Part shown: positions 1 through 64,000 of the stretch, one piece after another
Position numbering within the stretch: the stretch's first letter is position 1
Layout of the letters: every line of letters begins with the position of its first letter
Assembly: GCF_000002515.2 (NCBI RefSeq)
Contig: NC_006041.1
Location: forward strand, 1,612,001 to 1,676,000
Origin: Kluyveromyces lactis
Lineage: Eukaryota > Ascomycota > Saccharomycetes > Saccharomycetales > Saccharomycetaceae
DNA length: 64,000 nucleotides
Direction: 5' to 3'
Made by a program: the position numbers and the translations under genes
The notes under the pieces: model-generated
The model's database searches: none
Seen by the model: the letters and a program-made list of their open reading frames with translations, nothing else
Told to the model about the DNA's origin: nothing

Positions 1-156
1 CGTAGGTTGACTTTGCAATTCCAATAACTGTCTACGGGCTTCATCGTTTCTCTTCTTGAAAGAGGACAATTGGGTGGCAGTCTTACCAGTCAATTTCAAA
101 GAAGAAATGACCTTAGCCCAGTCTAATTTGTTAGCGGCGGATTTAGCTAGAGACAT
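1..156 (-). CDS. ATP7: ATP synthase subunit d, N-terminal part (cut by window edge)
   Basis: The first 52 codons of subunit d of the mitochondrial F1Fo ATP synthase, part of the peripheral stalk that holds the F1 head against the rotating shaft. The start MSLAKSAANKLDWAKVISSL and the segment TATQLSSFKKRNDEARRQLL are nearly identical to the S. cerevisiae protein (174 residues), so the start codon at 156 is secure. The remainder lies beyond position 1. It is divergently placed from PUT3 with 958 bp between the starts, the same neighbour pair as YKL016C/YKL015W in S. cerevisiae. Confidence 0.97.
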   Translation of the reverse strand, partial: MSLAKSAANKLDWAKVISSLKLTGKTATQLSSFKKRNDEARRQLLELQSQPT

Positions 157-567
157 GATTATAATCTGGAAAAGGGTGAAGTTGTGGTTGTAAAATGTTA
201 AAAGAGATACCGTAAAGCCCAAATAAAAGGAGCAATATGAAATGCAATATTAAATAATAATAATTAAATAACAGTTAACAGGAAAATGAATAAGACCTAC
301 TAACGAATTGCAACTGTCAAACTTGTATCGTTCAGTGTTGTAGATTGAAAGCTTTAGGAAGCGAATGAAAAAAGATATGTTTGGAAAACCTGTGTAGAGG
401 GAATAGTTCAGGAGGTCGTGTTATACGGTGTGAAGATGCGACTCGAAAGAATAACCTCATCGGGAAGTCACTGTCCGGGTAACGAGGTAATGTGTTGGCA
501 ATGCCCAATCACAATGCGGGAAAGCCAACAAAGGAAAGCCGACACCCATACACAATGACCGAAGACC

Positions 568-608
568 ATCACGTGATTAGTATTTGAATTCCTAATTTGC
601 TCACGTGA
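568..608. promoter_or_regulatory. Two Cbf1-type CACGTG sites
   Basis: Two matches to the CDEI/Cbf1 consensus RTCACRTG lie 32 bp apart: ATCACGTGAT at 568-577 and CTCACGTGAC at 600-609 (consensus on the minus strand). Cbf1 is a basic helix-loop-helix protein that binds such sites at promoters and, in centromeres, as CDEI. No AT-rich CDEII or CDEIII-like sequence follows, so a promoter role for ATP7 is the better reading. Binding itself is inference. Confidence 0.5.
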
Positions 609-720
609 CTCTGAAATTCAAATGTGTGAAAAAAAAAAAGAGGAGCTCATTTCCCGCCCGGTCCTATACCCCATTTCAGCCGCCGTCCGGCGCAATTCTC
701 CAACATCACGCACTGGAACC

Positions 721-746
721 CGTCAATATCGGTCAACACCGGTCAA
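721..746 (+). repeat. Three GTCAA pentamers in 10-bp register
   Basis: GTCAA occurs at 722, 732 and 742, the last two within GGTCAAC. The spacing is one helical turn, so all three face the same side of the DNA. It lies about 50 bp upstream of the TATA box in the ATP7-PUT3 intergenic region. The binding protein is unknown. Confidence 0.35.
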
Positions 747-1114
747 CTAACAGACTTTAACACAATACTGACTCCAATGCCAAGAGTATTCAGGTATATA
801 TAGACCATACGTACTGGCATGGAACGAATAAAAACCCTGAACGTTTCCTTATCTGTTATTTCAGCGGTTCCAATTTGATTTCAGAACCTATACCGACATA
901 CATAAAAAAAATTCGTTGAAAACAAACAAACAAACAAATACCTGTAAACAAATACATACTGCAACTAAACACTGAAACTAGCCAATCCCTGCCATAGCCC
1001 TATCCCACCCCTATACGATGATCATTAGTATACGATAGTCTGAAAGAATAGAACAGGAAACAAGATATTGGAAAAGATTTTGCAAGACATAGGATAGACG
1101 GGAAATTATTAGAG

Positions 1115-3712
1115 ATGAGCGCAACAGATAATGGGAGTGAACAGGATAAAGAAAGATCTGATAGCGTTTACAGCGGTGATGAGAAAGATGAGGTAATAGT
1201 AGAGTTACTGAATGATAAGAAAAAGAAGGTGAAACGGTCTTCTCTGGCATGCACCAGGTGCAGACGTAGACATATTAAGTGTCCGGGTGGGAATCCATGT
1301 TCCAAATGTCTCAAGGCGGGTGTTGCTTGCGAGTACGTGGAACCCAATAAGAAACTAATCGTTTCTATGAGTTATTTGCAGCGGTTGCAGAACGATTTGA
1401 GTATGATGAAGAAGGAAAACGTTAAGTTGCAATCTTCGCTCACGGAACGTAACGCAAAGGTCCAGTCCCTAGAGCAATTGAAACAACAGTACGACGAATT
1501 GCGATCACGTAGTAAGACTTATCTCCATGCTGATACTACTAGTAGTTCAAGTTTCCAGCCAAATCAGGATACAAGGACTTTACCAGTGATGAATAAACCC
1601 GATACGGATGTGGTTTTTCAAAAGAACAGTGTCCATGATTTGGTTCATGATGATGAAATCGTGCCCAATTTCTCAGAGAGGAGAGGCCGTTTGGTGGAAT
1701 CAAGGACAGGTCAAGAATATTTCGTTGGATCATCGTCAATGACATTGTTTGGTATGGAGATTCTTTCCTTGATCCCTGATTCGTTGAGAAGGAAAAGAGC
1801 ACATTTGGATAGGAAGAATCATAAACGCCTTCGGAAGCCAACAGGAGCATCACATTTACCTACTTCGTCTTCTTCAGCATCGTTGGCCAATCCCTCTTTG
1901 TTGAATGAACCAGAACCAGTCGATGAAGTGCTCCAAGAAGAAGGTAACGCGTACAGAATCGTGCTAGCTAAAAATGATGGGAATAATGATATAAGTGTCA
2001 ACTTCACTTTACCCTCTTATTCATATGCAATGCTTCTCATTGATACTTTCATCACTTATAATGATGGTTGTTTCTATTTCTTCAATGAGGGTATTGTAAA
2101 ACACTATTTGAAACAGACCTATGATGGTATCAGTAGTTTTGAAGATCATACTTTACAAACAATTTGGTTTTGCAAAGTACTTCTTATATTCGCAACTGGA
2201 GAGATGTACTTAGGGACTGCAAATAATATTAATGGTAATAAATTGTCATCTAAGGAAACTCCGAAGTTGCCAGGTTCCGGTTTCTTCGAGCAAGCATCGG
2301 AAATCTTTAGTTGCTTGTTTTCAAGTGGAAGGGTGGAAAACGTTACCAAAGAAGGTGGTATCGAAGTTATGTTGTTGTATGCATTTTATCTTCAAGTGGC
2401 TGACTGTACAGTGGCATCCTATTTCTATTTCGGTCAAGCGTTAAGAGCTTGCCTAATCTTAGGCTGGCATGTAGACGCACAAAGAGACTCTTTGACAAGA
2501 TTTGAATTGGAACATAGAAGAAGGATTTGGTGGACCGTGTACATGTTTGAACGAATGTTAAGTAGTAAAGCCGGTCTTCCACTATCATTCACTGATAACA
2601 CTATTACGACTGAACTCCCTGATGATTTTGACATGACTAACCCTCCACCAGGATGCGATAAATATATCTTTCCTGAGGCTGAGTACATCACAAACTGTGT
2701 AAGGATAACCCAAATCAACGCACAAATTCTCAACAAAATGTATCAGAAACAGCCAGATTCTAATATTCTTCCAGTTCTCAAGGACATTGTCACCCAGTTG
2801 CTTGAGTGGAGAACGCATCTTTCTGATTTTCTACAAGTTGATTTCACTCAAAAGAATCTCAAGATTTCAAGACTTTGTACCAACGTTTTCACTGAATATT
2901 TCCAAGGTATGAATTTGGCTATCAGACCATTGTTGTTCCATTTCGCATCCATTCAGCTCAAACAATTCGAAGTAACTAATGCATATATTAATTTGAAGAA
3001 CTACTCAAGAACAATCTCATCCTTGTTGAATTGTTCTTTACAAGGATCCATCAATACTATTAGGTCTTTGTGGGCTCTAATGGATCAGAACATGGTCGCA
3101 TTATTTGGTTATATGGATAGAGAATACATTTTTACATCTGCTTGTACGTTGATATTGTTCAACGCTGCATTCGGTATCCATGACCAAACGTACGAGCATT
3201 TGGACCACGCTTTGAGGATATTCACAAAGATGAGAAATTTAGGCAATAATCCAGCTGGGCTTAGACGCGCACAACTTTTAAAACTAATGTCTACTCTCGA
3301 TTTCCATGGTAAAATGACTGAGTTGATCATGAAACATACGGACGAATTGAAGCCAAATTTCCAATACGATATCCACGATGACAGAAATGTTAATATAGTC
3401 TCGCATGTCTCAACTGCGTTCTCTCAGTTTGGATCATCAAACTCTTCAATATCTCAAACAGAATCAAGCGGGAGGCTGCGAAACGAAATTGCAATCGAGA
3501 CTAACGCAACAAGGTTGGATTCCTTGAATTTCGACGAAAACTCTGATATCCAAAAACTCTTGGATATCTTAGAAAACGTAGGCAAATCTGATGATAAGCT
3601 TTGGAAAGAAATATCTGACCAGGCTATGTGGCTTGGTAACAATATGGATTCTATGCATTCTATGGAAACTGAGAACAGTTTTGGAGAATTCAAAGCTGAA
3701 GATTTTCTTTAA
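1115..3712 (+). CDS. PUT3: Proline-utilisation transcription activator Put3
   Basis: A Zn2Cys6 binuclear-cluster activator, 865 residues, that in S. cerevisiae binds CGG-N10-CCG sites at PUT1 and PUT2 and switches them on when proline is the nitrogen source. The cluster lies at residues 46-72 (CTRCRRRHIKCPGGNPCSKC), followed by a linker and a coiled-coil dimerisation stretch at about 85-125. A fungal-specific transcription factor domain covers roughly residues 300-650. The PGGNPC loop and the position next to ATP7 and URB1 match YKL015W. The C-terminal end is acidic and serine-rich, as expected for an activation region. The start at 1115 is the first ATG and gives the family N terminus. Confidence 0.93.
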   Translation: MSATDNGSEQDKERSDSVYSGDEKDEVIVELLNDKKKKVKRSSLACTRCRRRHIKCPGGNPCSKCLKAGVACEYVEPNKKLIVSMSYLQRLQNDLSMMKKENVKLQSSLTERNAKVQSLEQLKQQYDELRSRSKTYLHADTTSSSSFQPNQDTRTLPVMNKPDTDVVFQKNSVHDLVHDDEIVPNFSERRGRLVESRTGQEYFVGSSSMTLFGMEILSLIPDSLRRKRAHLDRKNHKRLRKPTGASHLPTSSSSASLANPSLLNEPEPVDEVLQEEGNAYRIVLAKNDGNNDISVNFTLPSYSYAMLLIDTFITYNDGCFYFFNEGIVKHYLKQTYDGISSFEDHTLQTIWFCKVLLIFATGEMYLGTANNINGNKLSSKETPKLPGSGFFEQASEIFSCLFSSGRVENVTKEGGIEVMLLYAFYLQVADCTVASYFYFGQALRACLILGWHVDAQRDSLTRFELEHRRRIWWTVYMFERMLSSKAGLPLSFTDNTITTELPDDFDMTNPPPGCDKYIFPEAEYITNCVRITQINAQILNKMYQKQPDSNILPVLKDIVTQLLEWRTHLSDFLQVDFTQKNLKISRLCTNVFTEYFQGMNLAIRPLLFHFASIQLKQFEVTNAYINLKNYSRTISSLLNCSLQGSINTIRSLWALMDQNMVALFGYMDREYIFTSACTLILFNAAFGIHDQTYEHLDHALRIFTKMRNLGNNPAGLRRAQLLKLMSTLDFHGKMTELIMKHTDELKPNFQYDIHDDRNVNIVSHVSTAFSQFGSSNSSISQTESSGRLRNEIAIETNATRLDSLNFDENSDIQKLLDILENVGKSDDKLWKEISDQAMWLGNNMDSMHSMETENSFGEFKAEDFL

Positions 3713-3819
3713 ATTAGTACCTTAATATATTCCAGAGTTCTATGCATTTAATTTATATATGTAAATTAAGGAACGATTATCAAATATTCATCTTATGCGA
3801 AGGATTTTCATGTTTGGTC

Positions 3820-6800
3820 TTATTTACAAATTCTTTTGGCAGCATTAAGTTCGTCGTGGTCCATCCAATCCGATATTCTTTCATCCTCCTGAGCAATAAT
3901 AACTCTACGTGTGGACAATTCCAGATTATTGACTAGCTGTTGTTTATCAACAAGCATGTTACGGAAGCTCTTATTATTTTTGGTATTCTTCAACCAAGTA
4001 TTTTCACTTTCGGCTAAGTTCTTTAAGAGGCTATTTTTTTCACAGTCACCATATGCCAGCGATGCATAACCAGATATTAACAATGGTTCACCACCGTCAA
4101 TTAGTTGGATACGGTACAAAATTTCTTGGATCAAGGTCTTCAAACGGATATGCAAGTAAGGAGAATTTTGCATATTCATTAACCATTCAAAGCAATTGTT
4201 AGCTCTGAGTAATTTGAGATCAGCTGGCAGCTTTAAACCCATGTTGATTGTCTGTAGAATCCATGACAGATATTTGTAAAAGTTTTCAGAGTCATCAAAT
4301 GAATCGTTATCAGTGAACAAAACAGCCTGTAGCAATGGCAATTCATTGTTTTTGATAAAGGGGGAGCTTAGAACCCAGCGATAAGCCTTCTCGTAGATTT
4401 CTGAGGAAGGTTGAATCAAAAGATCACAAATACGGGATATTGTGATCCATACCATGGGAGGAAGAGGGGTAAAATTTTTATCACCAATTTCCAATGATGG
4501 TTTTTCTACAGTGTATAATATTTTAGTAATAAGCACCTCATAGATACGTCTGTCCTTAAATTGACTTGATTCTTCAATGGAGAATAACAGCCCTTCAAGT
4601 ATAGATTTAGCAACAAACACCGTATCATCATCCAATGACAAAGATGCGACAGCCAACTGTAAAATCCTATTATCAACGAATTTTTTGACGTTGTAAAAGT
4701 ACTTAGATGAATCTTCTTCCGAGGATTTTCTGACGAACTCGTCACAATTAACCAAACATAGCATAACAAACAATGGATCGTATATAGTAGAATGATTTTC
4801 TCCCAAAGAAGCAACTTCCGCCTTGTACAGGTTTTGGAGTTTGTTCCATTTTTCTTCTGTTGTACCAGTTTGGAACGAATCGGGCCTTGGGCGATGCGAA
4901 GGAAAATTATTCAAAGTGTTTGATATATCATTCATACTAATTGTAACAACCAACCCTTCTTTCTCCTTTGTTATCAACTTTAAAGGCCCAATTAATTCAA
5001 TTTCAATCTCGCGAAGAGAATCAACAAATTCCCAACTCACTATCTCGTTAGTCCATGATTGTCCGACAATGGATTCCATTTTGTCCAACATGGATAGCAA
5101 AAGAATGTCTGATGTAGTTATCGATCCGCTGTAGAATTCTAAAAGTTTATTTTGTAGGGCAATGTTTGAATTTTCGGTAACGTCCATGAAGAATAATTGA
5201 TAGAGAGCTGAAGTAGTTAAAAGTTTACTATATTTGGAGCCCTTTTCATTCAAATAAACAAGAGAATCGTTGTTTAAAAGTAGCTGTAATATCTGATTCG
5301 AGTTGACAGATGATTTATCGGCTTTCAGCAACAGCACATTATAGTACTCCATTAAAACATCATTCTTAACCCAGATGCTTGAAGAAACTACCTCTAGCTG
5401 GGCATTAAGAATGGATGGCTTCACTAATTTCCACAAATCTGCAGATGATTTAGTCATAAACTTCTTAGTTGTTTCAAGAATCTTTGCAAAGCTCTCAGAT
5501 AACACTGGTTTTTCAGCAAGGTATTTTGTGATGTATAAGAAAAGCTTGTTCAACCACGTCCTCACATTATTGTCCTCATAACGATCTACAGCCATGATGA
5601 AGGCTGCACCATCTGCTGTATATTTCATCTTATGTTCGGTGATAAATTTAGTGGCTTGTTCAATATTGCCAGTATCCAATAAGCTGTGGTGAGTGGTTAA
5701 CAAGGCCAAGGATGCTGACAATTTATAACCTGAAGCGCTGTTCAAGTTTTCCATAGCTATGTTTATTGCTTCCATAATAGCTTCTCTATCTGTTTCCTTC
5801 TGCAAATGCGTCGCAATTATAATCTTGGTAGTTGGATCCGGAATCTCTGAGTACTGGTTGGATAGAGAGTTTGTCAACCCTTTAATTCTCATACAAGACT
5901 CTATAAAAAATGCTTCTTTTCCGATAATAGATGAAGCTAATTTAGTCACGTCGACAATCTCAATCTTAACAAGCTTGAAATCCAGAATTTGTTGAAGTAA
6001 TTTCTGAATATCTGAAGTCGCCACTTCGAGGATTTTCGTAAAGATCTCAACATCAACAATGACATTTTCTACTAGACATCTTTGAAGCAACTGCCTACAA
6101 ACCGTTTCAGAATAATTATCTATCATATGCAAACACTTGATAACATCTTCGGCTGAAACTATTTCGCTTAAAACTCCCAGCGCAATGGTTCTGCGCTGTG
6201 ATTTTTCAGAAGCAGCAATTGTCTTGAATAAATCAAAGGCATATTTGCTGAATTCATCATACTCAATATCGAGCTGACTATAAATTTGTTGAAGGCCATT
6301 AACAACGTATAAGAATAAGTCAAATGAATCGCTGTCTATATTAGGCAACTCACCATCAAACAAATGAGAAAAATAACTTTTCTTAACGACACGTTTCTTA
6401 AACTTCATATCACCTAATGCATAATTACCCACCTTGGACAATAGGTTATCAATAGTTTCCTGTACCTGCGTAGAAAGTAAACTGCCTGACATCGTTTTCT
6501 TTAGACGGAAAATAATAGCAGCTACATCAAAAGAATTCACAGGGAATCTGCTCATTTTGCTTAACTTCGGGGAATATTGCAACAAAATGTGATCATAGCT
6601 AGAAGTTGAATCATTTGAAAACAAAAGGTATTCCGGAGATGATACTTTCTTAATGATCTCGTCAGTAAAGGATAAGTACAATTCGACAAGATTATGAGGT
6701 ATACTTTCAACGTTAGAAAGTAGATTTCTAATACCTACTTCAGACTCTCCTAGCACCAGCATATTTCTGAAAAATATAAGTAACCACTTGACGATAACTG

Positions 6801-8910
6801 ACTCTTTTGGGTTATCAATTTGGACAAATTTCCATTGTTCAACAAGTGTCAAAAGGAAAGGTGATAGATTCTCATATTGCCTTGCCATATCAACATACTT
6901 ATACGGAGTCTTATGACATCTAGAAATGGCTTCATCCAATAGTTTCAAAATCTTCATGTGCTCCGAGGTGGAAAAAGAGGAACCAGTACTTGACAAAAGC
7001 GATAAACTATTAATTAAAGCTGAAATTGGAGAACTTATTAGCTCTTTCATCTTGAAAATATTACTGAACTGTACCAAATTGAATAGTAAATTCGATATTC
7101 TAGAAGTGACGATTGATGAAGCGTTTTTCGAAGATGCGAGCCTTAAAAGCGATGTGAATAGAGAGTTTTCGTTATTTGAGGCATTCCACCACTTGATTTG
7201 GGAGTTATTTAGTTCCTGGAACTTCATGAAATTATCAAGGATAACCAAATCCATTCCTGAAAATTGATCACTTTTCATAATATCAACATATATGTTGCTA
7301 GCTGGTAAATTGACGTTGAAGAAGTTTGGGAATATTTTACTATAGTAATTGAGGATAACGGTTAAGGACAAAGGTAAAATTTTGTTAGTTGGGGATTCCG
7401 TGTATAAGATATTCAAAACTGTCGTCAAAACGGGTAAATCTGGCAAGTACGAAAAATAAGCATTTAAGAGCATTGCCTTTGAATTATCCCATCCCTTTTC
7501 GTTGTACAAGTCCAGCACTTTATCCAATTTCTTCAATGAAAATACCAACAATTGACTTCCCATCTGTCTGATTAGATTTACTTTGTTTTGCAGACATTTC
7601 GTAAGAGCTGTTTTCGTTAAAGTAGAAGGAATAATCGACTCCACGACAATTGTTGTGGATGGAAGACTATCAGAATCTACTGTTTCGACGTATTCTGGAA
7701 TGGGAAGATTGATCATTCTACCCAAAAACAATGTCATACCAAACCAATAAGCTGTCATCTTTGGGTCATGTGATCCCATAGATGACACGTACGTTGAGTA
7801 AGGAGCCACCAACTCTGGGACGTTACCTAAAATTTTTATGACTGTATTACATTGTGTATCATCTTCCCATGGCTTAAAAAATGTTAATGTGGTGTATAAT
7901 AACTTGTTGTGTAACTTGAATACCTTCTGGTTAATTACCACAGGAACGCCTGACTTCAAGTTTGAACTATCCTCAAACCAAGAAGTTTTGTCGGTAAATA
8001 CGACACCAAAGTCCGTATCGCCACCATAGATTTGAAAGAATTCATCTATCAAGGAAACAATGGCTTTATTTGGAGAATAGTAAAACTCATGCAACCTATT
8101 CACAACGAACTCATTTAAAATCTTACTCTTGGTCATCTTCCTAAAACTCGTTTCTTTTAGAATGCAATCAATAAATAGATGTAGAGATTCCTCGATAAGT
8201 TCAACAGAGTCCATTTTAACCATATTCTTAACCCACGCGGTCATAATTTTCTGATTGTCACTGAGAATATCCTTCCTTAGTACCGCCGGTGCGTTCTTAA
8301 CTAGTGTTATCCAAAATTTAACGAAGTTGGACCTCATAGAGATGTGAGTTGATTTCCTAGTAGCTTCAATATCTGGGTTATCAAGCTTTCTTGGATTCAA
8401 AACCTTCAACAATGCTACCAACGTCAAATCGAAATATGACAAAAATTCATCAACGAACTGGCCTTTATTAAACTGTACAATCTCTGTCATTAACCCAAAT
8501 ACTGAATTCGTTATCGAAGGACGCAGATTATTGATACCTCTGTAAAGAACTTTACAGTAATTATTAAGTATATCACGGATAATAACGGATCCGTATTGCA
8601 CAACACTGGTATTCGAATTCAAAATGGCAATTAGTTTTTTGAGCTTTATAGTAGTTTCAGCAAACTTAGCATGTTCATTCACCTGTGCATAATATGACCA
8701 ACCTTGTGTGCATTGCACAGCAAGTCCCTTTTGGAAAAACTCAGCTACAGGGCGGTAATTATTGGAAACATCAACATTGAGTAAATCAATACCGTTGATA
8801 AGAATCTGCAGGTCATCAAATAAACCACTGCTCACATTACTAACACTTGGAAGGTTCTGTTTCCATTTCCTTTTTCTGGTCCCTAACATGGAGCCGTCGT
8901 CGTTATTCAT
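3820..8910 (-). CDS. URB1: Nucleolar pre-ribosome assembly protein Urb1/Npa1
   Basis: A very large protein of 1696 residues (about 1764 in S. cerevisiae) that acts in the nucleolus in the earliest pre-60S particles, where the Npa1 complex brings together box C/D snoRNAs and helicases for 25S rRNA folding. It is a long run of alpha-helical, leucine-rich repeats without catalytic motifs. Residues 9-20 (LGTRKRKWKQNL) are basic and may help nucleolar entry. The tail convergent with PUT3 is only 107 bp from the PUT3 stop, and gene order and strand match YKL014C. Identification rests on size, composition and synteny more than on motifs. Confidence 0.88.
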   Translation of the reverse strand: MNNDDGSMLGTRKRKWKQNLPSVSNVSSGLFDDLQILINGIDLLNVDVSNNYRPVAEFFQKGLAVQCTQGWSYYAQVNEHAKFAETTIKLKKLIAILNSNTSVVQYGSVIIRDILNNYCKVLYRGINNLRPSITNSVFGLMTEIVQFNKGQFVDEFLSYFDLTLVALLKVLNPRKLDNPDIEATRKSTHISMRSNFVKFWITLVKNAPAVLRKDILSDNQKIMTAWVKNMVKMDSVELIEESLHLFIDCILKETSFRKMTKSKILNEFVVNRLHEFYYSPNKAIVSLIDEFFQIYGGDTDFGVVFTDKTSWFEDSSNLKSGVPVVINQKVFKLHNKLLYTTLTFFKPWEDDTQCNTVIKILGNVPELVAPYSTYVSSMGSHDPKMTAYWFGMTLFLGRMINLPIPEYVETVDSDSLPSTTIVVESIIPSTLTKTALTKCLQNKVNLIRQMGSQLLVFSLKKLDKVLDLYNEKGWDNSKAMLLNAYFSYLPDLPVLTTVLNILYTESPTNKILPLSLTVILNYYSKIFPNFFNVNLPASNIYVDIMKSDQFSGMDLVILDNFMKFQELNNSQIKWWNASNNENSLFTSLLRLASSKNASSIVTSRISNLLFNLVQFSNIFKMKELISSPISALINSLSLLSSTGSSFSTSEHMKILKLLDEAISRCHKTPYKYVDMARQYENLSPFLLTLVEQWKFVQIDNPKESVIVKWLLIFFRNMLVLGESEVGIRNLLSNVESIPHNLVELYLSFTDEIIKKVSSPEYLLFSNDSTSSYDHILLQYSPKLSKMSRFPVNSFDVAAIIFRLKKTMSGSLLSTQVQETIDNLLSKVGNYALGDMKFKKRVVKKSYFSHLFDGELPNIDSDSFDLFLYVVNGLQQIYSQLDIEYDEFSKYAFDLFKTIAASEKSQRRTIALGVLSEIVSAEDVIKCLHMIDNYSETVCRQLLQRCLVENVIVDVEIFTKILEVATSDIQKLLQQILDFKLVKIEIVDVTKLASSIIGKEAFFIESCMRIKGLTNSLSNQYSEIPDPTTKIIIATHLQKETDREAIMEAINIAMENLNSASGYKLSASLALLTTHHSLLDTGNIEQATKFITEHKMKYTADGAAFIMAVDRYEDNNVRTWLNKLFLYITKYLAEKPVLSESFAKILETTKKFMTKSSADLWKLVKPSILNAQLEVVSSSIWVKNDVLMEYYNVLLLKADKSSVNSNQILQLLLNNDSLVYLNEKGSKYSKLLTTSALYQLFFMDVTENSNIALQNKLLEFYSGSITTSDILLLSMLDKMESIVGQSWTNEIVSWEFVDSLREIEIELIGPLKLITKEKEGLVVTISMNDISNTLNNFPSHRPRPDSFQTGTTEEKWNKLQNLYKAEVASLGENHSTIYDPLFVMLCLVNCDEFVRKSSEEDSSKYFYNVKKFVDNRILQLAVASLSLDDDTVFVAKSILEGLLFSIEESSQFKDRRIYEVLITKILYTVEKPSLEIGDKNFTPLPPMVWITISRICDLLIQPSSEIYEKAYRWVLSSPFIKNNELPLLQAVLFTDNDSFDDSENFYKYLSWILQTINMGLKLPADLKLLRANNCFEWLMNMQNSPYLHIRLKTLIQEILYRIQLIDGGEPLLISGYASLAYGDCEKNSLLKNLAESENTWLKNTKNNKSFRNMLVDKQQLVNNLELSTRRVIIAQEDERISDWMDHDELNAAKRICK

Positions 8911-9493
8911 AGCGCAAACACAATGTAGTTTCTGTTCAAAAAACGCTAGATATTAACGGCTTATATATATTACAATAAACCAGCACACTTTCTTGAAGTT
9001 TTAAAATGAACCAATGCTACTGTCTTACATAGATTTTAGTAAAACAAAGTGATGATTGTATATGCCCAATCGATGCGATGAGCTTGATCAACATTTTTTT
9101 CTTCCATTCTACGCTAAAAGAAACAAATTTTCCAAATATGACGGGGCGTCATGCGATTTTCACGTGACATAATTAATTAATAGTAACTTATCACCTTGCA
9201 TATTCCCTCACCTGCTTGTAAGACAATCCATAGTCTTATATATGCTGCTTTAGATAGCTGGGATATGATACATGTAACAATAAGGTCACTCAAGGATAGA
9301 TATTAGCGTTTATTGTTGCTTATTATGCAAATTATGTACTATTTTTACAAAAGATATAAACAATATCGGTTGACAGAATGAAAAGCTTGGAATTGATTAA
9401 CATCGATGAGTTACTTCCAGAGTTCCAGAACAGCTTCGTCAAATCTTTAACTTTTCTTCGAAGTACATCGTTTAATTGGATCCACGAAGAGAG
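8911..9493. promoter_or_regulatory. URB1-INA22 divergent promoter region
   Basis: A 583-bp region between divergent starts. It has a CACGTG core at 9161-9166 within TTCACGTGAC and several AT-rich stretches. No RNA gene or mobile sequence was recognised. Confidence 0.5.
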
Positions 9494-10186
9494 ATGTTCG
9501 CACATAGGTTTTTGAAAGTCTCAAGAAGAGCGTATTCAGAAGTTGCAACCAATGCAACCAACGGCGCAAAGAAGTCCAGATTTGATAAGTCAGCTATTAA
9601 ACCATTAATTTCACTATTGATATTCGGATCTGTGTTAACAAGTGTTTCAGCCCAACAGCAGAGACATGCTGATATGGTTAGAAGATATGAGATGAAGATT
9701 AAGATTCTACAGGATTTGATCGACCGTACGAAGCAAGGCGATTTCAATTACAATGCGGAGAAGGAACTAGAATTAGTTAACAAGCTATTCGCTCGTCATG
9801 AGCTGGGTAATTCTGTTGATTTGGAAAGAGAAGCTAAGATGATACGTGAACGTGCGGCCAAAGAGATTATTGATCGTGAAAGGGTAATAAAAGGCATGAA
9901 TTCACAAATTGAAGAAGAATCACTGGAAGATATCTTTCAGGATATCATGAAAGATATCGATCAACCAAATAGCAGCATCGCAGCTCCGACGAAAAAATTA
10001 GATAGTGATTCTATGAAGAAGGGTTCTGACGATATTATTGTAGATAAGGAATGGCTAGATTATGAGAGACAAAGAGAACAGAAAAGATTAGCATTCAAAC
10101 CTTCTACTGAGAAGCATGTTATCGTAGAGAACCCTGGTGAATACAACATCGCAGCAGAAGAAACTAAAGTCAAGAGATTTTTGTAG
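9494..10186 (+). CDS. INA22: Mitochondrial inner membrane assembly complex subunit Ina22
   Basis: A 230-residue protein beginning MFAHRFLKVSRRAYSE, a typical basic, hydroxylated mitochondrial presequence. A single membrane segment lies at about residues 36-53, followed by a charged coiled coil (about 57-140) that would face the matrix or intermembrane space. In S. cerevisiae Ina22 with Ina17 assists assembly of the peripheral stalk of ATP synthase. The motif RRYEMKIKILQDLI after the membrane segment and the location next to DAL81 (YIR024C/YIR023W pair) support the call. The start is taken at the first ATG, 9494; a TTG six codons upstream is in frame but unlikely. Sequence similarity was judged from memory, so the symbol carries some doubt. 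Confidence 0.75.
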   Translation: MFAHRFLKVSRRAYSEVATNATNGAKKSRFDKSAIKPLISLLIFGSVLTSVSAQQQRHADMVRRYEMKIKILQDLIDRTKQGDFNYNAEKELELVNKLFARHELGNSVDLEREAKMIRERAAKEIIDRERVIKGMNSQIEEESLEDIFQDIMKDIDQPNSSIAAPTKKLDSDSMKKGSDDIIVDKEWLDYERQREQKRLAFKPSTEKHVIVENPGEYNIAAEETKVKRFL

Positions 10187-10299
10187 GGTGTGCCAACTAA
10201 TATCTTTGTAATTGGTGAAAATTGTTCACTTCATTTACATGACTTCTAAATGAATATATATGTATATATATATGGTTACAACGAATGAAACGAAATATA

Positions 10300-13200
10300 T
10301 CAGAACTTAACTTCATTTGTGACCTTTGTATCATCATGGACCACATCCTTTTCTTCGAGGGGAGCACTGCCATTAGAAGGAGTATTAATTTTGGGTCTCA
10401 CTTCACTTCTTGGTGGACTCTTTTTCAAATCCTTACGAGGACTTTCATGGGAGTGAGTTGTTCCAGTAGCACTAGATGGTGTAATGGGATTCTTGTTTCC
10501 CTTCATCTTATCATTGATAACCAAAGGGATAGATCTCTGAGGAGATTTCTCCTGGGAAGGAGGTTCTGAAGAGTGGCTTGATATATTTGTACTTTGAGTC
10601 TTTGGCGTTTTCGAATGTGCCTCAAGTAATTCATTCAACTCAGTAAATGAAGCAGAAGGAATGCCAGGCATGTTTGCCTGTAAACTGGTTAAGCCTTGCA
10701 AAATTTCTGGAGGTAGATTTTTCAATTGCTTGAAAGCGGAATTGTTTAAATTGTCAAAGCTCGCATGAGGTGAGCCGAAATATGGACTTTGTGAGTTGAA
10801 AAATGGCTGTTGAGAAGGCCCTGGCTGTTGCTGCTGCTGCTGCTGTGGATGAGAGTGCTGGTTAGATGGTGGATTCGGTGGGTTGTAACTCGATGAAGGA
10901 TTGTAAGGTGATTGCGACTTAGGTGGAACAAATGGTTGGGTAGCTGGTTCATCAGTTAACAGACCTGGAATTTGCGTCAACAACATATGAATTCTATCCA
11001 ATGCATTACCAGCTCTTTCAAAACTCCTAGATGACATTCTTAAAATCCAAATATAGTTACGCAAGCAGTCTCTAAAAACTAATGCTTCATCTTTAGTAGG
11101 AGCGGTCACGTATAAAAGCGCCGAAAAAGTTCCAATGAGCGCCAAGTTACCAGTGGAACTTGTATACCAGAATGAATTGATATGTTCTGTTTTCAAGTCA
11201 CGGATAAACTCAATAGCAGCTATTAGCCTCGTCTTGGCAGCCGTTCTACAAACTGGAACCAGTTCAGGAGGTGAATCTGGCGATAATGTTGAAATGATTT
11301 TTCTGTGCAAAGTAATTTCCGCAGAAAAGTATGCAAGTGTTAAAGTTGCATTACTGTTATAACTACCTGGTGTGTAGTTACTCATCGATAATTTGTGCGG
11401 CAAGGAATGATACCATTCTCTTAACTTTAATTGTAAAGGTTTTGCCAATTTTAAAACATGTTCGATCTTAGTTGTTGTCTTAATAGCACCAATTGTATAA
11501 AAGGTATCCATGATTTCTCCCAAAATAATGCTTAAGGACACCATTTGTCTGAACAGTAGTTTTCCACTATTGAAGTCTTCATCAGTTGGTGAAATGTCAA
11601 GTATGGAAGAGTTCCCAATGGGACCTAGAGGCCTATGCGACGGTTGTTTATTGCGTTGACTACTGGTTATTATTGGCGATTTATCAGGGAAGTCGTCTTC
11701 TGTAAGAAGCTTAACCATCCAGTTCCGACCTAAAATTAGATGCGAATTCCTAGATTCCAGAAGGGCTGTCCATTTATCTTGAGCCCAGACGGCCCATGCT
11801 AATCGCCTTCGTAGTCCACGTTCCCAGCGAGGTAATCTCCAGTCTTGACAATCAACACCGAGGCCAAGTTCCTCTGACAAAGCAACAACTTCCGAACATA
11901 GTACCCAATTGTTGGGACATTCACTACGACAATGCAAAATTAGTAAACCTGCTTGGACAATGCTTAATTTGGGTCTTTCAAACACCTCGTAGAAAGTTTT
12001 TAATGCAATATCATTCAATTGATTCGCAACATCTGGTTTAGGAAAACCAATCAATTGCGGGTGGAAATCCCACCATTGTAAAGCTAGGGAATAAATGGAT
12101 GCAAGAATTGGCGCCGTGAGTTCACGATAAGATCTTGAGTACTTCTCCAAAAATACTCGTTCGTGTAGAATGGGAAAGTAAGGATGAATCAGTTTAAAGA
12201 AAATTTCAACCAATATTTTACCATGAGGATGCACTAGTTTTTCCACTAAATCTATATCACGTTCTTGCTTCAAGTAAAGTTCTTGATTAAAATCGTCTCT
12301 TAAGATGAACTGTGCATTGGGAGATACCTTGCGTAGTGCGACATTTTTTGATAATTGCACTTGCTCAATCTTGTCTAGTTTCATGTGATTGATTAGATTA
12401 ATATCGAAGATGGATGTCGGGCCCACAAAATAGGAAGACCTGGGATATTGAATGGAAGACTGAGCATAATTAATTTGACGTTGTATGCTCTGTTGACCAG
12501 AAGTTAGCGGTTGCTGCTGTTGTGGTTGACCTGAGTTCATTCCGTAATTGAACTGATTGAAAGCATAAAGTGACGAGGGGGATGCCTTTTGTGCTGCACC
12601 GTTGTTGAACTCTGACGCATTCCTTTGATAGGGATATGGAGGTTGTTCATAACTTGTCTGAGATTTGTACCAATTCTGAATTGCGTCATTGTAGTATTGT
12701 ATCGGCAGATTGTTAGCGCTATCACTGGTAAGCTCATTATTAGGCGTGTTACTGTTGCTATTATTACCACCGGCGTTGTTAATATTATTGTTGATATTAT
12801 TGTTATTATTATTACTATTAGGGTTACTGTTATTAATATTTGTGTTACTGTTTTTATTTTGATTATTATTGCTAAACTTAGTACGTTTCAACAATTCATG
12901 CACATTTATGTTCTCATCCACTCTATCACGTTTGTTCATCTGTTTTTGTAGCACATCCGCCGCCACTTTCCCACTCGGTAACTCCGAGAATGTACACTTG
13001 ATCCCCTTCGTATCACATGGAACACAACTGTCGGATTCAGGGGGAACGATACATTTCGTGCGTCTCCTCCTACAATGATCACATGGCTTCTCTGTTAGCG
13101 TATTTTGTGTCCTTACAGAAACGTTAGGAGATGGTGCACCATTTGTACCGCTTGATGGGACAAACTGTGGAGAATTCGCTGAGCTGTTAGATCTGTTCAA

Positions 13201-13701
13201 TAATTCTTGATAATGTTGCAATAACATATCCAACGACCCTTTGTCCATCCCTGAAGAACTCTTATCTTGCTGCTGTGGCTGAGACTGTATTTTATCCGGA
13301 CTACTATTATTACCGTTAGTCAGATTATTCAGAATACTCGTATAATCATCATTGAAATTCAACATGGAGTTATTATGATTTTTAAACCCACCAATATTAT
13401 CACGTTCTTCATTCTCTTCACGCGCATTATCATTATCATCATCGCCATTATCAACTACAGCATTTAAGTTACCGCCATTACCACTAGTAGTATTGGTACC
13501 CGAAACCTTATTCTTCAAGTTAATGTTTCTTGGAGAGCTCGACGCAGACGCCGAACCTGCTTCAACTGAAGTGGTCTCCTTACCAGTTCTAATACTGTTC
13601 CCAGCGTCCTCAGGGTTCCCTGTACCAGAATCCACATCTTCAGAAGAATCGGCCTTCCAGAGAGAGTCACCACCATTAACGGATGCTGCGCTTCCACTCA
13701 T
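10300..13701 (-). CDS. DAL81: Nitrogen and amino-acid regulator Dal81
   Basis: A Zn2Cys6 protein of 1133 residues that in S. cerevisiae works as a co-activator with Dal82 (allantoin, urea), Uga3 (GABA) and Stp1 (amino-acid permeases). The zinc cluster runs from C207 (CDHCRRRRTKC) with an unusually long loop before its second half (CVPCDTKGIKC). Before it lies a serine/asparagine-rich acidic N terminus, after it an asparagine tract and then the conserved block YPRSSYFVGPTSIFDINLIN and a fungal transcription factor domain with EIFFKLIHPYFPILHERVFL. The C terminus is glutamine- and proline-rich. The start at 13701 is the first ATG; the in-frame reading continues 15 codons upstream only from a TTG. 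INA22 lies 113 bp beyond its stop. Confidence 0.96.
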   Translation of the reverse strand: MSGSAASVNGGDSLWKADSSEDVDSGTGNPEDAGNSIRTGKETTSVEAGSASASSSPRNINLKNKVSGTNTTSGNGGNLNAVVDNGDDDNDNAREENEERDNIGGFKNHNNSMLNFNDDYTSILNNLTNGNNSSPDKIQSQPQQQDKSSSGMDKGSLDMLLQHYQELLNRSNSSANSPQFVPSSGTNGAPSPNVSVRTQNTLTEKPCDHCRRRRTKCIVPPESDSCVPCDTKGIKCTFSELPSGKVAADVLQKQMNKRDRVDENINVHELLKRTKFSNNNQNKNSNTNINNSNPNSNNNNNNINNNINNAGGNNSNSNTPNNELTSDSANNLPIQYYNDAIQNWYKSQTSYEQPPYPYQRNASEFNNGAAQKASPSSLYAFNQFNYGMNSGQPQQQQPLTSGQQSIQRQINYAQSSIQYPRSSYFVGPTSIFDINLINHMKLDKIEQVQLSKNVALRKVSPNAQFILRDDFNQELYLKQERDIDLVEKLVHPHGKILVEIFFKLIHPYFPILHERVFLEKYSRSYRELTAPILASIYSLALQWWDFHPQLIGFPKPDVANQLNDIALKTFYEVFERPKLSIVQAGLLILHCRSECPNNWVLCSEVVALSEELGLGVDCQDWRLPRWERGLRRRLAWAVWAQDKWTALLESRNSHLILGRNWMVKLLTEDDFPDKSPIITSSQRNKQPSHRPLGPIGNSSILDISPTDEDFNSGKLLFRQMVSLSIILGEIMDTFYTIGAIKTTTKIEHVLKLAKPLQLKLREWYHSLPHKLSMSNYTPGSYNSNATLTLAYFSAEITLHRKIISTLSPDSPPELVPVCRTAAKTRLIAAIEFIRDLKTEHINSFWYTSSTGNLALIGTFSALLYVTAPTKDEALVFRDCLRNYIWILRMSSRSFERAGNALDRIHMLLTQIPGLLTDEPATQPFVPPKSQSPYNPSSSYNPPNPPSNQHSHPQQQQQQQPGPSQQPFFNSQSPYFGSPHASFDNLNNSAFKQLKNLPPEILQGLTSLQANMPGIPSASFTELNELLEAHSKTPKTQSTNISSHSSEPPSQEKSPQRSIPLVINDKMKGNKNPITPSSATGTTHSHESPRKDLKKSPPRSEVRPKINTPSNGSAPLEEKDVVHDDTKVTNEVKF

Positions 13702-14078
13702 CGCGCTCTTTGATAAACCTGTCGAAACCTTGATATACAAAAGCAAAGAGAATAGTAAAGACAGACTCTATCTCAAACGCTTTACACCACAAAATCCTTC
13801 AGTACAAGAGACTTGCACCCTAAAACTACCGAATCTAGTCACTTGAAGCAGCCAAATACGCGTCCAAGGTCCCTAAATCACCGTCCGATGCGTTATCAAC
13901 AAACAAACGTTTATCTTTTCCTCAGTACGTTTCCATTTATTAACCTTCTTTGTTGGTTTCGAAAAATCTCATATAGCCGGGTAACAAACCAATGGAACTA
14001 GGAACGGTTCACGTGATCATAATACTTTGTTTAACTATACATGGACTATACATCTATATATCCACGAGAGTTGGCAAT
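13702..14078. promoter_or_regulatory. DAL81 upstream region
   Basis: A 377-bp segment between the ARC19 stop and the DAL81 start, both on the minus strand. It carries one CACGTG core at 14010-14015 (GTTCACGTGATC). Nothing else was recognised. Confidence 0.45.
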
Positions 14079-14594
14079 CTAGTAGACGAATTGTTCCAAG
14101 TACGCTTCTGCTGCGAATCTAGCTCTGGCGTTCAAGAACAATTTCATTTCAGAGATTTCTTTGTCGACCTCTTCCATGAAGTCGATGATGAATTCGATCA
14201 ATTTCTCGGTAATCATAGTCTCGGTGTGTTTATTTGTGATCAAGAAAGAGATACTATACCCAGGCACTGGGACACGTCTTAGCACGTAAAAATTCTCTGC
14301 TCTTTGTTCGAGGAAACTGGTGAATTTGTGTACCAAAATTTGTTCAATCTCATCTGCTTGTTTCACTTTAATACTCATACGGACGGAGTTGACACTTGGT
14401 TCGATTAGAACTTGTTCGTGTTCATTACGTGCGATATGCATAGGTTGTAATAGAAGTTCTGCACTTGTATTGTCCACTTCGACCTCAGGTCTGTTGTGTC
14501 TTTCCACTTCTTGAGAGGAGAAGTTTGATAGATTCAAAGCAGCTTGCAATGAGTAACGCACTGCTGTTAAGTATGGACGTAGCGATTGAGACAT
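14079..14594 (-). CDS. ARC19: Arp2/3 complex subunit Arc19 (ARPC4)
   Basis: The 20-kDa subunit of the Arp2/3 complex, which nucleates branched actin at cortical patches during endocytosis. The protein has 171 residues, the same as S. cerevisiae, and is almost identical over [28 protein letters not shown] and [20 protein letters not shown]. The reading frame stays open 31 codons further upstream, but the family start [16 protein letters not shown] fixes the ATG at 14594. The gene corresponds to YKL013C. Confidence 0.98.
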
Positions 14595-15092
14595 TTTTCC
14601 TTCACTTATTAACTGATGGGTTGGAGAACTGCAGCTTTTACGGTGACAATGGCCAAAAGATGGGGTTGCAAACCTGTCTTTATTCAACGTTATCGGTTGT
14701 GATTTGGTTCAAATAGGGTCAAAAGAATTAATTCTGAATGAAATTTCAGCACATTAACTGGACCAATGTAAGAAAGAAGACACGGAAAACTAGAAATTGC
14801 TGGGTCAAATGAGGCCATTGGATGCCAAAAACTGTGGAAATGATGGAAGGGAATCATCAGGCTTATTTTGTCCTAAGTTTCAGGTCTGATGGAGGCATTG
14901 ATCCCACGTTATAGCATTCTTACCACAGCTTAATACAATCAGGGTAACAAGGTTTATGATCTAATATTATGAATTGAAATCTCAATCCAAATGATTTAAA
15001 CTGTGTTAGCGATGGGATGAGGGGATGAGACGACCATCAGTTATCCAAGTGTCTAGATAGCAATTCTCCAGCCAGAAACATTTTAATTTCAA
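14595..15092. promoter_or_regulatory. ARC19-PRP40 divergent promoter region
   Basis: A 498-bp region between divergent starts. It contains a CCAAT pentamer near 14760 but no clear TATA box, RNA gene or repeat. Confidence 0.4.
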
Positions 15093-16808
15093 ATGTCCTG
15101 GCAAGAGACCAAAGATCCTCAAGGAAGAGTCTATTATTATAATGATACAGGACAGACCACTTGGGAAAAACCAGAAGAGCTATTCACCGAGTTTGAAAGG
15201 AAGCTGCTGAAATATGGTTGGAAAACTGCTCTTGCAGAGGATGGTAGGGTTTATTATTACAAGTCAGACACAGGAGAGACTACGTGGAACGTGCCGGTTT
15301 TTGAGAACGATGATAACCGTGATGAGAGAAGTATACCAACCAAATCGTCTGGCAAAGCTGGGCAACCGGATACTGCATCGGCAGCTGACACCAACTCTAC
15401 ACAGGTAGAAAGTGGAAAAGATGTAGATGTACAAAAAATCTTGAAAGATAGCGAGAACAAATACAAAAACGAATCAGAACTTTTGGTTGTACGAAAGGCT
15501 CCATCAAAGGAAGAAGCCGAGAAGGTGTTTTTGCAAATGTTACAAGATAACGAAGTGGATTCTACATGGTCGTTCAATAGGATTATTCGCGAAATTGGGA
15601 ACAAAGATCCGCATTATTGGATCATAGATGATGACCCATTGTGGAAACAATCAATGTTTGACAAGTTCTTGTCGAACAGAACAGAATCGGAGTTGATTAA
15701 AGAGCATCAACATTTGGAAAAATTCGAACAGGCCTTTATAGAAATGCTTGAGAAATTGCCCAACATTCGTTACTATTCGCGTTGGAAAACTATCAAGAGG
15801 CAGATAATGAATGAACCTATTTACAAGCATTCTGTCATTGATGAGAAACAGAAAAAGCGTACGTTCCAAAGGTACATATCTTCATTACAGCATGAACACG
15901 AAGCACAGCATACCAAAGTTAGAAACGAGGCATTAAAAGAATTGAATCTGTATTTTGTTAGCATATCCGATGATATTGACCCCAGCAACTTACCATGGAG
16001 CAAATTCGCTACAAAATATCTATGGGGATCACCAAGATTCGATTCAAATAAGAACTTCGTATCAATTACAAGGAGTGATGTTTTCAAAATTTACATTACC
16101 TTTGTTGAGTCAAAGATGGCTGAACTCAAAACGGAAATGGAAGGTTTGCGTTCTAAGAATTTCAGATCAGATAGAAGGGCAAGAGACCAATACAAAGCTC
16201 TTCTCGACGAATTATCACCATACATTAAATGTAACAGTACATGGAAAGATATATATCCATTGTTGAAAAGTGATAGGAGATTTACGAACTTGCTTGGAAG
16301 AGACGGATCATCGGCATTGGATTTATTTCTTGATAGAGTTGATGAAGCCGAACTAGTTTTGAAAGCCAAATGTTCGGTAGCGAATCAAGTAATTATCTCA
16401 AAGGGTTTAGATTTTGATCACAATTCTTCCGATGAGATTCGAAACTTGCTACAGCATAATACACATCTAAAGGATATGCTGCCTGAAGACATTGAGATGG
16501 TACTACTTCGTTTGAAAGAAATTCATGGGAGAAGGAAACAAGAGGCATGGCAGCGTGAATTAGAACTACAGTTAGCAACACCTGAAGCAAGGAATTTCGA
16601 AGTAAAATTGGAAGCAATATGTTCTGAGAAGAGATTAAATAATTGGGAAGATGTACTCAAAGAGATTAAAGACGATGCATTATACCAAAGCCTACCGAAA
16701 GATCTCGGTAAAATGATATTCGAAAAGCTCATTCAGAAAGGATTCCAATCTAAAAAGAGACATTTGGAAGAACGCAAGTCCACTCCAACGTTAGATTTGG
16801 ATTATTAG
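15093..16808 (+). CDS. PRP40: U1 snRNP splicing factor Prp40
   Basis: A 571-residue U1 snRNP protein (583 in S. cerevisiae) that bridges the 5' splice site to the branch-point complex through Msl5 and Mud2. Two WW domains open the protein: residues 2-30 (SWQETKDPQGRVYYYNDTG with W3 and W24) and about 42-70 (DGRVYYYKSDTGETTWNVP). A helical series of FF domains fills about 135-550, beginning with the motif KVFLQMLQDNEV. WW domains bind proline-rich partners, FF domains phosphorylated or acidic helices. The basic, lysine-rich C terminus is also expected. It corresponds to YKL012W and is divergent from ARC19. Confidence 0.97.
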   Translation: MSWQETKDPQGRVYYYNDTGQTTWEKPEELFTEFERKLLKYGWKTALAEDGRVYYYKSDTGETTWNVPVFENDDNRDERSIPTKSSGKAGQPDTASAADTNSTQVESGKDVDVQKILKDSENKYKNESELLVVRKAPSKEEAEKVFLQMLQDNEVDSTWSFNRIIREIGNKDPHYWIIDDDPLWKQSMFDKFLSNRTESELIKEHQHLEKFEQAFIEMLEKLPNIRYYSRWKTIKRQIMNEPIYKHSVIDEKQKKRTFQRYISSLQHEHEAQHTKVRNEALKELNLYFVSISDDIDPSNLPWSKFATKYLWGSPRFDSNKNFVSITRSDVFKIYITFVESKMAELKTEMEGLRSKNFRSDRRARDQYKALLDELSPYIKCNSTWKDIYPLLKSDRRFTNLLGRDGSSALDLFLDRVDEAELVLKAKCSVANQVIISKGLDFDHNSSDEIRNLLQHNTHLKDMLPEDIEMVLLRLKEIHGRRKQEAWQRELELQLATPEARNFEVKLEAICSEKRLNNWEDVLKEIKDDALYQSLPKDLGKMIFEKLIQKGFQSKKRHLEERKSTPTLDLDY

Positions 16809-16877
16809 TGAACTAACAGCCGTAGTGCCTTAATTCTTATAATGCATTTAGAAGTGAATATATAAATTTTACAAGCT

Positions 16878-17387
16878 CTAATCCTCACTACTTATCAACG
16901 AAGAAAGTGCCAAGAGACCTAGAAGGCCAAATTTGGCATATTTGTTTTCAGAGATCCATATCGTTACGTAACCCAACTGTGGTATATATCCTTTGACTGT
17001 CCCTACAACGTCTTTGGTCTTGTTCAAGTAGTAATTACCTCTAGCATACAATGGTACATCATCACCATTGTTATTATCACCCTTTGTTAGCAATAGCTGC
17101 TCTCCGGTGGAGCGATCATAATGTTGTTTTAATACTCTGTGAACAATTGGTATAGATTTCCCGGCAACTTCATACACAACCACATCACCCACATTATTCT
17201 TCTCGTTCCTGTTCCACAAGAACAAAATATCACCTCTTTGGAAAGCAGGTTCCATGGATCCCGAAAGGACAACAACGATTGGAGAATGACAATCTGTAAA
17301 TAGAGATAGCCCCATCCAAAACATAAACGAACTGGAAAGAACGTATCCCAAAGACAAAAACCTAGTCAATTCTAGCCTCAAGTTCAT
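16878..17387 (-). CDS. SEC11: Signal peptidase catalytic subunit Sec11
   Basis: The catalytic subunit of the ER signal peptidase, 169 residues (167 in S. cerevisiae). An N-terminal membrane anchor occupies about residues 12-33. The serine nucleophile is S44 in [13 protein letters not shown], the catalytic histidine is H83 in IVHRV, and the aspartate lies in [10 protein letters not shown] (about residue 109). A second hydrophobic stretch near the C terminus ([13 protein letters not shown]) is a known feature of the family. It corresponds to YIR022W and is convergent with PRP40, 69 bp apart. Confidence 0.98.
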
Positions 17388-17713
17388 CGTGATGCTACCG
17401 TTATCAAACTATAACGTAATTACCACTATTAGACCCTAGTTGATCGTCTGAAACACGGTATGACGGCCTGAATAAACCTCTGTTTTATCATTTCCATCCT
17501 TAAAGGTTATAATCTGGCGAACTTGGCCTTTTCAGATTATTTTTTTCCGGGTTTTGACTATATAAAGACTAAGAGTATTAAAAGGTTTCAGTAAGACTGT
17601 TAAAAAACCTTAAAAACTTCAAATCTGGATAGCTTACCGTGCTTACTTTCGTATTTAGATTAACTAGTTGAAAACTGATAAGAGGTGTTACTGTTTTTAA
17701 GTTTTAAAACATA
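17388..17713. promoter_or_regulatory. SEC11 / YMR090W-type divergent promoter region
   Basis: A 326-bp region. A TATATAAAG box at 17559-17567 lies about 150 bp upstream of the plus-strand gene, suggesting an inducible promoter on that side. Nothing else was recognised. Confidence 0.45.
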
Positions 17714-18394
17714 ATGAAGGTTGCTGTGATTGGTGCTAATGGTAAAGTCGGTAGACTCGTTTGTGACAAATTAAAAAAGGTTGATAATTATGATCCGGTT
17801 GCTTTTGTTCGTACTGAAGAGCAAGTGAAATATTTCAAGAATGAAGTTGGCATTGACGTTACATTAACCAGTGTTGAGGATAGTACAGTTGGTCAGATTG
17901 CCGAAGCTTTCAAAAAGCATAAAATTGAAGCTGTTGTATTCAGTGCCGGAGCAGGTGGTAAGAGCATTGAAAGAATATTTACAGTTGATTTAGATGGATG
18001 CTGCAAAGTAGCAGACGCCTGCGAGGAGGCCAATATTTCCAGGTTCATCGTAGTTTCTGCTATAAAGGCAGAAGACCGTACTTTCTGGTATGACACTGCT
18101 TTGCGTAATTACTACATTGCTAAAAACGCTGCAGATCATTACGTGAGAGGAACCAACCTAAACTATACAATCTTACAGCCAGGGATGTTGGAAACCGGCA
18201 AGTCAACTGGTAAATTATGTACCTTGGATCTTCTTGAGACAAAGAAAGATTCATTTTTCGCTATTGACCGTGATGATGTTGCTGAAGTGATTGTCAAAAT
18301 TCTTCAACATGATAAAGGAACGATTTGCAAGACAATCCCTTTGGCCAACGGTGGTCTAGCGATAGAAGATTTCTTGAAAACGCTATATGAATGA
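17714..18394 (+). CDS. NAD(P)-binding Rossmann protein of the YMR090W type
   Basis: A 226-residue atypical short-chain dehydrogenase-like protein, close in length and sequence to S. cerevisiae YMR090W (227). The dinucleotide-binding motif is at the start (AVIGANGKVGRLV). Other family blocks are YFKNEVGIDVTL, AVVFSAGAGGKSIERIFTVD, SRFIVVSAIKAEDRTFWYD and NYTILQPGMLE; the YYIAK tyrosine/lysine pair is at about residues 128-132. The substrate is not known. It sits between SEC11 and CCE1, which are nearly adjacent homologues in other yeasts, so it was probably inserted into this segment. A clear TATA box suggests regulated expression. Confidence 0.85.
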   Translation: MKVAVIGANGKVGRLVCDKLKKVDNYDPVAFVRTEEQVKYFKNEVGIDVTLTSVEDSTVGQIAEAFKKHKIEAVVFSAGAGGKSIERIFTVDLDGCCKVADACEEANISRFIVVSAIKAEDRTFWYDTALRNYYIAKNAADHYVRGTNLNYTILQPGMLETGKSTGKLCTLDLLETKKDSFFAIDRDDVAEVIVKILQHDKGTICKTIPLANGGLAIEDFLKTLYE

Positions 18395-18520
18395 GCCCAG
18401 ATATGCGATTGATTTAAAAGCAGATCTTTTATGACTTTATATGACCTCTATTTACCTGACCCTTAATTTTATATCTAAATATACATTTTGGACGGAGTTT
18501 ACCTGGTCAACAGTGAAAGT

Positions 18521-19597
18521 TCAAATTGATTTTATTACATTTGACATGAAAGAATCATGGGATGTAACGAAATCCTTGATTAATTGTTGGAATTGATCTT
18601 GGCTAGCGGTAGTATAATTTGCATGTTTATCTACAAATTTCAACAATGTGTTGTAATTGGCAAGCCATTCCAACCATACAAAACCATGCAATAACGAATC
18701 ACATAGATCATCGTTTTTGTTCCTTTGTCGAAAGTCAAGATCCATCGCAGAACCCTTTGAGATTTCATAGAAATTGACTGATGATTTATCACCTTCGTAA
18801 CCATCCAAAATCTCTTTGAAATCAGGATCCAAATCGAACTTGAAAAATTGTCTCTCTTTGCCAGATATTTGATCATATATTAGCGATCTACACAATGCTA
18901 TTCGTACCTTCTTAGATAGGACATTAGACGTAGGATTTAGTTTTGACTTAGACTTTTCTCTTTTCTGGATTGAATGAGCCTTGATTAGCTCTTCAATTGG
19001 GATGCCTGAACATGTAAAATCAACCATACGCTTCGGAAGCGATGGAAAAAGATGGATAGGTAACGATTCACTAACAATTCTATTTTGTAAGTTAGAATAA
19101 AGCACGTACTCCAATATCATTACTTTGAGAATATTCTCTAAGATTGTAGAAGAAGATGCACTTCTTGATCTCTGCCTTTCGATGAAATAGGCATTACAGC
19201 TAAACCGCGTAAGCCAATTAGCTAAATTTAGACCCAATGTTGCCATTACCTCCGGACGTAATGGTGGTGTGATCTCACCTTCGTTCAAATTCACGAAATC
19301 ACCTGCCAATTGGACCTTGTACATCTCTTTCAACATCGGTCTTTCCATTCCTTTATCCCAATGAAAGGTAGTGAATGCAAAATTTGCAATCCCCAAATCA
19401 ATACCCATAACTTTTAATCCACTCTTGGAGTCCTTAAGCTTAAGCAAAGTGTTTAGCTTGACCATTTGTTCATTCAGACCTTCTTTCAACTGCTTTTTAG
19501 TGCCTGTTTGAATTGAACCCAACATGAGTCCAAGACTTTTCAGCTCATAACTTTTGATCCCATCTAGATACTTGTTCAATACCTTCAACTTACTCAT
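18521..19597 (-). CDS. CCE1: Mitochondrial Holliday-junction resolvase, CCE1/MRS1 family
   Basis: A 358-residue RNase H-fold protein (353 in S. cerevisiae Cce1). Cce1 resolves four-way junctions in mitochondrial DNA; its duplicate Mrs1 became a group I intron splicing factor. Acidic catalytic residues are visible: D67 in MGIDLGIANFAF, E in FIERQRSRSASS, and D in DDLCDSLLHGFVWLEWL near residue 300. Their presence favours an active nuclease, not an Mrs1-type RNA-binding role. The N-terminal 45 residues resemble a SAP-like helical region. As CCE1 (YKL011C) and MRS1 (YIR021W) are duplicates, this is their single-copy ancestor-type gene. Confidence 0.93.
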   Translation of the reverse strand: MSKLKVLNKYLDGIKSYELKSLGLMLGSIQTGTKKQLKEGLNEQMVKLNTLLKLKDSKSGLKVMGIDLGIANFAFTTFHWDKGMERPMLKEMYKVQLAGDFVNLNEGEITPPLRPEVMATLGLNLANWLTRFSCNAYFIERQRSRSASSSTILENILKVMILEYVLYSNLQNRIVSESLPIHLFPSLPKRMVDFTCSGIPIEELIKAHSIQKREKSKSKLNPTSNVLSKKVRIALCRSLIYDQISGKERQFFKFDLDPDFKEILDGYEGDKSSVNFYEISKGSAMDLDFRQRNKNDDLCDSLLHGFVWLEWLANYNTLLKFVDKHANYTTASQDQFQQLIKDFVTSHDSFMSNVIKSI

Positions 19598-19928
19598 ACT
19601 GAGTGATCATGTGGTACCCCCACCTCTTTTTCCCTTTACCTAGAAACTATTTATGAGATGGTGCCCTTTTTGTTTACCTTTTGAAGGTTGAAGAACTGAT
19701 TATCAGGATCTAAGAGATGAGTACATCTAACGTAAAAGAAGACATATTAGAAGAATACACTGTCCCCTGGGGTAGAAATGAATAGCTATGAAATTCGTCG
19801 CATGACGTGACGATGAAATCTATGGCCCTCAATTGATGCTGCAAAACCGTAATATAGGGTTCTACAATTCCGGTGACGGATATGTCACAAAAGACACCAA
19901 TATATAGGAATACTTGAAATGTATATAT
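19598..19928. promoter_or_regulatory. Region between CCE1 and an unknown gene
   Basis: A 331-bp divergent intergenic region. A TATATA run near 19900 lies only about 30 bp from the first ATG of the plus-strand gene, hinting that translation there starts further downstream. Nothing else was recognised. Confidence 0.35.
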
Positions 19929-20564
19929 ATGCCGCAAGACATGCCAAACTTTTCTCATGAACTCTGTAATAGAAGAGAAGCACTGCCATCTGAATTTACC
20001 ATGACCTATTATCGAGAAGTTGTGAACGATCATGGTACATTCCGTGGAATGTACGATCCCTCTGAAGACACATTGGATATCATCGAATCGCCTAGTTTTG
20101 AGAACGCTAGCAAACTATCGCTAAGAAGAATCTTACACTGCTTGTCACCACGGTCTCATAGAGTAATAAGAGGTCCAGGAATTCACAAATTCCGAGTATG
20201 GCTCAATAAGAAACCAATACTTTCTTCTCCGGAGTCCTTAGATTCAGAATCCCATTTCATAGACGAAGCGTCAGATAGTTGCCATTACGAACCATTCAGA
20301 ACCGTCCCTTTACCTAGAAGAAATAAACACCGTACTAAAATCACTGAATATAGCCACAGTTTGAGGCAGACGGTACGGCAATGGTTTCACCATGATTTAA
20401 CTTCGCAAAACCAAACGTCAAAAAACTATCATCATCTAGACGAGTCTACGATGGATAGTGCATATTCCAATTCCACATTGGCTGATGGACTTGTAGATTA
20501 TAAGACGAAACGTCAAACATATTCACCGACACAAACCTTCGATGGACCAACAGCACTTATGTAA
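19929..20564 (+). CDS. Unrecognised protein
   Basis: An open frame of 211 codons from the first ATG at 19929. I do not recognise the protein. It is basic and rich in serine, arginine and histidine, without membrane segments or a clear domain; the most structured-looking part is residues 55-90, with SLRRILHCLSPRSHRVIRG and KFRVWLNKKP. Clusters such as RRNKHRTK suggest nuclear or RNA/DNA contact, but this is weak. The start is uncertain: ATGs at 19929, 19941 and 20001 are all possible, and the last has an A at -3 and leaves more room after the TATA-like run near 19900. No frameshift or repeat is visible. Confidence 0.6.
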   Translation: MPQDMPNFSHELCNRREALPSEFTMTYYREVVNDHGTFRGMYDPSEDTLDIIESPSFENASKLSLRRILHCLSPRSHRVIRGPGIHKFRVWLNKKPILSSPESLDSESHFIDEASDSCHYEPFRTVPLPRRNKHRTKITEYSHSLRQTVRQWFHHDLTSQNQTSKNYHHLDESTMDSAYSNSTLADGLVDYKTKRQTYSPTQTFDGPTALM

Positions 20565-20966
20565 TGATACTTTAAATTACTTAGTAAGAGTGATAAATAA
20601 AATAAAATAGGGATAGAATTATAATTCCAGAGAATAAACTGTATCACATATGAAGCACAATTAGTATATTCGTTTTCGTCGTTGTTATACAGTAGAGATG
20701 CACCAACCAGACGCTTGGTATTGTATATTTTCTATCCGTCTGTCTGTCTTGCTCATGCCTCATGGCCTACAACATCTGACAGCATCGGATAATGGGAAAT
20801 TGAATAAAAAAATAATTATTTGAAATTCCGAATGATGTATAAAGAACAAACACATGAAACGATGGGATACATTCAGGAATTATCGATCATTGTTTGATAT
20901 TTTGGTCACTAGTTATACTGCATTTAGTAGACTGAATTTGTTAATCGATATCTGAAAGCCATAGTT
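20565..20966. other. Intergenic region upstream of SIS2
   Basis: A 402-bp AT-rich stretch between two plus-strand genes. It contains a short CTGT repeat (around 20738, TCTGTCTGTCTTG) and no recognisable gene. Confidence 0.4.
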
Positions 20967-22598
20967 ATGCCTGAAGGAGTGACGGGGGACTCTGTGAAGC
21001 CAGTATCCATCTTGACTAACCGGTCAAACTCCAATACCAGCACTGTTTCCGATGCTGGTGAAGGAAGAAATGTAAGTTTAGGCAAGATAGAAGAGATTTC
21101 TGGACGCTGTGGACCAGCTAGACACCCAAATTATGAACCTGTGAACGGTCACGATTATGTGAATCCCCAGAAGCTTATTCAAAAGTTGCAGTTGGTGACT
21201 AAGTCTTCTGAGAAAGAAGGCGAAAGGGATTCAGACAGAGATGTACTTGGTGAGAGAAGAGAACAAGGAGGATCACATGGACCGTTAAGGACACCCTTGA
21301 CTGCAACATCAGTATCATTCACGGTTCCCGAGCATCAGGATAAAGTCATTGCGCATAGGCTTTCTATTTCCACAAGACCCTCATCGACCAAATTGGGCAC
21401 TCCAACCACAGTAGCCTCTTCTAGCGAAGCTCCTCCCACCATCACACCAGTGAATTCTATCAGTTCCACAACTCGTGAACCGGACACGGGTCATGTTACC
21501 AACACGTCAACGGCGGCTACTAATACTGCCAATACTTCTGGAGCTGGATCATCTCGTCAGAACTCTGTGCACATACCTGGTGATTTCATCTATTTCGAAG
21601 CTAAACCAAATAACGGGACGCGCAACGGTGGTGATGGCGCAGTGTCCCCTAAAATGACAGGTGTCCTGGACCGTGAACTATCACCCTCTGCCACGTCTCT
21701 TGATTATAATGACCCCATCGCTGCCGTCGCCGCCAAGAAGGCTACTACCAAGAAACGAATCAGTGAAGAGGAACCACACGTTCCTTTTACCGAATTGTTT
21801 CAAAAAGAGGATGATGAAAAAGTACATATTCTAATAGGTGCAACGGGGTCTGTCGCCACCATTAAGGTACCGATGATCATCGATAAATTGTTCAAGATAT
21901 ATGGGGAAGACAAAGTGTCGATCCAGCTAGTACTTACGAAACACGCGGAACATTTCTTGAAAGGTGCCAAGATCAACAAAGAGGTCAAGATATGGAGAGA
22001 TGAAGACGAATGGTATGGGTTCAAAAGAATGGGAGATCCCGTATTGCACACGGAACTTAGAAAATGGGCTGATATCTTCGTAATAGCTCCGCTAAGTGCG
22101 AATACCTTGGCTAAACTAGCCAACGGTATATGTGATAACTTATTGACGTGTTTGCTACGATCCTGGAAATCGAACGTACCGGTGATGCTCGCGCCAGCGA
22201 TGAACACATTTATGTATATTCATCCTGTGACGAAAAAGCATTTGAAAATGTTACAAGAAGATTATCCATATATAGAGGTGTTAAAACCGGTAGAGAAGGT
22301 TTTAGTATGTGGTGACATCGGAATGGGAGGTATGAGAGAATGGAATGAGATTGTCGAAATCATTACGAAGAGACTTCATCTAATACTGGGAGAAACCAAG
22401 GAAGATGAGGACCGTGATGAAGAGGGACGTGATGAGGACGAAGATGAGGATGAAGATGAGGATGAGGATGAAGATGAGGATGAAGATGAAGATGAAGATG
22501 AAGATGAAGATGAGGATGAGGATGATGACGACGACGATGATCTTTACGAGGAAGAAACTAGATCTCAGGAAGATCAAACATCCAAGAAAAGTAAATGA
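20967..22598 (+). CDS. SIS2: Hal3-type subunit of phosphopantothenoylcysteine decarboxylase and Ppz1 inhibitor
   Basis: A 543-residue homologue of the duplicated pair Sis2 (Hal3) and Vhs3. These bind and inhibit the protein phosphatase Ppz1, affecting salt tolerance and cell cycle, and with Cab3 form the heterotrimeric PPC decarboxylase of coenzyme A synthesis. The N-terminal 270 residues are serine/threonine-rich and disordered. The flavoprotein domain spans about 285-475: ILIGATGSVATIKVPMI, the catalytic-type histidine in VLHTELRKWADIFVIAP, the substrate-clamp motif APAMNTFMY, and VCGDIGMGGM. The C terminus is a long aspartate/glutamate run (about residues 475-530), diagnostic for Sis2/Vhs3 rather than Cab3. 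Which of the two duplicates it resembles more cannot be decided, as this is a pre-duplication genome. Confidence 0.93.
   Translation: MPEGVTGDSVKPVSILTNRSNSNTSTVSDAGEGRNVSLGKIEEISGRCGPARHPNYEPVNGHDYVNPQKLIQKLQLVTKSSEKEGERDSDRDVLGERREQGGSHGPLRTPLTATSVSFTVPEHQDKVIAHRLSISTRPSSTKLGTPTTVASSSEAPPTITPVNSISSTTREPDTGHVTNTSTAATNTANTSGAGSSRQNSVHIPGDFIYFEAKPNNGTRNGGDGAVSPKMTGVLDRELSPSATSLDYNDPIAAVAAKKATTKKRISEEEPHVPFTELFQKEDDEKVHILIGATGSVATIKVPMIIDKLFKIYGEDKVSIQLVLTKHAEHFLKGAKINKEVKIWRDEDEWYGFKRMGDPVLHTELRKWADIFVIAPLSANTLAKLANGICDNLLTCLLRSWKSNVPVMLAPAMNTFMYIHPVTKKHLKMLQEDYPYIEVLKPVEKVLVCGDIGMGGMREWNEIVEIITKRLHLILGETKEDEDRDEEGRDEDEDEDEDEDEDEDEDEDEDEDEDEDEDEDDDDDDDLYEEETRSQEDQTSKKSK
22433..22537 (+). repeat. 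GAT/GAG trinucleotide microsatellite in SIS2
   Basis: About 100 bp of GATGAG/GATGAA codon repeats ending in a short GATGACGAC run, encoding the acidic Asp/Glu tail of the Sis2-like protein. Length variation between strains is likely because the frame is kept by any three-base change. Confidence 0.85.
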
Positions 22599-23390
22599 TA
22601 CACATAACTATTCTCTTAAGTAGATGATGACATAGCTTATTTTTAAAGTTTTACAGTTAGTTCTATTACAATAATAAAAGTTCATCTCCAATACCATGGT
22701 AAAGCTCGCTTCCGGTGCTTAATGAAGCCAATGGCTTACGTACCGCGAGAAATAAACTTTTAGCGACGGCACGACATTCCCAATCGGGTAACTACAACCG
22801 CTCCGGCTCCTCAAACTTCACCATAGTATATATATATATATATATCTGAAACATGAGATGCACGGATTTTTTTCAATGCGCTTCGATATGCCCGTACCCA
22901 TTGTCTTGTCTCTGTATCTACATAGAGAACAAACTTTCCAGCAAACAGGCGGAGTAAGAAGGAAAACTTGTTCCTAATCCTCCCTCTTTCGAGGAACCTA
23001 ATCAGTGAATGAGTCGTATCTAATCGATATAAGTACTTCTACCTTTCTTTCTTTTTTTTTTTTTTTGGCTGTAATAGATAGAGATCATCGACATTGAACA
23101 TAAATTTCATCAAGGTAAAGATTTAATCTTATCCTGAGTCCTGGTTTTTCATAATAACTAGTGGGGAAATCTGGGTTGGCAAATCTGAGTTTTGGGATTA
23201 ATATACCTATTTGGGAATCTCGATACGATGTACCATAAGAACCTTTTGATGAATATAAATAAGGGTCCCTTTTTCAACTATTCAATAGGATGTTGGTAAC
23301 TTATACGTTATACTATCACAATGATTTGAGTTCACCGCTACAACGAAACAAAACACAAAACACAAAACACAAACACTCAATACCACAAAA
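22599..23390. promoter_or_regulatory. Amine oxidase promoter region
   Basis: A 792-bp region upstream of the copper amine oxidase gene. It has an (AT)n run near 22829-22845, a 16-base T tract near 23050, a TATAAATA box at 23254-23261 about 130 bp before the ATG, and an A/C-rich leader with repeated ACACAAA just upstream of the start. This layout is typical of a strongly inducible yeast gene. Confidence 0.6.
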
Positions 23391-25427
23391 ATGTCAACAC
23401 AACACATTTTTGACCCAGTTACCGATACTGAGATCAGAACCACTTCCAAGCTTTTGAAAGATTTGAACGGTGATGCCAAGTTGCACTTCCTTCAAATCGA
23501 CAGATTGGATCCTCCAAAGGACAAGGCTATTCAATACTTGAACATTGAACGTTACGGCGGTGGTAAATTGCCATACATCCCAAGAAGAACATATGCTTAT
23601 TACTACATCAATGACAAGATGCCTTTGTTCAAGGCAATCGTTAACGTCAGTGAAAACCACGTGATCTGTAATGTCGAAACCCCAGAAGGTACCATTGGTC
23701 CATTGTTGCCAGAAGACATGGCCAAGGCAGAAGAAGCATCCCTAAAGCATCCAGCAGTGCTCGCAGAAATTGCCAAGTTGAAGCTAGACCAAGCTTCCTA
23801 CAACCACGCAAACTTGGGTAAATTAAGTTACAAAGTCGTCTCAGAACCATGGATGTACGGTACTGATTCTCCAAATGATAAGACCCCAATGCTACAATGT
23901 TACATGTACTTGAAACTAGACCATCCCGATGCTAACCATTACTCCGTGCCATTGAGGTTTTCACCAGTTTTCGAATACTTGTCTTTGAAATTTGTTAGAA
24001 TGGATTATTTACCTTCTGGTGCTGATGAACTATACATCAAAGAAACTTTACCATTCAAGGCAATCCCAACTGTCGAATACCACCCAGACGTCATCGAGAA
24101 CTTCCAGGAACGTGAAGGCTTGAAACCATTACTCATCCAACAACCTGAAGGTGCCTCTTTCAACGTTGACGGTACAAAGATCACTTGGCAAGGTTGGGAA
24201 TTTAGAGTCGCTACGAACTGTAGGGAAGGTTTCGCGTTGTATGATGTTCACTTCAAGGGCAGATCCTTGATCTATCGTGGAAGTCTCGAAGAGATGACCG
24301 TTCCGTACCTTGACAGTCGCGCTCCGTACCACAGGAAGCAAGCCTTCGATCTAGGTGATTGTGGGTTCGGTAACACTGCGAATTCTTTGGCTTTAGGCTG
24401 CCATTGTTTGGGTGTTATCAAATATTTGGATACAACAAGAGCCGACGCAGATGGTAGTCCAGTTTTGATTCCATCAACCATCTGTATGCACGAACAAGAC
24501 TACGGTTTGCTATTCTTGCACCAGAACTACAGAACTGGTTCTACTGTTGCAACCAGAAGAAGAGAATTTGTCATTCAAACAATCGCAACCGTCGCTAACT
24601 ATGAATATATCATCAACTTGATCTTCGATCAAGCTGGTGCCATTACAGTGCAAGTTAGAGCCACCGGTATTTTATCCACTATGCCAAATGATGAGGGATG
24701 TGTGACCGATTGGGCCACTCCAGTTGGCCCAGGCGTTACCGCAGCCTTCCACCAACATTTACTTTCATTCAGATTCGATATGAGATTGGACGGTGATAAG
24801 AACACCGTTGTGTACGATGACTACTTGCCAATGGAAGAGAACACAGCTCTAAATCCATATAACATTGGTGCCACTCAAAAGAGAACTTTTGTTGAAAAAT
24901 CGGGTTCCATCGATCAATCTCCATTCACTAATAGAACATATAAGGTGATTAACGAAAACTCAATCAACCCGGTAACTAAGAAGCCAGTCGGTTACAAGTT
25001 CGAAATGCCAGCTAAACAAATGATCTTGGCTTCTAAGGATTCATACAACGTTAAGAGAGCTCACTTCGCAACTAAACAAATTTGGGTCACCAAGTACGCA
25101 GAAGACAGAATGTATGCAGCTGGTGAATTCACTAACCAGTCGACCGAAGACACCGGTCTAAAGGTTTGGGCAGATGGGTCTGAAAGCGTTAGAAACACAG
25201 ACATCGTTGTTTGGCCAACTTTGGCTCTAACACATCCTCCGGTCACTGAACAATTCCCAGTGATGACATCTGATTTCTTGCAATTCTTGATCACTCCAGC
25301 TTCGTTCTTCGACCGTAACCCAGCTCTAGATGTCCCACTTGCAAACAACAACTTCAACAAGTCTGTATATTATGAAGATGCTAACAAGGCGGACGGCAAG
25401 CCATCGTCCGAGTGTTGTAAGATGTAG
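23391..25427 (+). CDS. Copper-containing (TPQ) primary amine oxidase
   Basis: An intact 678-residue copper amine oxidase, which converts primary amines with oxygen and water to aldehyde, ammonia and hydrogen peroxide so that the amine can serve as a nitrogen source. The self-processing tyrosine that becomes topaquinone is Y404 in ANYEYI. The catalytic base is D320 in RKQAFDLGDCGFG. Copper ligands are H454 and H456 (HQH) and H615 (ALTHPP). The C terminus (SSECCKM) resembles the CC-containing end of the Hansenula enzyme and is not a PTS1 signal. Most codons are highly biased (AGA, CCA, GGT), pointing to strong expression, except between about 24213 and 24402, where ACG, AGG, GCG, CCG, CGC, GGG and AGT cluster. 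S. cerevisiae has no homologue. It is followed by a decayed endonuclease gene and a decayed 3' copy of itself. Confidence 0.96.
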   Translation: MSTQHIFDPVTDTEIRTTSKLLKDLNGDAKLHFLQIDRLDPPKDKAIQYLNIERYGGGKLPYIPRRTYAYYYINDKMPLFKAIVNVSENHVICNVETPEGTIGPLLPEDMAKAEEASLKHPAVLAEIAKLKLDQASYNHANLGKLSYKVVSEPWMYGTDSPNDKTPMLQCYMYLKLDHPDANHYSVPLRFSPVFEYLSLKFVRMDYLPSGADELYIKETLPFKAIPTVEYHPDVIENFQEREGLKPLLIQQPEGASFNVDGTKITWQGWEFRVATNCREGFALYDVHFKGRSLIYRGSLEEMTVPYLDSRAPYHRKQAFDLGDCGFGNTANSLALGCHCLGVIKYLDTTRADADGSPVLIPSTICMHEQDYGLLFLHQNYRTGSTVATRRREFVIQTIATVANYEYIINLIFDQAGAITVQVRATGILSTMPNDEGCVTDWATPVGPGVTAAFHQHLLSFRFDMRLDGDKNTVVYDDYLPMEENTALNPYNIGATQKRTFVEKSGSIDQSPFTNRTYKVINENSINPVTKKPVGYKFEMPAKQMILASKDSYNVKRAHFATKQIWVTKYAEDRMYAAGEFTNQSTEDTGLKVWADGSESVRNTDIVVWPTLALTHPPVTEQFPVMTSDFLQFLITPASFFDRNPALDVPLANNNFNKSVYYEDANKADGKPSSECCKM

Positions 25428-25546
25428 AAGTGGTTGATAAAACTAAATATTAAATATTCCCTGTGTAAGCAATTATTGAAAAACTATGAAATGAGCAACT
25501 ACTAAAGATCCATCAAATGAGCAATAATTACTGTAACGCACTTCCC

Positions 25547-28343
25547 CTACTTAGCTGGAAATAGTTCAACTATTGAATCGCATTTAATACAAGTAAGTTC
25601 AATTGTATTCTTAGCCAAAGCTGTTGCCTTGATTTCGTCGAGTTCTGCCTTGCACGAAATCCACGAGCACGATATGTGTGGAATCTAAAAGCGCATCCAG
25701 CGCATATTCTTTCTGGGTTCATCTTATCCCAAGGAACCAGTGCCGGTGAACTCTTGAAACCATTGTGACAACCATAACATTTTTGTCCAGGTTTAGCCTC
25801 CAGACGTTGCCATGGCTTCACATTAGGATCTCTATACGTAACATTCTTACATTTCACGCATGGAAAACTTTCCACTTCTAAACCATCTGGTAAGCTTCCT
25901 TTTACAAGAGGTAAAACTTCAGTCTTGTGCAACTCTGATTTTGAGGGTATATAATTGTACTTGTTATCCAAAAACCGCGTTGCGGTTCTCGTATACCTTG
26001 CATGGCAACTATCACATATTCTATTTTTATCTAGCTTTGACCAAGGCAATCGATACCAGATAACTTCAAATGTTCTTCCACACGAGATACAGTTGCCCGG
26101 AGTCTTTACCCTAACGATCTTTCTCAATCGTTTGGTTGTATCTTGGATCGTAACTCCCTCACAGTTCAAACATTTTAACGCAGAAGTTGGACTAGGACTA
26201 ACTCCATTCTCTTCTCTGTACTTTTACTTTATAGTCTTTACATTGCCTCTATTGTGTATAAAAGTGCAATCCGTGTTTCGACATCTATACCAACTGAACC
26301 GTTGGTAATGGTCACAGTTGGGGAAATCCGTTTCCCAAAATATACCTTGTCATTATACCATGTCATGGATGTATCAGTTTTGCAACTGTTGCAATGACCT
26401 TTTTTTCGACTTTGATTGTACAAATCTTCTCTTCGGTTATCAAATACCACAGTACCAGCACACTTGAGACAGGGGAAAGCTATCGTGGGGGTTCCATCAT
26501 CAAGGAATGACTTGATCGAACCCTGCTTCAACGCTGTTTCTCTTTCTGCCTTGGTGACCACAGAAAGACACTCTTTATTCGAGCACATGGTTCTGGAGAC
26601 TCTGAAAGTACAATAACATTTCTGACACATTTTGATAACCTGAGAAGATAGTGTCAAGTTTCCATTCCAGGAAGCTGGAGCCCATTTATCGAGCGAGCAT
26701 TTACAGGAACAGCAATTGTATGCCTCCTGCTTAGTGGAAGTCAGTATTATTTGATGTTCTGTGAGATAAATATTATTTTCTGCAACACGGAAGTCGTATG
26801 AACGTTCATATTGCCCAGTATCTGTGCATTCAAAAGAGTATAATGGGTTGTTTATAGCAATAGGGTCTCGTCTCAAAAAAGGACCAACACCGTAGATTTC
26901 AGGGAATGCACCCTTGACGGTTGCCTTTCTGATACATCCAGATCTAGTTAGCAATGATTTAAGCATTTCAATATTGAAACCAGGGGTAATGACAATATTG
27001 TAAGTGTCTTGAATATTCCAACCCTCCCTTGATATGTGGGCTGGTATAAAAGAAATGCTGATATTTAACCCCAATGATCTGCATATTGCAATGGCACCAT
27101 CCTTGATGGGATTGTAAACCGATCAGATAGAGATATACGAGAAGGGTCTCTTATCTGAATAACCATCGCTATCCATCAAACCTGTCATTAAGGACTCTCT
27201 CACAAGTGGTTCATCGTAGCTATACTTTTTGGAAAGTTCTTTTCCTTGTTTACTATAAACTCGAGATTCTTGACTACATTCCAGAATGGAATGCCTGTTG
27301 TCAATAACCTTAACTTCCCAGGTTTGTTGAATAAAAATGCTGTTGCACCTAAATTTTCCATGCAATTTACCATTCTCATACTCAAACCCAGATTTCGCCG
27401 TACCTTTTCAAAGTCTAATTGACATCGTGATCTTCTTTGTTTAATGCAAACATTGAACACCTTCTATAGCCGTCGCCTAACCAGAACCCTAAAAGCCATG
27501 CCAATGCCCCGAGCTCCCGATCACTGATAGGTTTGTTGAACAATGATTCCAATTGTGTACGCATAAAGGAAGTTTGTTTATTTACTGCACTCAATTGGAT
27601 TCTCGTCTTCTGCCTGATTGGCTCATGCAACTTGTCTATCCTTATGACTTCAGCAGACCATGAAATATTGTGGGCATCTGAGCTCTTTTGCATGCGGAAC
27701 AATGGGGGCTCGTCACTGATAGCCAAATCTTCAGTCTGAGCACGTAAGAGCCCTTCTTGCATTTTATCGTGTATTTCTTGTTCACTATCAAGGGCAGCTT
27801 GTGAGTCATAATCTTTTACTCTTTCAGTTAAACGGAAATCGTTTATATCGTCTTCGAGATCTTCTTCGTCATTCAATTCTATATCATGAACACCACTGTC
27901 ATCTGCATTATCAGGCTCTTCATCAACTACCACTATATCAGAAGTGGGAACGATACCACCATCGTTCTCATCGACAGCAGTATCGTCAGAATCCACGGTG
28001 GTATTACCAGCTGGTATGACCCCAGGTTCCAACAGCCTTTCTTCTGGATTACGTCTATCCTGAAACATTCCTTCAATATACGGTTTGATAACATCAAAGC
28101 TTGAGAACCCGAACATCTCAACCTTATCATATCAAAGGAAGCAAAATTCACATCTTTATTCTTATGGGCACGATGTGGACTAAGCTGAGTGATTTCAAAC
28201 ATTCTTTCATGGCAGTTAATGATGCTCTGCACGAAATTGGCAGACCCATCTGAGGACAATACTTCTTCCTCTATCGTGACATCTTCTATGGGCTTTAGAC
28301 TGCCATCAGCCATGAATACCAAAGTCCCCGCTGCAACACTCAT
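25547..28343 (-). pseudogene. Decayed HO/VDE-like LAGLIDADG endonuclease gene
   Basis: Read on the minus strand from the ATG at 28343, successive frames give in order: an intein-like Hint N-terminal block (FMADGSLKPIEDV, then HRAHK as in the VMA1 intein VDE); an acidic spacer; the first LAGLIDADG helix (ALAWLLGFWLGDGYRR, about 27513-27460); GIPFWNVVKNLEF, matching HO NPFWKAV; the second helix (RESLMTGLMDSDGY, about 27200-27158); SVYNPIKDGAIAICRSLGL, matching HO and VDE; a Hint C-terminal block; and from 26714 onward about a dozen C-x2-C pairs forming roughly four HO-type zinc-finger units, ending CIKC near 25580. Around six interruptions (frameshifts and one in-frame TGA near 27123) show that it is not functional as read. 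The intein splice residues are absent at the start (MSVAAGT in place of Cys) and the usual T-x2-H is replaced by CSGSQ. The coding equivalent of about 930 residues is much longer than HO (586), because of the acidic spacer and extra zinc units. Confidence 0.92.
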
Positions 28344-28528
28344 TATATGATCAGTATGCCTTTAACCCACCTAGTGCCTTGCTATAGAACAACGATAAAG
28401 TAGGTTGAAAAAACGATACTCTAATCATTAGATTCTGATGAAGAGATTTATATACCAATGAATTAGCCGCTGAAGTCACTAATAAGGGTAAACGAAAAAC
28501 TATTGGAACTTAAAATGACAAAAAGATG
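28344..28528. other. Junction between the endonuclease gene and the discarded host-gene fragment
   Basis: A 185-bp AT-rich stretch upstream of the endonuclease start. It would hold that gene's promoter and the junction to the amine oxidase remnant. No terminal repeats or target-site duplication are visible, as expected for a homing element copied by gene conversion. Confidence 0.5.
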
Positions 28529-29160
28529 TAGAGATGACCGTACCGTACCACAGGAAGCAAGCCTTCGACTTAGGTAAATGTGGCTTGCCATTCTTGCACC
28601 AGAACTGCAAAACCGGTTTTACCGTTGCAGACCAGAACAGGGGGATTTGTCATTCAAACGTCCGCAAGCATTACCAACTATGAATATATCATCAACATAA
28701 CCTTCAATAAAAACAGTTCTATCATCACAGAGAATATCAGAGCAACTGGAGACCTAGCTACAATATCAAATAATGGAACCTATGTCACGGATAGTGTCAC
28801 TCCGATAAGTTCAGATGTTAAGCAAGCTTAATTCTAAGCAGAGAAGATCTGCGTCTCCAAGCACACAGATGAAAGAAAGATTATATGCAGCTCATGAATC
28901 CACCAACCAGTTTACTGTTGACGCTGGTCTTAAGGTTTGGGTTGATAAAGCTGAAAGCGTCAGAAACACAGACAATGTTGTACGACCAACATTAGCATTA
29001 GCACACGCTCCAGTTATTGAACAATTCCTGATCACTCTAACCTCATTTTTTTTCGACCACAATTCACCACTAGACGTACCATTGGCCAACAACAAATTCA
29101 ACCAGTCGGTATCCGAATGAGGCCAGAAGTAGAGTTTAATCCTCGAATCTAGTTAATTGT
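28529..29160 (+). pseudogene. Remnant of the 3' half of an amine oxidase gene
   Basis: A decayed second copy of the amine oxidase gene covering only the part from about codon 301 to the stop and a little beyond. Matching landmarks include GAGATGACCG at 28531, CACAGGAAGCAAGCCTTCGA at 28549, NYEYIIN (the cofactor tyrosine context) near 28677, LKVWVDKAESVRNTDN near 28930, and PLDVPLANNKFNQSV before a stop at 29118-29120. Even the 3' flank matches (TAATATTCCC at 29162 versus ATATTCCC after the intact gene). It has several internal deletions, including a 21-bp one between 7-bp repeats and a longer one soon after, and shifted frames. It has no 5' half, promoter or start of its own. Confidence 0.9.
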
Positions 29161-29506
29161 TTAATATTCCCCCTACTCATGAGAAAATATCATGTCTGAA
29201 AGTATTTAGTAATCGTCCGCACTACATAATAGGTTGGCAGAGTTACCAGGGTAGCTGAACTGGTTGCCACTCATAACCTATACAGGACGCTATACTTAGT
29301 GTGAAAGATGCCTAATTGACAACTCGTATTATTTTCCTTTCCTTCATTTCCAATTTTCTTCAGACAAAGGTTATGAGAAATAGTCTGAAACCTAAAAAGC
29401 TCATCGATTGATTCTTTGACATAAAAAAAACAGAATACAGGGAAATAACTTAACAACAGCACAACTCCTTGGGCGTTCGGACTGCGAGCTTCGATACAAT
29501 AGGAAA
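29161..29506. promoter_or_regulatory. Region between the amine oxidase remnant and IRC21
   Basis: About 350 bp containing the tail of homology with the amine oxidase 3' flank at its start and the IRC21 promoter at its end. No recognisable TATA box or RNA gene. Confidence 0.4.
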
Positions 29507-29953
29507 ATGCTTCCCCCTCGACAACCAGGATGTTCTACCCTAGCACCACCGTCAGGGTCGGACGGCCCAAAGGGCAGTGGACGATCTAAAGTTGCATTAA
29601 AGCCAGGCCATGGTCCATTAGATTGGCAACAGTTACAACAAGATAAAGGGATGAAAGGTGAGTTAGTATACGGAGTAGGGTCTCCTATTCCACCTTTCAG
29701 GATACAACCACCGTTACGTGTAAATAAAGAAGCGTTGAAGGCAAATAAAGATAACTTTTGGTGTGTTATCAATAGGAAAGTGTACTGCATCAAAGCATAT
29801 TTATCATACCATCCTGGTGGCGAAGTGATATTGAAACAGTGCGCGGGTAAAGACGTAACGTCTTTGTTCAACAAATACCATCGATGGGTCAACTACGAAC
29901 GGCTATTGGAGACGTGTTTTATCGGAATGTACGTTGGATCTGCGGAAATATAA
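29507..29953 (+). CDS. IRC21: Cytochrome b5-like haem-binding protein Irc21
   Basis: A 148-residue protein with a cytochrome b5 fold at about residues 73-147. The two axial haem ligands are visible, H102 in SYHPGGEVIL and H125 in FNKYHRWVNYE. The N terminus is proline/glycine-rich and disordered, leading into KPGHGPLDWQQL, a block shared with Irc21 (YMR073C, 201 residues). Lack of a C-terminal membrane anchor separates it from the ER cytochrome b5 (Cyb5). In S. cerevisiae the gene affects Rad52 foci and drug resistance, and its electron partner is not settled. The protein is shorter than the S. cerevisiae one because of a shorter N terminus. Confidence 0.85.
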   Translation: MLPPRQPGCSTLAPPSGSDGPKGSGRSKVALKPGHGPLDWQQLQQDKGMKGELVYGVGSPIPPFRIQPPLRVNKEALKANKDNFWCVINRKVYCIKAYLSYHPGGEVILKQCAGKDVTSLFNKYHRWVNYERLLETCFIGMYVGSAEI

Positions 29954-30553
29954 CGGAGAAGTCGTATATGCCTTCATTACTTAGCGTAACTAAAGATGCA
30001 TAGAGTTTTAAGTGTTAATGATGGAGTCAAAATCTTGAAATAAAGAAAGGGAAATATATACATACATGCATACATATATATATATATATACTTTAAACAA
30101 CAGGCGTTACTCAAAAAGCAAGTCCTAGACACAGAAAGTTCAGTATTTTCACTTCTTTTCATCCCAAGGGACGTTTCTAAATGTACAATAGTTAAGAAAA
30201 AAAATTACCAATAAACATTGGAATGTGGTTGTCGTTTTGATGGAGATAGTAAAAAAAAAAAAGAGGGTATGGTGAGGTGAAATTGGATAGTGGTAAGAGG
30301 TGAGATTCAAAATTAGACGCATAGGTAAGGTGCAACTCTCAGTTTAGGAACTGTCTTCAAAAGTCTTTTGATATTTTATTTCATTTTTGATTATTCTGGT
30401 GGAATATTTTCTTCCTCTTTATGATAACGATGGTAACAATACAATACAATACAATACAACAAAGGTATATTCCGTGTGTAAATTAGGGAGAGGGCAGACA
30501 GGGTTTTAAGTTGGAAAAAAATAAAAACGCAAACAAAAAGACGGTAGACGGAA
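29954..30553. other. Convergent intergenic region IRC21-IXR1
   Basis: A 600-bp region between two convergent stops. It contains (TA)n and (CATA)n simple repeats around 30055-30090, two A tracts, and four copies of ACAAT/ACAATACAAT near 30437-30460. These would serve as 3' ends for both genes. No RNA gene was recognised. Confidence 0.5.
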
Positions 30554-31948
30554 TCATTCTGCAGCAGCTTCAGCTTCATGTTCCGCATAAGATTCTTCCC
30601 ATTCCTTTAATTTTAACTTGTAGGAATCTGTGTATTTTTGTTTGGAAGGGCCGTCCAATTCTCTCCATTTTTCACCAATCAGTTTGGTGATTTCGATCAA
30701 AGTCTTATCTGGTTGTTCTTCCACGAGTAATGGTCGTATATCCTTTGTGAATTGTAAGAAGGGACCGGAAGGTCTCTTTGGAGGCAAAGTCTCCTCGTAT
30801 TTCTTTCTAGCGATTCTATATTTCTCCCAGTTGGTCTTAAATTGATCGAAGAAAGGTTTCTTTTCCTCGTCGGTCATAGATTTCCATTTGGCACTCGATA
30901 ATTTTGATAGTTCTGGCACTTTTGCATCAGGGTATTGCTTTAAAAGTTCTGGACGAATCGAGATGGAGAACAAGAAATAAGCGGACGAAGGTCTCTTGGG
31001 ACCTTGTTTCTTCAATTCTTTACGTTTTGCGATACGTGTTTGAGTAATGGAAAGTTTCTTGACAGGAGGTTGGGCAGTTTTCCCGGATCCATTGGTGGAA
31101 GGAGATGCCGACCCAGCGGATCTTTTCCCAGATTTGGGTCCTGGTTGATTACCACCGCGTCTTTGAGCACCAGCACCACCTGGAACGCCAGCCGCGTTAA
31201 CAGCACCGCTACCACTACCGCCGCTTTGACCACCCAAAAACTGGAACTGGCTTGGTATTTGGACCTGAGAATCCATTATCTGTTGCTGTGCGTAGTACCT
31301 AGGGGAAATCTGACCAGCAGCCTGACCATAATGCTGTTGCATGGAAGCATGGGCCTGGGCTTGTGCTTGAGCCTGGGCTTGAGCTTGAGCCTGGGCTTGA
31401 GCTTGAGCCTGGGCTTGAGCTTGAGCCTGTGCTTGTGCCTGCGCCTGAGCCTGAGCCTGCGCCGCTTGTACCTGCGCTTGCTGCTGCTGCTGAGACCCCG
31501 GTTGATTCTGCTGTCTTTGATTAAACTGCGCCAAGATCTGGTTCAACATCGCGTCAGAAACCTGATGGCCTGGCATGGGCATTTGCATCTGCATCTGCAG
31601 CGGTAAAGACGACACGCCCTGTTCAGACGAATTCGCGACACCACCCATCGAATTCTGAGGAGCAAAGTAGTTATGGAATTGGTACTGCGAATAACCGGCG
31701 CCATTACCACCGGCCATCGGATGGCCTGCGCCAGCTTGAGAAGATTGAACGCCAGATTGCGCAGGGACTGAATTCGAGTTGCCTGAATTCACCTGGCCAG
31801 CTGAATGCTGGCCACTCAACATATGGTAAGATTGTGGTGATTGCACTTGCATGGAAACGGGCACGCCGTGTCCTTGCTGCGCGTGTTCTTGTTCGCCAGA
31901 ATACATCAAATCCTGATGTTCGCTATGTCCTTGGTTATTGAGATTCAT
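30554..31948 (-). CDS. IXR1: Two-HMG-box DNA-binding protein, IXR1/ABF2 ancestor type
   Basis: A 464-residue protein with two HMG boxes: residues about 316-388 (PKRPSSAYFLFSISIR) and 389-458 (PKRPSGPFLQFTKDIRP), closely similar to S. cerevisiae Ixr1. The N-terminal half is glutamine-, glycine- and serine-rich with an Ala-Gln dipeptide tract at about 152-199. Ixr1 represses hypoxic genes such as COX5B, influences dNTP pools and binds cisplatin-modified DNA. Ixr1 (YKL032C) and mitochondrial Abf2 (YMR072W) arose from one gene by the genome duplication, and this gene occupies the ABF2 position between IRC21 (YMR073C) and TVP18 (YMR071C). The long Q-rich N terminus and absence of a presequence favour the nuclear Ixr1 role. 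Confidence 0.9.
   Translation of the reverse strand: MNLNNQGHSEHQDLMYSGEQEHAQQGHGVPVSMQVQSPQSYHMLSGQHSAGQVNSGNSNSVPAQSGVQSSQAGAGHPMAGGNGAGYSQYQFHNYFAPQNSMGGVANSSEQGVSSLPLQMQMQMPMPGHQVSDAMLNQILAQFNQRQQNQPGSQQQQQAQVQAAQAQAQAQAQAQAQAQAQAQAQAQAQAQAQAQAQAQAHASMQQHYGQAAGQISPRYYAQQQIMDSQVQIPSQFQFLGGQSGGSGSGAVNAAGVPGGAGAQRRGGNQPGPKSGKRSAGSASPSTNGSGKTAQPPVKKLSITQTRIAKRKELKKQGPKRPSSAYFLFSISIRPELLKQYPDAKVPELSKLSSAKWKSMTDEEKKPFFDQFKTNWEKYRIARKKYEETLPPKRPSGPFLQFTKDIRPLLVEEQPDKTLIEITKLIGEKWRELDGPSKQKYTDSYKLKLKEWEESYAEHEAEAAAE
31352..31478 (-). repeat. Ala-Gln coding minisatellite in the IXR1-type gene
   Basis: About 125 bp encoding alternating Ala-Gln. Part of it is a near-perfect 18-bp unit (GAGCCTGGGCTTGAGCTT on the plus strand, repeated about three times), flanked by more degenerate six-base units. 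Alternating codon choice suggests growth by unequal exchange of the 18-mer instead of simple triplet slippage. Confidence 0.8.
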
Positions 31949-32202
31949 AGTCGCGGTAAGATAATCACGGTATAAACTTCAGTATGGTATCTTAATTCCT
32001 GAAATAATCAATTAACAGTCAAAAGTAAAATCAAATAACAAACGTCAATAACGTATCAGCACCTGCACCGTTGATTTTCAATGTTTATGTCTGTTGTCTG
32101 CTCTTTATTGTTTATTGTTTATTTGTTCTCAGCGAAGTTCTGCTAATTTTCTTTTCAACCTGGAAATAAACCGAGAAACGAAAAATTCTGTGAAAAAATG
32201 GG

Positions 32203-32251
32203 AGGGGCCCGTTTTCCCCTAGAAGGGGTCGTAGAGGGGAAGAAGAAGGGG
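32203..32251. promoter_or_regulatory. Cluster of five STRE cores
   Basis: AGGGG at 32203-32207, CCCCT at 32216-32220, and AGGGG at 32224-32228, 32235-32239 and 32247-32251. This is the core bound by Msn2/Msn4-type stress activators. The cluster lies about 255-305 bp upstream of the IXR1 start. The same G runs could also form a G-quadruplex on the plus strand. Confidence 0.5.
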
Positions 32252-32668
32252 GCACATTACGGAGGGTAACGGGCTGTTTCTCAGCTCGTTACTATCTCCT
32301 TAGTATATCCTATTGCTCTGACTGGTGGATTGGATCCGATCCAGTCGCTTTCTGTCCTGTATTATAGTATGGTTTCGCGTGTCTGATCCTGTCGTTTTAG
32401 AAGATCGTGTACTGTACTTACTCTACTCACCTTCCTCACAAAACAACGTGAAGTCGTGATCTCTCTTCTTTCTATATATGTTTCTCTGATGTAGCAGCTC
32501 TGCTCTTTGTACTGGGAAGCTTTTCTCTCTGTGCCGTTCCTTGGGCAGGAAAAGGAAAAAAAAATTACTCACTGGGAGAGTGCTAGACGGACCGAGGTTG
32601 AGGTTGCTAGACAGATGTCTGTCTGACAAGCTGTCTGGCCCGTCTGTTCCATCCATTCTGAGTTCCTT

Positions 32669-32693
32669 AAGACAGGGCCTTCGGCCCTGTCTT
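32669..32693. other. Perfect GC-rich hairpin
   Basis: AAGACAGGGCC, loop TTC, then GGCCCTGTCTT: an 11-bp perfect stem with a 3-base loop, unusually strong for a yeast intergenic region. It lies about 720 bp upstream of IXR1 and 420 bp past the CHY/RING stop. It may be an RNA structure in a long leader, an unannotated RNA, or a cruciform-forming site; none can be chosen from sequence. Confidence 0.6.
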
Positions 32694-33112
32694 TAGACGG
32701 TTCTTAGCCAGGGGGAGTCTGGCAGCCTCATGTGATAATTACACAAATCTATGTACAAATGGTTTCCTAAACGACTGGAAGAAGGATCAGAAAGCATTGC
32801 ATGTTGTACTCTTCTAGAAACCCATTCCCGTCTTCACTGTAGTGTTTTGAACGAATCGTACCAAACAGGAACACTATCCTTTTAACCAGTATTTCTCCCT
32901 CCCTGGGCTTAATTCTCGGCAGTAGCTACTGAACTAGGTTCACCTGATTTAGTTCTGCCATATAAGATGTTAATCACGTGTGCCATGGTAAGAGGTGGAG
33001 AGGACTCGACCAGGATAATTACACGACGTAGCTCTGTGGAAGGCATCTAACATGTATTAAAGAGAAGCACTTATCCCATACTTATATATCTATGTACTCA
33101 TCATATATCATC

Positions 33113-35065
33113 TCATATATCATCCTCGTCACTCGATGATAAACCTTGATGTGTCGACCCCAAGAATTGAGCAAACGCCTGTGATAGTTGCGGCAACGCA
33201 GAGGTGTCTGGAGCCTGTTTTGATATGAAATTAGTAATCCTCGTTGCAAATCCGAGCCCGTCATAGTCATCGTCATCATCATCGTCCTGTTTGTTTTCGG
33301 CTGACCCTCCAGTACGGGGATTACCTCGCCTCGTTTCCACCATTCCTCGCAAATAATCATCCATTTGCCTTAAACGGTCTTGATCTAATGACCAGTTCGA
33401 ATTCAAGTTCACAGTCTCCCTCTGGAAATTTGAATGAAGCAATTCATCACGCAGTTGTTGTAATTCTTGGTTATTCTGTTGTTGGAATGCTGACAATGAG
33501 GACGTTAATGTTGGTCTACGATCCGTATGGGCATTGCTGCCTGAACGACTGTGGGTACGAGAAGCAGGTGTGGTATCATTGCTGGAACTGGTTCTTCCAA
33601 TAATATCGGCCTCCTCTGGTTTGATCAATTCCAACTGTCTGGTATTGTAACTCCCACATTGCTGGCAACATAACCCTAAGATATGGTAATCCACCATAGA
33701 CTTTTTGCGACAGTCGTTACATTGTACCTTACATTTCCAAAAACAATACGGCTCAGGTAACCTGTAATCTTGAATCTCTTGGTGTAATATCCTAAACTCT
33801 CTTTCCATGTTAATCACAGAGACATTACAGTTGGGACACTTATATGAATGTTTGATATATTCATCAAAACAATGCTGATGGATGGCATGGCCACAGGGGT
33901 CCATATAAACCACAGCCATCGTACTGGTGAACATATACTCGCGACAGATTGGACAATTCGACCTTGTAGAGTTCTCTATACATTTATGGTTCCCCAATAA
34001 CTCAATGGAAAGACATGCATCACATTGGTCACAATGGAAGAAATCTTGTCCCAACCCAAGTCCAAGTCGACATATCCCACACTTATCACAATGGTATATA
34101 TCTTTAGTCTCGTCATTATCGTAAAGTATGCATATTGGGCAATAGTATAATGCAAATTCAATGCCACAATGATCACAGTGTGTTGATGGCGCCTGATAGT
34201 GGAAACAACTCGTGCAAAGAATCCATTGCGTCGCCTCCCTTTGGAAATGATGGTCATCGATTTCTTCATCATGACAGAACCGGCAAGATACCCACTTGTT
34301 ACATTGACTGCAGAGTAACTTACAGTTCCGCTGGTAATGCGGACACCCTCGAACCCCAGGTATTTGGTCTATATCCTTCTTATCCTCTTCAGTGGGTTCT
34401 GGCGGATCGAAATTGTATTCCGATACATGATTACCCTTAGAGACCAGCTCGTCAGATTCATGCGAATGCGAACAACCGGTATGCTCGCTTGGTACAGTGG
34501 CATGCTTCATCATTAGCGTTTGGATCATGGATGCCTTTTGTGTTTCTGACAAATCAACCAACGCTCTGATTTTTTTGATCCTCGACCTTAACGCATCCTC
34601 ATCCTGATTGAATTTTACATCCCAATGCGTTAATTCCGTATATTCTTTATCCATTGGCATCACTAAATCGTTCGTGTACATCGTCGGATGCATCACCGAA
34701 TGAACCTTAGTCACAACAGTAGGATCGGTATGCTCCGGACCCTTTATCTCCTCATTGGCAATACCGATACCAGCACTAGCCTTATCCTTTGAATCAGTAC
34801 CTGATTCATCCCTTGTACCTTTTTTGCCATCGTCATGCGGAGAAGAACTTCCCCGTTCTGCATACGAAGGTAGGTTCAGTAACATAGTATCCCACCTCGC
34901 CTTGAGTGTCTGTAAACGATCCAGCGCCCCGCTAAAAGTAGCACCCCCCTGCAAGTCTGACATAAAACTATCCCATTGAAACTTCAACGAAAGCCGCGAA
35001 AGATCAGGGAATCCTCTGCCCAACGTCTCCCAATCGCTATCTTCATCACCGCTGGAAAGACTCAT
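33113..35065 (-). CDS. CHY-type zinc finger / RING protein, Pirh2-like ubiquitin ligase candidate
   Basis: A 650-residue protein whose middle has the complete domain series of RCHY1/Pirh2: a CHY zinc finger at about residues 241-310 (starting CPHYQRNCKLLCSQC), a CTCHY finger at about 312-368 (YHCDKCGICRLG, FHCDQCDACLS), a RING finger from C371 to C413 (CPICREYMF, CGHAIHQHC, YKCPNC) and a zinc ribbon at about 445-475. This arrangement marks E3 ubiquitin ligases. The N terminus is acidic with SDWETLGRG and a coiled region. The C terminus is acidic and ends SSSDEDDI. To my knowledge S. cerevisiae lacks a direct counterpart with all four parts, while fission yeast and filamentous fungi have it, so loss in the Saccharomyces line is likely. 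No symbol is assigned. Confidence 0.88.
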   Translation of the reverse strand: MSLSSGDEDSDWETLGRGFPDLSRLSLKFQWDSFMSDLQGGATFSGALDRLQTLKARWDTMLLNLPSYAERGSSSPHDDGKKGTRDESGTDSKDKASAGIGIANEEIKGPEHTDPTVVTKVHSVMHPTMYTNDLVMPMDKEYTELTHWDVKFNQDEDALRSRIKKIRALVDLSETQKASMIQTLMMKHATVPSEHTGCSHSHESDELVSKGNHVSEYNFDPPEPTEEDKKDIDQIPGVRGCPHYQRNCKLLCSQCNKWVSCRFCHDEEIDDHHFQREATQWILCTSCFHYQAPSTHCDHCGIEFALYYCPICILYDNDETKDIYHCDKCGICRLGLGLGQDFFHCDQCDACLSIELLGNHKCIENSTRSNCPICREYMFTSTMAVVYMDPCGHAIHQHCFDEYIKHSYKCPNCNVSVINMEREFRILHQEIQDYRLPEPYCFWKCKVQCNDCRKKSMVDYHILGLCCQQCGSYNTRQLELIKPEEADIIGRTSSSNDTTPASRTHSRSGSNAHTDRRPTLTSSLSAFQQQNNQELQQLRDELLHSNFQRETVNLNSNWSLDQDRLRQMDDYLRGMVETRRGNPRTGGSAENKQDDDDDDDYDGLGFATRITNFISKQAPDTSALPQLSQAFAQFLGSTHQGLSSSDEDDI

Positions 35066-35605
35066 TTATAATCTTCTGTGCACCAATAGGAAACCTTGAT
35101 AACTACAATGTCAGAAAAATCTCTTATTCCAGTCTTGCTGCATGTAAAGCAATAAGATATGGTGTGTATTCTAAGGCCTTTTACCTATATCTCCTCTGAT
35201 CAACTGTGAAACGGATTCTTCGAACCTTATTGTAAGTCGAGAAAGTGGTGATTCTCATCTACACACATTTTTTCATGTTAAAGTAAAAGAAAGAAAAAAT
35301 TAATAAAGGCTTTGGTAGAATTTAATGTATATCTGACAACAAAAGAGGTTTGAATGCCAAGTTCTGGATGGTTCATTGATTGATATCTTCAAGTTGTTAT
35401 ACTAATTGAAAGAGTTTTTTCATATATTTGACTGCTGTTGTACTACCCACTTGGTGAAAAGGATTACTCAGCGCAATTTTTGTGAATATCTTTACTGATA
35501 TTATAATACACAGAGTACGTGAAAGAAAGGGGAGGTACATTTAAATTCCAATTGTTATACAAACAACAATAGCAAACGACATTTGTTCATACTAATTGGA
35601 GAAAA
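35066..35605. promoter_or_regulatory. CHY/RING gene - TVP18 divergent promoter region
   Basis: A 540-bp AT-rich region between divergent starts. No CACGTG site, RNA gene or repeat was recognised. A GCCTTTTAC run at about 35171 resembles the U5 snRNA loop by chance (see rejected items). Confidence 0.4.
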
Positions 35606-36121
35606 ATGGTGTCCGTGGGTTTTTTGAAATCGATGTTTAACGTTTCAGGCATGGTAGCCGATTTGAAGTCTTCAAACTTCAGTATTTACGGTCAATGGAT
35701 TTCATACTTGAATATAATTTTCTGTCTTGCGTTTGGTATTGCCAATATCTTCCATTTCAGTGCAGTCATTGTATTTTCTATCATTGCAATTGTTCAAGGT
35801 TTGATAATATTGTTCATTGAAGTACCATTTTTATTGAAGATTTGTCCGTTAAGCGATAACTTCATTGGGTTTGTCAGTAAATTCGACACCAATTTAAGAC
35901 GTGCCTTGTTCTATTTGGTTATGTGTGCTATTCAATGGTGTTCTATTATCGTTCAAAGTACTAGTTTAATCGTTGTGGCGGTCGGTCTCAGTATTACAGC
36001 TACAGTGTACGCACTTGGTGCTGCTGCTGGTCAAGAATTCAAGAATAGTGCTATTCTAAGTGACCGGGGTAGAGTTGCTGCATCAGTGACAAACGAAGCG
36101 GTTGTTAGAGACATGCTTTGA
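35606..36121 (+). CDS. TVP18: Golgi membrane protein Tvp18
   Basis: A 171-residue, four-pass membrane protein of late Golgi Tlg2-containing vesicles (167 in S. cerevisiae). Membrane segments lie at about residues 31-50, 53-75, 95-115 and 118-138. Conserved blocks are NFSIYGQWISYLNI, GLIILFIEVPFLLKICPL and the extreme C terminus NEAVVRDML, all shared with YMR071C. Its molecular role is not known beyond interaction with Yip-family proteins. Confidence 0.95.
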   Translation: MVSVGFLKSMFNVSGMVADLKSSNFSIYGQWISYLNIIFCLAFGIANIFHFSAVIVFSIIAIVQGLIILFIEVPFLLKICPLSDNFIGFVSKFDTNLRRALFYLVMCAIQWCSIIVQSTSLIVVAVGLSITATVYALGAAAGQEFKNSAILSDRGRVAASVTNEAVVRDML

Positions 36122-36262
36122 ACTAGTATGAGGAGAGGTTATATACCATTTTATTTCTTATTATGTATGATTTTTGTCAGTATAAAAATGTAACAGACCC
36201 TGTCTGTGTTTCTTCGAATGGAGATTACTAAATAATTGTTACATGATACTACCAACGCGGTG

Positions 36263-37558
36263 TTAGCTACACTTGCTATCTACTATATAATTCAAACATC
36301 TTTTCACCTGGTCCTTGGGCAAAGCGTTTGAATCCAACATGTCTCTGATGGTTGTTGAGGGTTCATTGTTGATTAGACAAATTGTCTCACCAGTGCTTGT
36401 GGTTACCAAGTTGGCAGTATTACCAGACCCGTTGTTTACATTCATCAGTATACCAAACAACGTGAATTCGTGTAGGAGATACTGTGTGTGCTTCAGTTTT
36501 AAATGTTGAAGCAAGTTGTCCTTACGTTTATGTGTGGATGAACACCATGGGCAATGAAACTTTTTCACGTTTGAATGAGACAGAAGATGTCTCTTTAACC
36601 AAGATTTTCGTCTGAATTGTTTCTCACATAGATGACACTGGTACGAGTGATGCGATTCGTGTGGTACGCCATCATGAGTCAACTGTTGCTGTTGTTGATC
36701 ATGATCTTGGTCACGCCCGTTATTAGGATTGGAAAGAAGCTGTTGCTCATGGGTATTGTGTTCTTTGAAGGTTGAGAAGGAATCTTCACCAGTTCGAATG
36801 TTTAAAGGCTGCAGGGCCGTTGAAGGCTGTATATTGTGAGAAAGGTTTTGGGTTTGAGCTTGAAGTTTGACTTGCAGCATTTGTAACTGCTGCAAGTTAT
36901 GCAATTGTTTATAATGTTGCATTCTATCGATTGAATGCACGGGGACGGCAGGGTGATAGGCCTGCTGCAAATTGTTATTATTACTGTACTGATAGTTCGT
37001 GGTATTAGCAGATGTAGAATTAGAGGAGAAAATGCGATTAGTCTGGTTACTTTGAGATAAAGGGAACGTAGGTTGTTGGTGCTGGTACATGTTCTGGTAC
37101 TGATGCTGTTGCAATTGAGAAGTAGAGTTGATGTTACCGTTATTTGATTGCAGTGACAACAATTGGTTCGAATCATGGCCAGCTGAGTTGAGACTTGAGT
37201 TCGAACTCGTGTTGAATCCACCACTACCACCAATGGAGCTGTTATGCGTAAATGCAGATGCCTGCGACTGCGGGAGCTGCTGAGAGTGTTGACTAGAAGC
37301 ACCATTATTAGTGTAATACACAGGGTGCATCATCACAGGTGTAGTACTACGTTGCATCATCTGATGCTGTGGTTGCTGCTGTTGCTGTTGCTGCTGCTGC
37401 TGCACCTGCTGCTGCTGCTGCTGCTGCTGCTGATATTGTGACATCTGAAACAACTGCTGTTTTTGCAACAACTCCTGTTCGTGCTTCACCATAACGTTTC
37501 CAAACCCCAGCCCTGAATTCGGACCTATATCAGCATCCGTATTAGTATTTATATTCAT
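36263..37558 (-). CDS. MOT3: C2H2 zinc finger regulator Mot3
   Basis: A 431-residue protein with two C2H2 fingers near the C terminus: C308 to H328 (YQCHLCEKQFRRKSWLKRH) and C336 to H357 (FHCPWCSSTHKRKDNLLQH). The first 300 residues are rich in glutamine and asparagine, with a polyQ tract at residues 42-62 and many NN/QQ stretches. In S. cerevisiae Mot3 (490 residues) represses hypoxic and ergosterol genes and can form the prion [MOT3+] through its Q/N-rich part. The position next to TVP18 matches YMR070W. A 2.4-kb stretch without genes lies upstream, suggesting complex control. Confidence 0.88.
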   Translation of the reverse strand: MNINTNTDADIGPNSGLGFGNVMVKHEQELLQKQQLFQMSQYQQQQQQQQQVQQQQQQQQQQPQHQMMQRSTTPVMMHPVYYTNNGASSQHSQQLPQSQASAFTHNSSIGGSGGFNTSSNSSLNSAGHDSNQLLSLQSNNGNINSTSQLQQHQYQNMYQHQQPTFPLSQSNQTNRIFSSNSTSANTTNYQYSNNNNLQQAYHPAVPVHSIDRMQHYKQLHNLQQLQMLQVKLQAQTQNLSHNIQPSTALQPLNIRTGEDSFSTFKEHNTHEQQLLSNPNNGRDQDHDQQQQQLTHDGVPHESHHSYQCHLCEKQFRRKSWLKRHLLSHSNVKKFHCPWCSSTHKRKDNLLQHLKLKHTQYLLHEFTLFGILMNVNNGSGNTANLVTTSTGETICLINNEPSTTIRDMLDSNALPKDQVKRCLNYIVDSKCS

Positions 37559-39948
37559 GACTCTATCAATTTCACCAAATTAAATATAATGATTATCCCA
37601 ATGATGAACCGTTATTTTAAAGGGAACCCCACAATCGATCGATCTAAAAGAGAAAATAAAGTTCTCAACGACCAGAGATCCTCTAACCAAGAGATTTCAA
37701 TGAAAACGAAGCGCGGCTATGTAGAGTTAAAACCTTTGATTCAAGAACTGTTCAAGTTCGACCAGTCTTCGTGATTCTAACTTTTCTTTAAATCTAACTT
37801 TAAATCTTACTTTAAAAGTACGGCCTCAGGACTGCAAGTGATTGATGCACTTTTTTTCCGTTTAAAGTCTCGAGGACATTTGCTTAAGTAATTTCGTTCT
37901 GAGATTTGGAAAGGCTCAAGCACAATGAAACAAAATTTTCTACACCTAAACACCTGCACACCTCGTACCTGCGTGATCTGAACAAACTCTAACTTCACTC
38001 TAGCTTCTCTTTGAAATGAGAGCGAATAAATATTCACTGAAATTCACTCTCCTTGCGCTGTCAATTATGAGAGGGCTATATATTAAATGGCTGCATCCAC
38101 ATATTGCACAAGACAAGCTTCCTCGTTTCTCTAGTCTACCTCATATACTTTCTTTTTTTCTTTTTCCGGTTTTAATTTGGGTTTTTAAGTGGATCATGCT
38201 CGAAGCTCGAAGATGCACACGGCTGAACCGTGTTGAAAGAGAGAGACAAGGGAAAAACCAGTGTAGTTTCCGTAGTACCAAGGCTAAGCCAAACCGGTGG
38301 GGTACTCTAAGGAATGGAGGGAGAAATGGGAAAAAAAGAAAAACAGGGGCTGAATTAGGCAAAATAATCCACTAGGAAGAATGGTAGTTATGTATGTATT
38401 TATCTGTGTCATCGAGAGGTATTTTTTCAATTTTAACTTCTTTTTTTTGTTTTTCCTTTTGTTCCTCTCAGTGTCTGTGAGGGAAAAACTGGGAGCGATG
38501 TAGTAGCTTTTGAAATACGTAATCTTCAAGATCCCATTAGTTTTTGATTATCTTATCCAAGACAGGGACACAGGTATGTTTCATTTGGTGCCTGCGGCAC
38601 TAATTTTTCTTGGTTTACTTGTATTTCAGTCTTTTGACTATTAATGCTTCTGCTATCCTGCTGGGCCTAAAATTTGCCTGCCCTTGCTGTTTGACGAACG
38701 GAAACCAAGAGCGAAAAAATCAGACTACTGACAGGGTTCAGTTATGGCAATTTTTTCTATTAATTCTAGCTTTGAAAAACGGGCCGGTATCATAGTAAGT
38801 TATTTTACAGACCTAGGCTTTTCGCTGACGTGGTATTTATTCTCATTTCTTAGAAAGATTCGCACGGGGTTAATGATTGGGATGGAGCTAGGTGATACTC
38901 CTTACTCTATTCATTCTCGGTGGAAACTGAAGAGTGATCGATACACGAACAACTCACGATGATGGGTTTACGGGTCTTCCGATCATATCTCCTCGTATGT
39001 GTTTGTGATCAGATTCTTTTAGTTTGCTTGGCGTCCTTGAATCATTCATATTCGGAGCGCGGAGAGGGCGAAGTTTCAAATAACTGGTGTGATTAACGAT
39101 TCGGATAGATAGGCAAGAACTAAGATGAGCACAATGGTTGCAAACTAGCTGCAAGGGCTGCTTCCTTGCTCTTCATATGTGAACGAAACTAAAACAAACC
39201 TTGACACGTTTTTTCCTTTTTCTACGCCCGTTTCTACGCCAAGTTTATCTTAATTCGTAGTCTGCACTGAAAAAGGAAAAAAAAGAAGGTCTTTAATACC
39301 TCAGGGCAAATTTAGGCTACGAACTACGAATCAGCAGAATGCGACTGAAAAGGGTGTTTGCTATATGAATCAAATCGCCTACCTTAGCGTCGGTCTTTCA
39401 TGAGAATAATCCTTGAGGGTAACTAGGTAAATTGTTTAGGTGCAAATCTGTATGTCATTCTTGCTTTTCATATCTTGTTCAAAGTGTGACAGTGCACCCT
39501 ATGTGCTGACCACCACTGGGAGCTGTAAATAAACCATTAAGGTTGATAAAGCACCACTGTTGAACGTCTTTTTAACAACCGAAGCTATGATAACTTCCCA
39601 TTGATGTAATTAGACAGTTACATCAGAAGAATGTACCTTCAAAAGCTTAAATCGTTCATGCACAATAGAAGAGAAAGGGAACACAAAAAAAAAAAAAAAA
39701 TAGAAAAAAAAAAAAAGATAAGACCCTGCATACATTTTAAGGGTTCCAGTTTCTCTAGGGCACATGCTACAAATTTCTTATACAATAGCCCGTTAGGAAC
39801 ATCCTCGTGGAATGTAAGCCATTTCAAAAGAATAGAGTACTTTTATTTATTGCGTTAAACCCTCTTTCCGTGTGGTTATGTACATATCTGTGCTCTGCAT
39901 GGAAAAACATCTGCAAACCATTGCAGTGTAGGCTGTAAGGTCCTCAGA
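37559..39948. other. 2.4-kb region without a convincing gene upstream of MOT3
   Basis: The longest non-coding stretch of the window. It contains pyrimidine tracts, a small hairpin GTGCC-TGC-GGCAC near 38588-38600, three CTACGAA motifs (39317 and 39324 direct; 39254 inverted), a repeated TTCTACGCC near 39221 and A tracts at 39686-39716. Short open frames at 37589 (61 codons, only 31 bp from the MOT3 start) and 38016 (119 codons) look like chance. Possible contents are an extended MOT3 promoter, a long non-coding RNA or an unrecognised structural RNA. No tRNA or known snRNA/snoRNA was recognised by eye. Confidence 0.5.
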
Positions 39949-40596
39949 TTAAGAGGCGCCGATAACCCTGCTCATTCCAATGAGATGCTCAGAGAACTCG
40001 ACGGTAAGTTGGAACCCTAATCTTTTGTACCATCGACAGGCCACATCATTGGCAGTGAATACGCATAGTTCAATTGACGGACAGGTCAGGTCACGTGCAA
40101 GTGGGATAAGTAATCCATTGAAAATAAGAGACCCTAAGCCACGTGACTGGTATTCTCCCATCAGATGGATTTCGTATAGGAACAAACACGGCCGATTCAA
40201 TTTGGAGTGGTCCAATTCTGGATTCAATGGGTCGGATAATGCCACTGATGTAAAACCTACTATCTTAGTGGTATCTCTCTTGAACAAAACAATGTAGACT
40301 AAATCTTTATCCAGCATTTCATCCCATTTGAACCTAATCCATTTCTCGTTTCCCTTTCCTTTATCGTCATCAGTATAATTGTATATCGATGAGCCATGCA
40401 GCTCGTAGAACGTGCTCAAATTCTGTTTTATAATGGCAAGGCACTTCGGAAGTGTGGAACCAAGATAGTTTGGATCACCAGAGTGTACTCTATTACTAAA
40501 TACCTCGCACACAACATCCGAATCACCAGTGCTATTCAATTCTTGGCAGAGTACGCCTGCGACACGTCTCAAGTTTCTACTATGGTAATTGGACAT
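39949..40596 (-). CDS. NAT4: Histone H4/H2A N-terminal acetyltransferase Nat4 (NatD)
   Basis: A 215-residue GNAT acetyltransferase, similar to S. cerevisiae Nat4 (285 residues), which acetylates the N-terminal serine of histones H4 and H2A. The acetyl-CoA pyrophosphate loop is QSRGLG at about residues 152-157, preceded by LFLYEIHLMGEY and followed by the core helix and NDVACRWYKRLGFQ typical of GNAT proteins. KWIRFKWDEMLDKDLVYIVL matches the family. The N terminus is shorter than in S. cerevisiae; the ATG at 40596 is used because no earlier in-frame ATG is present. It corresponds to YMR069W, next to MOT3 in S. cerevisiae too, and is divergent from NEM1 with 295 bp between starts. Confidence 0.9.
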   Translation of the reverse strand: MSNYHSRNLRRVAGVLCQELNSTGDSDVVCEVFSNRVHSGDPNYLGSTLPKCLAIIKQNLSTFYELHGSSIYNYTDDDKGKGNEKWIRFKWDEMLDKDLVYIVLFKRDTTKIVGFTSVALSDPLNPELDHSKLNRPCLFLYEIHLMGEYQSRGLGSLIFNGLLIPLARDLTCPSIELCVFTANDVACRWYKRLGFQLTVEFSEHLIGMSRVIGAS

Positions 40597-40891
40597 GTCT
40601 TAAGTCCATCACAGCTGGTTATTGAAACAGAAGCTCTTTCTATTGCTATTATGCTTCACCAGCGCGTATTAAGCTCCAACTTTTCAACAGTTTTTGTTGA
40701 CATATTCCATGCCACTACATATTTGAAGCTAACCAACCGAAAATAGAAGGGAAAAAAAAGAAGTAATATATACATTCAGTGAATCGCAAATATAAGGTCA
40801 AGAACACTGAACAGTGAGACATAGTCACAATCCTTGGTAGTGGGACGTTGACCAATCAATAGGAGAGGCTTTAAAACATAGCTGTGTTCCA

Positions 40892-42016
40892 ATGAATGCG
40901 ATCTCTTTTTTGTCAAATGCACTTCCTGCTCCGCAGGAAGTGCCGATCAAAGAGAAGGAGGGTATATTAGTGGATCCGACCCCCACGAATACCCAACCGA
41001 ACAAAGTAAAAAACAAGACGACGACGGCGTCAACAACAACATCAACAACAACAACGTCAACAGCTACGAATAAAAGGAATAGACCGTTTATGAGATGGAT
41101 ATGGTGCATATTAATATTCCTACCAAACTATTTGCTAATAAAACCTATCATAACGATCTGGTACGTTATCACATTCCCATTGAATTTAATGGAAACCAAC
41201 ACGCAGGGGAACAAAGGATTGATCCAGGTAGGATCAGAAACTGACAGTAGGACCGAGAAACTATCGAAATACGTGGTAGAAGAGGATCTATCACCGACTG
41301 ATGAGATCATAATAAACCAGGATAAGATGAAACCAAGACCTATTACAGAATATTTAGGGAAATTTCATTTCCCCAAGAAATTAGTACCCCAATCAATGCT
41401 ACTTTCTACCAGTCGAAAGCTTTTAGTACTCGATCTCGATGAAACGTTGATCCATTCCATGAGTAACAGTAGATCGTTAGGGAACCCAACAGACAAGAAC
41501 CCTAGTGGCACCACACCAATGATACACCTGGTAGAGGTACGATTCCCGCAGACAAACATATCCACGTTATATAACGTTGCCAAGAGACCGTATTGCGATA
41601 TGTTTCTCCAACAGACGAGCCAATGGTACGACATTGCCATCTTCACAGCATCCATGAAAGAGTATGCAGACCCAGTAATCGACTGGCTACAACAGACGTG
41701 TTCGGTACAGTTTCACTACAGATGGTATAGAGAAGATTGCACACTTCGGCCTGGCGTCGGTTACGTGAAGGACATCGGTACCGTGGCAACCCAAATCGAA
41801 ACGTCACGTGACCTCTCTCAAATGATTATCATTGATAACAGTCCTATCAGCTACGCAATGCATCTGGACAATGCAATACAAGTACATGGTTGGATCAACG
41901 ATCCAAGCGACTCGGAACTACTACACCTATTGCCACTACTAAAGGCCATGCGTCACGTGACGGACTCTCGCTGTATACTTGCACTCAAATCAGGTAGAGC
42001 ATCGATCTCCAACTAA
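40892..42016 (+). CDS. NEM1: Nem1 phosphatase of the ER/nuclear envelope (activates lipin Pah1)
   Basis: A 374-residue HAD-type phosphatase (446 in S. cerevisiae). The catalytic DxDxT is at D181 and D183 in LLVLDLDETLIHSM, followed by the FCP1-like features VAKRPYCDMFLQQTSQWYDIAIFTAS and MIIIDNSPISYAMHLDNAI. A hydrophobic region at about 68-97 is the membrane anchor. With Spo7 it dephosphorylates the lipin Pah1, controlling triacylglycerol synthesis and nuclear membrane growth. The threonine-rich N terminus (TTTASTTTSTTTT) is low complexity. The reading frame ends 933 bp before MAE1. Confidence 0.95.
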   Translation: MNAISFLSNALPAPQEVPIKEKEGILVDPTPTNTQPNKVKNKTTTASTTTSTTTTSTATNKRNRPFMRWIWCILIFLPNYLLIKPIITIWYVITFPLNLMETNTQGNKGLIQVGSETDSRTEKLSKYVVEEDLSPTDEIIINQDKMKPRPITEYLGKFHFPKKLVPQSMLLSTSRKLLVLDLDETLIHSMSNSRSLGNPTDKNPSGTTPMIHLVEVRFPQTNISTLYNVAKRPYCDMFLQQTSQWYDIAIFTASMKEYADPVIDWLQQTCSVQFHYRWYREDCTLRPGVGYVKDIGTVATQIETSRDLSQMIIIDNSPISYAMHLDNAIQVHGWINDPSDSELLHLLPLLKAMRHVTDSRCILALKSGRASISN

Positions 42017-42779
42017 CAGTGTTATTACCCTGTCCATAATATAGTACTAATTTGTAGAGATGCGAATATGTAGACAAGCGATTTAGGAACCGAAAGTAAT
42101 CCCTGAACCGGCATCCAGAAAAGAAAAAGAAAAGGGCTATGTTCCTCCAATTACTCCAATTATTCCGAATGCACCCGAACACCCAGACACGCCACTAGTG
42201 GCATACCTCGGATCAGACCGGATACGGAATACATACGCGCTGCGACACTGCTCTCCAATTTTCCACTGTACCACGTGACGCTTGATAGTTTTTTTTTTTT
42301 TCTTCACTCCTTTCGACCACGCGCTACTGGATCTTCTGCGGCGACCGCATTCTGTTCTTCCTTTCTTTCCCTCACTTTGATGCGATTCTAACAAGGCGCC
42401 AGTCTTTAACTTGGCGCTGTACACCTTCACAAGGTGTGTCTACTTGGTTAATACGTTGACCGAATTACGGTTTGTGTTAGGATATGGATCGTTAATAGCA
42501 TATAGGCGTATTGTATAAGCCTGTGTCTTTGTGTTGTATGAGTAATAAATCCTCTTCTGTTCTGTACTGTGCTGCTGTTTCTAACTGTCGAGGATTCCAT
42601 TTTCGCGAAGATAGCGATTTTAAATACCTTCTTGTTTCTTTATTTCACTAATTGTTCCGTTGTAACTTGTAACTTGCTAGCGATTTTTGACTTAGCTGCC
42701 ACTCTGATATGTTGCCAGTAATTCATTTGTTGGAGTTCTAAGCTGCAACCTGTAAGCTGTAAATATCGGCAATCAATAT

Positions 42780-42816
<37 letters not shown>

Positions 42817-42949
42817 TAAGGTAGACTAATTTTGTTGTTAAAAGTGGAAATATATCTCTTGATAGGATTTTTTCAGACTCATCATCACTCATTAGGTTTG
42901 ATTTGGAAGAAAGACATCCGGCGTCAAGAAACCACATCCCATTTGAACA
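42017..42949. promoter_or_regulatory. Region upstream of MAE1
   Basis: 933 bp containing a CACGTG at 42272-42277, an 11-T tract at about 42290, an alternating (AT)n stretch at 42780-42810 about 140 bp before the MAE1 ATG that can act as a TATA region, and repeated TTGTAACTTG near 42660. No gene was recognised. Confidence 0.5.
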
Positions 42950-44872
42950 ATGATTAAACTTCCCGCTAAACTGCTTGGTTCCAGATTTTATTCTTCTGTA
43001 ACCAACCAGAATCGTTATTCTGTCACTAGGCACAATGCTCCAAAGAAATGTCCAGAGTCCGGCCATTACAATAAAATTCCAATTGGCAAAGAAGCTGCTA
43101 GGTTACAATCCCAACCTAAAGTGACTAGACTGTCTGTCGATGGACCAATTGAATGTCCTTTGGAAGGTTTCCAATTGTTGAATTCACCATTGTTCAATAA
43201 GGGATCGGCTTTCACTTTGGAAGAAAGAAAGGCATTCGGTCTAGATGGGTTGCTACCACCACAAGTGAACACCTTGGATGAACAAGTGGAAAGAGCTTAC
43301 AAGCAACTCTGTTACTTGAAGACCCCATTGGCTAAGAACGATTTCATGACTTCGATGAGAGTGCAGAACAAGGTTCTTTTCTTCGAATTGGTCAGAAGAC
43401 ACATTAGACAACTGGTACCGATCATTTATACCCCAACTGAAGGTGATGCCATTGCTGCATACTCTCACAGATTTAGGAAACCTGAAGGTGTCTTCTTAGA
43501 CATTACCGAGCCAGACAGTATTGATTCTCGGTTGGCTGCTTACGGTGAGGATAAGGACGTTGACTATGTTGTCGTCTCTGATGGTGAAGGTATTCTAGGT
43601 ATCGGTGATCAAGGTATCGGTGCTATCAGAATCGCTATCTCGAAATTGGCATTAATGACCCTTTGTGGTGGTGTCCACCCAGGTAGAGTGATGCCAGTTG
43701 CATTAGATGTTGGTACTAATAACAAGCAATTGGCTAGAGACGAATTGTACATGGGTAACAGATTCAGTCGTATTCGTGGTAAACAATATGATCAATTTTT
43801 GGACAAGTTCATCAAGGCTTTGAAACATAGATTCCCAAATGCAGTGCTACATTTCGAAGATTTCGGTGTAACTACTGCTAGAACTTTATTAGAACGTTAC
43901 AGAAACGAATTACCATGTTTCAACGATGATATCCAGGGTACTGGTGCCGTTGTTATGGCCTCTTTCATCGCTGCTCTAAAACATACCAATAGAGAATTGG
44001 TGGATTCGAGGATCTTGGTTTATGGTGCTGGTTCCGCTGGTTTAGGTATCGCTGATCAAATAGTTAATCATATGGTCACTCACGGCTGTACTCCAGAGGA
44101 GGCAAGAGCCAAGATTTATCTAATGGACAGAAAGGGTTTGATTCTAGATACCATGGAAAATGACTCTAATCCAGCCCAATTTTTATACGCCAAACCAAGT
44201 GAAAACTGGGAAGGTGCCAACACACAGTCATTGGTGGATGTTGTATCAAAGGTAAAACCAACCTGTTTGATTGGTTGTTCAACCCAAGCAGGTGCCTTCA
44301 ACAAGGTTGTCGTAGAAGAAATGTACAAACATAACCCAAGACCTATCATTTTCCCACTTTCAAACCCAACAAGACTACATGAAGCTGTACCAGAAGATTT
44401 ACTGAAATGGACAAACTACGATGCTCTTGTCGCTACTGGTTCTCCATTCCCACCTGTAGATGGATACCGTATCTCAGAGAACAACAACTGTTTCTCTTTC
44501 CCAGGTATCGGTCTAGGTGCTGTTCTATCGCGTGCTAAGGTCATCTCAGATAAGATGATCAGTGCCGCAGTGGATCAATTAGCTGATTTGTCACCATTGA
44601 AACCAGGTGACTCTAAACCAGGTTTGTTGCCACCTCTTGAAGAAATCAACGACACCTCCGCTAGAGTCGCTACCGCTGTCATCCTACAAGCTCTTGAAGA
44701 GGGTTCTGCAAGAATTGAAGAAGAAAACGTTCCAGGTACAGATAAAAAGGTTCAAGTCCCAAGAGATTTCAACAAATGTCTTGAATGGGTTATCAAACAA
44801 ATGTGGAAGCCAGAATATAGACCGTTGATAAAGGTGGAACATGATCCTGCGGTACATACCCACCAATTCTGA
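42950..44872 (+). CDS. MAE1: Mitochondrial malic enzyme Mae1
   Basis: A 640-residue malic enzyme that decarboxylates malate to pyruvate in the mitochondrial matrix, giving NAD(P)H. The N terminus MIKLPAKLLGSRFYSSVTNQ is a matrix presequence. The family tyrosine is in VPIIYTPTEGDAI, the substrate/metal region in CGGVHPGRVMPVALDVGTNN, FEDFGVTTARTLLERY and CFNDDIQGTGAVV, and the dinucleotide fold in VYGAGSAGLGIADQIV. Codon use is biased, indicating good expression. It corresponds to YKL029C (669 residues) and precedes TFA1 (YKL028W), though its strand relative to TFA1 is the opposite of S. cerevisiae, implying a single-gene inversion in one lineage. Confidence 0.97.
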   Translation: MIKLPAKLLGSRFYSSVTNQNRYSVTRHNAPKKCPESGHYNKIPIGKEAARLQSQPKVTRLSVDGPIECPLEGFQLLNSPLFNKGSAFTLEERKAFGLDGLLPPQVNTLDEQVERAYKQLCYLKTPLAKNDFMTSMRVQNKVLFFELVRRHIRQLVPIIYTPTEGDAIAAYSHRFRKPEGVFLDITEPDSIDSRLAAYGEDKDVDYVVVSDGEGILGIGDQGIGAIRIAISKLALMTLCGGVHPGRVMPVALDVGTNNKQLARDELYMGNRFSRIRGKQYDQFLDKFIKALKHRFPNAVLHFEDFGVTTARTLLERYRNELPCFNDDIQGTGAVVMASFIAALKHTNRELVDSRILVYGAGSAGLGIADQIVNHMVTHGCTPEEARAKIYLMDRKGLILDTMENDSNPAQFLYAKPSENWEGANTQSLVDVVSKVKPTCLIGCSTQAGAFNKVVVEEMYKHNPRPIIFPLSNPTRLHEAVPEDLLKWTNYDALVATGSPFPPVDGYRISENNNCFSFPGIGLGAVLSRAKVISDKMISAAVDQLADLSPLKPGDSKPGLLPPLEEINDTSARVATAVILQALEEGSARIEEENVPGTDKKVQVPRDFNKCLEWVIKQMWKPEYRPLIKVEHDPAVHTHQF

Positions 44873-45393
44873 ACCATTCTAGCGTCCTATTTCAATCACT
44901 AATTATTATTCGTTTCAATAGGAAACGTGACTTATCTCTTAAAAGGAGAGTGCCGTTTCCTTAACACGATACCTAGAGTAGACTGGATTCCGTCAAAATA
45001 GAAATGCGTATCTAAACCACATTCAGTTGCACTAAAGTTTTACAAAATCGAATACTTTTTTGAACTGCTCAGTTTAAGCATTCCTAAACTGTATTTGTAC
45101 CTTATAGAAATAAAAAAAACACTTTGATATCTAGATACTACAGTATATACTTATGTCAATACTTATTAAAACCCTTAGGTCCCTTATCTTAATCATGATG
45201 CAGATAGTATCTGTTGTAAAGGCCTTGCTCTACATTCCTCTTCTCGGTTAAACATGAATAAAGTGTGAAAAAAAAAAGAATAAAGATACAGATCAATTCA
45301 ACTTATAAATCAAGAAGCTGCCTAAGAAATAAGTGGTATAACATCCGACTATTTAAAGCCACAGACTGCTGCACACTTTGAACAACATCAGAG
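44873..45393. promoter_or_regulatory. MAE1-TFA1 intergenic region
   Basis: 521 bp between two plus-strand genes. It includes A tracts near 45111 and 45266 and a TATAAAT at about 45304. Nothing else was recognised. Confidence 0.4.
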
Positions 45394-46349
45394 ATGGACA
45401 AGCCTATCGAAGAGACCATCAAAGCGTTACTCAGTTTTGTCATTCGTCAATTCTATCCGAATTCATATGTGTTGGTCTTGGATGCCATCATGTTCCATTC
45501 TGTGTTATCAGAAGAGGATTTGGCGCACTTACTAGGAATCAAGAGACCGGAGTTACGTTCTCTCATTACAGTTCTACTAGAAGATCGCATTCTGGCTCGT
45601 CATTCACAGCAGGAATTTGCTGTGAACTCACGTAGTGTTAAAAGATACTACTATTATATCAAATATCCTCAGGCTATCGATGCAATTAAGTGGAAAGTGC
45701 ATCAGATCGTCGCAAAACTAAAAGATGACTTGGATAAGAACAGTACTCCGCAAGGTTATATTTGTCCATTATGTTCTACGCGTTTCACTCAGTTGGAAGC
45801 TATTGCATTGCTAAATTACGAAAGAACGCAGTTTGTATGTTCATTATGTGAAGAACCGTTGGTTGAAGATGATTCAGGGAAACGTAGTAAGGAAAAACAA
45901 GGAAGGCTAAATAGATTAATGGATCAAGTGCAACCAATCATTGATTATTTAAAAAAAATCGACGATAATATGATCGAAGAAAACACTTTCGAGACAGCGT
46001 TGGCTAGATTGATTCCACCACAGAACAACTCCGTTGCGCAGTACACATTGAATCCAAGAGCACGTAAATCCAGAATGTTTGTTCCCGGGGATGTCACCAT
46101 GGGTAACGATAATAGTAGGAAAGCTGGTGTTAAATCACAGGCTACATTACATGTTAATATTACTACTCAATACGATGAATTGTATCAACAAGATCAACAA
46201 GAGAAACAGGCAGAAGAGAAAAGAAAGCAAAACGCTCTACCTGCATGGCATGAGAAGAGTACTATTGGTGAATCTGCTTTGGGTAACCTAAGAGATGAGT
46301 ATGACATGTCTTCCGGTATCAAGATAGAAAATGATGAAGAAACTGAAGG

Positions 46350-46392
<43 letters not shown>

Positions 46393-46986
46393 GATAACAA
46401 TAATGAAGGTTTCGACGAGGGCGATTACGAACAACAAGATCAATCTCAACAACAAGACGGATCACAAGATCAACAACAGCAACAATACCAACAACCTATC
46501 ATCAGGTCCACATTAACAGACGAACAAATGAAAGAAAGAGAAGCGGAGCGTACGCTTGCGGAATACTATGCTCAACTTGCGAGAAAAAACGCAGATGAAG
46601 ACGACGACATGGATGACGATGAAGATGAGGACGATTTCGAAGATGTCCAGGATGATGTGGACGATGATGCAGATGATGCGGATGATGTGGAAAATGAATC
46701 TTCTGATGAAGCAGTCAAACAATCCGATGAGGACAAAATAGAATCAACAACCTCTCCTGACGAGAAAGCATCATCTGCGAAGACACAAGATGATGATGAT
46801 GATGATAATGATGACGATGACGACGATGATATGGCTGAGTTAGAAGACATAGAATTGGAATCTGTGAAAGGAGAAGATAACACAGTACCGGGAGACTCCA
46901 AATCTCCAGGGGCGACGGAAAAGAAGCAGACTAATGGAGGAGATGATGAAGATGATGATGGAGAAGGAGAATTTGAAGATGTTTAA
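45394..46986 (+). CDS. TFA1: TFIIE large subunit Tfa1
   Basis: The alpha subunit of general transcription factor TFIIE, 530 residues (482 in S. cerevisiae), which recruits TFIIH to RNA polymerase II pre-initiation complexes. The N-terminal winged helix is at about 8-95 (VLVLDAIMFHSVLSEEDLAH), followed by YYYIKYPQAIDAIKWKVHQI and the zinc ribbon C125-x2-C128 / C149-x2-C152 (CPLCSTRFTQ, CSLCEEPLVEDD). The C-terminal half has a glutamine tract (about 319-334) and long Asp/Glu stretches ending GEFEDV, the same end as S. cerevisiae. Extra length comes from the Q tract and acidic repeats. It corresponds to YKL028W. Confidence 0.97.
46352..46391 (+). repeat. CAA microsatellite in TFA1
   Basis: About 13 CAA codons in a row, followed by a more degenerate CAA/CAG region to about 46495. 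It encodes the polyglutamine linker between the zinc ribbon half and the acidic tail. Confidence 0.9.
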
Positions 46987-47257
46987 AACATAAAAAACAA
47001 CCAGTTATTTCATCAAGAAACATAGAACCAAGAGCCTCGCGATGTACATGTCTACGTAGGGTATGTATATATAGCATCTTCGATCATCCTCATTCACGTG
47101 ATCACTATCTTTTCTTCTTTTCATTTGATTACCAAATTGAAAACTTTCAGATCAGGGCTTGCATCCAGCAACCTCATCGCATCACTAACGAGAACCGACT
47201 TGTAAAAAAGTTTAACAGCTTGTCCTAATCCAGGTTCTGACGGCATTTATTCCAGTG

Positions 47258-48598
47258 ATGGGTAACGATAATTGGAGAGTTATTGCTAGCACTGCGGCTA
47301 TTACTTTTGCCGGTGTGAAGTTTATCGATTTGGCTATCAAGTCTTGGAATAAACGCACTGCAGCATCTTACTCGGGTTCAGACAATGAAAAAGATGTGAA
47401 ACTAGCCAAGCGGCTAAGGGAGACTAGAGAATACGATAATTTGCTTTACAGGGAGCAACTTGCTCGTAATTATGCTTTCTTAGGCGAAGAAGGTATGGAA
47501 AAATTGAAGGAACAGTATTTTATTGTCGTTGGTGCTGGTGGTGTCGGTTCATGGGTCGTTACCATGTTGGTGAGATCTGGTGCCTGCCGTATTAAAATTA
47601 TCGATTTTGACCAAGTTTCTCTATCCTCTTTGAATAGACACAGTTGTGCTGACTTGTACGATGTTGGTTTATCGAAAGTGAACGTTTTAAGAGATCATTT
47701 ACAAAAGATCGCCCCATGGTGTAACATCGAAGTCTGTAATGAGCTTTGGAACAAAGAAAATGCCGATCGTTTGATTTTTGGTGATGGAACGCCCACTTTT
47801 GTCATTGATTGTATTGATAACCTTGATACTAAGGTTGATCTATTGGAATATACATACAAGAAAAACATTCCAGTCATAGCATCCATGGGAGCCGCAACTA
47901 AAAGTGATCCAACTAGAATTAATGTTGGAGATTTGACTATGACAGAAGAAGATCCACTAGCACGTACTGTTAGAAGAAGACTAAAACAAAGAGGTATCAC
48001 CAAGGGCATTCCTGCTGTCTTTAGTGCAGAGAAACCAGATCCAAAAAAGGCAAAATTATTACCGTTGCCAGAAGAAGAATTCCAGAAGGGTAATGTGGAT
48101 CAACTAAGTGCATTAAAGGATTTCCGTGTCAGAATTCTACCCGTCTTGGGAACCATGCCAGGTGTTTTTGGGTTGACTATTGCTACTTGGGTCTTATGTA
48201 AGATTAGCGGTTACCCAATGGAACCAATAGAAGGTAAGAACAGAATCAAATTGTACGATGGCATTTATCAATCCTTAGCTGGTCAAATGACGCGTATTGG
48301 TCAAAAAGACCAAAGAATTCCAATTGCACTAAGTGACATTGGATACATTGTGGAGGAAGTGTGGAGAGGTAAATCACCAATCAGTAACTATTCTACTAGG
48401 TTAACTTTATCCAAATGGGATCCAACAAAGCCAGTGAGCATTCAAAACGTCATACTGCTAACCAAAGATGAGCAAAGGGAGCATGAAGCTAGAATCTTGA
48501 ACGGTACCGAGACATTTTCTGATGTATACTCTGAAGAAGCTTTAGCAATGATTAATAAAAGGTTCCAAGAAGAGTTGTACTATTCTCAGTTCAGGTGA
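47258..48598 (+). CDS. TCD2: tRNA threonylcarbamoyladenosine dehydratase, TCD1/TCD2 ancestor type
   Basis: A 446-residue E1-like (ThiF/HesA/TcdA family) enzyme that uses ATP to cyclise t6A at position 37 of ANN-decoding tRNAs to ct6A. An N-terminal membrane segment (about 8-26) anchors it, as for the mitochondrial outer membrane Tcd1 and Tcd2. The nucleotide-binding motif is FIVVGAGGVGSWVV, followed by IIDFDQVSLSSLNRHSCA, VIDCIDNLDTKVDLLEY and VIASMGAATKSDPTRI. The start is the ATG at 47258 (an upstream in-frame GTG is ignored). Tcd1 (YHR003C) and Tcd2 (YKL027W) are genome-duplication partners; here TFA1 (YKL028W) lies on one side and LEU5 (YHR002W) on the other, so this is the single ancestral gene. 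A CACGTG at 47095-47100 lies in its short promoter. Confidence 0.93.
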   Translation: MGNDNWRVIASTAAITFAGVKFIDLAIKSWNKRTAASYSGSDNEKDVKLAKRLRETREYDNLLYREQLARNYAFLGEEGMEKLKEQYFIVVGAGGVGSWVVTMLVRSGACRIKIIDFDQVSLSSLNRHSCADLYDVGLSKVNVLRDHLQKIAPWCNIEVCNELWNKENADRLIFGDGTPTFVIDCIDNLDTKVDLLEYTYKKNIPVIASMGAATKSDPTRINVGDLTMTEEDPLARTVRRRLKQRGITKGIPAVFSAEKPDPKKAKLLPLPEEEFQKGNVDQLSALKDFRVRILPVLGTMPGVFGLTIATWVLCKISGYPMEPIEGKNRIKLYDGIYQSLAGQMTRIGQKDQRIPIALSDIGYIVEEVWRGKSPISNYSTRLTLSKWDPTKPVSIQNVILLTKDEQREHEARILNGTETFSDVYSEEALAMINKRFQEELYYSQFR

Positions 48599-49092
48599 AC
48601 GAGATTATAAGAGGAGAATACACTTCGTTGAAAATGTTGGCTATTGGCATAGGTTTTCATACCATTTAAGAATTTTTGTATTCTAAGTTTTTAAACATCG
48701 TCAATATATGTACATATATATATCCAACATATGCCATCACCCTAGTGATAGATCAGAATTTATAAAAGTGTAATAGTATCGTTAGAATTTGTCGTAGTGT
48801 AAAAGCCATGACGCACCCGACATAGAGTAAAGATAATGAGAAAAGTAGAGTAAGAAGAACATATGCATAGAAGAAAAAAGATAATAATCATGAAGTTATG
48901 TCGAGGGAAGGAAAGCAGTGTTTTGTTTTGCATGGTTTAGAAGCCTTTTCGAAAATGCAGAGCAACGGAAGAGCTTGTAATAGATAAATAAGAGCAGGAA
49001 ATTCAGATATGACATAATGAGACGTTATAAATAGAATAGAAGGGAATTGAGAACAGGGATAAATATGGACAGGCACACAACGTGTGTTTATT
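48599..49092. other. Convergent region TCD1/2 - LEU5
   Basis: 494 bp between two convergent stops, purine-rich on the plus strand with AGAAGAA/AAAAGA runs and a short (AT)n repeat near 48715. No gene was recognised. Confidence 0.4.
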
Positions 49093-50238
49093 TTAAATTC
49101 CCATATACCACTTCATTCTTTCATATACGAAGAACGAACATGCGACCATTGGTGTGACCTTGATGTAACCGATACTCAAACCAACGAAAAAACCTCTCCA
49201 TCCACGTTCGTGGAAGATAATTTTCGCCATCTCAGACATGGATGTAAATTTATGCTCAAGCGGATTGGTCACAGCACCGACTTGTAGACGTCTCCTAATA
49301 ATTTCAAATGGGTATGCCGCTGTTTGGGAAGCCATACCGGCCAATCCACCAGCTAATAGTTCTGCCCAAGTATTCAATGGAATTCTTTTCCCCGTTCGAG
49401 TAGTCTGTACATCCACTTTCAAATCATCTGCATCCAAGTCATCGACACGAAGTACCGAGTATGGGGCAATGACTGGATGTCTAAGTATGTCATGGAACAA
49501 GTCATGTGCGAAGAATGACACACCTGCGTAAGGGATCATCCCAATAACGGTAGGGATATAACCACGGTAGAAGTTACACCATTGAGCGAACCACTTTGGA
49601 ACGTAAGCTTTCGAAGACAAGGCTTCAGAAGCTGGTTCCGAGTAAATCTGCTTTACCAACGGCCATACCCTTACCTTATGATGTTCTGTCACATATGCCA
49701 ATCTAACTCTTATCAAGTCCAACGGATAAGTACAAAACACAGAACATAAACCGGCCAACGAACCGGAACAAAGCCTTCTGAAATGAGTCTCATACTCTTT
49801 GCTCGGTATAATCACGTTTCTGATCTGTTCATATGCTATAAATTTCACTGCAGCATAGGGGAAAATCCTCAGCAAAGTAGCCGAATGTCCCTGGAAAACC
49901 CCTCTCAATCTATCTCTTGACCAAATATGCACACCAGCGTTCAGTAACCCCTGGAACGAACCTGCGTATTTCACATAATGCGGATTAGAAGTCTGGAAAA
50001 GGATCTTGATACGATCTAAAGGGGCTATCAAGGTTTTTGCACACGAACCTGCTACCCCTCCGGCAAGGCCCGATTTTAATATATAATCAAAATTCTGTTT
50101 GCTGGTGTATGCTGCTGCATCACCAGATTTTCGCGGAAGCAGACCTGAATTCTTCGTGTTACTATTCATACTGCAAGCTGTAACAGTACCGCCGGTACCA
50201 TCATTTGTCGCCTTCTTTGCAGCGACATTTGTCGACAT
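49093..50238 (-). CDS. LEU5: Mitochondrial coenzyme A carrier Leu5
   Basis: A 381-residue mitochondrial carrier (357 in S. cerevisiae) of the Graves-disease/CoA carrier group, needed for CoA in the matrix and so for leucine synthesis. Three carrier repeats show the signature P-x-[DE]-x2-[KR]: APLDRIKILFQT, YPLDLIRVRLAY and YPFEIIRRRLQV. Six membrane helices are implied. An N-terminal extension of about 50 residues is serine/threonine-rich. It corresponds to YHR002W. It is divergent from CTP1, a second mitochondrial carrier, with 1.2 kb between starts. Confidence 0.95.
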   Translation of the reverse strand: MSTNVAAKKATNDGTGGTVTACSMNSNTKNSGLLPRKSGDAAAYTSKQNFDYILKSGLAGGVAGSCAKTLIAPLDRIKILFQTSNPHYVKYAGSFQGLLNAGVHIWSRDRLRGVFQGHSATLLRIFPYAAVKFIAYEQIRNVIIPSKEYETHFRRLCSGSLAGLCSVFCTYPLDLIRVRLAYVTEHHKVRVWPLVKQIYSEPASEALSSKAYVPKWFAQWCNFYRGYIPTVIGMIPYAGVSFFAHDLFHDILRHPVIAPYSVLRVDDLDADDLKVDVQTTRTGKRIPLNTWAELLAGGLAGMASQTAAYPFEIIRRRLQVGAVTNPLEHKFTSMSEMAKIIFHERGWRGFFVGLSIGYIKVTPMVACSFFVYERMKWYMGI

Positions 50239-51459
50239 TCCTTATAGGACCCAGTTTCGAATTAATGGAAAACGGCTATAATATATGGCACAGACGAAAT
50301 AAAAATCAAGTACTATAACTTGATCACGAAGCAAAAATAATGCCGATATATTTTTGTGTATGCCGGAACTAGCGTTAAACGAATGTAAGACCAGATAAAA
50401 ACACTATTCCAAGCGATCATTCCAAACCTTTGAGTATCAAATCTTCTATTTTTTTAATCCTTTTCTTCTTTTAAAGGTTTTGGCTTGAAAAGCCCGAAAG
50501 TCTAACTTGAAAACCTGACATATGAACAGTCTTGATTCAGAAAAAAAAAAGGAAAATAATCGGGATTTCACGGTTCCGGTGAAGAATCCTTGAAGACATT
50601 GTTTTATTTGTATCTCTGTGAAGGAGTCAGAAGGCAGAGAGAGGATATGTACAACATAATTGGCTCTTTTCCAGTGCAATTGTCTTTATATTTATAGTGC
50701 GGTCGCAGTTTTATTATGAGCTTAGGATGAATGGGACCGGTCCTTACCTGCCAGGCGACAGAAAAATCTAACAGCAAGTTGGTCACGTGCTATATTCCGG
50801 GTAAGAAAATCATATGCTGCTTTCCGGGTGTATGGGTGAAGAGGCCAGGAAAACAAATAACCGCTGAAGCTATTATTAACATCTATTACCTCCAAACAAG
50901 ATGATCTCGAGGTCGTAATCGTTTCAATAAGCTTCTATCGATAATAATATAGGTTAAGTTCTCACAGCAAGGTAATATAACACCTAGTGGGTGTTTGCAT
51001 TCATTAAAACCTATGTGGAAAATTGAAAAGCAGCCCGCACATCTACAAAGCAGTATTGGAACATGGAAAAGTGATTCGAAATATCAAACAAAGAAACCAT
51101 TAACAACTGGTATTCTCCACTGGCAAGTCTGTTGATAATTCCAAACATTCACGTGACTTGTGTACTTCTCCTTCCCTTTTTTTTTTTGCAGATTTTCCGC
51201 TGGAATTTCAACGGTCCAAATGATAGGTGAAAGACATCTGATGCCAATATCTGCGATGAGAAAGGGACCAGATTCCTGTGCTACTGACTCTTTTTTTTTT
51301 GAGCTGTGCCAGTTGATTGCCCATCGGACAGCTTCATATAAAGAGAGTCTTTTCAACTGTTTCAAGCGTTTATCTAGCTTCCAGCTCTGTCTTGTATTGT
51401 TCTATTCAGTACTTTTCTTTAGTGCCCAAATATACGAGCTCACGCAGTGTGAATCGACG
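50239..51459. promoter_or_regulatory. LEU5-CTP1 divergent promoter region
   Basis: 1221 bp between two divergent mitochondrial carrier genes. It holds CACGTG sites at 50784-50789 and 51150-51155, T tracts at about 51177 and 51291, and a TATAAAG box at 51337-51343, about 120 bp before the CTP1 ATG. The CTP1 frame is open upstream back to about 51160, but the TATA box lies inside that stretch, so it is taken as promoter and leader. Confidence 0.6.
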
Positions 51460-52353
51460 ATGTCAAGTAATAAGCCGGCTGTAGATCCATTCCATTCCTT
51501 CCTAGCAGGATCAATCGCAGGTGCTATAGAAGCCTCCATCACTTATCCTTTCGAGTTTGCCAAAACGAGGTTACAGTTGGTGGATAAGGCTAGTAAAGCT
51601 TCCAGAAATCCATTGGTTCTAATATACAATACGGGTAAGAACTACGGTATTTCATCCATTTACGTCGGTTGTCCAGCTTTCATCGTTGGTAACACAGCAA
51701 AGGCCGGTATTAGATTTCTTGGGTTCGACACAATCAAGAACTTGCTTCGAGACAAGAAGACCGGTGAGTTGAGTGGATTTAGAGGTGTTGTTGCCGGGTT
51801 AGGTGCAGGTTTGTTGGAATCGGTCGTGGCTGTGACTCCATTCGAAGCCATCAAGACTGCATTGATCGATGATAAGCAAGCTGCTGTGCCAAAATATCAA
51901 AATAACGGGAAAGGTATGGTGAGCAATTATGCTAAGCTTTTATCCGATCAAGGATTTTCTGGTCTTTATAGAGGTGTCTTACCAGTTTCCATGAGACAAG
52001 CTGCAAATCAAGCCGTTAGATTGGGTTGTTATAACAAGATCAAGACTTTGGTGCAAGATTACACAAACGTACCTAAGGATAAACCTTTGAGTTCAGGTTT
52101 GACCTTCATTGTAGGTGCCTTCAGTGGTATCGTTACCGTTTATACGACAATGCCTATCGATACCGTTAAGACAAGAATGCAATCTTTGAATGCAGGCCAA
52201 TATTCTTCTACTATTAACTGTTTCGCTACCATTTTCAAGGAGGAAGGTTTGAAGACTTTCTGGAAAGGTGCTACTCCAAGATTGGGTAGATTGATCCTTT
52301 CTGGTGGTATTGTCTTCACCATCTATGAGAAGGTATTGACGGTTTTGGCATAA
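51460..52353 (+). CDS. CTP1: Mitochondrial citrate carrier Ctp1
   Basis: The tricarboxylate carrier of the mitochondrial inner membrane, 297 residues (299 in S. cerevisiae), exchanging citrate or isocitrate across the membrane. Three carrier signatures are seen: YPFEFAKTRLQL, TPFEAIKTALID and MPIDTVKTRMQS. Long blocks such as VDKASKASRNPLVLIYNTGK, FSGLYRGVLPVSMRQAANQA and LSSGLTFIVGAFSGIVTVY are nearly identical to YBR291C. The start MSSNKPAVDPFHSFLAGS at 51460 matches the family; 80-100 further in-frame codons upstream (ATG at 51220) are not part of the family protein. BSD2, SNF5 and APM3 follow in the same order as YBR290-288. Confidence 0.97.
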   Translation: MSSNKPAVDPFHSFLAGSIAGAIEASITYPFEFAKTRLQLVDKASKASRNPLVLIYNTGKNYGISSIYVGCPAFIVGNTAKAGIRFLGFDTIKNLLRDKKTGELSGFRGVVAGLGAGLLESVVAVTPFEAIKTALIDDKQAAVPKYQNNGKGMVSNYAKLLSDQGFSGLYRGVLPVSMRQAANQAVRLGCYNKIKTLVQDYTNVPKDKPLSSGLTFIVGAFSGIVTVYTTMPIDTVKTRMQSLNAGQYSSTINCFATIFKEEGLKTFWKGATPRLGRLILSGGIVFTIYEKVLTVLA

Positions 52354-52970
52354 TTAGCCTTTCAGCTTTCTTAGTGTGTAACAAACGTGTAGTTTACTTA
52401 TAAAACAAAAAATACTAAACGATAATCTTAATCCGCATCATAAAGATGATCGGCCATTTGATGAGAATCTTTTCCATCTATATTGTTATGATATACAAAA
52501 AAATATAATACACATGTTTGCATATATCCACATGAGAGACATCAAACATGCCGAATAGCATCAGGTAAAAGGAACCATTGTATCATGAAATAGATTAAAA
52601 GAGTAATTTGGTCATAGGGTGCACTGAATTAAGAGAAGACAAAAATTTCCTTTTTGTTAGTTTCTGAAGAGGAACAATCATAGAGACAGCCTGTTTGTTT
52701 TATTATAGTGTATTTTTTTTTAATTTTGGATCCACAACAACTTAATGGATAGGATTACAGTTTGATTTATTCTGATGGGATGAACCATTTATTTATGAGT
52801 GTAGTAGTGTTAAACTCGAGAGTTTTGACCCTGCAAAGGGTGTCTTTAAGCTGCAAAATAGAATAGTGAATAAAAATGTGAATAGGGCAAAAAACGAATT
52901 GAATATATGAGAAAAGGTTGAAAGCAGTTAGTCTGCTAATGCTAATATCATGGAAGTCAAAAAGAGGATT
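52354..52970. other. Convergent region CTP1-BSD2
   Basis: 617 bp between convergent stops, AT-rich with an AAAAAAATATAATA stretch near 52500 and an 8-T tract near 52712. A small inverted pair TTTGACCCTGCAAAGGGTGT near 52823 can form a short hairpin. No gene was recognised. Confidence 0.4.
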
Positions 52971-53921
52971 TTAAACTTCTGCTGTTGCTGTTGCATCTTG
53001 CAAGAAGCGTGCCTCCATGCGTTTGACCTTAATGTAATCCCAGATACTCTTGATTATTATGAACCCACCTAACAGTATAACGAATATGGCCAATGCCGGT
53101 GTGTGCCGCGTCTTTTCCATTACTCCATGAGAAAGGTCCGATTCGAATTCATCCTGAGTAGAAGTACTTGTATATAGACGAATCTCTTCAAACGAATCTG
53201 GATTATCAAATGTAAACCTGTTCAATTCATTATCCTTTCCTATCTTTCCTGAAACATCGTTCGGTATCATGGAATATCCGTATCCAATGAAAGTTACCCC
53301 AAGTCCAAACCTGGACCCTTGCCTAGCTGCATGTGATGTATGTAAGATATAGGTCAACAAGAACCCGACAAATTGGAAACTGAAGCTGACCACAACGTTC
53401 CATAAGAAATTGAATATATTCCCAACTGGAAGGCCGTCGATGCAAATTTCGTTGTAATACAATCCAACGCCATCGTCGTCTATACCGTAATATGGTGGAG
53501 CCATATCAGCCGCAGCCTCGTCATACGTAGGAGGCTTATCCTGTTCCCCATTCCCATTGATACCGTTCCTTTCAGGTTTCGCCATAAGATTACTGAATAC
53601 ACCATCAGAACTCGCCCCGACTTGTAACCTCATCGCTTGCTCGCTTGAACTGCCGCCTCTAAACAGTCTATCTAATATATTGAACTTTCGGGCAACAAAG
53701 TTCAAATGTTGTTGGAACTGCCCATTCATCTGGTGCAGTCTAGAAGACGACGAAGTTGTCCCTGTTTCCACATCATCAGCTCTTGAAGATTCGGTTTCTG
53801 GCTGTGTTTGCAGCTGCGACTGCGATTGTGAAGGAGACAAAGTCACTGAGGAAGATCCACCGACTTCATCTTGGCTCCTGCCAACGCCACTTCCGGCTAC
53901 GAATTCCGAATGCTCAGACAT
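52971..53921 (-). CDS. BSD2: Rsp5 adaptor Bsd2
   Basis: A 316-residue membrane adaptor (321 in S. cerevisiae) that brings the ubiquitin ligase Rsp5 to cargo such as the metal transporters Smf1 and Smf2 and directs them to the vacuole. The Rsp5-binding PPxY-type motifs are KPPTYDEAAADM and PPYYGIDDD. Three hydrophobic segments follow: FLWNVVVSFSFQFVGFLLTY, a middle one around GVTFIGYGY, and ALAIFVILLGGFIIIKSIW. RKFNILDRLFRG in the N-terminal part matches the family (LNVFDRLF). The start at 53921 (MSEHSEFVAGSG) is preferred; the frame continues 40 codons upstream with poor similarity. It corresponds to YBR290W. Confidence 0.93.
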   Translation of the reverse strand: MSEHSEFVAGSGVGRSQDEVGGSSSVTLSPSQSQSQLQTQPETESSRADDVETGTTSSSSRLHQMNGQFQQHLNFVARKFNILDRLFRGGSSSEQAMRLQVGASSDGVFSNLMAKPERNGINGNGEQDKPPTYDEAAADMAPPYYGIDDDGVGLYYNEICIDGLPVGNIFNFLWNVVVSFSFQFVGFLLTYILHTSHAARQGSRFGLGVTFIGYGYSMIPNDVSGKIGKDNELNRFTFDNPDSFEEIRLYTSTSTQDEFESDLSHGVMEKTRHTPALAIFVILLGGFIIIKSIWDYIKVKRMEARFLQDATATAEV

Positions 53922-54321
53922 ACTCGCCGCGTAGATAATCTCAGTAAACTCTACTACCCTCGAGTAACACTCAAATATGGCTGCTTTGATGAGTTTGTGG
54001 CCTCTGCATACCAAGTTTCTTAAAAGGGTTGGTTCGTTCAAATGTTAACGTTTCCATTACTAAATATATTTTTTGGTTTTGAGCTGTTTATGAAATTTAG
54101 AGGCTTACACCATAAAGAATGAAACAGGCACACATAAATATCGATATACGTAGAGGTGCGTGTCAAGACCCTCGAGTAAGCCCGCGATCATCGGCGTTCG
54201 GTCTCTCATAGCTATCTTCAGTGCTCTTTCTTCTAGCTTATTTATCATAGTATTTCTTAAAATTGTTACAGGTGGTACCACATAAATACATATGTACATA
54301 TATATATATATAGCGAATTAC
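53922..54321. promoter_or_regulatory. SNF5 downstream / BSD2 upstream region
   Basis: 400 bp between the BSD2 start and the SNF5 stop, both on the minus strand. It has a (TA)n stretch at 54297-54313 at the SNF5 3' end. No gene was recognised. Confidence 0.4.
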
Positions 54322-56724
54322 TCATTGAATGGTTGTCTTCGCCTTTGGTAGCTTTATAGTGACGAGTAAAGATTTCCCAACGTCGTGCATAATAACTCTG
54401 CATGCTGATGAGTTTCTTACTTCCTGTTGGAATTCTTGTTTTGGAGTTGCTTTAGCTCTGTCTAAATATTCGACTCTAGTTGATGGCTGGAACGATAACG
54501 TACTTGGACCAACATCAATACCTCCAGGCAAAGTTGTTGTTGGAAGTAGTTGACGGCACGTTTTTGGGATATCCCCAAGATCAGGAAGTTCTGCATCATG
54601 GGGTAGTTGCGGTGTACTTCCGGACGATGGGTGATTTTCTGTATTGCCTCTTCTATTGAAACGAACTTGTCTACGTTTCCTTCTAGTGTCTCTGTCCTTA
54701 TCCTTAACCAAACGTTCTAGTTCTGCGGGAGATATCTGTAATAAGTTAGGTGTGTATAAAAACGTATCCTTTTGTGGTCTCATTACGTCTGCTAAGGTGA
54801 GTACAGGCAAGAATCTTGTTCTGATATCGTCTTCTTCAACGGGGCTACCGTCAAATTTGTAACCAACCATATATAATGACTTGTGATACATGTGAACTTG
54901 TTCTCTAATGCAATGTGCAATTGCTGTTAAGAATTCACCCGGAAGGGATAGTTCTTCGCATAAACACTCCGCGAACGATTCTGGACAATTATCTGGATTT
55001 GACACATCCCATTCAACGGTATCTATCAATTGATGTTGTCCAACGACAATATCTAGGTTGATTTTTATTCTGAAATCATCGCCCCCGAACCTCTGCACAT
55101 TTTCAAAAGGATTTGGAGTATATTCTTGAAGTTGTTCTTTGATACTATTCACAATCTGTTGATACATCTCCGTGGTGACTTTGAGCCTATAATCCTTCAG
55201 CGTTGTTTTCACAAATTCGTTGATTGACAGTAGCGTGTCTGATCTGTTCCATACGAATGTGTCCCTCAAAGTAAATTTATCCTTTTCTGCATCAAACTCT
55301 AATCTAACAGGTACTAGTTCCTCCCCTGTTTGATTCATTGTCCATTCATATATTTCGTCCAAGTGCATTTCATAAGTGTCATCGACTTGAATCCTTGTGA
55401 GATCGTTACTGAAGCCATTTCCATATCCAGAATAACCGTCACCCCATATACTCTTAGATTTATGTCCTTGAGTTGTGTTGGTAATGGATTGCATTCGACT
55501 GTTCCTCAATTCTTTGTAATAATCAAGATCTTGCTGTAATCTCAATATTACCTCCCTCTGACTGAATCCGAATTTGGAAATAGGTTCCAATCCATTAGTG
55601 TCCGCCAACAAGTTGTCCTTATCCAACAAATCCCGTTCAATAACATGTTCATATAATCTTGTATCAAAACTCACAGGCTCGTTATCAGCTCTTTCTTTCT
55701 CTGACCATAACCTAGTATGAGGTAATGGAGTCTCAGGTGGGTCTTGAAGAATAGTTTGGAATTTGGGAATATCAGGAAGTTGTTTCTGAAACTTCTGAAG
55801 CACTTGCTGTAGTATTGCAGCTTGTGATGGTTGAGGTGGCTGTGGTACTGAAACTGGGACTTGTTGTTGTTGTTGTCGTTGTGGTGGTTGTCGTTGTGGT
55901 GGTTGTGGTGGTTGTGATTGTGGCTGTTGTGACGAAGGAACCATCGATTGATTACTGTTCATAACTGGTATATTCTGAGTTATAGGTTGACCTCCAATCA
56001 TTTGTTGTGGATTCCCCATTTGTTGCTGAAGTGGTATACGAGGTTTCTGAGGTTGAGGCTGTTGAAGCTGCGGTTGGTTAGGAGGAATAATGTTGCGTGG
56101 CGGGGATTGATGTTGTTGCTGCTGAACAGGTTGTTGTGGTGGTACAGGCTGTTGTTGCTGTTGCTGTTGCTGTCTATGTTGTTGCTGTAATTTGACTTCA
56201 AGCTGAGTGATCATCAGAAGAGCGTTCTGGTTATTTCTCGCAATAGCCTGTTGTTTGATGGACTGAAGCCATTGCATTTGCAATGCCGGTGATAGTTGTG
56301 CAATTTGTGGAGGAAGATTCAAAGAAGTTCGTTGTTGAGATTGGGGAGGAGACTGCTGCTGTTGCTGTTGAACCTGCTGTTGTTGCAATTGCTGGGCTTG
56401 TTGCACCTGCTGAGCTCGTTGCTCCTGTTGCTGCTGCGTCTGAGATCTCTGCATTTGTTGTTGTTTGAGCTTCATTAGCTGCGCACGCTGAGCAGCATCC
56501 AATTGGTTCATATTACCGGGAGAAGAAACCTGTTCTTGCTGCATCTGCTGTGCTTGTCTTTGTCTCTGCAATAACAACTGTTGATGTTTCTGCTGAATCA
56601 TCTGCAACTGCGCTGGCGTCAAGGATTGTAGGATATGTTGTGGAACCTGCGAAAGCGAAAAGGAAGGCGTCCCTATGTTACTCAAAGGGTTCGCATTGCC
56701 AGGATTCATTGGTGGGTTTGACAT
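54322..56724 (-). CDS. SNF5: SWI/SNF chromatin-remodelling subunit Snf5
   Basis: An 800-residue homologue of Snf5 (905 in S. cerevisiae; SMARCB1/INI1 in animals), a core subunit of SWI/SNF that binds the nucleosome acidic patch and activators. The N-terminal 330 residues are dominated by glutamine and proline tracts. The conserved half has two SNF5 repeats: about 470-550 (ELVPVRLEFDAEKDKFTLRD, DTFVWNRSDTLLSINEF) and about 560-640 (RIKINLDIVVGQHQLIDTVE, WDVSNPDNCPESFAECLCEE). A basic arginine segment (DRDTRRKRRQVRFNRRG) follows. It corresponds to YBR289W. Its Q-rich part differs in length and layout from S. cerevisiae, as is usual. Confidence 0.96.
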   Translation of the reverse strand: MSNPPMNPGNANPLSNIGTPSFSLSQVPQHILQSLTPAQLQMIQQKHQQLLLQRQRQAQQMQQEQVSSPGNMNQLDAAQRAQLMKLKQQQMQRSQTQQQQEQRAQQVQQAQQLQQQQVQQQQQQSPPQSQQRTSLNLPPQIAQLSPALQMQWLQSIKQQAIARNNQNALLMITQLEVKLQQQHRQQQQQQQQPVPPQQPVQQQQHQSPPRNIIPPNQPQLQQPQPQKPRIPLQQQMGNPQQMIGGQPITQNIPVMNSNQSMVPSSQQPQSQPPQPPQRQPPQRQQQQQVPVSVPQPPQPSQAAILQQVLQKFQKQLPDIPKFQTILQDPPETPLPHTRLWSEKERADNEPVSFDTRLYEHVIERDLLDKDNLLADTNGLEPISKFGFSQREVILRLQQDLDYYKELRNSRMQSITNTTQGHKSKSIWGDGYSGYGNGFSNDLTRIQVDDTYEMHLDEIYEWTMNQTGEELVPVRLEFDAEKDKFTLRDTFVWNRSDTLLSINEFVKTTLKDYRLKVTTEMYQQIVNSIKEQLQEYTPNPFENVQRFGGDDFRIKINLDIVVGQHQLIDTVEWDVSNPDNCPESFAECLCEELSLPGEFLTAIAHCIREQVHMYHKSLYMVGYKFDGSPVEEDDIRTRFLPVLTLADVMRPQKDTFLYTPNLLQISPAELERLVKDKDRDTRRKRRQVRFNRRGNTENHPSSGSTPQLPHDAELPDLGDIPKTCRQLLPTTTLPGGIDVGPSTLSFQPSTRVEYLDRAKATPKQEFQQEVRNSSACRVIMHDVGKSLLVTIKLPKAKTTIQ

Positions 56725-57102
56725 TCTCCTTTCAGCTTATATAGAGAAACAAAACTGCAACTAGTGTTTTCAATTGCAGACAGAAAGGGAAACACAGAAG
56801 GAAACTAGTATATTCTTTCTTGCGATAATTCTCAACCAAATGCTGTCAAATATACCCTTTCTGAAGCCTACCTGAAAGGTGTTCAGTTCCCTTAAAAACA
56901 AGAATTTCTTGTTGATCTTTAAAGTTTGTTGTTGGTCTTGTTCTTTCGTTCTTTGAATTCATGAAATTCACGAAATTTTGATTAACGATTAAGAGAAGTA
57001 CGAGATGGAACAACCTAATGAAAAATTAAGGCAAGCAAACAGGATACAGCGGGTTATCCGCATATAGTTGGTTATCATAGTGAACTTAAGCAATTGGCTA
57101 CA
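56725..57102. promoter_or_regulatory. SNF5-APM3 divergent promoter region
   Basis: 378 bp between divergent starts. It includes repeats of TTCTTG/GTTCTTTCG near 56905-56955. No TATA box or RNA gene was recognised. Confidence 0.4.
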
Positions 57103-58596
57103 ATGATTGTTAGCATATATGTCAATGATAGGTGCCAGGAAACGCTATTCCAGTACTCAACAGTAGCAGAGTGCCCTACTTTTCGGCAACTAGTTGTTAA
57201 ACTACAAGGTAAAGACGAATCATGGGAGTCTAAATACTGCAATGAGATAAATTCTGAGTTGAAGCTTTGCAGACACGTTTCTTTGCTGAATCCAGTTGTT
57301 TATTGGTGTTTAATTTCGTGTTCAGAGTCCACAGTTTCCGTGGTATCTTTGTTAGAAGAGATAGATTTACTGTTGTTACAATATTTCGATAAGGACCAAT
57401 TAACGAAGCAGAAGATAAATAATAACCTCGATCGATTATCGATGCTTTTCCATTGTATCCTTGATGCTGGGCAACCGGTGATAACAGACTCGAACCGTTT
57501 AAAGGCAATGGTCCCAAGTAGAAACGATTTATCGAAATTGTTGAAGACGACAACCAATACAATTACCAAGACCTTACAACAACCGGACGGGTCAATGTTT
57601 AAGAATGGTCCGGAAAAATCAAGGTTTAGTGGCAGTAGATATCCATCTTCATCCGCTTCATCCGTTTCCTCGTTCCACGTTGGGTCTCCTGGCTCCTCGT
57701 TAGTTGATCATTCCGTTGATGAATCTGGTGTCCCATGGAGAATGAGCGGCATCAACTATGCTAATAACGAAATATTCATCGATATGAGTGAGGAAATTAA
57801 CGCTATTGTGGAAAAGGGGAAACTGTTAACCGGACATATCAAGGGTTGTATCGACTTAAACAACCATCTCAGCGGACAGCCATTGGTTGAGATGAAACTT
57901 GGGCTCTTAGACCACAAGCTTAGCCACTTAAACACGACTTTCCATAGATGCATCTTAGAGGATAAGGCGAACAGCATAAATGATTTAATCGCTGGGAAAT
58001 TCACTAAGCTAACGTTTGTACCTCCTGATGGACGTACTAGGCTCTGTCAATATACCCTACCGTTGGTGAAAAGAGACTCAAACCTCGGCATTATAGACGT
58101 AAATTTACAAAGCAGTTTAGGTAAAAGACTTGACGAATTTGAGGTCCGCGTCACCGTTGGAATGAGCACGACGGTGAAAGAAATAGAAAACATGAGCATG
58201 ACTATCAGGATGAATAGAAATTTTAAGGGAATAGTACGTGTCATGAGAAACACTCACGGCGGTGTCGAAACAAATATGACTCGTGGCGAAGTTAATTGGC
58301 ATTTGGACAAAAACATGGTATGCGGTTCAATGGCTGTACTACGTTGTATAGCGGAACTGGAACCCGAACTCGCCTCCAATGACCAAACATCTAGTAGATC
58401 TTCGGTTGTTCAACCACCTAGTTCACACTTAACATCCTTACTACAACCTAGTTTCATCAAATGTTACTACGAACACAAATCCCAGCTTCCCTCCGGAATC
58501 AAACTTCAATCAATCGACGTAGTTAATGGAGGTCCAAAAAAACCGTTCAAAGGTGTTAAGTACCTCACAAAGACTGGTTCGCTAGAGTATAGGTGA
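57103..58596 (+). CDS. APM3: AP-3 adaptor medium (mu) subunit Apm3
   Basis: A 497-residue mu subunit of the AP-3 adaptor, which sorts cargo such as alkaline phosphatase from the Golgi directly to the vacuole (483 residues in S. cerevisiae). The N-terminal longin-like part covers about 1-140 (YWCLISCSESTVSVVSLLEE). The mu homology domain begins near residue 210 (VPWRMSGINYANNEIFIDMS) and ends KGVKYLTKTGSLEYR. RVMRNTHGGVETN and NVGG-type motifs match YBR288C (KILRNTHGRFEN). The first ATG at 57103 is used. A poorly conserved serine-rich linker joins the two parts. Confidence 0.93.
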   Translation: MIVSIYVNDRCQETLFQYSTVAECPTFRQLVVKLQGKDESWESKYCNEINSELKLCRHVSLLNPVVYWCLISCSESTVSVVSLLEEIDLLLLQYFDKDQLTKQKINNNLDRLSMLFHCILDAGQPVITDSNRLKAMVPSRNDLSKLLKTTTNTITKTLQQPDGSMFKNGPEKSRFSGSRYPSSSASSVSSFHVGSPGSSLVDHSVDESGVPWRMSGINYANNEIFIDMSEEINAIVEKGKLLTGHIKGCIDLNNHLSGQPLVEMKLGLLDHKLSHLNTTFHRCILEDKANSINDLIAGKFTKLTFVPPDGRTRLCQYTLPLVKRDSNLGIIDVNLQSSLGKRLDEFEVRVTVGMSTTVKEIENMSMTIRMNRNFKGIVRVMRNTHGGVETNMTRGEVNWHLDKNMVCGSMAVLRCIAELEPELASNDQTSSRSSVVQPPSSHLTSLLQPSFIKCYYEHKSQLPSGIKLQSIDVVNGGPKKPFKGVKYLTKTGSLEYR

Positions 58597-58922
58597 TGAT
58601 ACGTTAAATGGTTTATATATATGTATGTATGTATTTATGTATGTGTTTGGATCACGTGATATTTTTGTTTTATGTACTTTTCGAACGAGGAAAAAGTGTT
58701 CCAACTGATTAAAGACTTAAAAGGAATAAGTAGAGCCACCTTGGATAACAGATGTTTTAAAGTTTCTATGTATGCAATGCGGAGGGCAAGAGTGAATTCC
58801 AGAAGTTTCAGGGCTGTTCTATAGTGCCATTTTTACTGATCTCGACATAGAGCGGTTAATTTGGGCGATTTGCAGCTGATATTTGACGAATAATCGAGAA
58901 GAGGGGATCTTGAATCATAGCA
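58597..58922. promoter_or_regulatory. APM3-CTI6 intergenic region
   Basis: 326 bp between two plus-strand genes. It holds a GTAT/GTATT repeat run at 58619-58650 and a perfect ATCACGTGAT Cbf1-type palindrome at 58651-58660, about 265 bp before CTI6. Confidence 0.5.
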
Positions 58923-60263
58923 ATGAAGCGAGAAACGAGGGACCGTGGAAGGACGGACCTTGCACCAGAGAAGTATGTAGAGGACTCTGATCCAGAGCCT
59001 GAGGATGAAGGTGAGACTCGGTGTATTTGTGGGAAAATTGAACCGCCAGATGATTCGGGTCTTTATATTCAATGTGAACAATGCCATGTTTGGCAACATG
59101 GATATTGTGTGGGCATATCTGAGGAGGAAACTCCGGATAAGTATTGGTGCGAGCAGTGTAAACCAGAGCTACACTCGCTCTACACAACGGATCTTGGTGA
59201 GAAGAGGTCAATATACAAGCCAATTCAGCAACGCCGTAGGAAAAATAGAAGGTCGAAAAGAAACTCCGAATCGGATGGAGAAGTATCAAACGCTGGAAGT
59301 TCACTAGAGAACCAATCTCCTTCTAGCTCAGTGGTTAGTGGAAATATTGGATCTCAAAGATTATCTCGGCAAAGGAGAAATAGTAGTAATGTTGAATTAT
59401 CGAAGGATGAAGGTGAAGATTCTATTGCGGACTCCGGAAATGGTGAAGATAAGGATGAAAATATTCCCAAGCGCGAGTTTGATCCAATTGATGAAAATCA
59501 AAAGGTTGCAGATCGTAAACGTGCTACATCCAGTGCCAGGGAAGAGAAACATTATCAACTTATGCTAGAGAAAGCCCTACGCGAAAGCAGACGCTCTTCA
59601 AAAGATGGCACCGATCCCGAAGACCAAGATATTTTGAAGGAAGAAGAGGCATCAGGGAAGTCCGCCTCACCAAAGAATTACACTAGAGATACGGAATCTC
59701 CAGAAGTGGAAGGATCTGAAGCTGATGAAGCAGCTAGTCAATCAAGAAAACGAGCTAGAACGACAACAAAATCTACATCGCCATCAGGTTCCGAAGATGA
59801 CTCCAAATCAAAAAGATCAAGAAGAGGTAAGAGCAATGGTTCAACCACGCAAAGTAACTCAAGGATTTACAAGACCTCAAGTGGAAGAGTTGCAAGGAAT
59901 TCTAAAGCTAGCAGCTCAAAAGGATCGGGTTCCTCTGGAAGTTCAAACTTGTCGAAATCTAATGGACAATCTAATGATATCGGAATCAACAAGCCTCTAA
60001 AACCCAGGATTCCCTCTCAGAGGACCACTATGCATGAAATGAGAAGAAGAGTTAACGCTATTCTGGAATTTATCTCAAGGACACAGTTAGAAATATCTAA
60101 TGACCAACGTCAACGGGATCAGTTGTGCCAGTTTGTGGAAAACGAAGAATTCCTGGAAAATATTAATAAAATATTCTCCAGTTACGACGAATCCTTCAAA
60201 ACGATGGATGAGCTAACGAGGAAATTACTGCTTTGGGAGCAAAAGTTTAGTCCAGCTTCTTAA
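58923..60263 (+). CDS. CTI6: PHD-finger protein Cti6 (Rpd3L / Cyc8-Tup1 linked)
   Basis: A 446-residue PHD protein (506 in S. cerevisiae). The PHD finger spans C34 to C79: CICGKIEPPDDSGLYIQC, CHVWQHGYCVGIS and YWCEQCKPELHSLY, with the tryptophan expected for a methyl-lysine reader. The middle is a long charged, serine-rich region. A conserved C-terminal helical block (MHEMRRRVNAILEFISRTQL, then FSSYDESFKTMDELTRKLLL) is also found in YPL181W. In S. cerevisiae Cti6 is a subunit of the Rpd3L deacetylase and links Cyc8-Tup1 to SAGA, with a role in iron-limited growth. Confidence 0.94.
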   Translation: MKRETRDRGRTDLAPEKYVEDSDPEPEDEGETRCICGKIEPPDDSGLYIQCEQCHVWQHGYCVGISEEETPDKYWCEQCKPELHSLYTTDLGEKRSIYKPIQQRRRKNRRSKRNSESDGEVSNAGSSLENQSPSSSVVSGNIGSQRLSRQRRNSSNVELSKDEGEDSIADSGNGEDKDENIPKREFDPIDENQKVADRKRATSSAREEKHYQLMLEKALRESRRSSKDGTDPEDQDILKEEEASGKSASPKNYTRDTESPEVEGSEADEAASQSRKRARTTTKSTSPSGSEDDSKSKRSRRGKSNGSTTQSNSRIYKTSSGRVARNSKASSSKGSGSSGSSNLSKSNGQSNDIGINKPLKPRIPSQRTTMHEMRRRVNAILEFISRTQLEISNDQRQRDQLCQFVENEEFLENINKIFSSYDESFKTMDELTRKLLLWEQKFSPAS

Positions 60264-60340
60264 AAGCATGATAGAGAGTGTTCTTTTCTTGTTTCATACA
60301 TTTCCTTACCTAATTCTACATCTGAAGTACATACGTAAGT

Positions 60341-62074
60341 TCATAATAAGTCAACTGGTTTATCATTAACGGCGCAAACATCTGTTAAAAATTGCTCTGT
60401 AGAAATAATCGAGGTTCCTCCAATGATAACTCTGCAATTGTCCTTATTTTTACTCTGTTTCTCATTGAATTGATGTACTGCGCGCGCTTCTTCTATAGTG
60501 AGGCCTCCGACGATCAATATAACAACATCTTGTGGCATATATGTCTTAGGGTCAATATTTTGGTTTAAAAGAGTCACTCCCTCTTGTGGGAACTTGTTTT
60601 TATCCAAATCGCTGAGAAGTGTTGTCAATTCAGGAACATGTTGCATAAACACATTTTCAGCGCTGGTGCTGCCTAATCTGTTGAATTTCTTGGTTAATCC
60701 ACTAATCAAATCATTGTCCTGAGGAGCTTTGTGTTTATTGAATATTGACCCAAATCTCTGTTTAAATTGAAAGTAAAGAGAAATTTGTGTGGGATCACAC
60801 TGTTGTCTTAGAATATTCTCCAACTCAGAAACTCTAGATTCGTTCTTGCCGTGTCGTAGAACAAAAATGCAGCATAATTTTAATTTGTAATATGATTCTA
60901 AGGTTGGTAAGTTTAGAATTCTCTTCAGTTCTACAAAGTCATCGTTATTGTCATCATGTGAAGAGAGGTTTTGCTCTAGCTCACTGACTTCCCATATATT
61001 CTTCAGTTGTAATTGCCTATCTAATTCACTAACAATGGCCATATGTTTTGAAATGTTGCCTGAGAGTTTCTTAAATTCGGGGAACTTTTCGATGAACTCT
61101 TTAATATCTTCTATCGTATTGATTTGTTTGGTAATGTTGGTCTTATTTTTATACTGAGTAACATAGTTCTTCACCTTATCTGCCAAATCACCAAAATTCA
61201 TATACATTGTTTCTTTGAAGAACTTATCTTGTTTTGAAGAGAGTACAACCTGCTTCAAATCGGGATCGATATTTGGTACATTCGAAAGGTCTACCAAGTT
61301 TCTTTTTATTCCGATATATTCATTTATCATCGATTGATAGGTCCACGGTTGAAGTAATGGTGTCAATGGATCCGATTTCCTGTCAAGTAAAATTAGTAAC
61401 GGATTCGAATCTCTGACGGGAAAATCAAATAACTGCCTTTCATTTGTCTTAATTTCATACTCTAAATCCTTAGCTAACTTTTGACACAATTTGCTATCCG
61501 AGTCATACGCAATTGTCGGATTTAGTTTTAACGATAGTAGCAATGAGATTAACCCGTTAGACGTCTCCTGCAATCCCTTTGGATCCCATACCAATTGATT
61601 TTGGAGAAGATTGTACAACGGGATCTCTAAAGTGAAGACATCCTCGTTCACAATTAGGTAGTCTTGGAAAACTTCTTCTACATGTGTGACAACCTCCATA
61701 TCATCTCTTTCGGCTAACCGTTCCAACTGGGACTTACTCACCTGGTTATTGAAGAAAATCTGGTATTCGCCATACTTGGGATCCTGTAATTCGTGTAATA
61801 GGTCTTGAATCGTATCCTCAGTGGGTTTCAAATAGCATAAACATTTCAAATGTGGCATTGGATCTCTGTGAATATTCTCAAGTTTATCGACCAAGTAAAT
61901 CTCGTGCTTTAATAGCTCGGTTTGAGTAGTACACATCGATATCGTAGAGAGTGTGTCATTATCCAAAATCAATGCCTTTACTCTCGACTTCTCCTGTATC
62001 GAGGTGTCCGACGGTTTGGACTGGAAATTTGCGATTCTGCTGATATAATAATCACCAACCGTAAACAAATTCAT
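60341..62074 (-). CDS. VPS45: Sec1/Munc18 protein Vps45
   Basis: A 577-residue SM protein, exactly the length of S. cerevisiae Vps45, that binds the syntaxins Tlg2 and Pep12 and controls SNARE assembly at the trans-Golgi network and endosome. Conserved blocks are MNLFTVGDYYISRI at the start, QTELLKHEIYLVDKLENI, PKYGEYQIFFNNQVSKSQLE, ILLDRKSDPLTPLLQPWTYQ, SMINEYIGIKRNLVDLSNVP and NVFMQHVPELTTLLSDL. The frame is open 24 codons upstream of the chosen ATG at 62074, but without an ATG. It corresponds to YGL095C. Its tail is convergent with CTI6, 77 bp apart. Confidence 0.97.
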   Translation of the reverse strand: MNLFTVGDYYISRIANFQSKPSDTSIQEKSRVKALILDNDTLSTISMCTTQTELLKHEIYLVDKLENIHRDPMPHLKCLCYLKPTEDTIQDLLHELQDPKYGEYQIFFNNQVSKSQLERLAERDDMEVVTHVEEVFQDYLIVNEDVFTLEIPLYNLLQNQLVWDPKGLQETSNGLISLLLSLKLNPTIAYDSDSKLCQKLAKDLEYEIKTNERQLFDFPVRDSNPLLILLDRKSDPLTPLLQPWTYQSMINEYIGIKRNLVDLSNVPNIDPDLKQVVLSSKQDKFFKETMYMNFGDLADKVKNYVTQYKNKTNITKQINTIEDIKEFIEKFPEFKKLSGNISKHMAIVSELDRQLQLKNIWEVSELEQNLSSHDDNNDDFVELKRILNLPTLESYYKLKLCCIFVLRHGKNESRVSELENILRQQCDPTQISLYFQFKQRFGSIFNKHKAPQDNDLISGLTKKFNRLGSTSAENVFMQHVPELTTLLSDLDKNKFPQEGVTLLNQNIDPKTYMPQDVVILIVGGLTIEEARAVHQFNEKQSKNKDNCRVIIGGTSIISTEQFLTDVCAVNDKPVDLL

Positions 62075-62431
62075 TACGAAAAAGTGCTCTATCCTCTCAA
62101 TTTCAAAAGAACTTGGATATCTTAATTGCTGATTCACCGTTGGCACGCGCTACAGCAGCCTTAATCTACCGTTTCTCACTGCTACTTTGTTCCATGCAAA
62201 AGTTTAAGGTCATTTCTCCTTTAATACTTATTTTCAAAAAGAGTTGAAACTAAGATTCTGGCACACATCAATCCATCTTTGTTTAACTACAAACAAACAC
62301 AGGAACAACAATCTTGCTATAGCCTGTGATTCCAAACTTTACATTTAGGTGGGAAATAGCAATTTTTCCACAATTCTGTACAGTCAAGGTAATAATTCTT
62401 AAGTTGAGGCTACTGGCTATTCTTTACAACA
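62075..62431. promoter_or_regulatory. VPS45-TCO89 divergent promoter region
   Basis: 357 bp between divergent starts, with repeated ACAAACAAACAC near 62289. No TATA box, CACGTG or RNA gene was recognised. Confidence 0.4.
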
Positions 62432-64000
62432 ATGGCCACAATTTCCCGTGTGAAGCCTGTGAAGACTAATTCAGATACCAGTCTATCACAGTATATGAAG
62501 CAGAAGAAAGGACATGGAAAACCTAAACAGTTCTCTGCAAAATCTAGGAGCAAGAGCAACACCAGTTTCAAGAACTTACAGAAATTACACAAGGTAGGAA
62601 GCCACGATGCATTGAATAGAGGACTTTTCGATCCTATGAAGAAATCGAAGAGTTCGGACTCATTGAACAGACGCACGGTACACAGTGGTCTCAGTATGAC
62701 GGCATTGGTAAGAACATCATCTCATCCAGTTGTGCTACACCAGAATAGTCACAGCATGAAGCATAAGGGCCTAATTAGTGATAGGAACTCCAAGTCCGTC
62801 ATCCTAGATCTTCACGATTCTGGGGATAACGATTCTATGACTGATGAAGAGGTAGAGTCTTTCACCGATATAGAAGGAGATGATGCATCAGATGATGAGA
62901 CAATAAATGGAACGGGCAAAAATTCAACAACTCAGAGGAACTCGATGCATAGCATCAATGATTTTCAGGACAGAGCTGGGTTAAGAGTGGATTCTGGTAG
63001 ACCTCTACAAAGGCCATTGAGCTATAAACCACCGTCACGGCTTAGAAACAGAGTTGATGCAGATGATGATCATATTTCATCAAGAGCTGTGAGCCCAATG
63101 GATAATGACAAAATTGACGCTCCTGACAGGGAAGATGACCTTATTGACCCTGGCAATCAGGACACTATATCGAACACGAATAGTCTAAGACGCCACAGGC
63201 AACATATGTTTGATTTCAATAATGGAAACGGTAATCTGCAGAAATCTTATAATGTGGAAACTACGGAGCATGAGGATATTATAGCAGCGAACACTGCCGT
63301 CGATGAAGGAGTGCGTCGTTATACTGAAGAAGATATTATTGACGGAATTACACATACAGCAACAAACGAAAAAGCAAATGAGGATATTGGTAGTGATGAT
63401 CCTAAGCGATATTCATTCGCAAAAGCTGGCGCTGTAACTGATGAACAGTTTCCTGAGGATCCCCATAGTAATGACAGTTCCTCCTCCAGTAAGAATGGCA
63501 ATATGATTCCTGATAGCAACAACACTGCTCTGAATGGTTCTAATATCGACTCTGAAACACAAGGAACGGAACAATACGTTCCTGATATGATTCTATCTCA
63601 GTCTACCGGAATGGAAAGAAGATTTGATCAATTATCTCGTCAGAGTTCGTTAGCATGGCTCGACCCAGCCGAAAATAATAACGATAAATCTCTCAAGATA
63701 CAGAATACAAAATCCAATAAATTTAACTATATCAATCAAGATTTGGCAGCTTCGTTGAAAAATGACAATATTGATCAGCCATCTCCTCCGCGCCATCAAG
63801 AACAGCAGCCGAAACAATCGAAGGCCGACTTTTCTACAGCTATATCCAGTTTAACCAGTCATTTGACAAGGCCCGTTTCACGCGACCATCTTTTACGTGC
63901 GAACACTGTATCTCAGTCACGTCCACGGCAGCAATCACTCTATCGGCAACCATCGTACAGTGAGAATGATACCAGCGGTAATGGCATGACAGATTTCTCG
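62432..64000 (+). CDS. TCO89: TORC1 subunit Tco89, N-terminal part (cut by window edge)
   Basis: An open frame of 523 codons from the ATG at 62432 to the window end. It encodes a largely disordered, serine-rich protein. Matches to S. cerevisiae Tco89 (YPL180W, 799 residues) are seen in KSRSKSNTSFKNLQKL near the start, SSDSLNRRTVHSGLSMTALV, a TDEEVESFTD acidic patch, and VPDMILSQSTGMERRFDQLS at about residues 384-403. Tco89 is a non-essential subunit of TOR complex 1 at the vacuole, linked to glycerol uptake and stress sensing. CTI6 (YPL181W), its S. cerevisiae neighbour, is separated from it here only by VPS45. The C-terminal third lies beyond the window. Confidence 0.9.
   Translation, partial: MATISRVKPVKTNSDTSLSQYMKQKKGHGKPKQFSAKSRSKSNTSFKNLQKLHKVGSHDALNRGLFDPMKKSKSSDSLNRRTVHSGLSMTALVRTSSHPVVLHQNSHSMKHKGLISDRNSKSVILDLHDSGDNDSMTDEEVESFTDIEGDDASDDETINGTGKNSTTQRNSMHSINDFQDRAGLRVDSGRPLQRPLSYKPPSRLRNRVDADDDHISSRAVSPMDNDKIDAPDREDDLIDPGNQDTISNTNSLRRHRQHMFDFNNGNGNLQKSYNVETTEHEDIIAANTAVDEGVRRYTEEDIIDGITHTATNEKANEDIGSDDPKRYSFAKAGAVTDEQFPEDPHSNDSSSSSKNGNMIPDSNNTALNGSNIDSETQGTEQYVPDMILSQSTGMERRFDQLSRQSSLAWLDPAENNNDKSLKIQNTKSNKFNYINQDLAASLKNDNIDQPSPPRHQEQQPKQSKADFSTAISSLTSHLTRPVSRDHLLRANTVSQSRPRQQSLYRQPSYSENDTSGNGMTDFS

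Follow-up and report, generated by a model that had tools for sequence, protein, structure and literature searches.

A decayed WHO12-family endonuclease gene and a duplicated 3' half of the copper amine oxidase gene in Kluyveromyces lactis: a putative homing element

In Kluyveromyces lactis, a broken intein-like endonuclease gene is flanked on one side by an intact gene for copper amine oxidase (CAO) and on the other by a decayed copy that comprises only the 3' half of CAO, which raises the question of how the endonuclease gene came to this place and whether CAO was its host gene. Coughlan et al. 2020 (PMC7282813), who described the WHO elements, name the pseudogene WHO12 beside CAO and raise CAO as a possible WHO target; Fabre et al. 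2005 are cited there for the K. lactis sequence, and HO-like relics in this yeast group are mentioned in PMC5499181. Because the former paper names this very pseudogene, the CAO-side relic, which was also noticed in a preliminary description of this DNA, is already in print and is no new discovery. The comparison with WHO-type elements drawn in that description holds, as the layout matches the WHO model, and we likewise infer the homing history which it proposed.

The locus probably represents a dead WHO12-family homing element for which CAO served as the host gene in the lineage of K. lactis. This reading is ranked first, followed by a one-off ectopic insertion of the endonuclease gene, which we regard as unlikely, and then by an ordinary duplication of CAO, which appears more improbable still. 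The K. lactis relic is a published member of the WHO12 family, and its breaks, the number of its zinc modules, the age and placement of the CAO remnant and long relatives such as the protein P0122 do not appear in the available sections of PMC7282813. New here are the intact-looking P0122, the zinc array with its four modules, an age estimate for the event relative to species splits, the finding of no FBA1 trace and a codon-position test. Among the titles and abstract openings listed for later work, from a coverage that leaves out most subscription journals, no other title reported WHO12 or CAO as a target, and a term search in the main text of PMC2876123, on yeast pseudogenes, gave no match.

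Layout of the locus and the CAO remnant

All positions refer to the window, i.e. the whole stretch of 64,000 nucleotides analysed, which lies on contig 5 of the genome; the genome searches covered 7 contigs with 10,729,447 bases. A hexokinase encoded in this genome matches PDB 3o08, the K. lactis enzyme, in all 485 of 485 residues. The complete CAO gene, the broken HO/VDE-type gene on the opposite strand and the decayed CAO 3' half next to it, all of which had been noticed in the preliminary description, were confirmed in position and strand (Table 1).

Table 1. Features of the CAO-WHO12 locus and its neighbours (window positions).
Feature	Position	Strand	Basis
Flavoprotein-domain gene, upstream of CAO	20967-22598		PF02441
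CAO, intact copper amine oxidase gene, presumed host	23391-25427	+	678-aa ORF; PF01179 4e-147
WHO12 pseudogene, intein-like endonuclease and zinc-finger array	28343-25547	-	Read-through: PI-SceI endonuclease 5e-28; above cut-off, Pfam Hom_end_hint (PF05203) 5e-17 and Hom_end (PF05204) 5e-16
Endonuclease core with first LAGLIDADG motif (LLGFWLGDGY); one stop and one frame change inside	27218-27804	-	tblastn with P0122, two pieces, 41% and 46% identity
Second LAGLIDADG motif (GLMDSDGY), end of intein-like region, zinc module 1 and part of 2	26328-27281	-	42% identity to P0122 across 322 aligned columns (tblastn)
Zinc-finger array, four Ash1-type modules (second broken), 11 CxxC in read-through	25547-26714	-	Motif counts, module alignment, tblastn
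Spacer from WHO12 start to remnant; presumed WHO12 promoter	28344-28529	.	CAO homology not significant
Decayed CAO 3'-half remnant, codon 301 to about the stop; large internal deletions, frame breaks	28530-29133	+	Alignment to intact gene; tree 100/89
Cytochrome b5-type gene, beyond remnant	29507-29953		PF00173

The flavoprotein-domain gene, whose PF02441 family we take to be that of SIS2/VHS3, contains long runs of acidic residues (22380-22560), and a long Gln-Ala repeat (31270-31530) occurs in the gene at 30554-31948.

CAO is the sole full-length match in the genome, the three matches obtained being CAO itself and two pieces of the remnant. Its product shares 88% identity with a protein that carries the species name K. 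marxianus, with 91.7% identity in the 3' half and 82.6% in the 5' half. This drop was dismissed as a sign of homing, because an identity drop in the same direction was observed in 30 of 30 CAO relatives (range 2.6 to 19.0 points) and is thus a property of the protein.

The remnant aligned to CAO with a score of 243, compared to a maximum of 50 in 300 dinucleotide shuffles, and 402 of 527 aligned bases (76%) in five blocks are identical. The homology starts abruptly at position 28530, which corresponds to CAO codon 301 (24290/24291), exactly where the preliminary description had placed the start of a remnant reaching to the stop codon. Some 3' flank had also been assigned to the remnant, which was not borne out, as the similarity behind the stop was reached in 100 of 1000 shuffles and is not significant. 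Upstream of the remnant, no significant similarity to the first 300 codons of CAO was found (best score reached by 103 of 300 shuffles). An ordinary partial tandem duplication of CAO without homing, in which the endonuclease gene arrived or decayed independently, fits poorly to a remnant which comprises the 3' half only, begins abruptly at codon 301 and retains nothing significant of the 5' half, and to an HO-family endonuclease gene located exactly between both copies.

Two further observations concern the 5' edge of the remnant. The first 49 aligned bases (28530-28581 versus 24290-24362) contain 4 differences and the other 478 contain 121 (Fisher p 0.007, for a contrast chosen after the fact); a late conversion tract at this edge is possible. 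Furthermore, 21 bases that CAO has between two CCGTACC repeats are missing from the remnant (28530-28560), near the presumed cut site. This deletion may be an end-joining scar, but it was not used as evidence, since decay explains it equally well.

The WHO12 relic, its zinc-finger array and its relatives

In comparison to the open reading frame of P0122 (891 aa), the relic consists of five collinear pieces separated by four frame changes (tblastn); a fifth frame change, ahead of the tail ending at 25547, was read by eye. Stop codons inside the matched pieces are located at 27417-27415, 27125-27123 and 26226-26224. The acids of both LAGLIDADG motifs are kept in the relic as well as in P0122. 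The predicted relic protein starts with Met-Ser and has no Cys1, and it also lacks the C-terminal His-Asn that is kept by the K. lactis VDE intein; exteins are absent from the relic, and the splicing residues are missing from both the relic and P0122. The roles of these acids and of the splicing residues Cys1 and His-Asn are assumed here.

Beside the WHO12 locus, the Hom_end family was found in the genome in the VDE intein, among the best candidates scored. This intein in K. lactis VMA1 (L010, G000:C6:530952-531212) retains its end residues. Since both of its LAGLIDADG motifs (LLGAFVGSSG and LAGIVDSQNQ) are devoid of the usual acids, the endonuclease of the K. lactis VDE is, judged by these motifs, probably dead too. 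The genome search with P0122 yielded six matches among the best candidates scored, of which five are the pieces of the WHO12 locus and the only one elsewhere (4.6e-9) is an Ash1-like gene; no further WHO or HO copies were found by this search. Additionally, no significant homology to FBA1 was detected in the element (best E 0.91), and the one FBA1 gene of the genome is located elsewhere on the contig that holds CAO.

The C-terminal zinc-finger region of WHO12 resembles Ash1, and the modules can be aligned. The K. lactis gene that we call Ash1-like, following a remark on Ash1 in the paper on WHO elements, contains this module type once. CxxC motifs number 11 in the read-through of the relic, 12 in P0122, 7 in P0124 and 2 in the shortened P0123. 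Corresponding modules of the K. lactis relic and P0122 (M1, M3 and 40 residues of M4; the second module, which is broken in K. lactis, was left aside) are 35-40% identical, compared to 18-31% for non-corresponding modules within and across the two. The higher identity of corresponding modules indicates that the four-module array predates the common ancestor of the K. lactis relic and P0122 and did not expand recently.

A protein search with the endonuclease core retrieved eight proteins, with strong matches to P0122, P0123 and P0124, and a search with the whole-length read-through gave one weak intein match, probably due to few shared words. Judged by its reading frame, P0122, encoded on a contig of 2,956 bases, is an apparently intact relative of WHO12. 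P0123, on a contig of 81,534 bases, is a near relative of it (78% identical) which ends early. P0124 (667 aa), also with an intein and a zinc-finger part, is related more distantly and has Asn instead of Asp in the first LAGLIDADG motif. In a scan of IMG/VR, no relative was found.

Age and divergence of the duplicated CAO halves

Trees were calculated separately from the 5' and the 3' part of CAO (31 rows each), as the preliminary description had proposed. K. lactis paired with K. marxianus in both (100/99 and 100/98), without discordance, and a cross-species replacement of the K. lactis CAO 3' half is seen in neither. A shared phylogeny of both parts had been listed in the preliminary description among the observations that speak against homing; the trees do give this shared phylogeny, and the remnant groups with the K. 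lactis gene as described below. Since K. marxianus is the closest relative in these trees, homing between K. lactis alleles would be invisible to them; they argue against a distant donor of the 3' half but leave homing between diverged alleles of K. lactis untouched. The published homing model at FBA1 is also one between alleles of one species (PMC7282813). GC3 of both CAO halves is alike (0.463 and 0.452).

P0002, the CAO of another yeast, moves between the trees: it groups with P0003 in the 5' tree (89/86), and in the 3' tree it joins K. lactis and K. marxianus (100/96). Held on the respective other half, these groupings gave AU p values of 0.048 and 0.13. In view of these values, and because the groups were named after the trees had been seen, nothing is made of this shift, which may be noise or may mean that a further yeast also has a chimeric CAO.

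In a tree of 29 rows and 163 columns, the remnant is the sister of K. lactis CAO within the group that includes K. marxianus; its very long branch (2.07) makes this placement less sure. K. lactis and K. marxianus differ in 12 columns, of which the remnant shows the K. lactis state in 7, the K. marxianus state in 1 and neither of the two in 4. Four of the 7 columns shared with K. lactis have the same state in K. marxianus and P0002, so that the K. lactis state is probably new in K. lactis. Given the sister placement and this column agreement, the duplication most likely occurred in the K. lactis lineage once this had separated from K. marxianus. Both observations also suit an ordinary duplication, because a plain partial copy of CAO would likewise be placed as sister to the K. 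lactis gene.

The codon positions were compared under a simple model over 178 codons. Between remnant and CAO, the divergence was 0.47 at third positions (d3) and 0.21 at first and second positions (d1+2), which gives a ratio of 2.25 (95% 1.58-3.23). If a fresh duplicate decays immediately, as in an ordinary duplication, a ratio of about 1.4 to 1.7 is expected from the simulation medians. In the first simulations (six settings with 150 runs each), immediate decay yielded medians of 1.44-1.62 and upper 95% limits of 2.13-2.74, and in three of the six settings this limit exceeded the observed 2.25. In four settings with 200 runs each, the observed ratio was reached 6, 6, 8 and 12 times under immediate decay, 29, 15, 38 and 22 times with a prior constrained divergence of 0.05 mutations per site and line, and 55, 46, 91 and 52 times with one of 0.1. 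An ordinary duplication followed by immediate decay therefore reaches the observed ratio in some simulations, but such a skew is uncommon under it (6-12 of 200 runs). With so few codons and so simple a model, the skew leans weakly towards two 3' halves which had diverged beforehand as functional alleles, which is what homing predicts; a remnant that remained active for some time after the duplication would give the same skew.

CAO as a presumed host gene of WHO12

Like the WHO genes at FBA1 in Torulaspora and Lachancea, the relic encodes an intein-like endonuclease with a zinc-finger tail and without exteins, and it is located on the downstream side of an intact host gene; behind it comes a fragment of the 3' end of that gene, as is found for some of them. 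The direction opposite to the host gene is also known from some FBA1 WHO genes (PMC7282813). It differs from them in its host gene, CAO instead of FBA1, in being a single dead copy without a cluster, in the lack of discordance between the host gene halves, and in its 11 CxxC motifs as compared to the 3-5 reported for WHO proteins in the available sections. WHO12 is still filed as WHO in PMC7282813, although the presumed host gene in K. lactis is not FBA1. HO is described in the same paper as an intein-like endonuclease with a zinc finger and without exteins as well, in the same order of domains, but it is domesticated and non-homing, whereas the K. lactis WHO12 gene is broken and situated inside its presumed target locus. 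VDE (PI-SceI) in VMA1 has a homologous endonuclease domain (5e-28); unlike WHO12, which is devoid of Cys1 and the C-terminal His-Asn, it splices out of VMA1, and it possesses no zinc finger (PMC7282813).

By analogy with WHO6 at FBA1, we infer the cutting, the exact cut site and the replacement of the 3' half. An intact WHO12 protein would have cleaved a susceptible allele of CAO close to codon 300, and repair of the break would have copied the donor's CAO 3' half together with the WHO12 gene into the recipient. The old CAO 3' half of the recipient would have stayed downstream and decayed, and WHO12 would have broken later.

Homing is favoured by the anatomy of the locus, by the WHO12 pseudogenes which adjoin CAO in two Lachancea species in addition to K. 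lactis (PMC7282813) and, weakly, by the codon-position test. The grouping of both CAO halves with K. marxianus, the position of the remnant as sister to the K. lactis gene and the similar GC3 were counted against it; moreover, one fragment and one WHO gene give no sign of repeated homing at CAO. The single fragment and a K. lactis CAO in which no chimerism between species was found would also be expected if a WHO12 gene without a proper target had landed beside CAO by faulty repair, duplicating the 3' end of its neighbour, and CAO had never been a regular target. There is published precedent for such a one-off ectopic insertion, as WHO10 at BXI1 and E1850 in Torulaspora globosa is accompanied by the duplicated 3' end of the neighbouring gene, and the authors of PMC7282813 favour a WHO12 that has lost its FBA1 specificity. 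However, chance poorly explains why WHO12 adjoins CAO in two Lachancea species as well as in K. lactis, and each of the five ectopic WHO10 insertions reported in PMC7282813 carries an FBA1 fragment, whereas none was found at CAO, which was counted in favour of homing.

CAO, and not FBA1, might even have been the ancestral target of the whole WHO family, a view which overlaps with homing at CAO and does not exclude it, and which we consider to have little probability. In the published tree, WHO12 branches as an outgroup of the families linked to FBA1 (PMC7282813), and the long zinc array predates the split between the K. lactis WHO12 and P0122. On the other hand, FBA1 was judged the more likely ancestral target in PMC7282813 because WHO12 is rare, WHO13, likewise an outgroup family, is FBA1-associated, and the duplication in K. 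lactis most likely postdates the split from K. marxianus.

The authors of PMC7282813 knew of a single intact WHO12, that of Naumovozyma castellii, which is located beside GLK1. We put forward, as a tentative proposal that is possible rather than probable, that WHO12 forms a homing lineage of its own, which is dedicated to CAO and has a distinct architecture with a four-module Ash1-type array, and that intact copies, such as P0122, survive in other yeasts. If this is true, the host genes of WHO elements number at least two, and target choice may be linked to how long the zinc array is. The published account left undecided whether CAO is a true WHO target (PMC7282813); P0122 provides a protein with which this can be tested, and the long zinc array offers a concrete hypothesis for a change in target choice. 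HO, the enzyme behind mating-type switching in baker's yeast, is regarded as a domesticated WHO-like element, and the uptake of a new host gene by a WHO element would bear directly on the question of how HO came to cut MAT.
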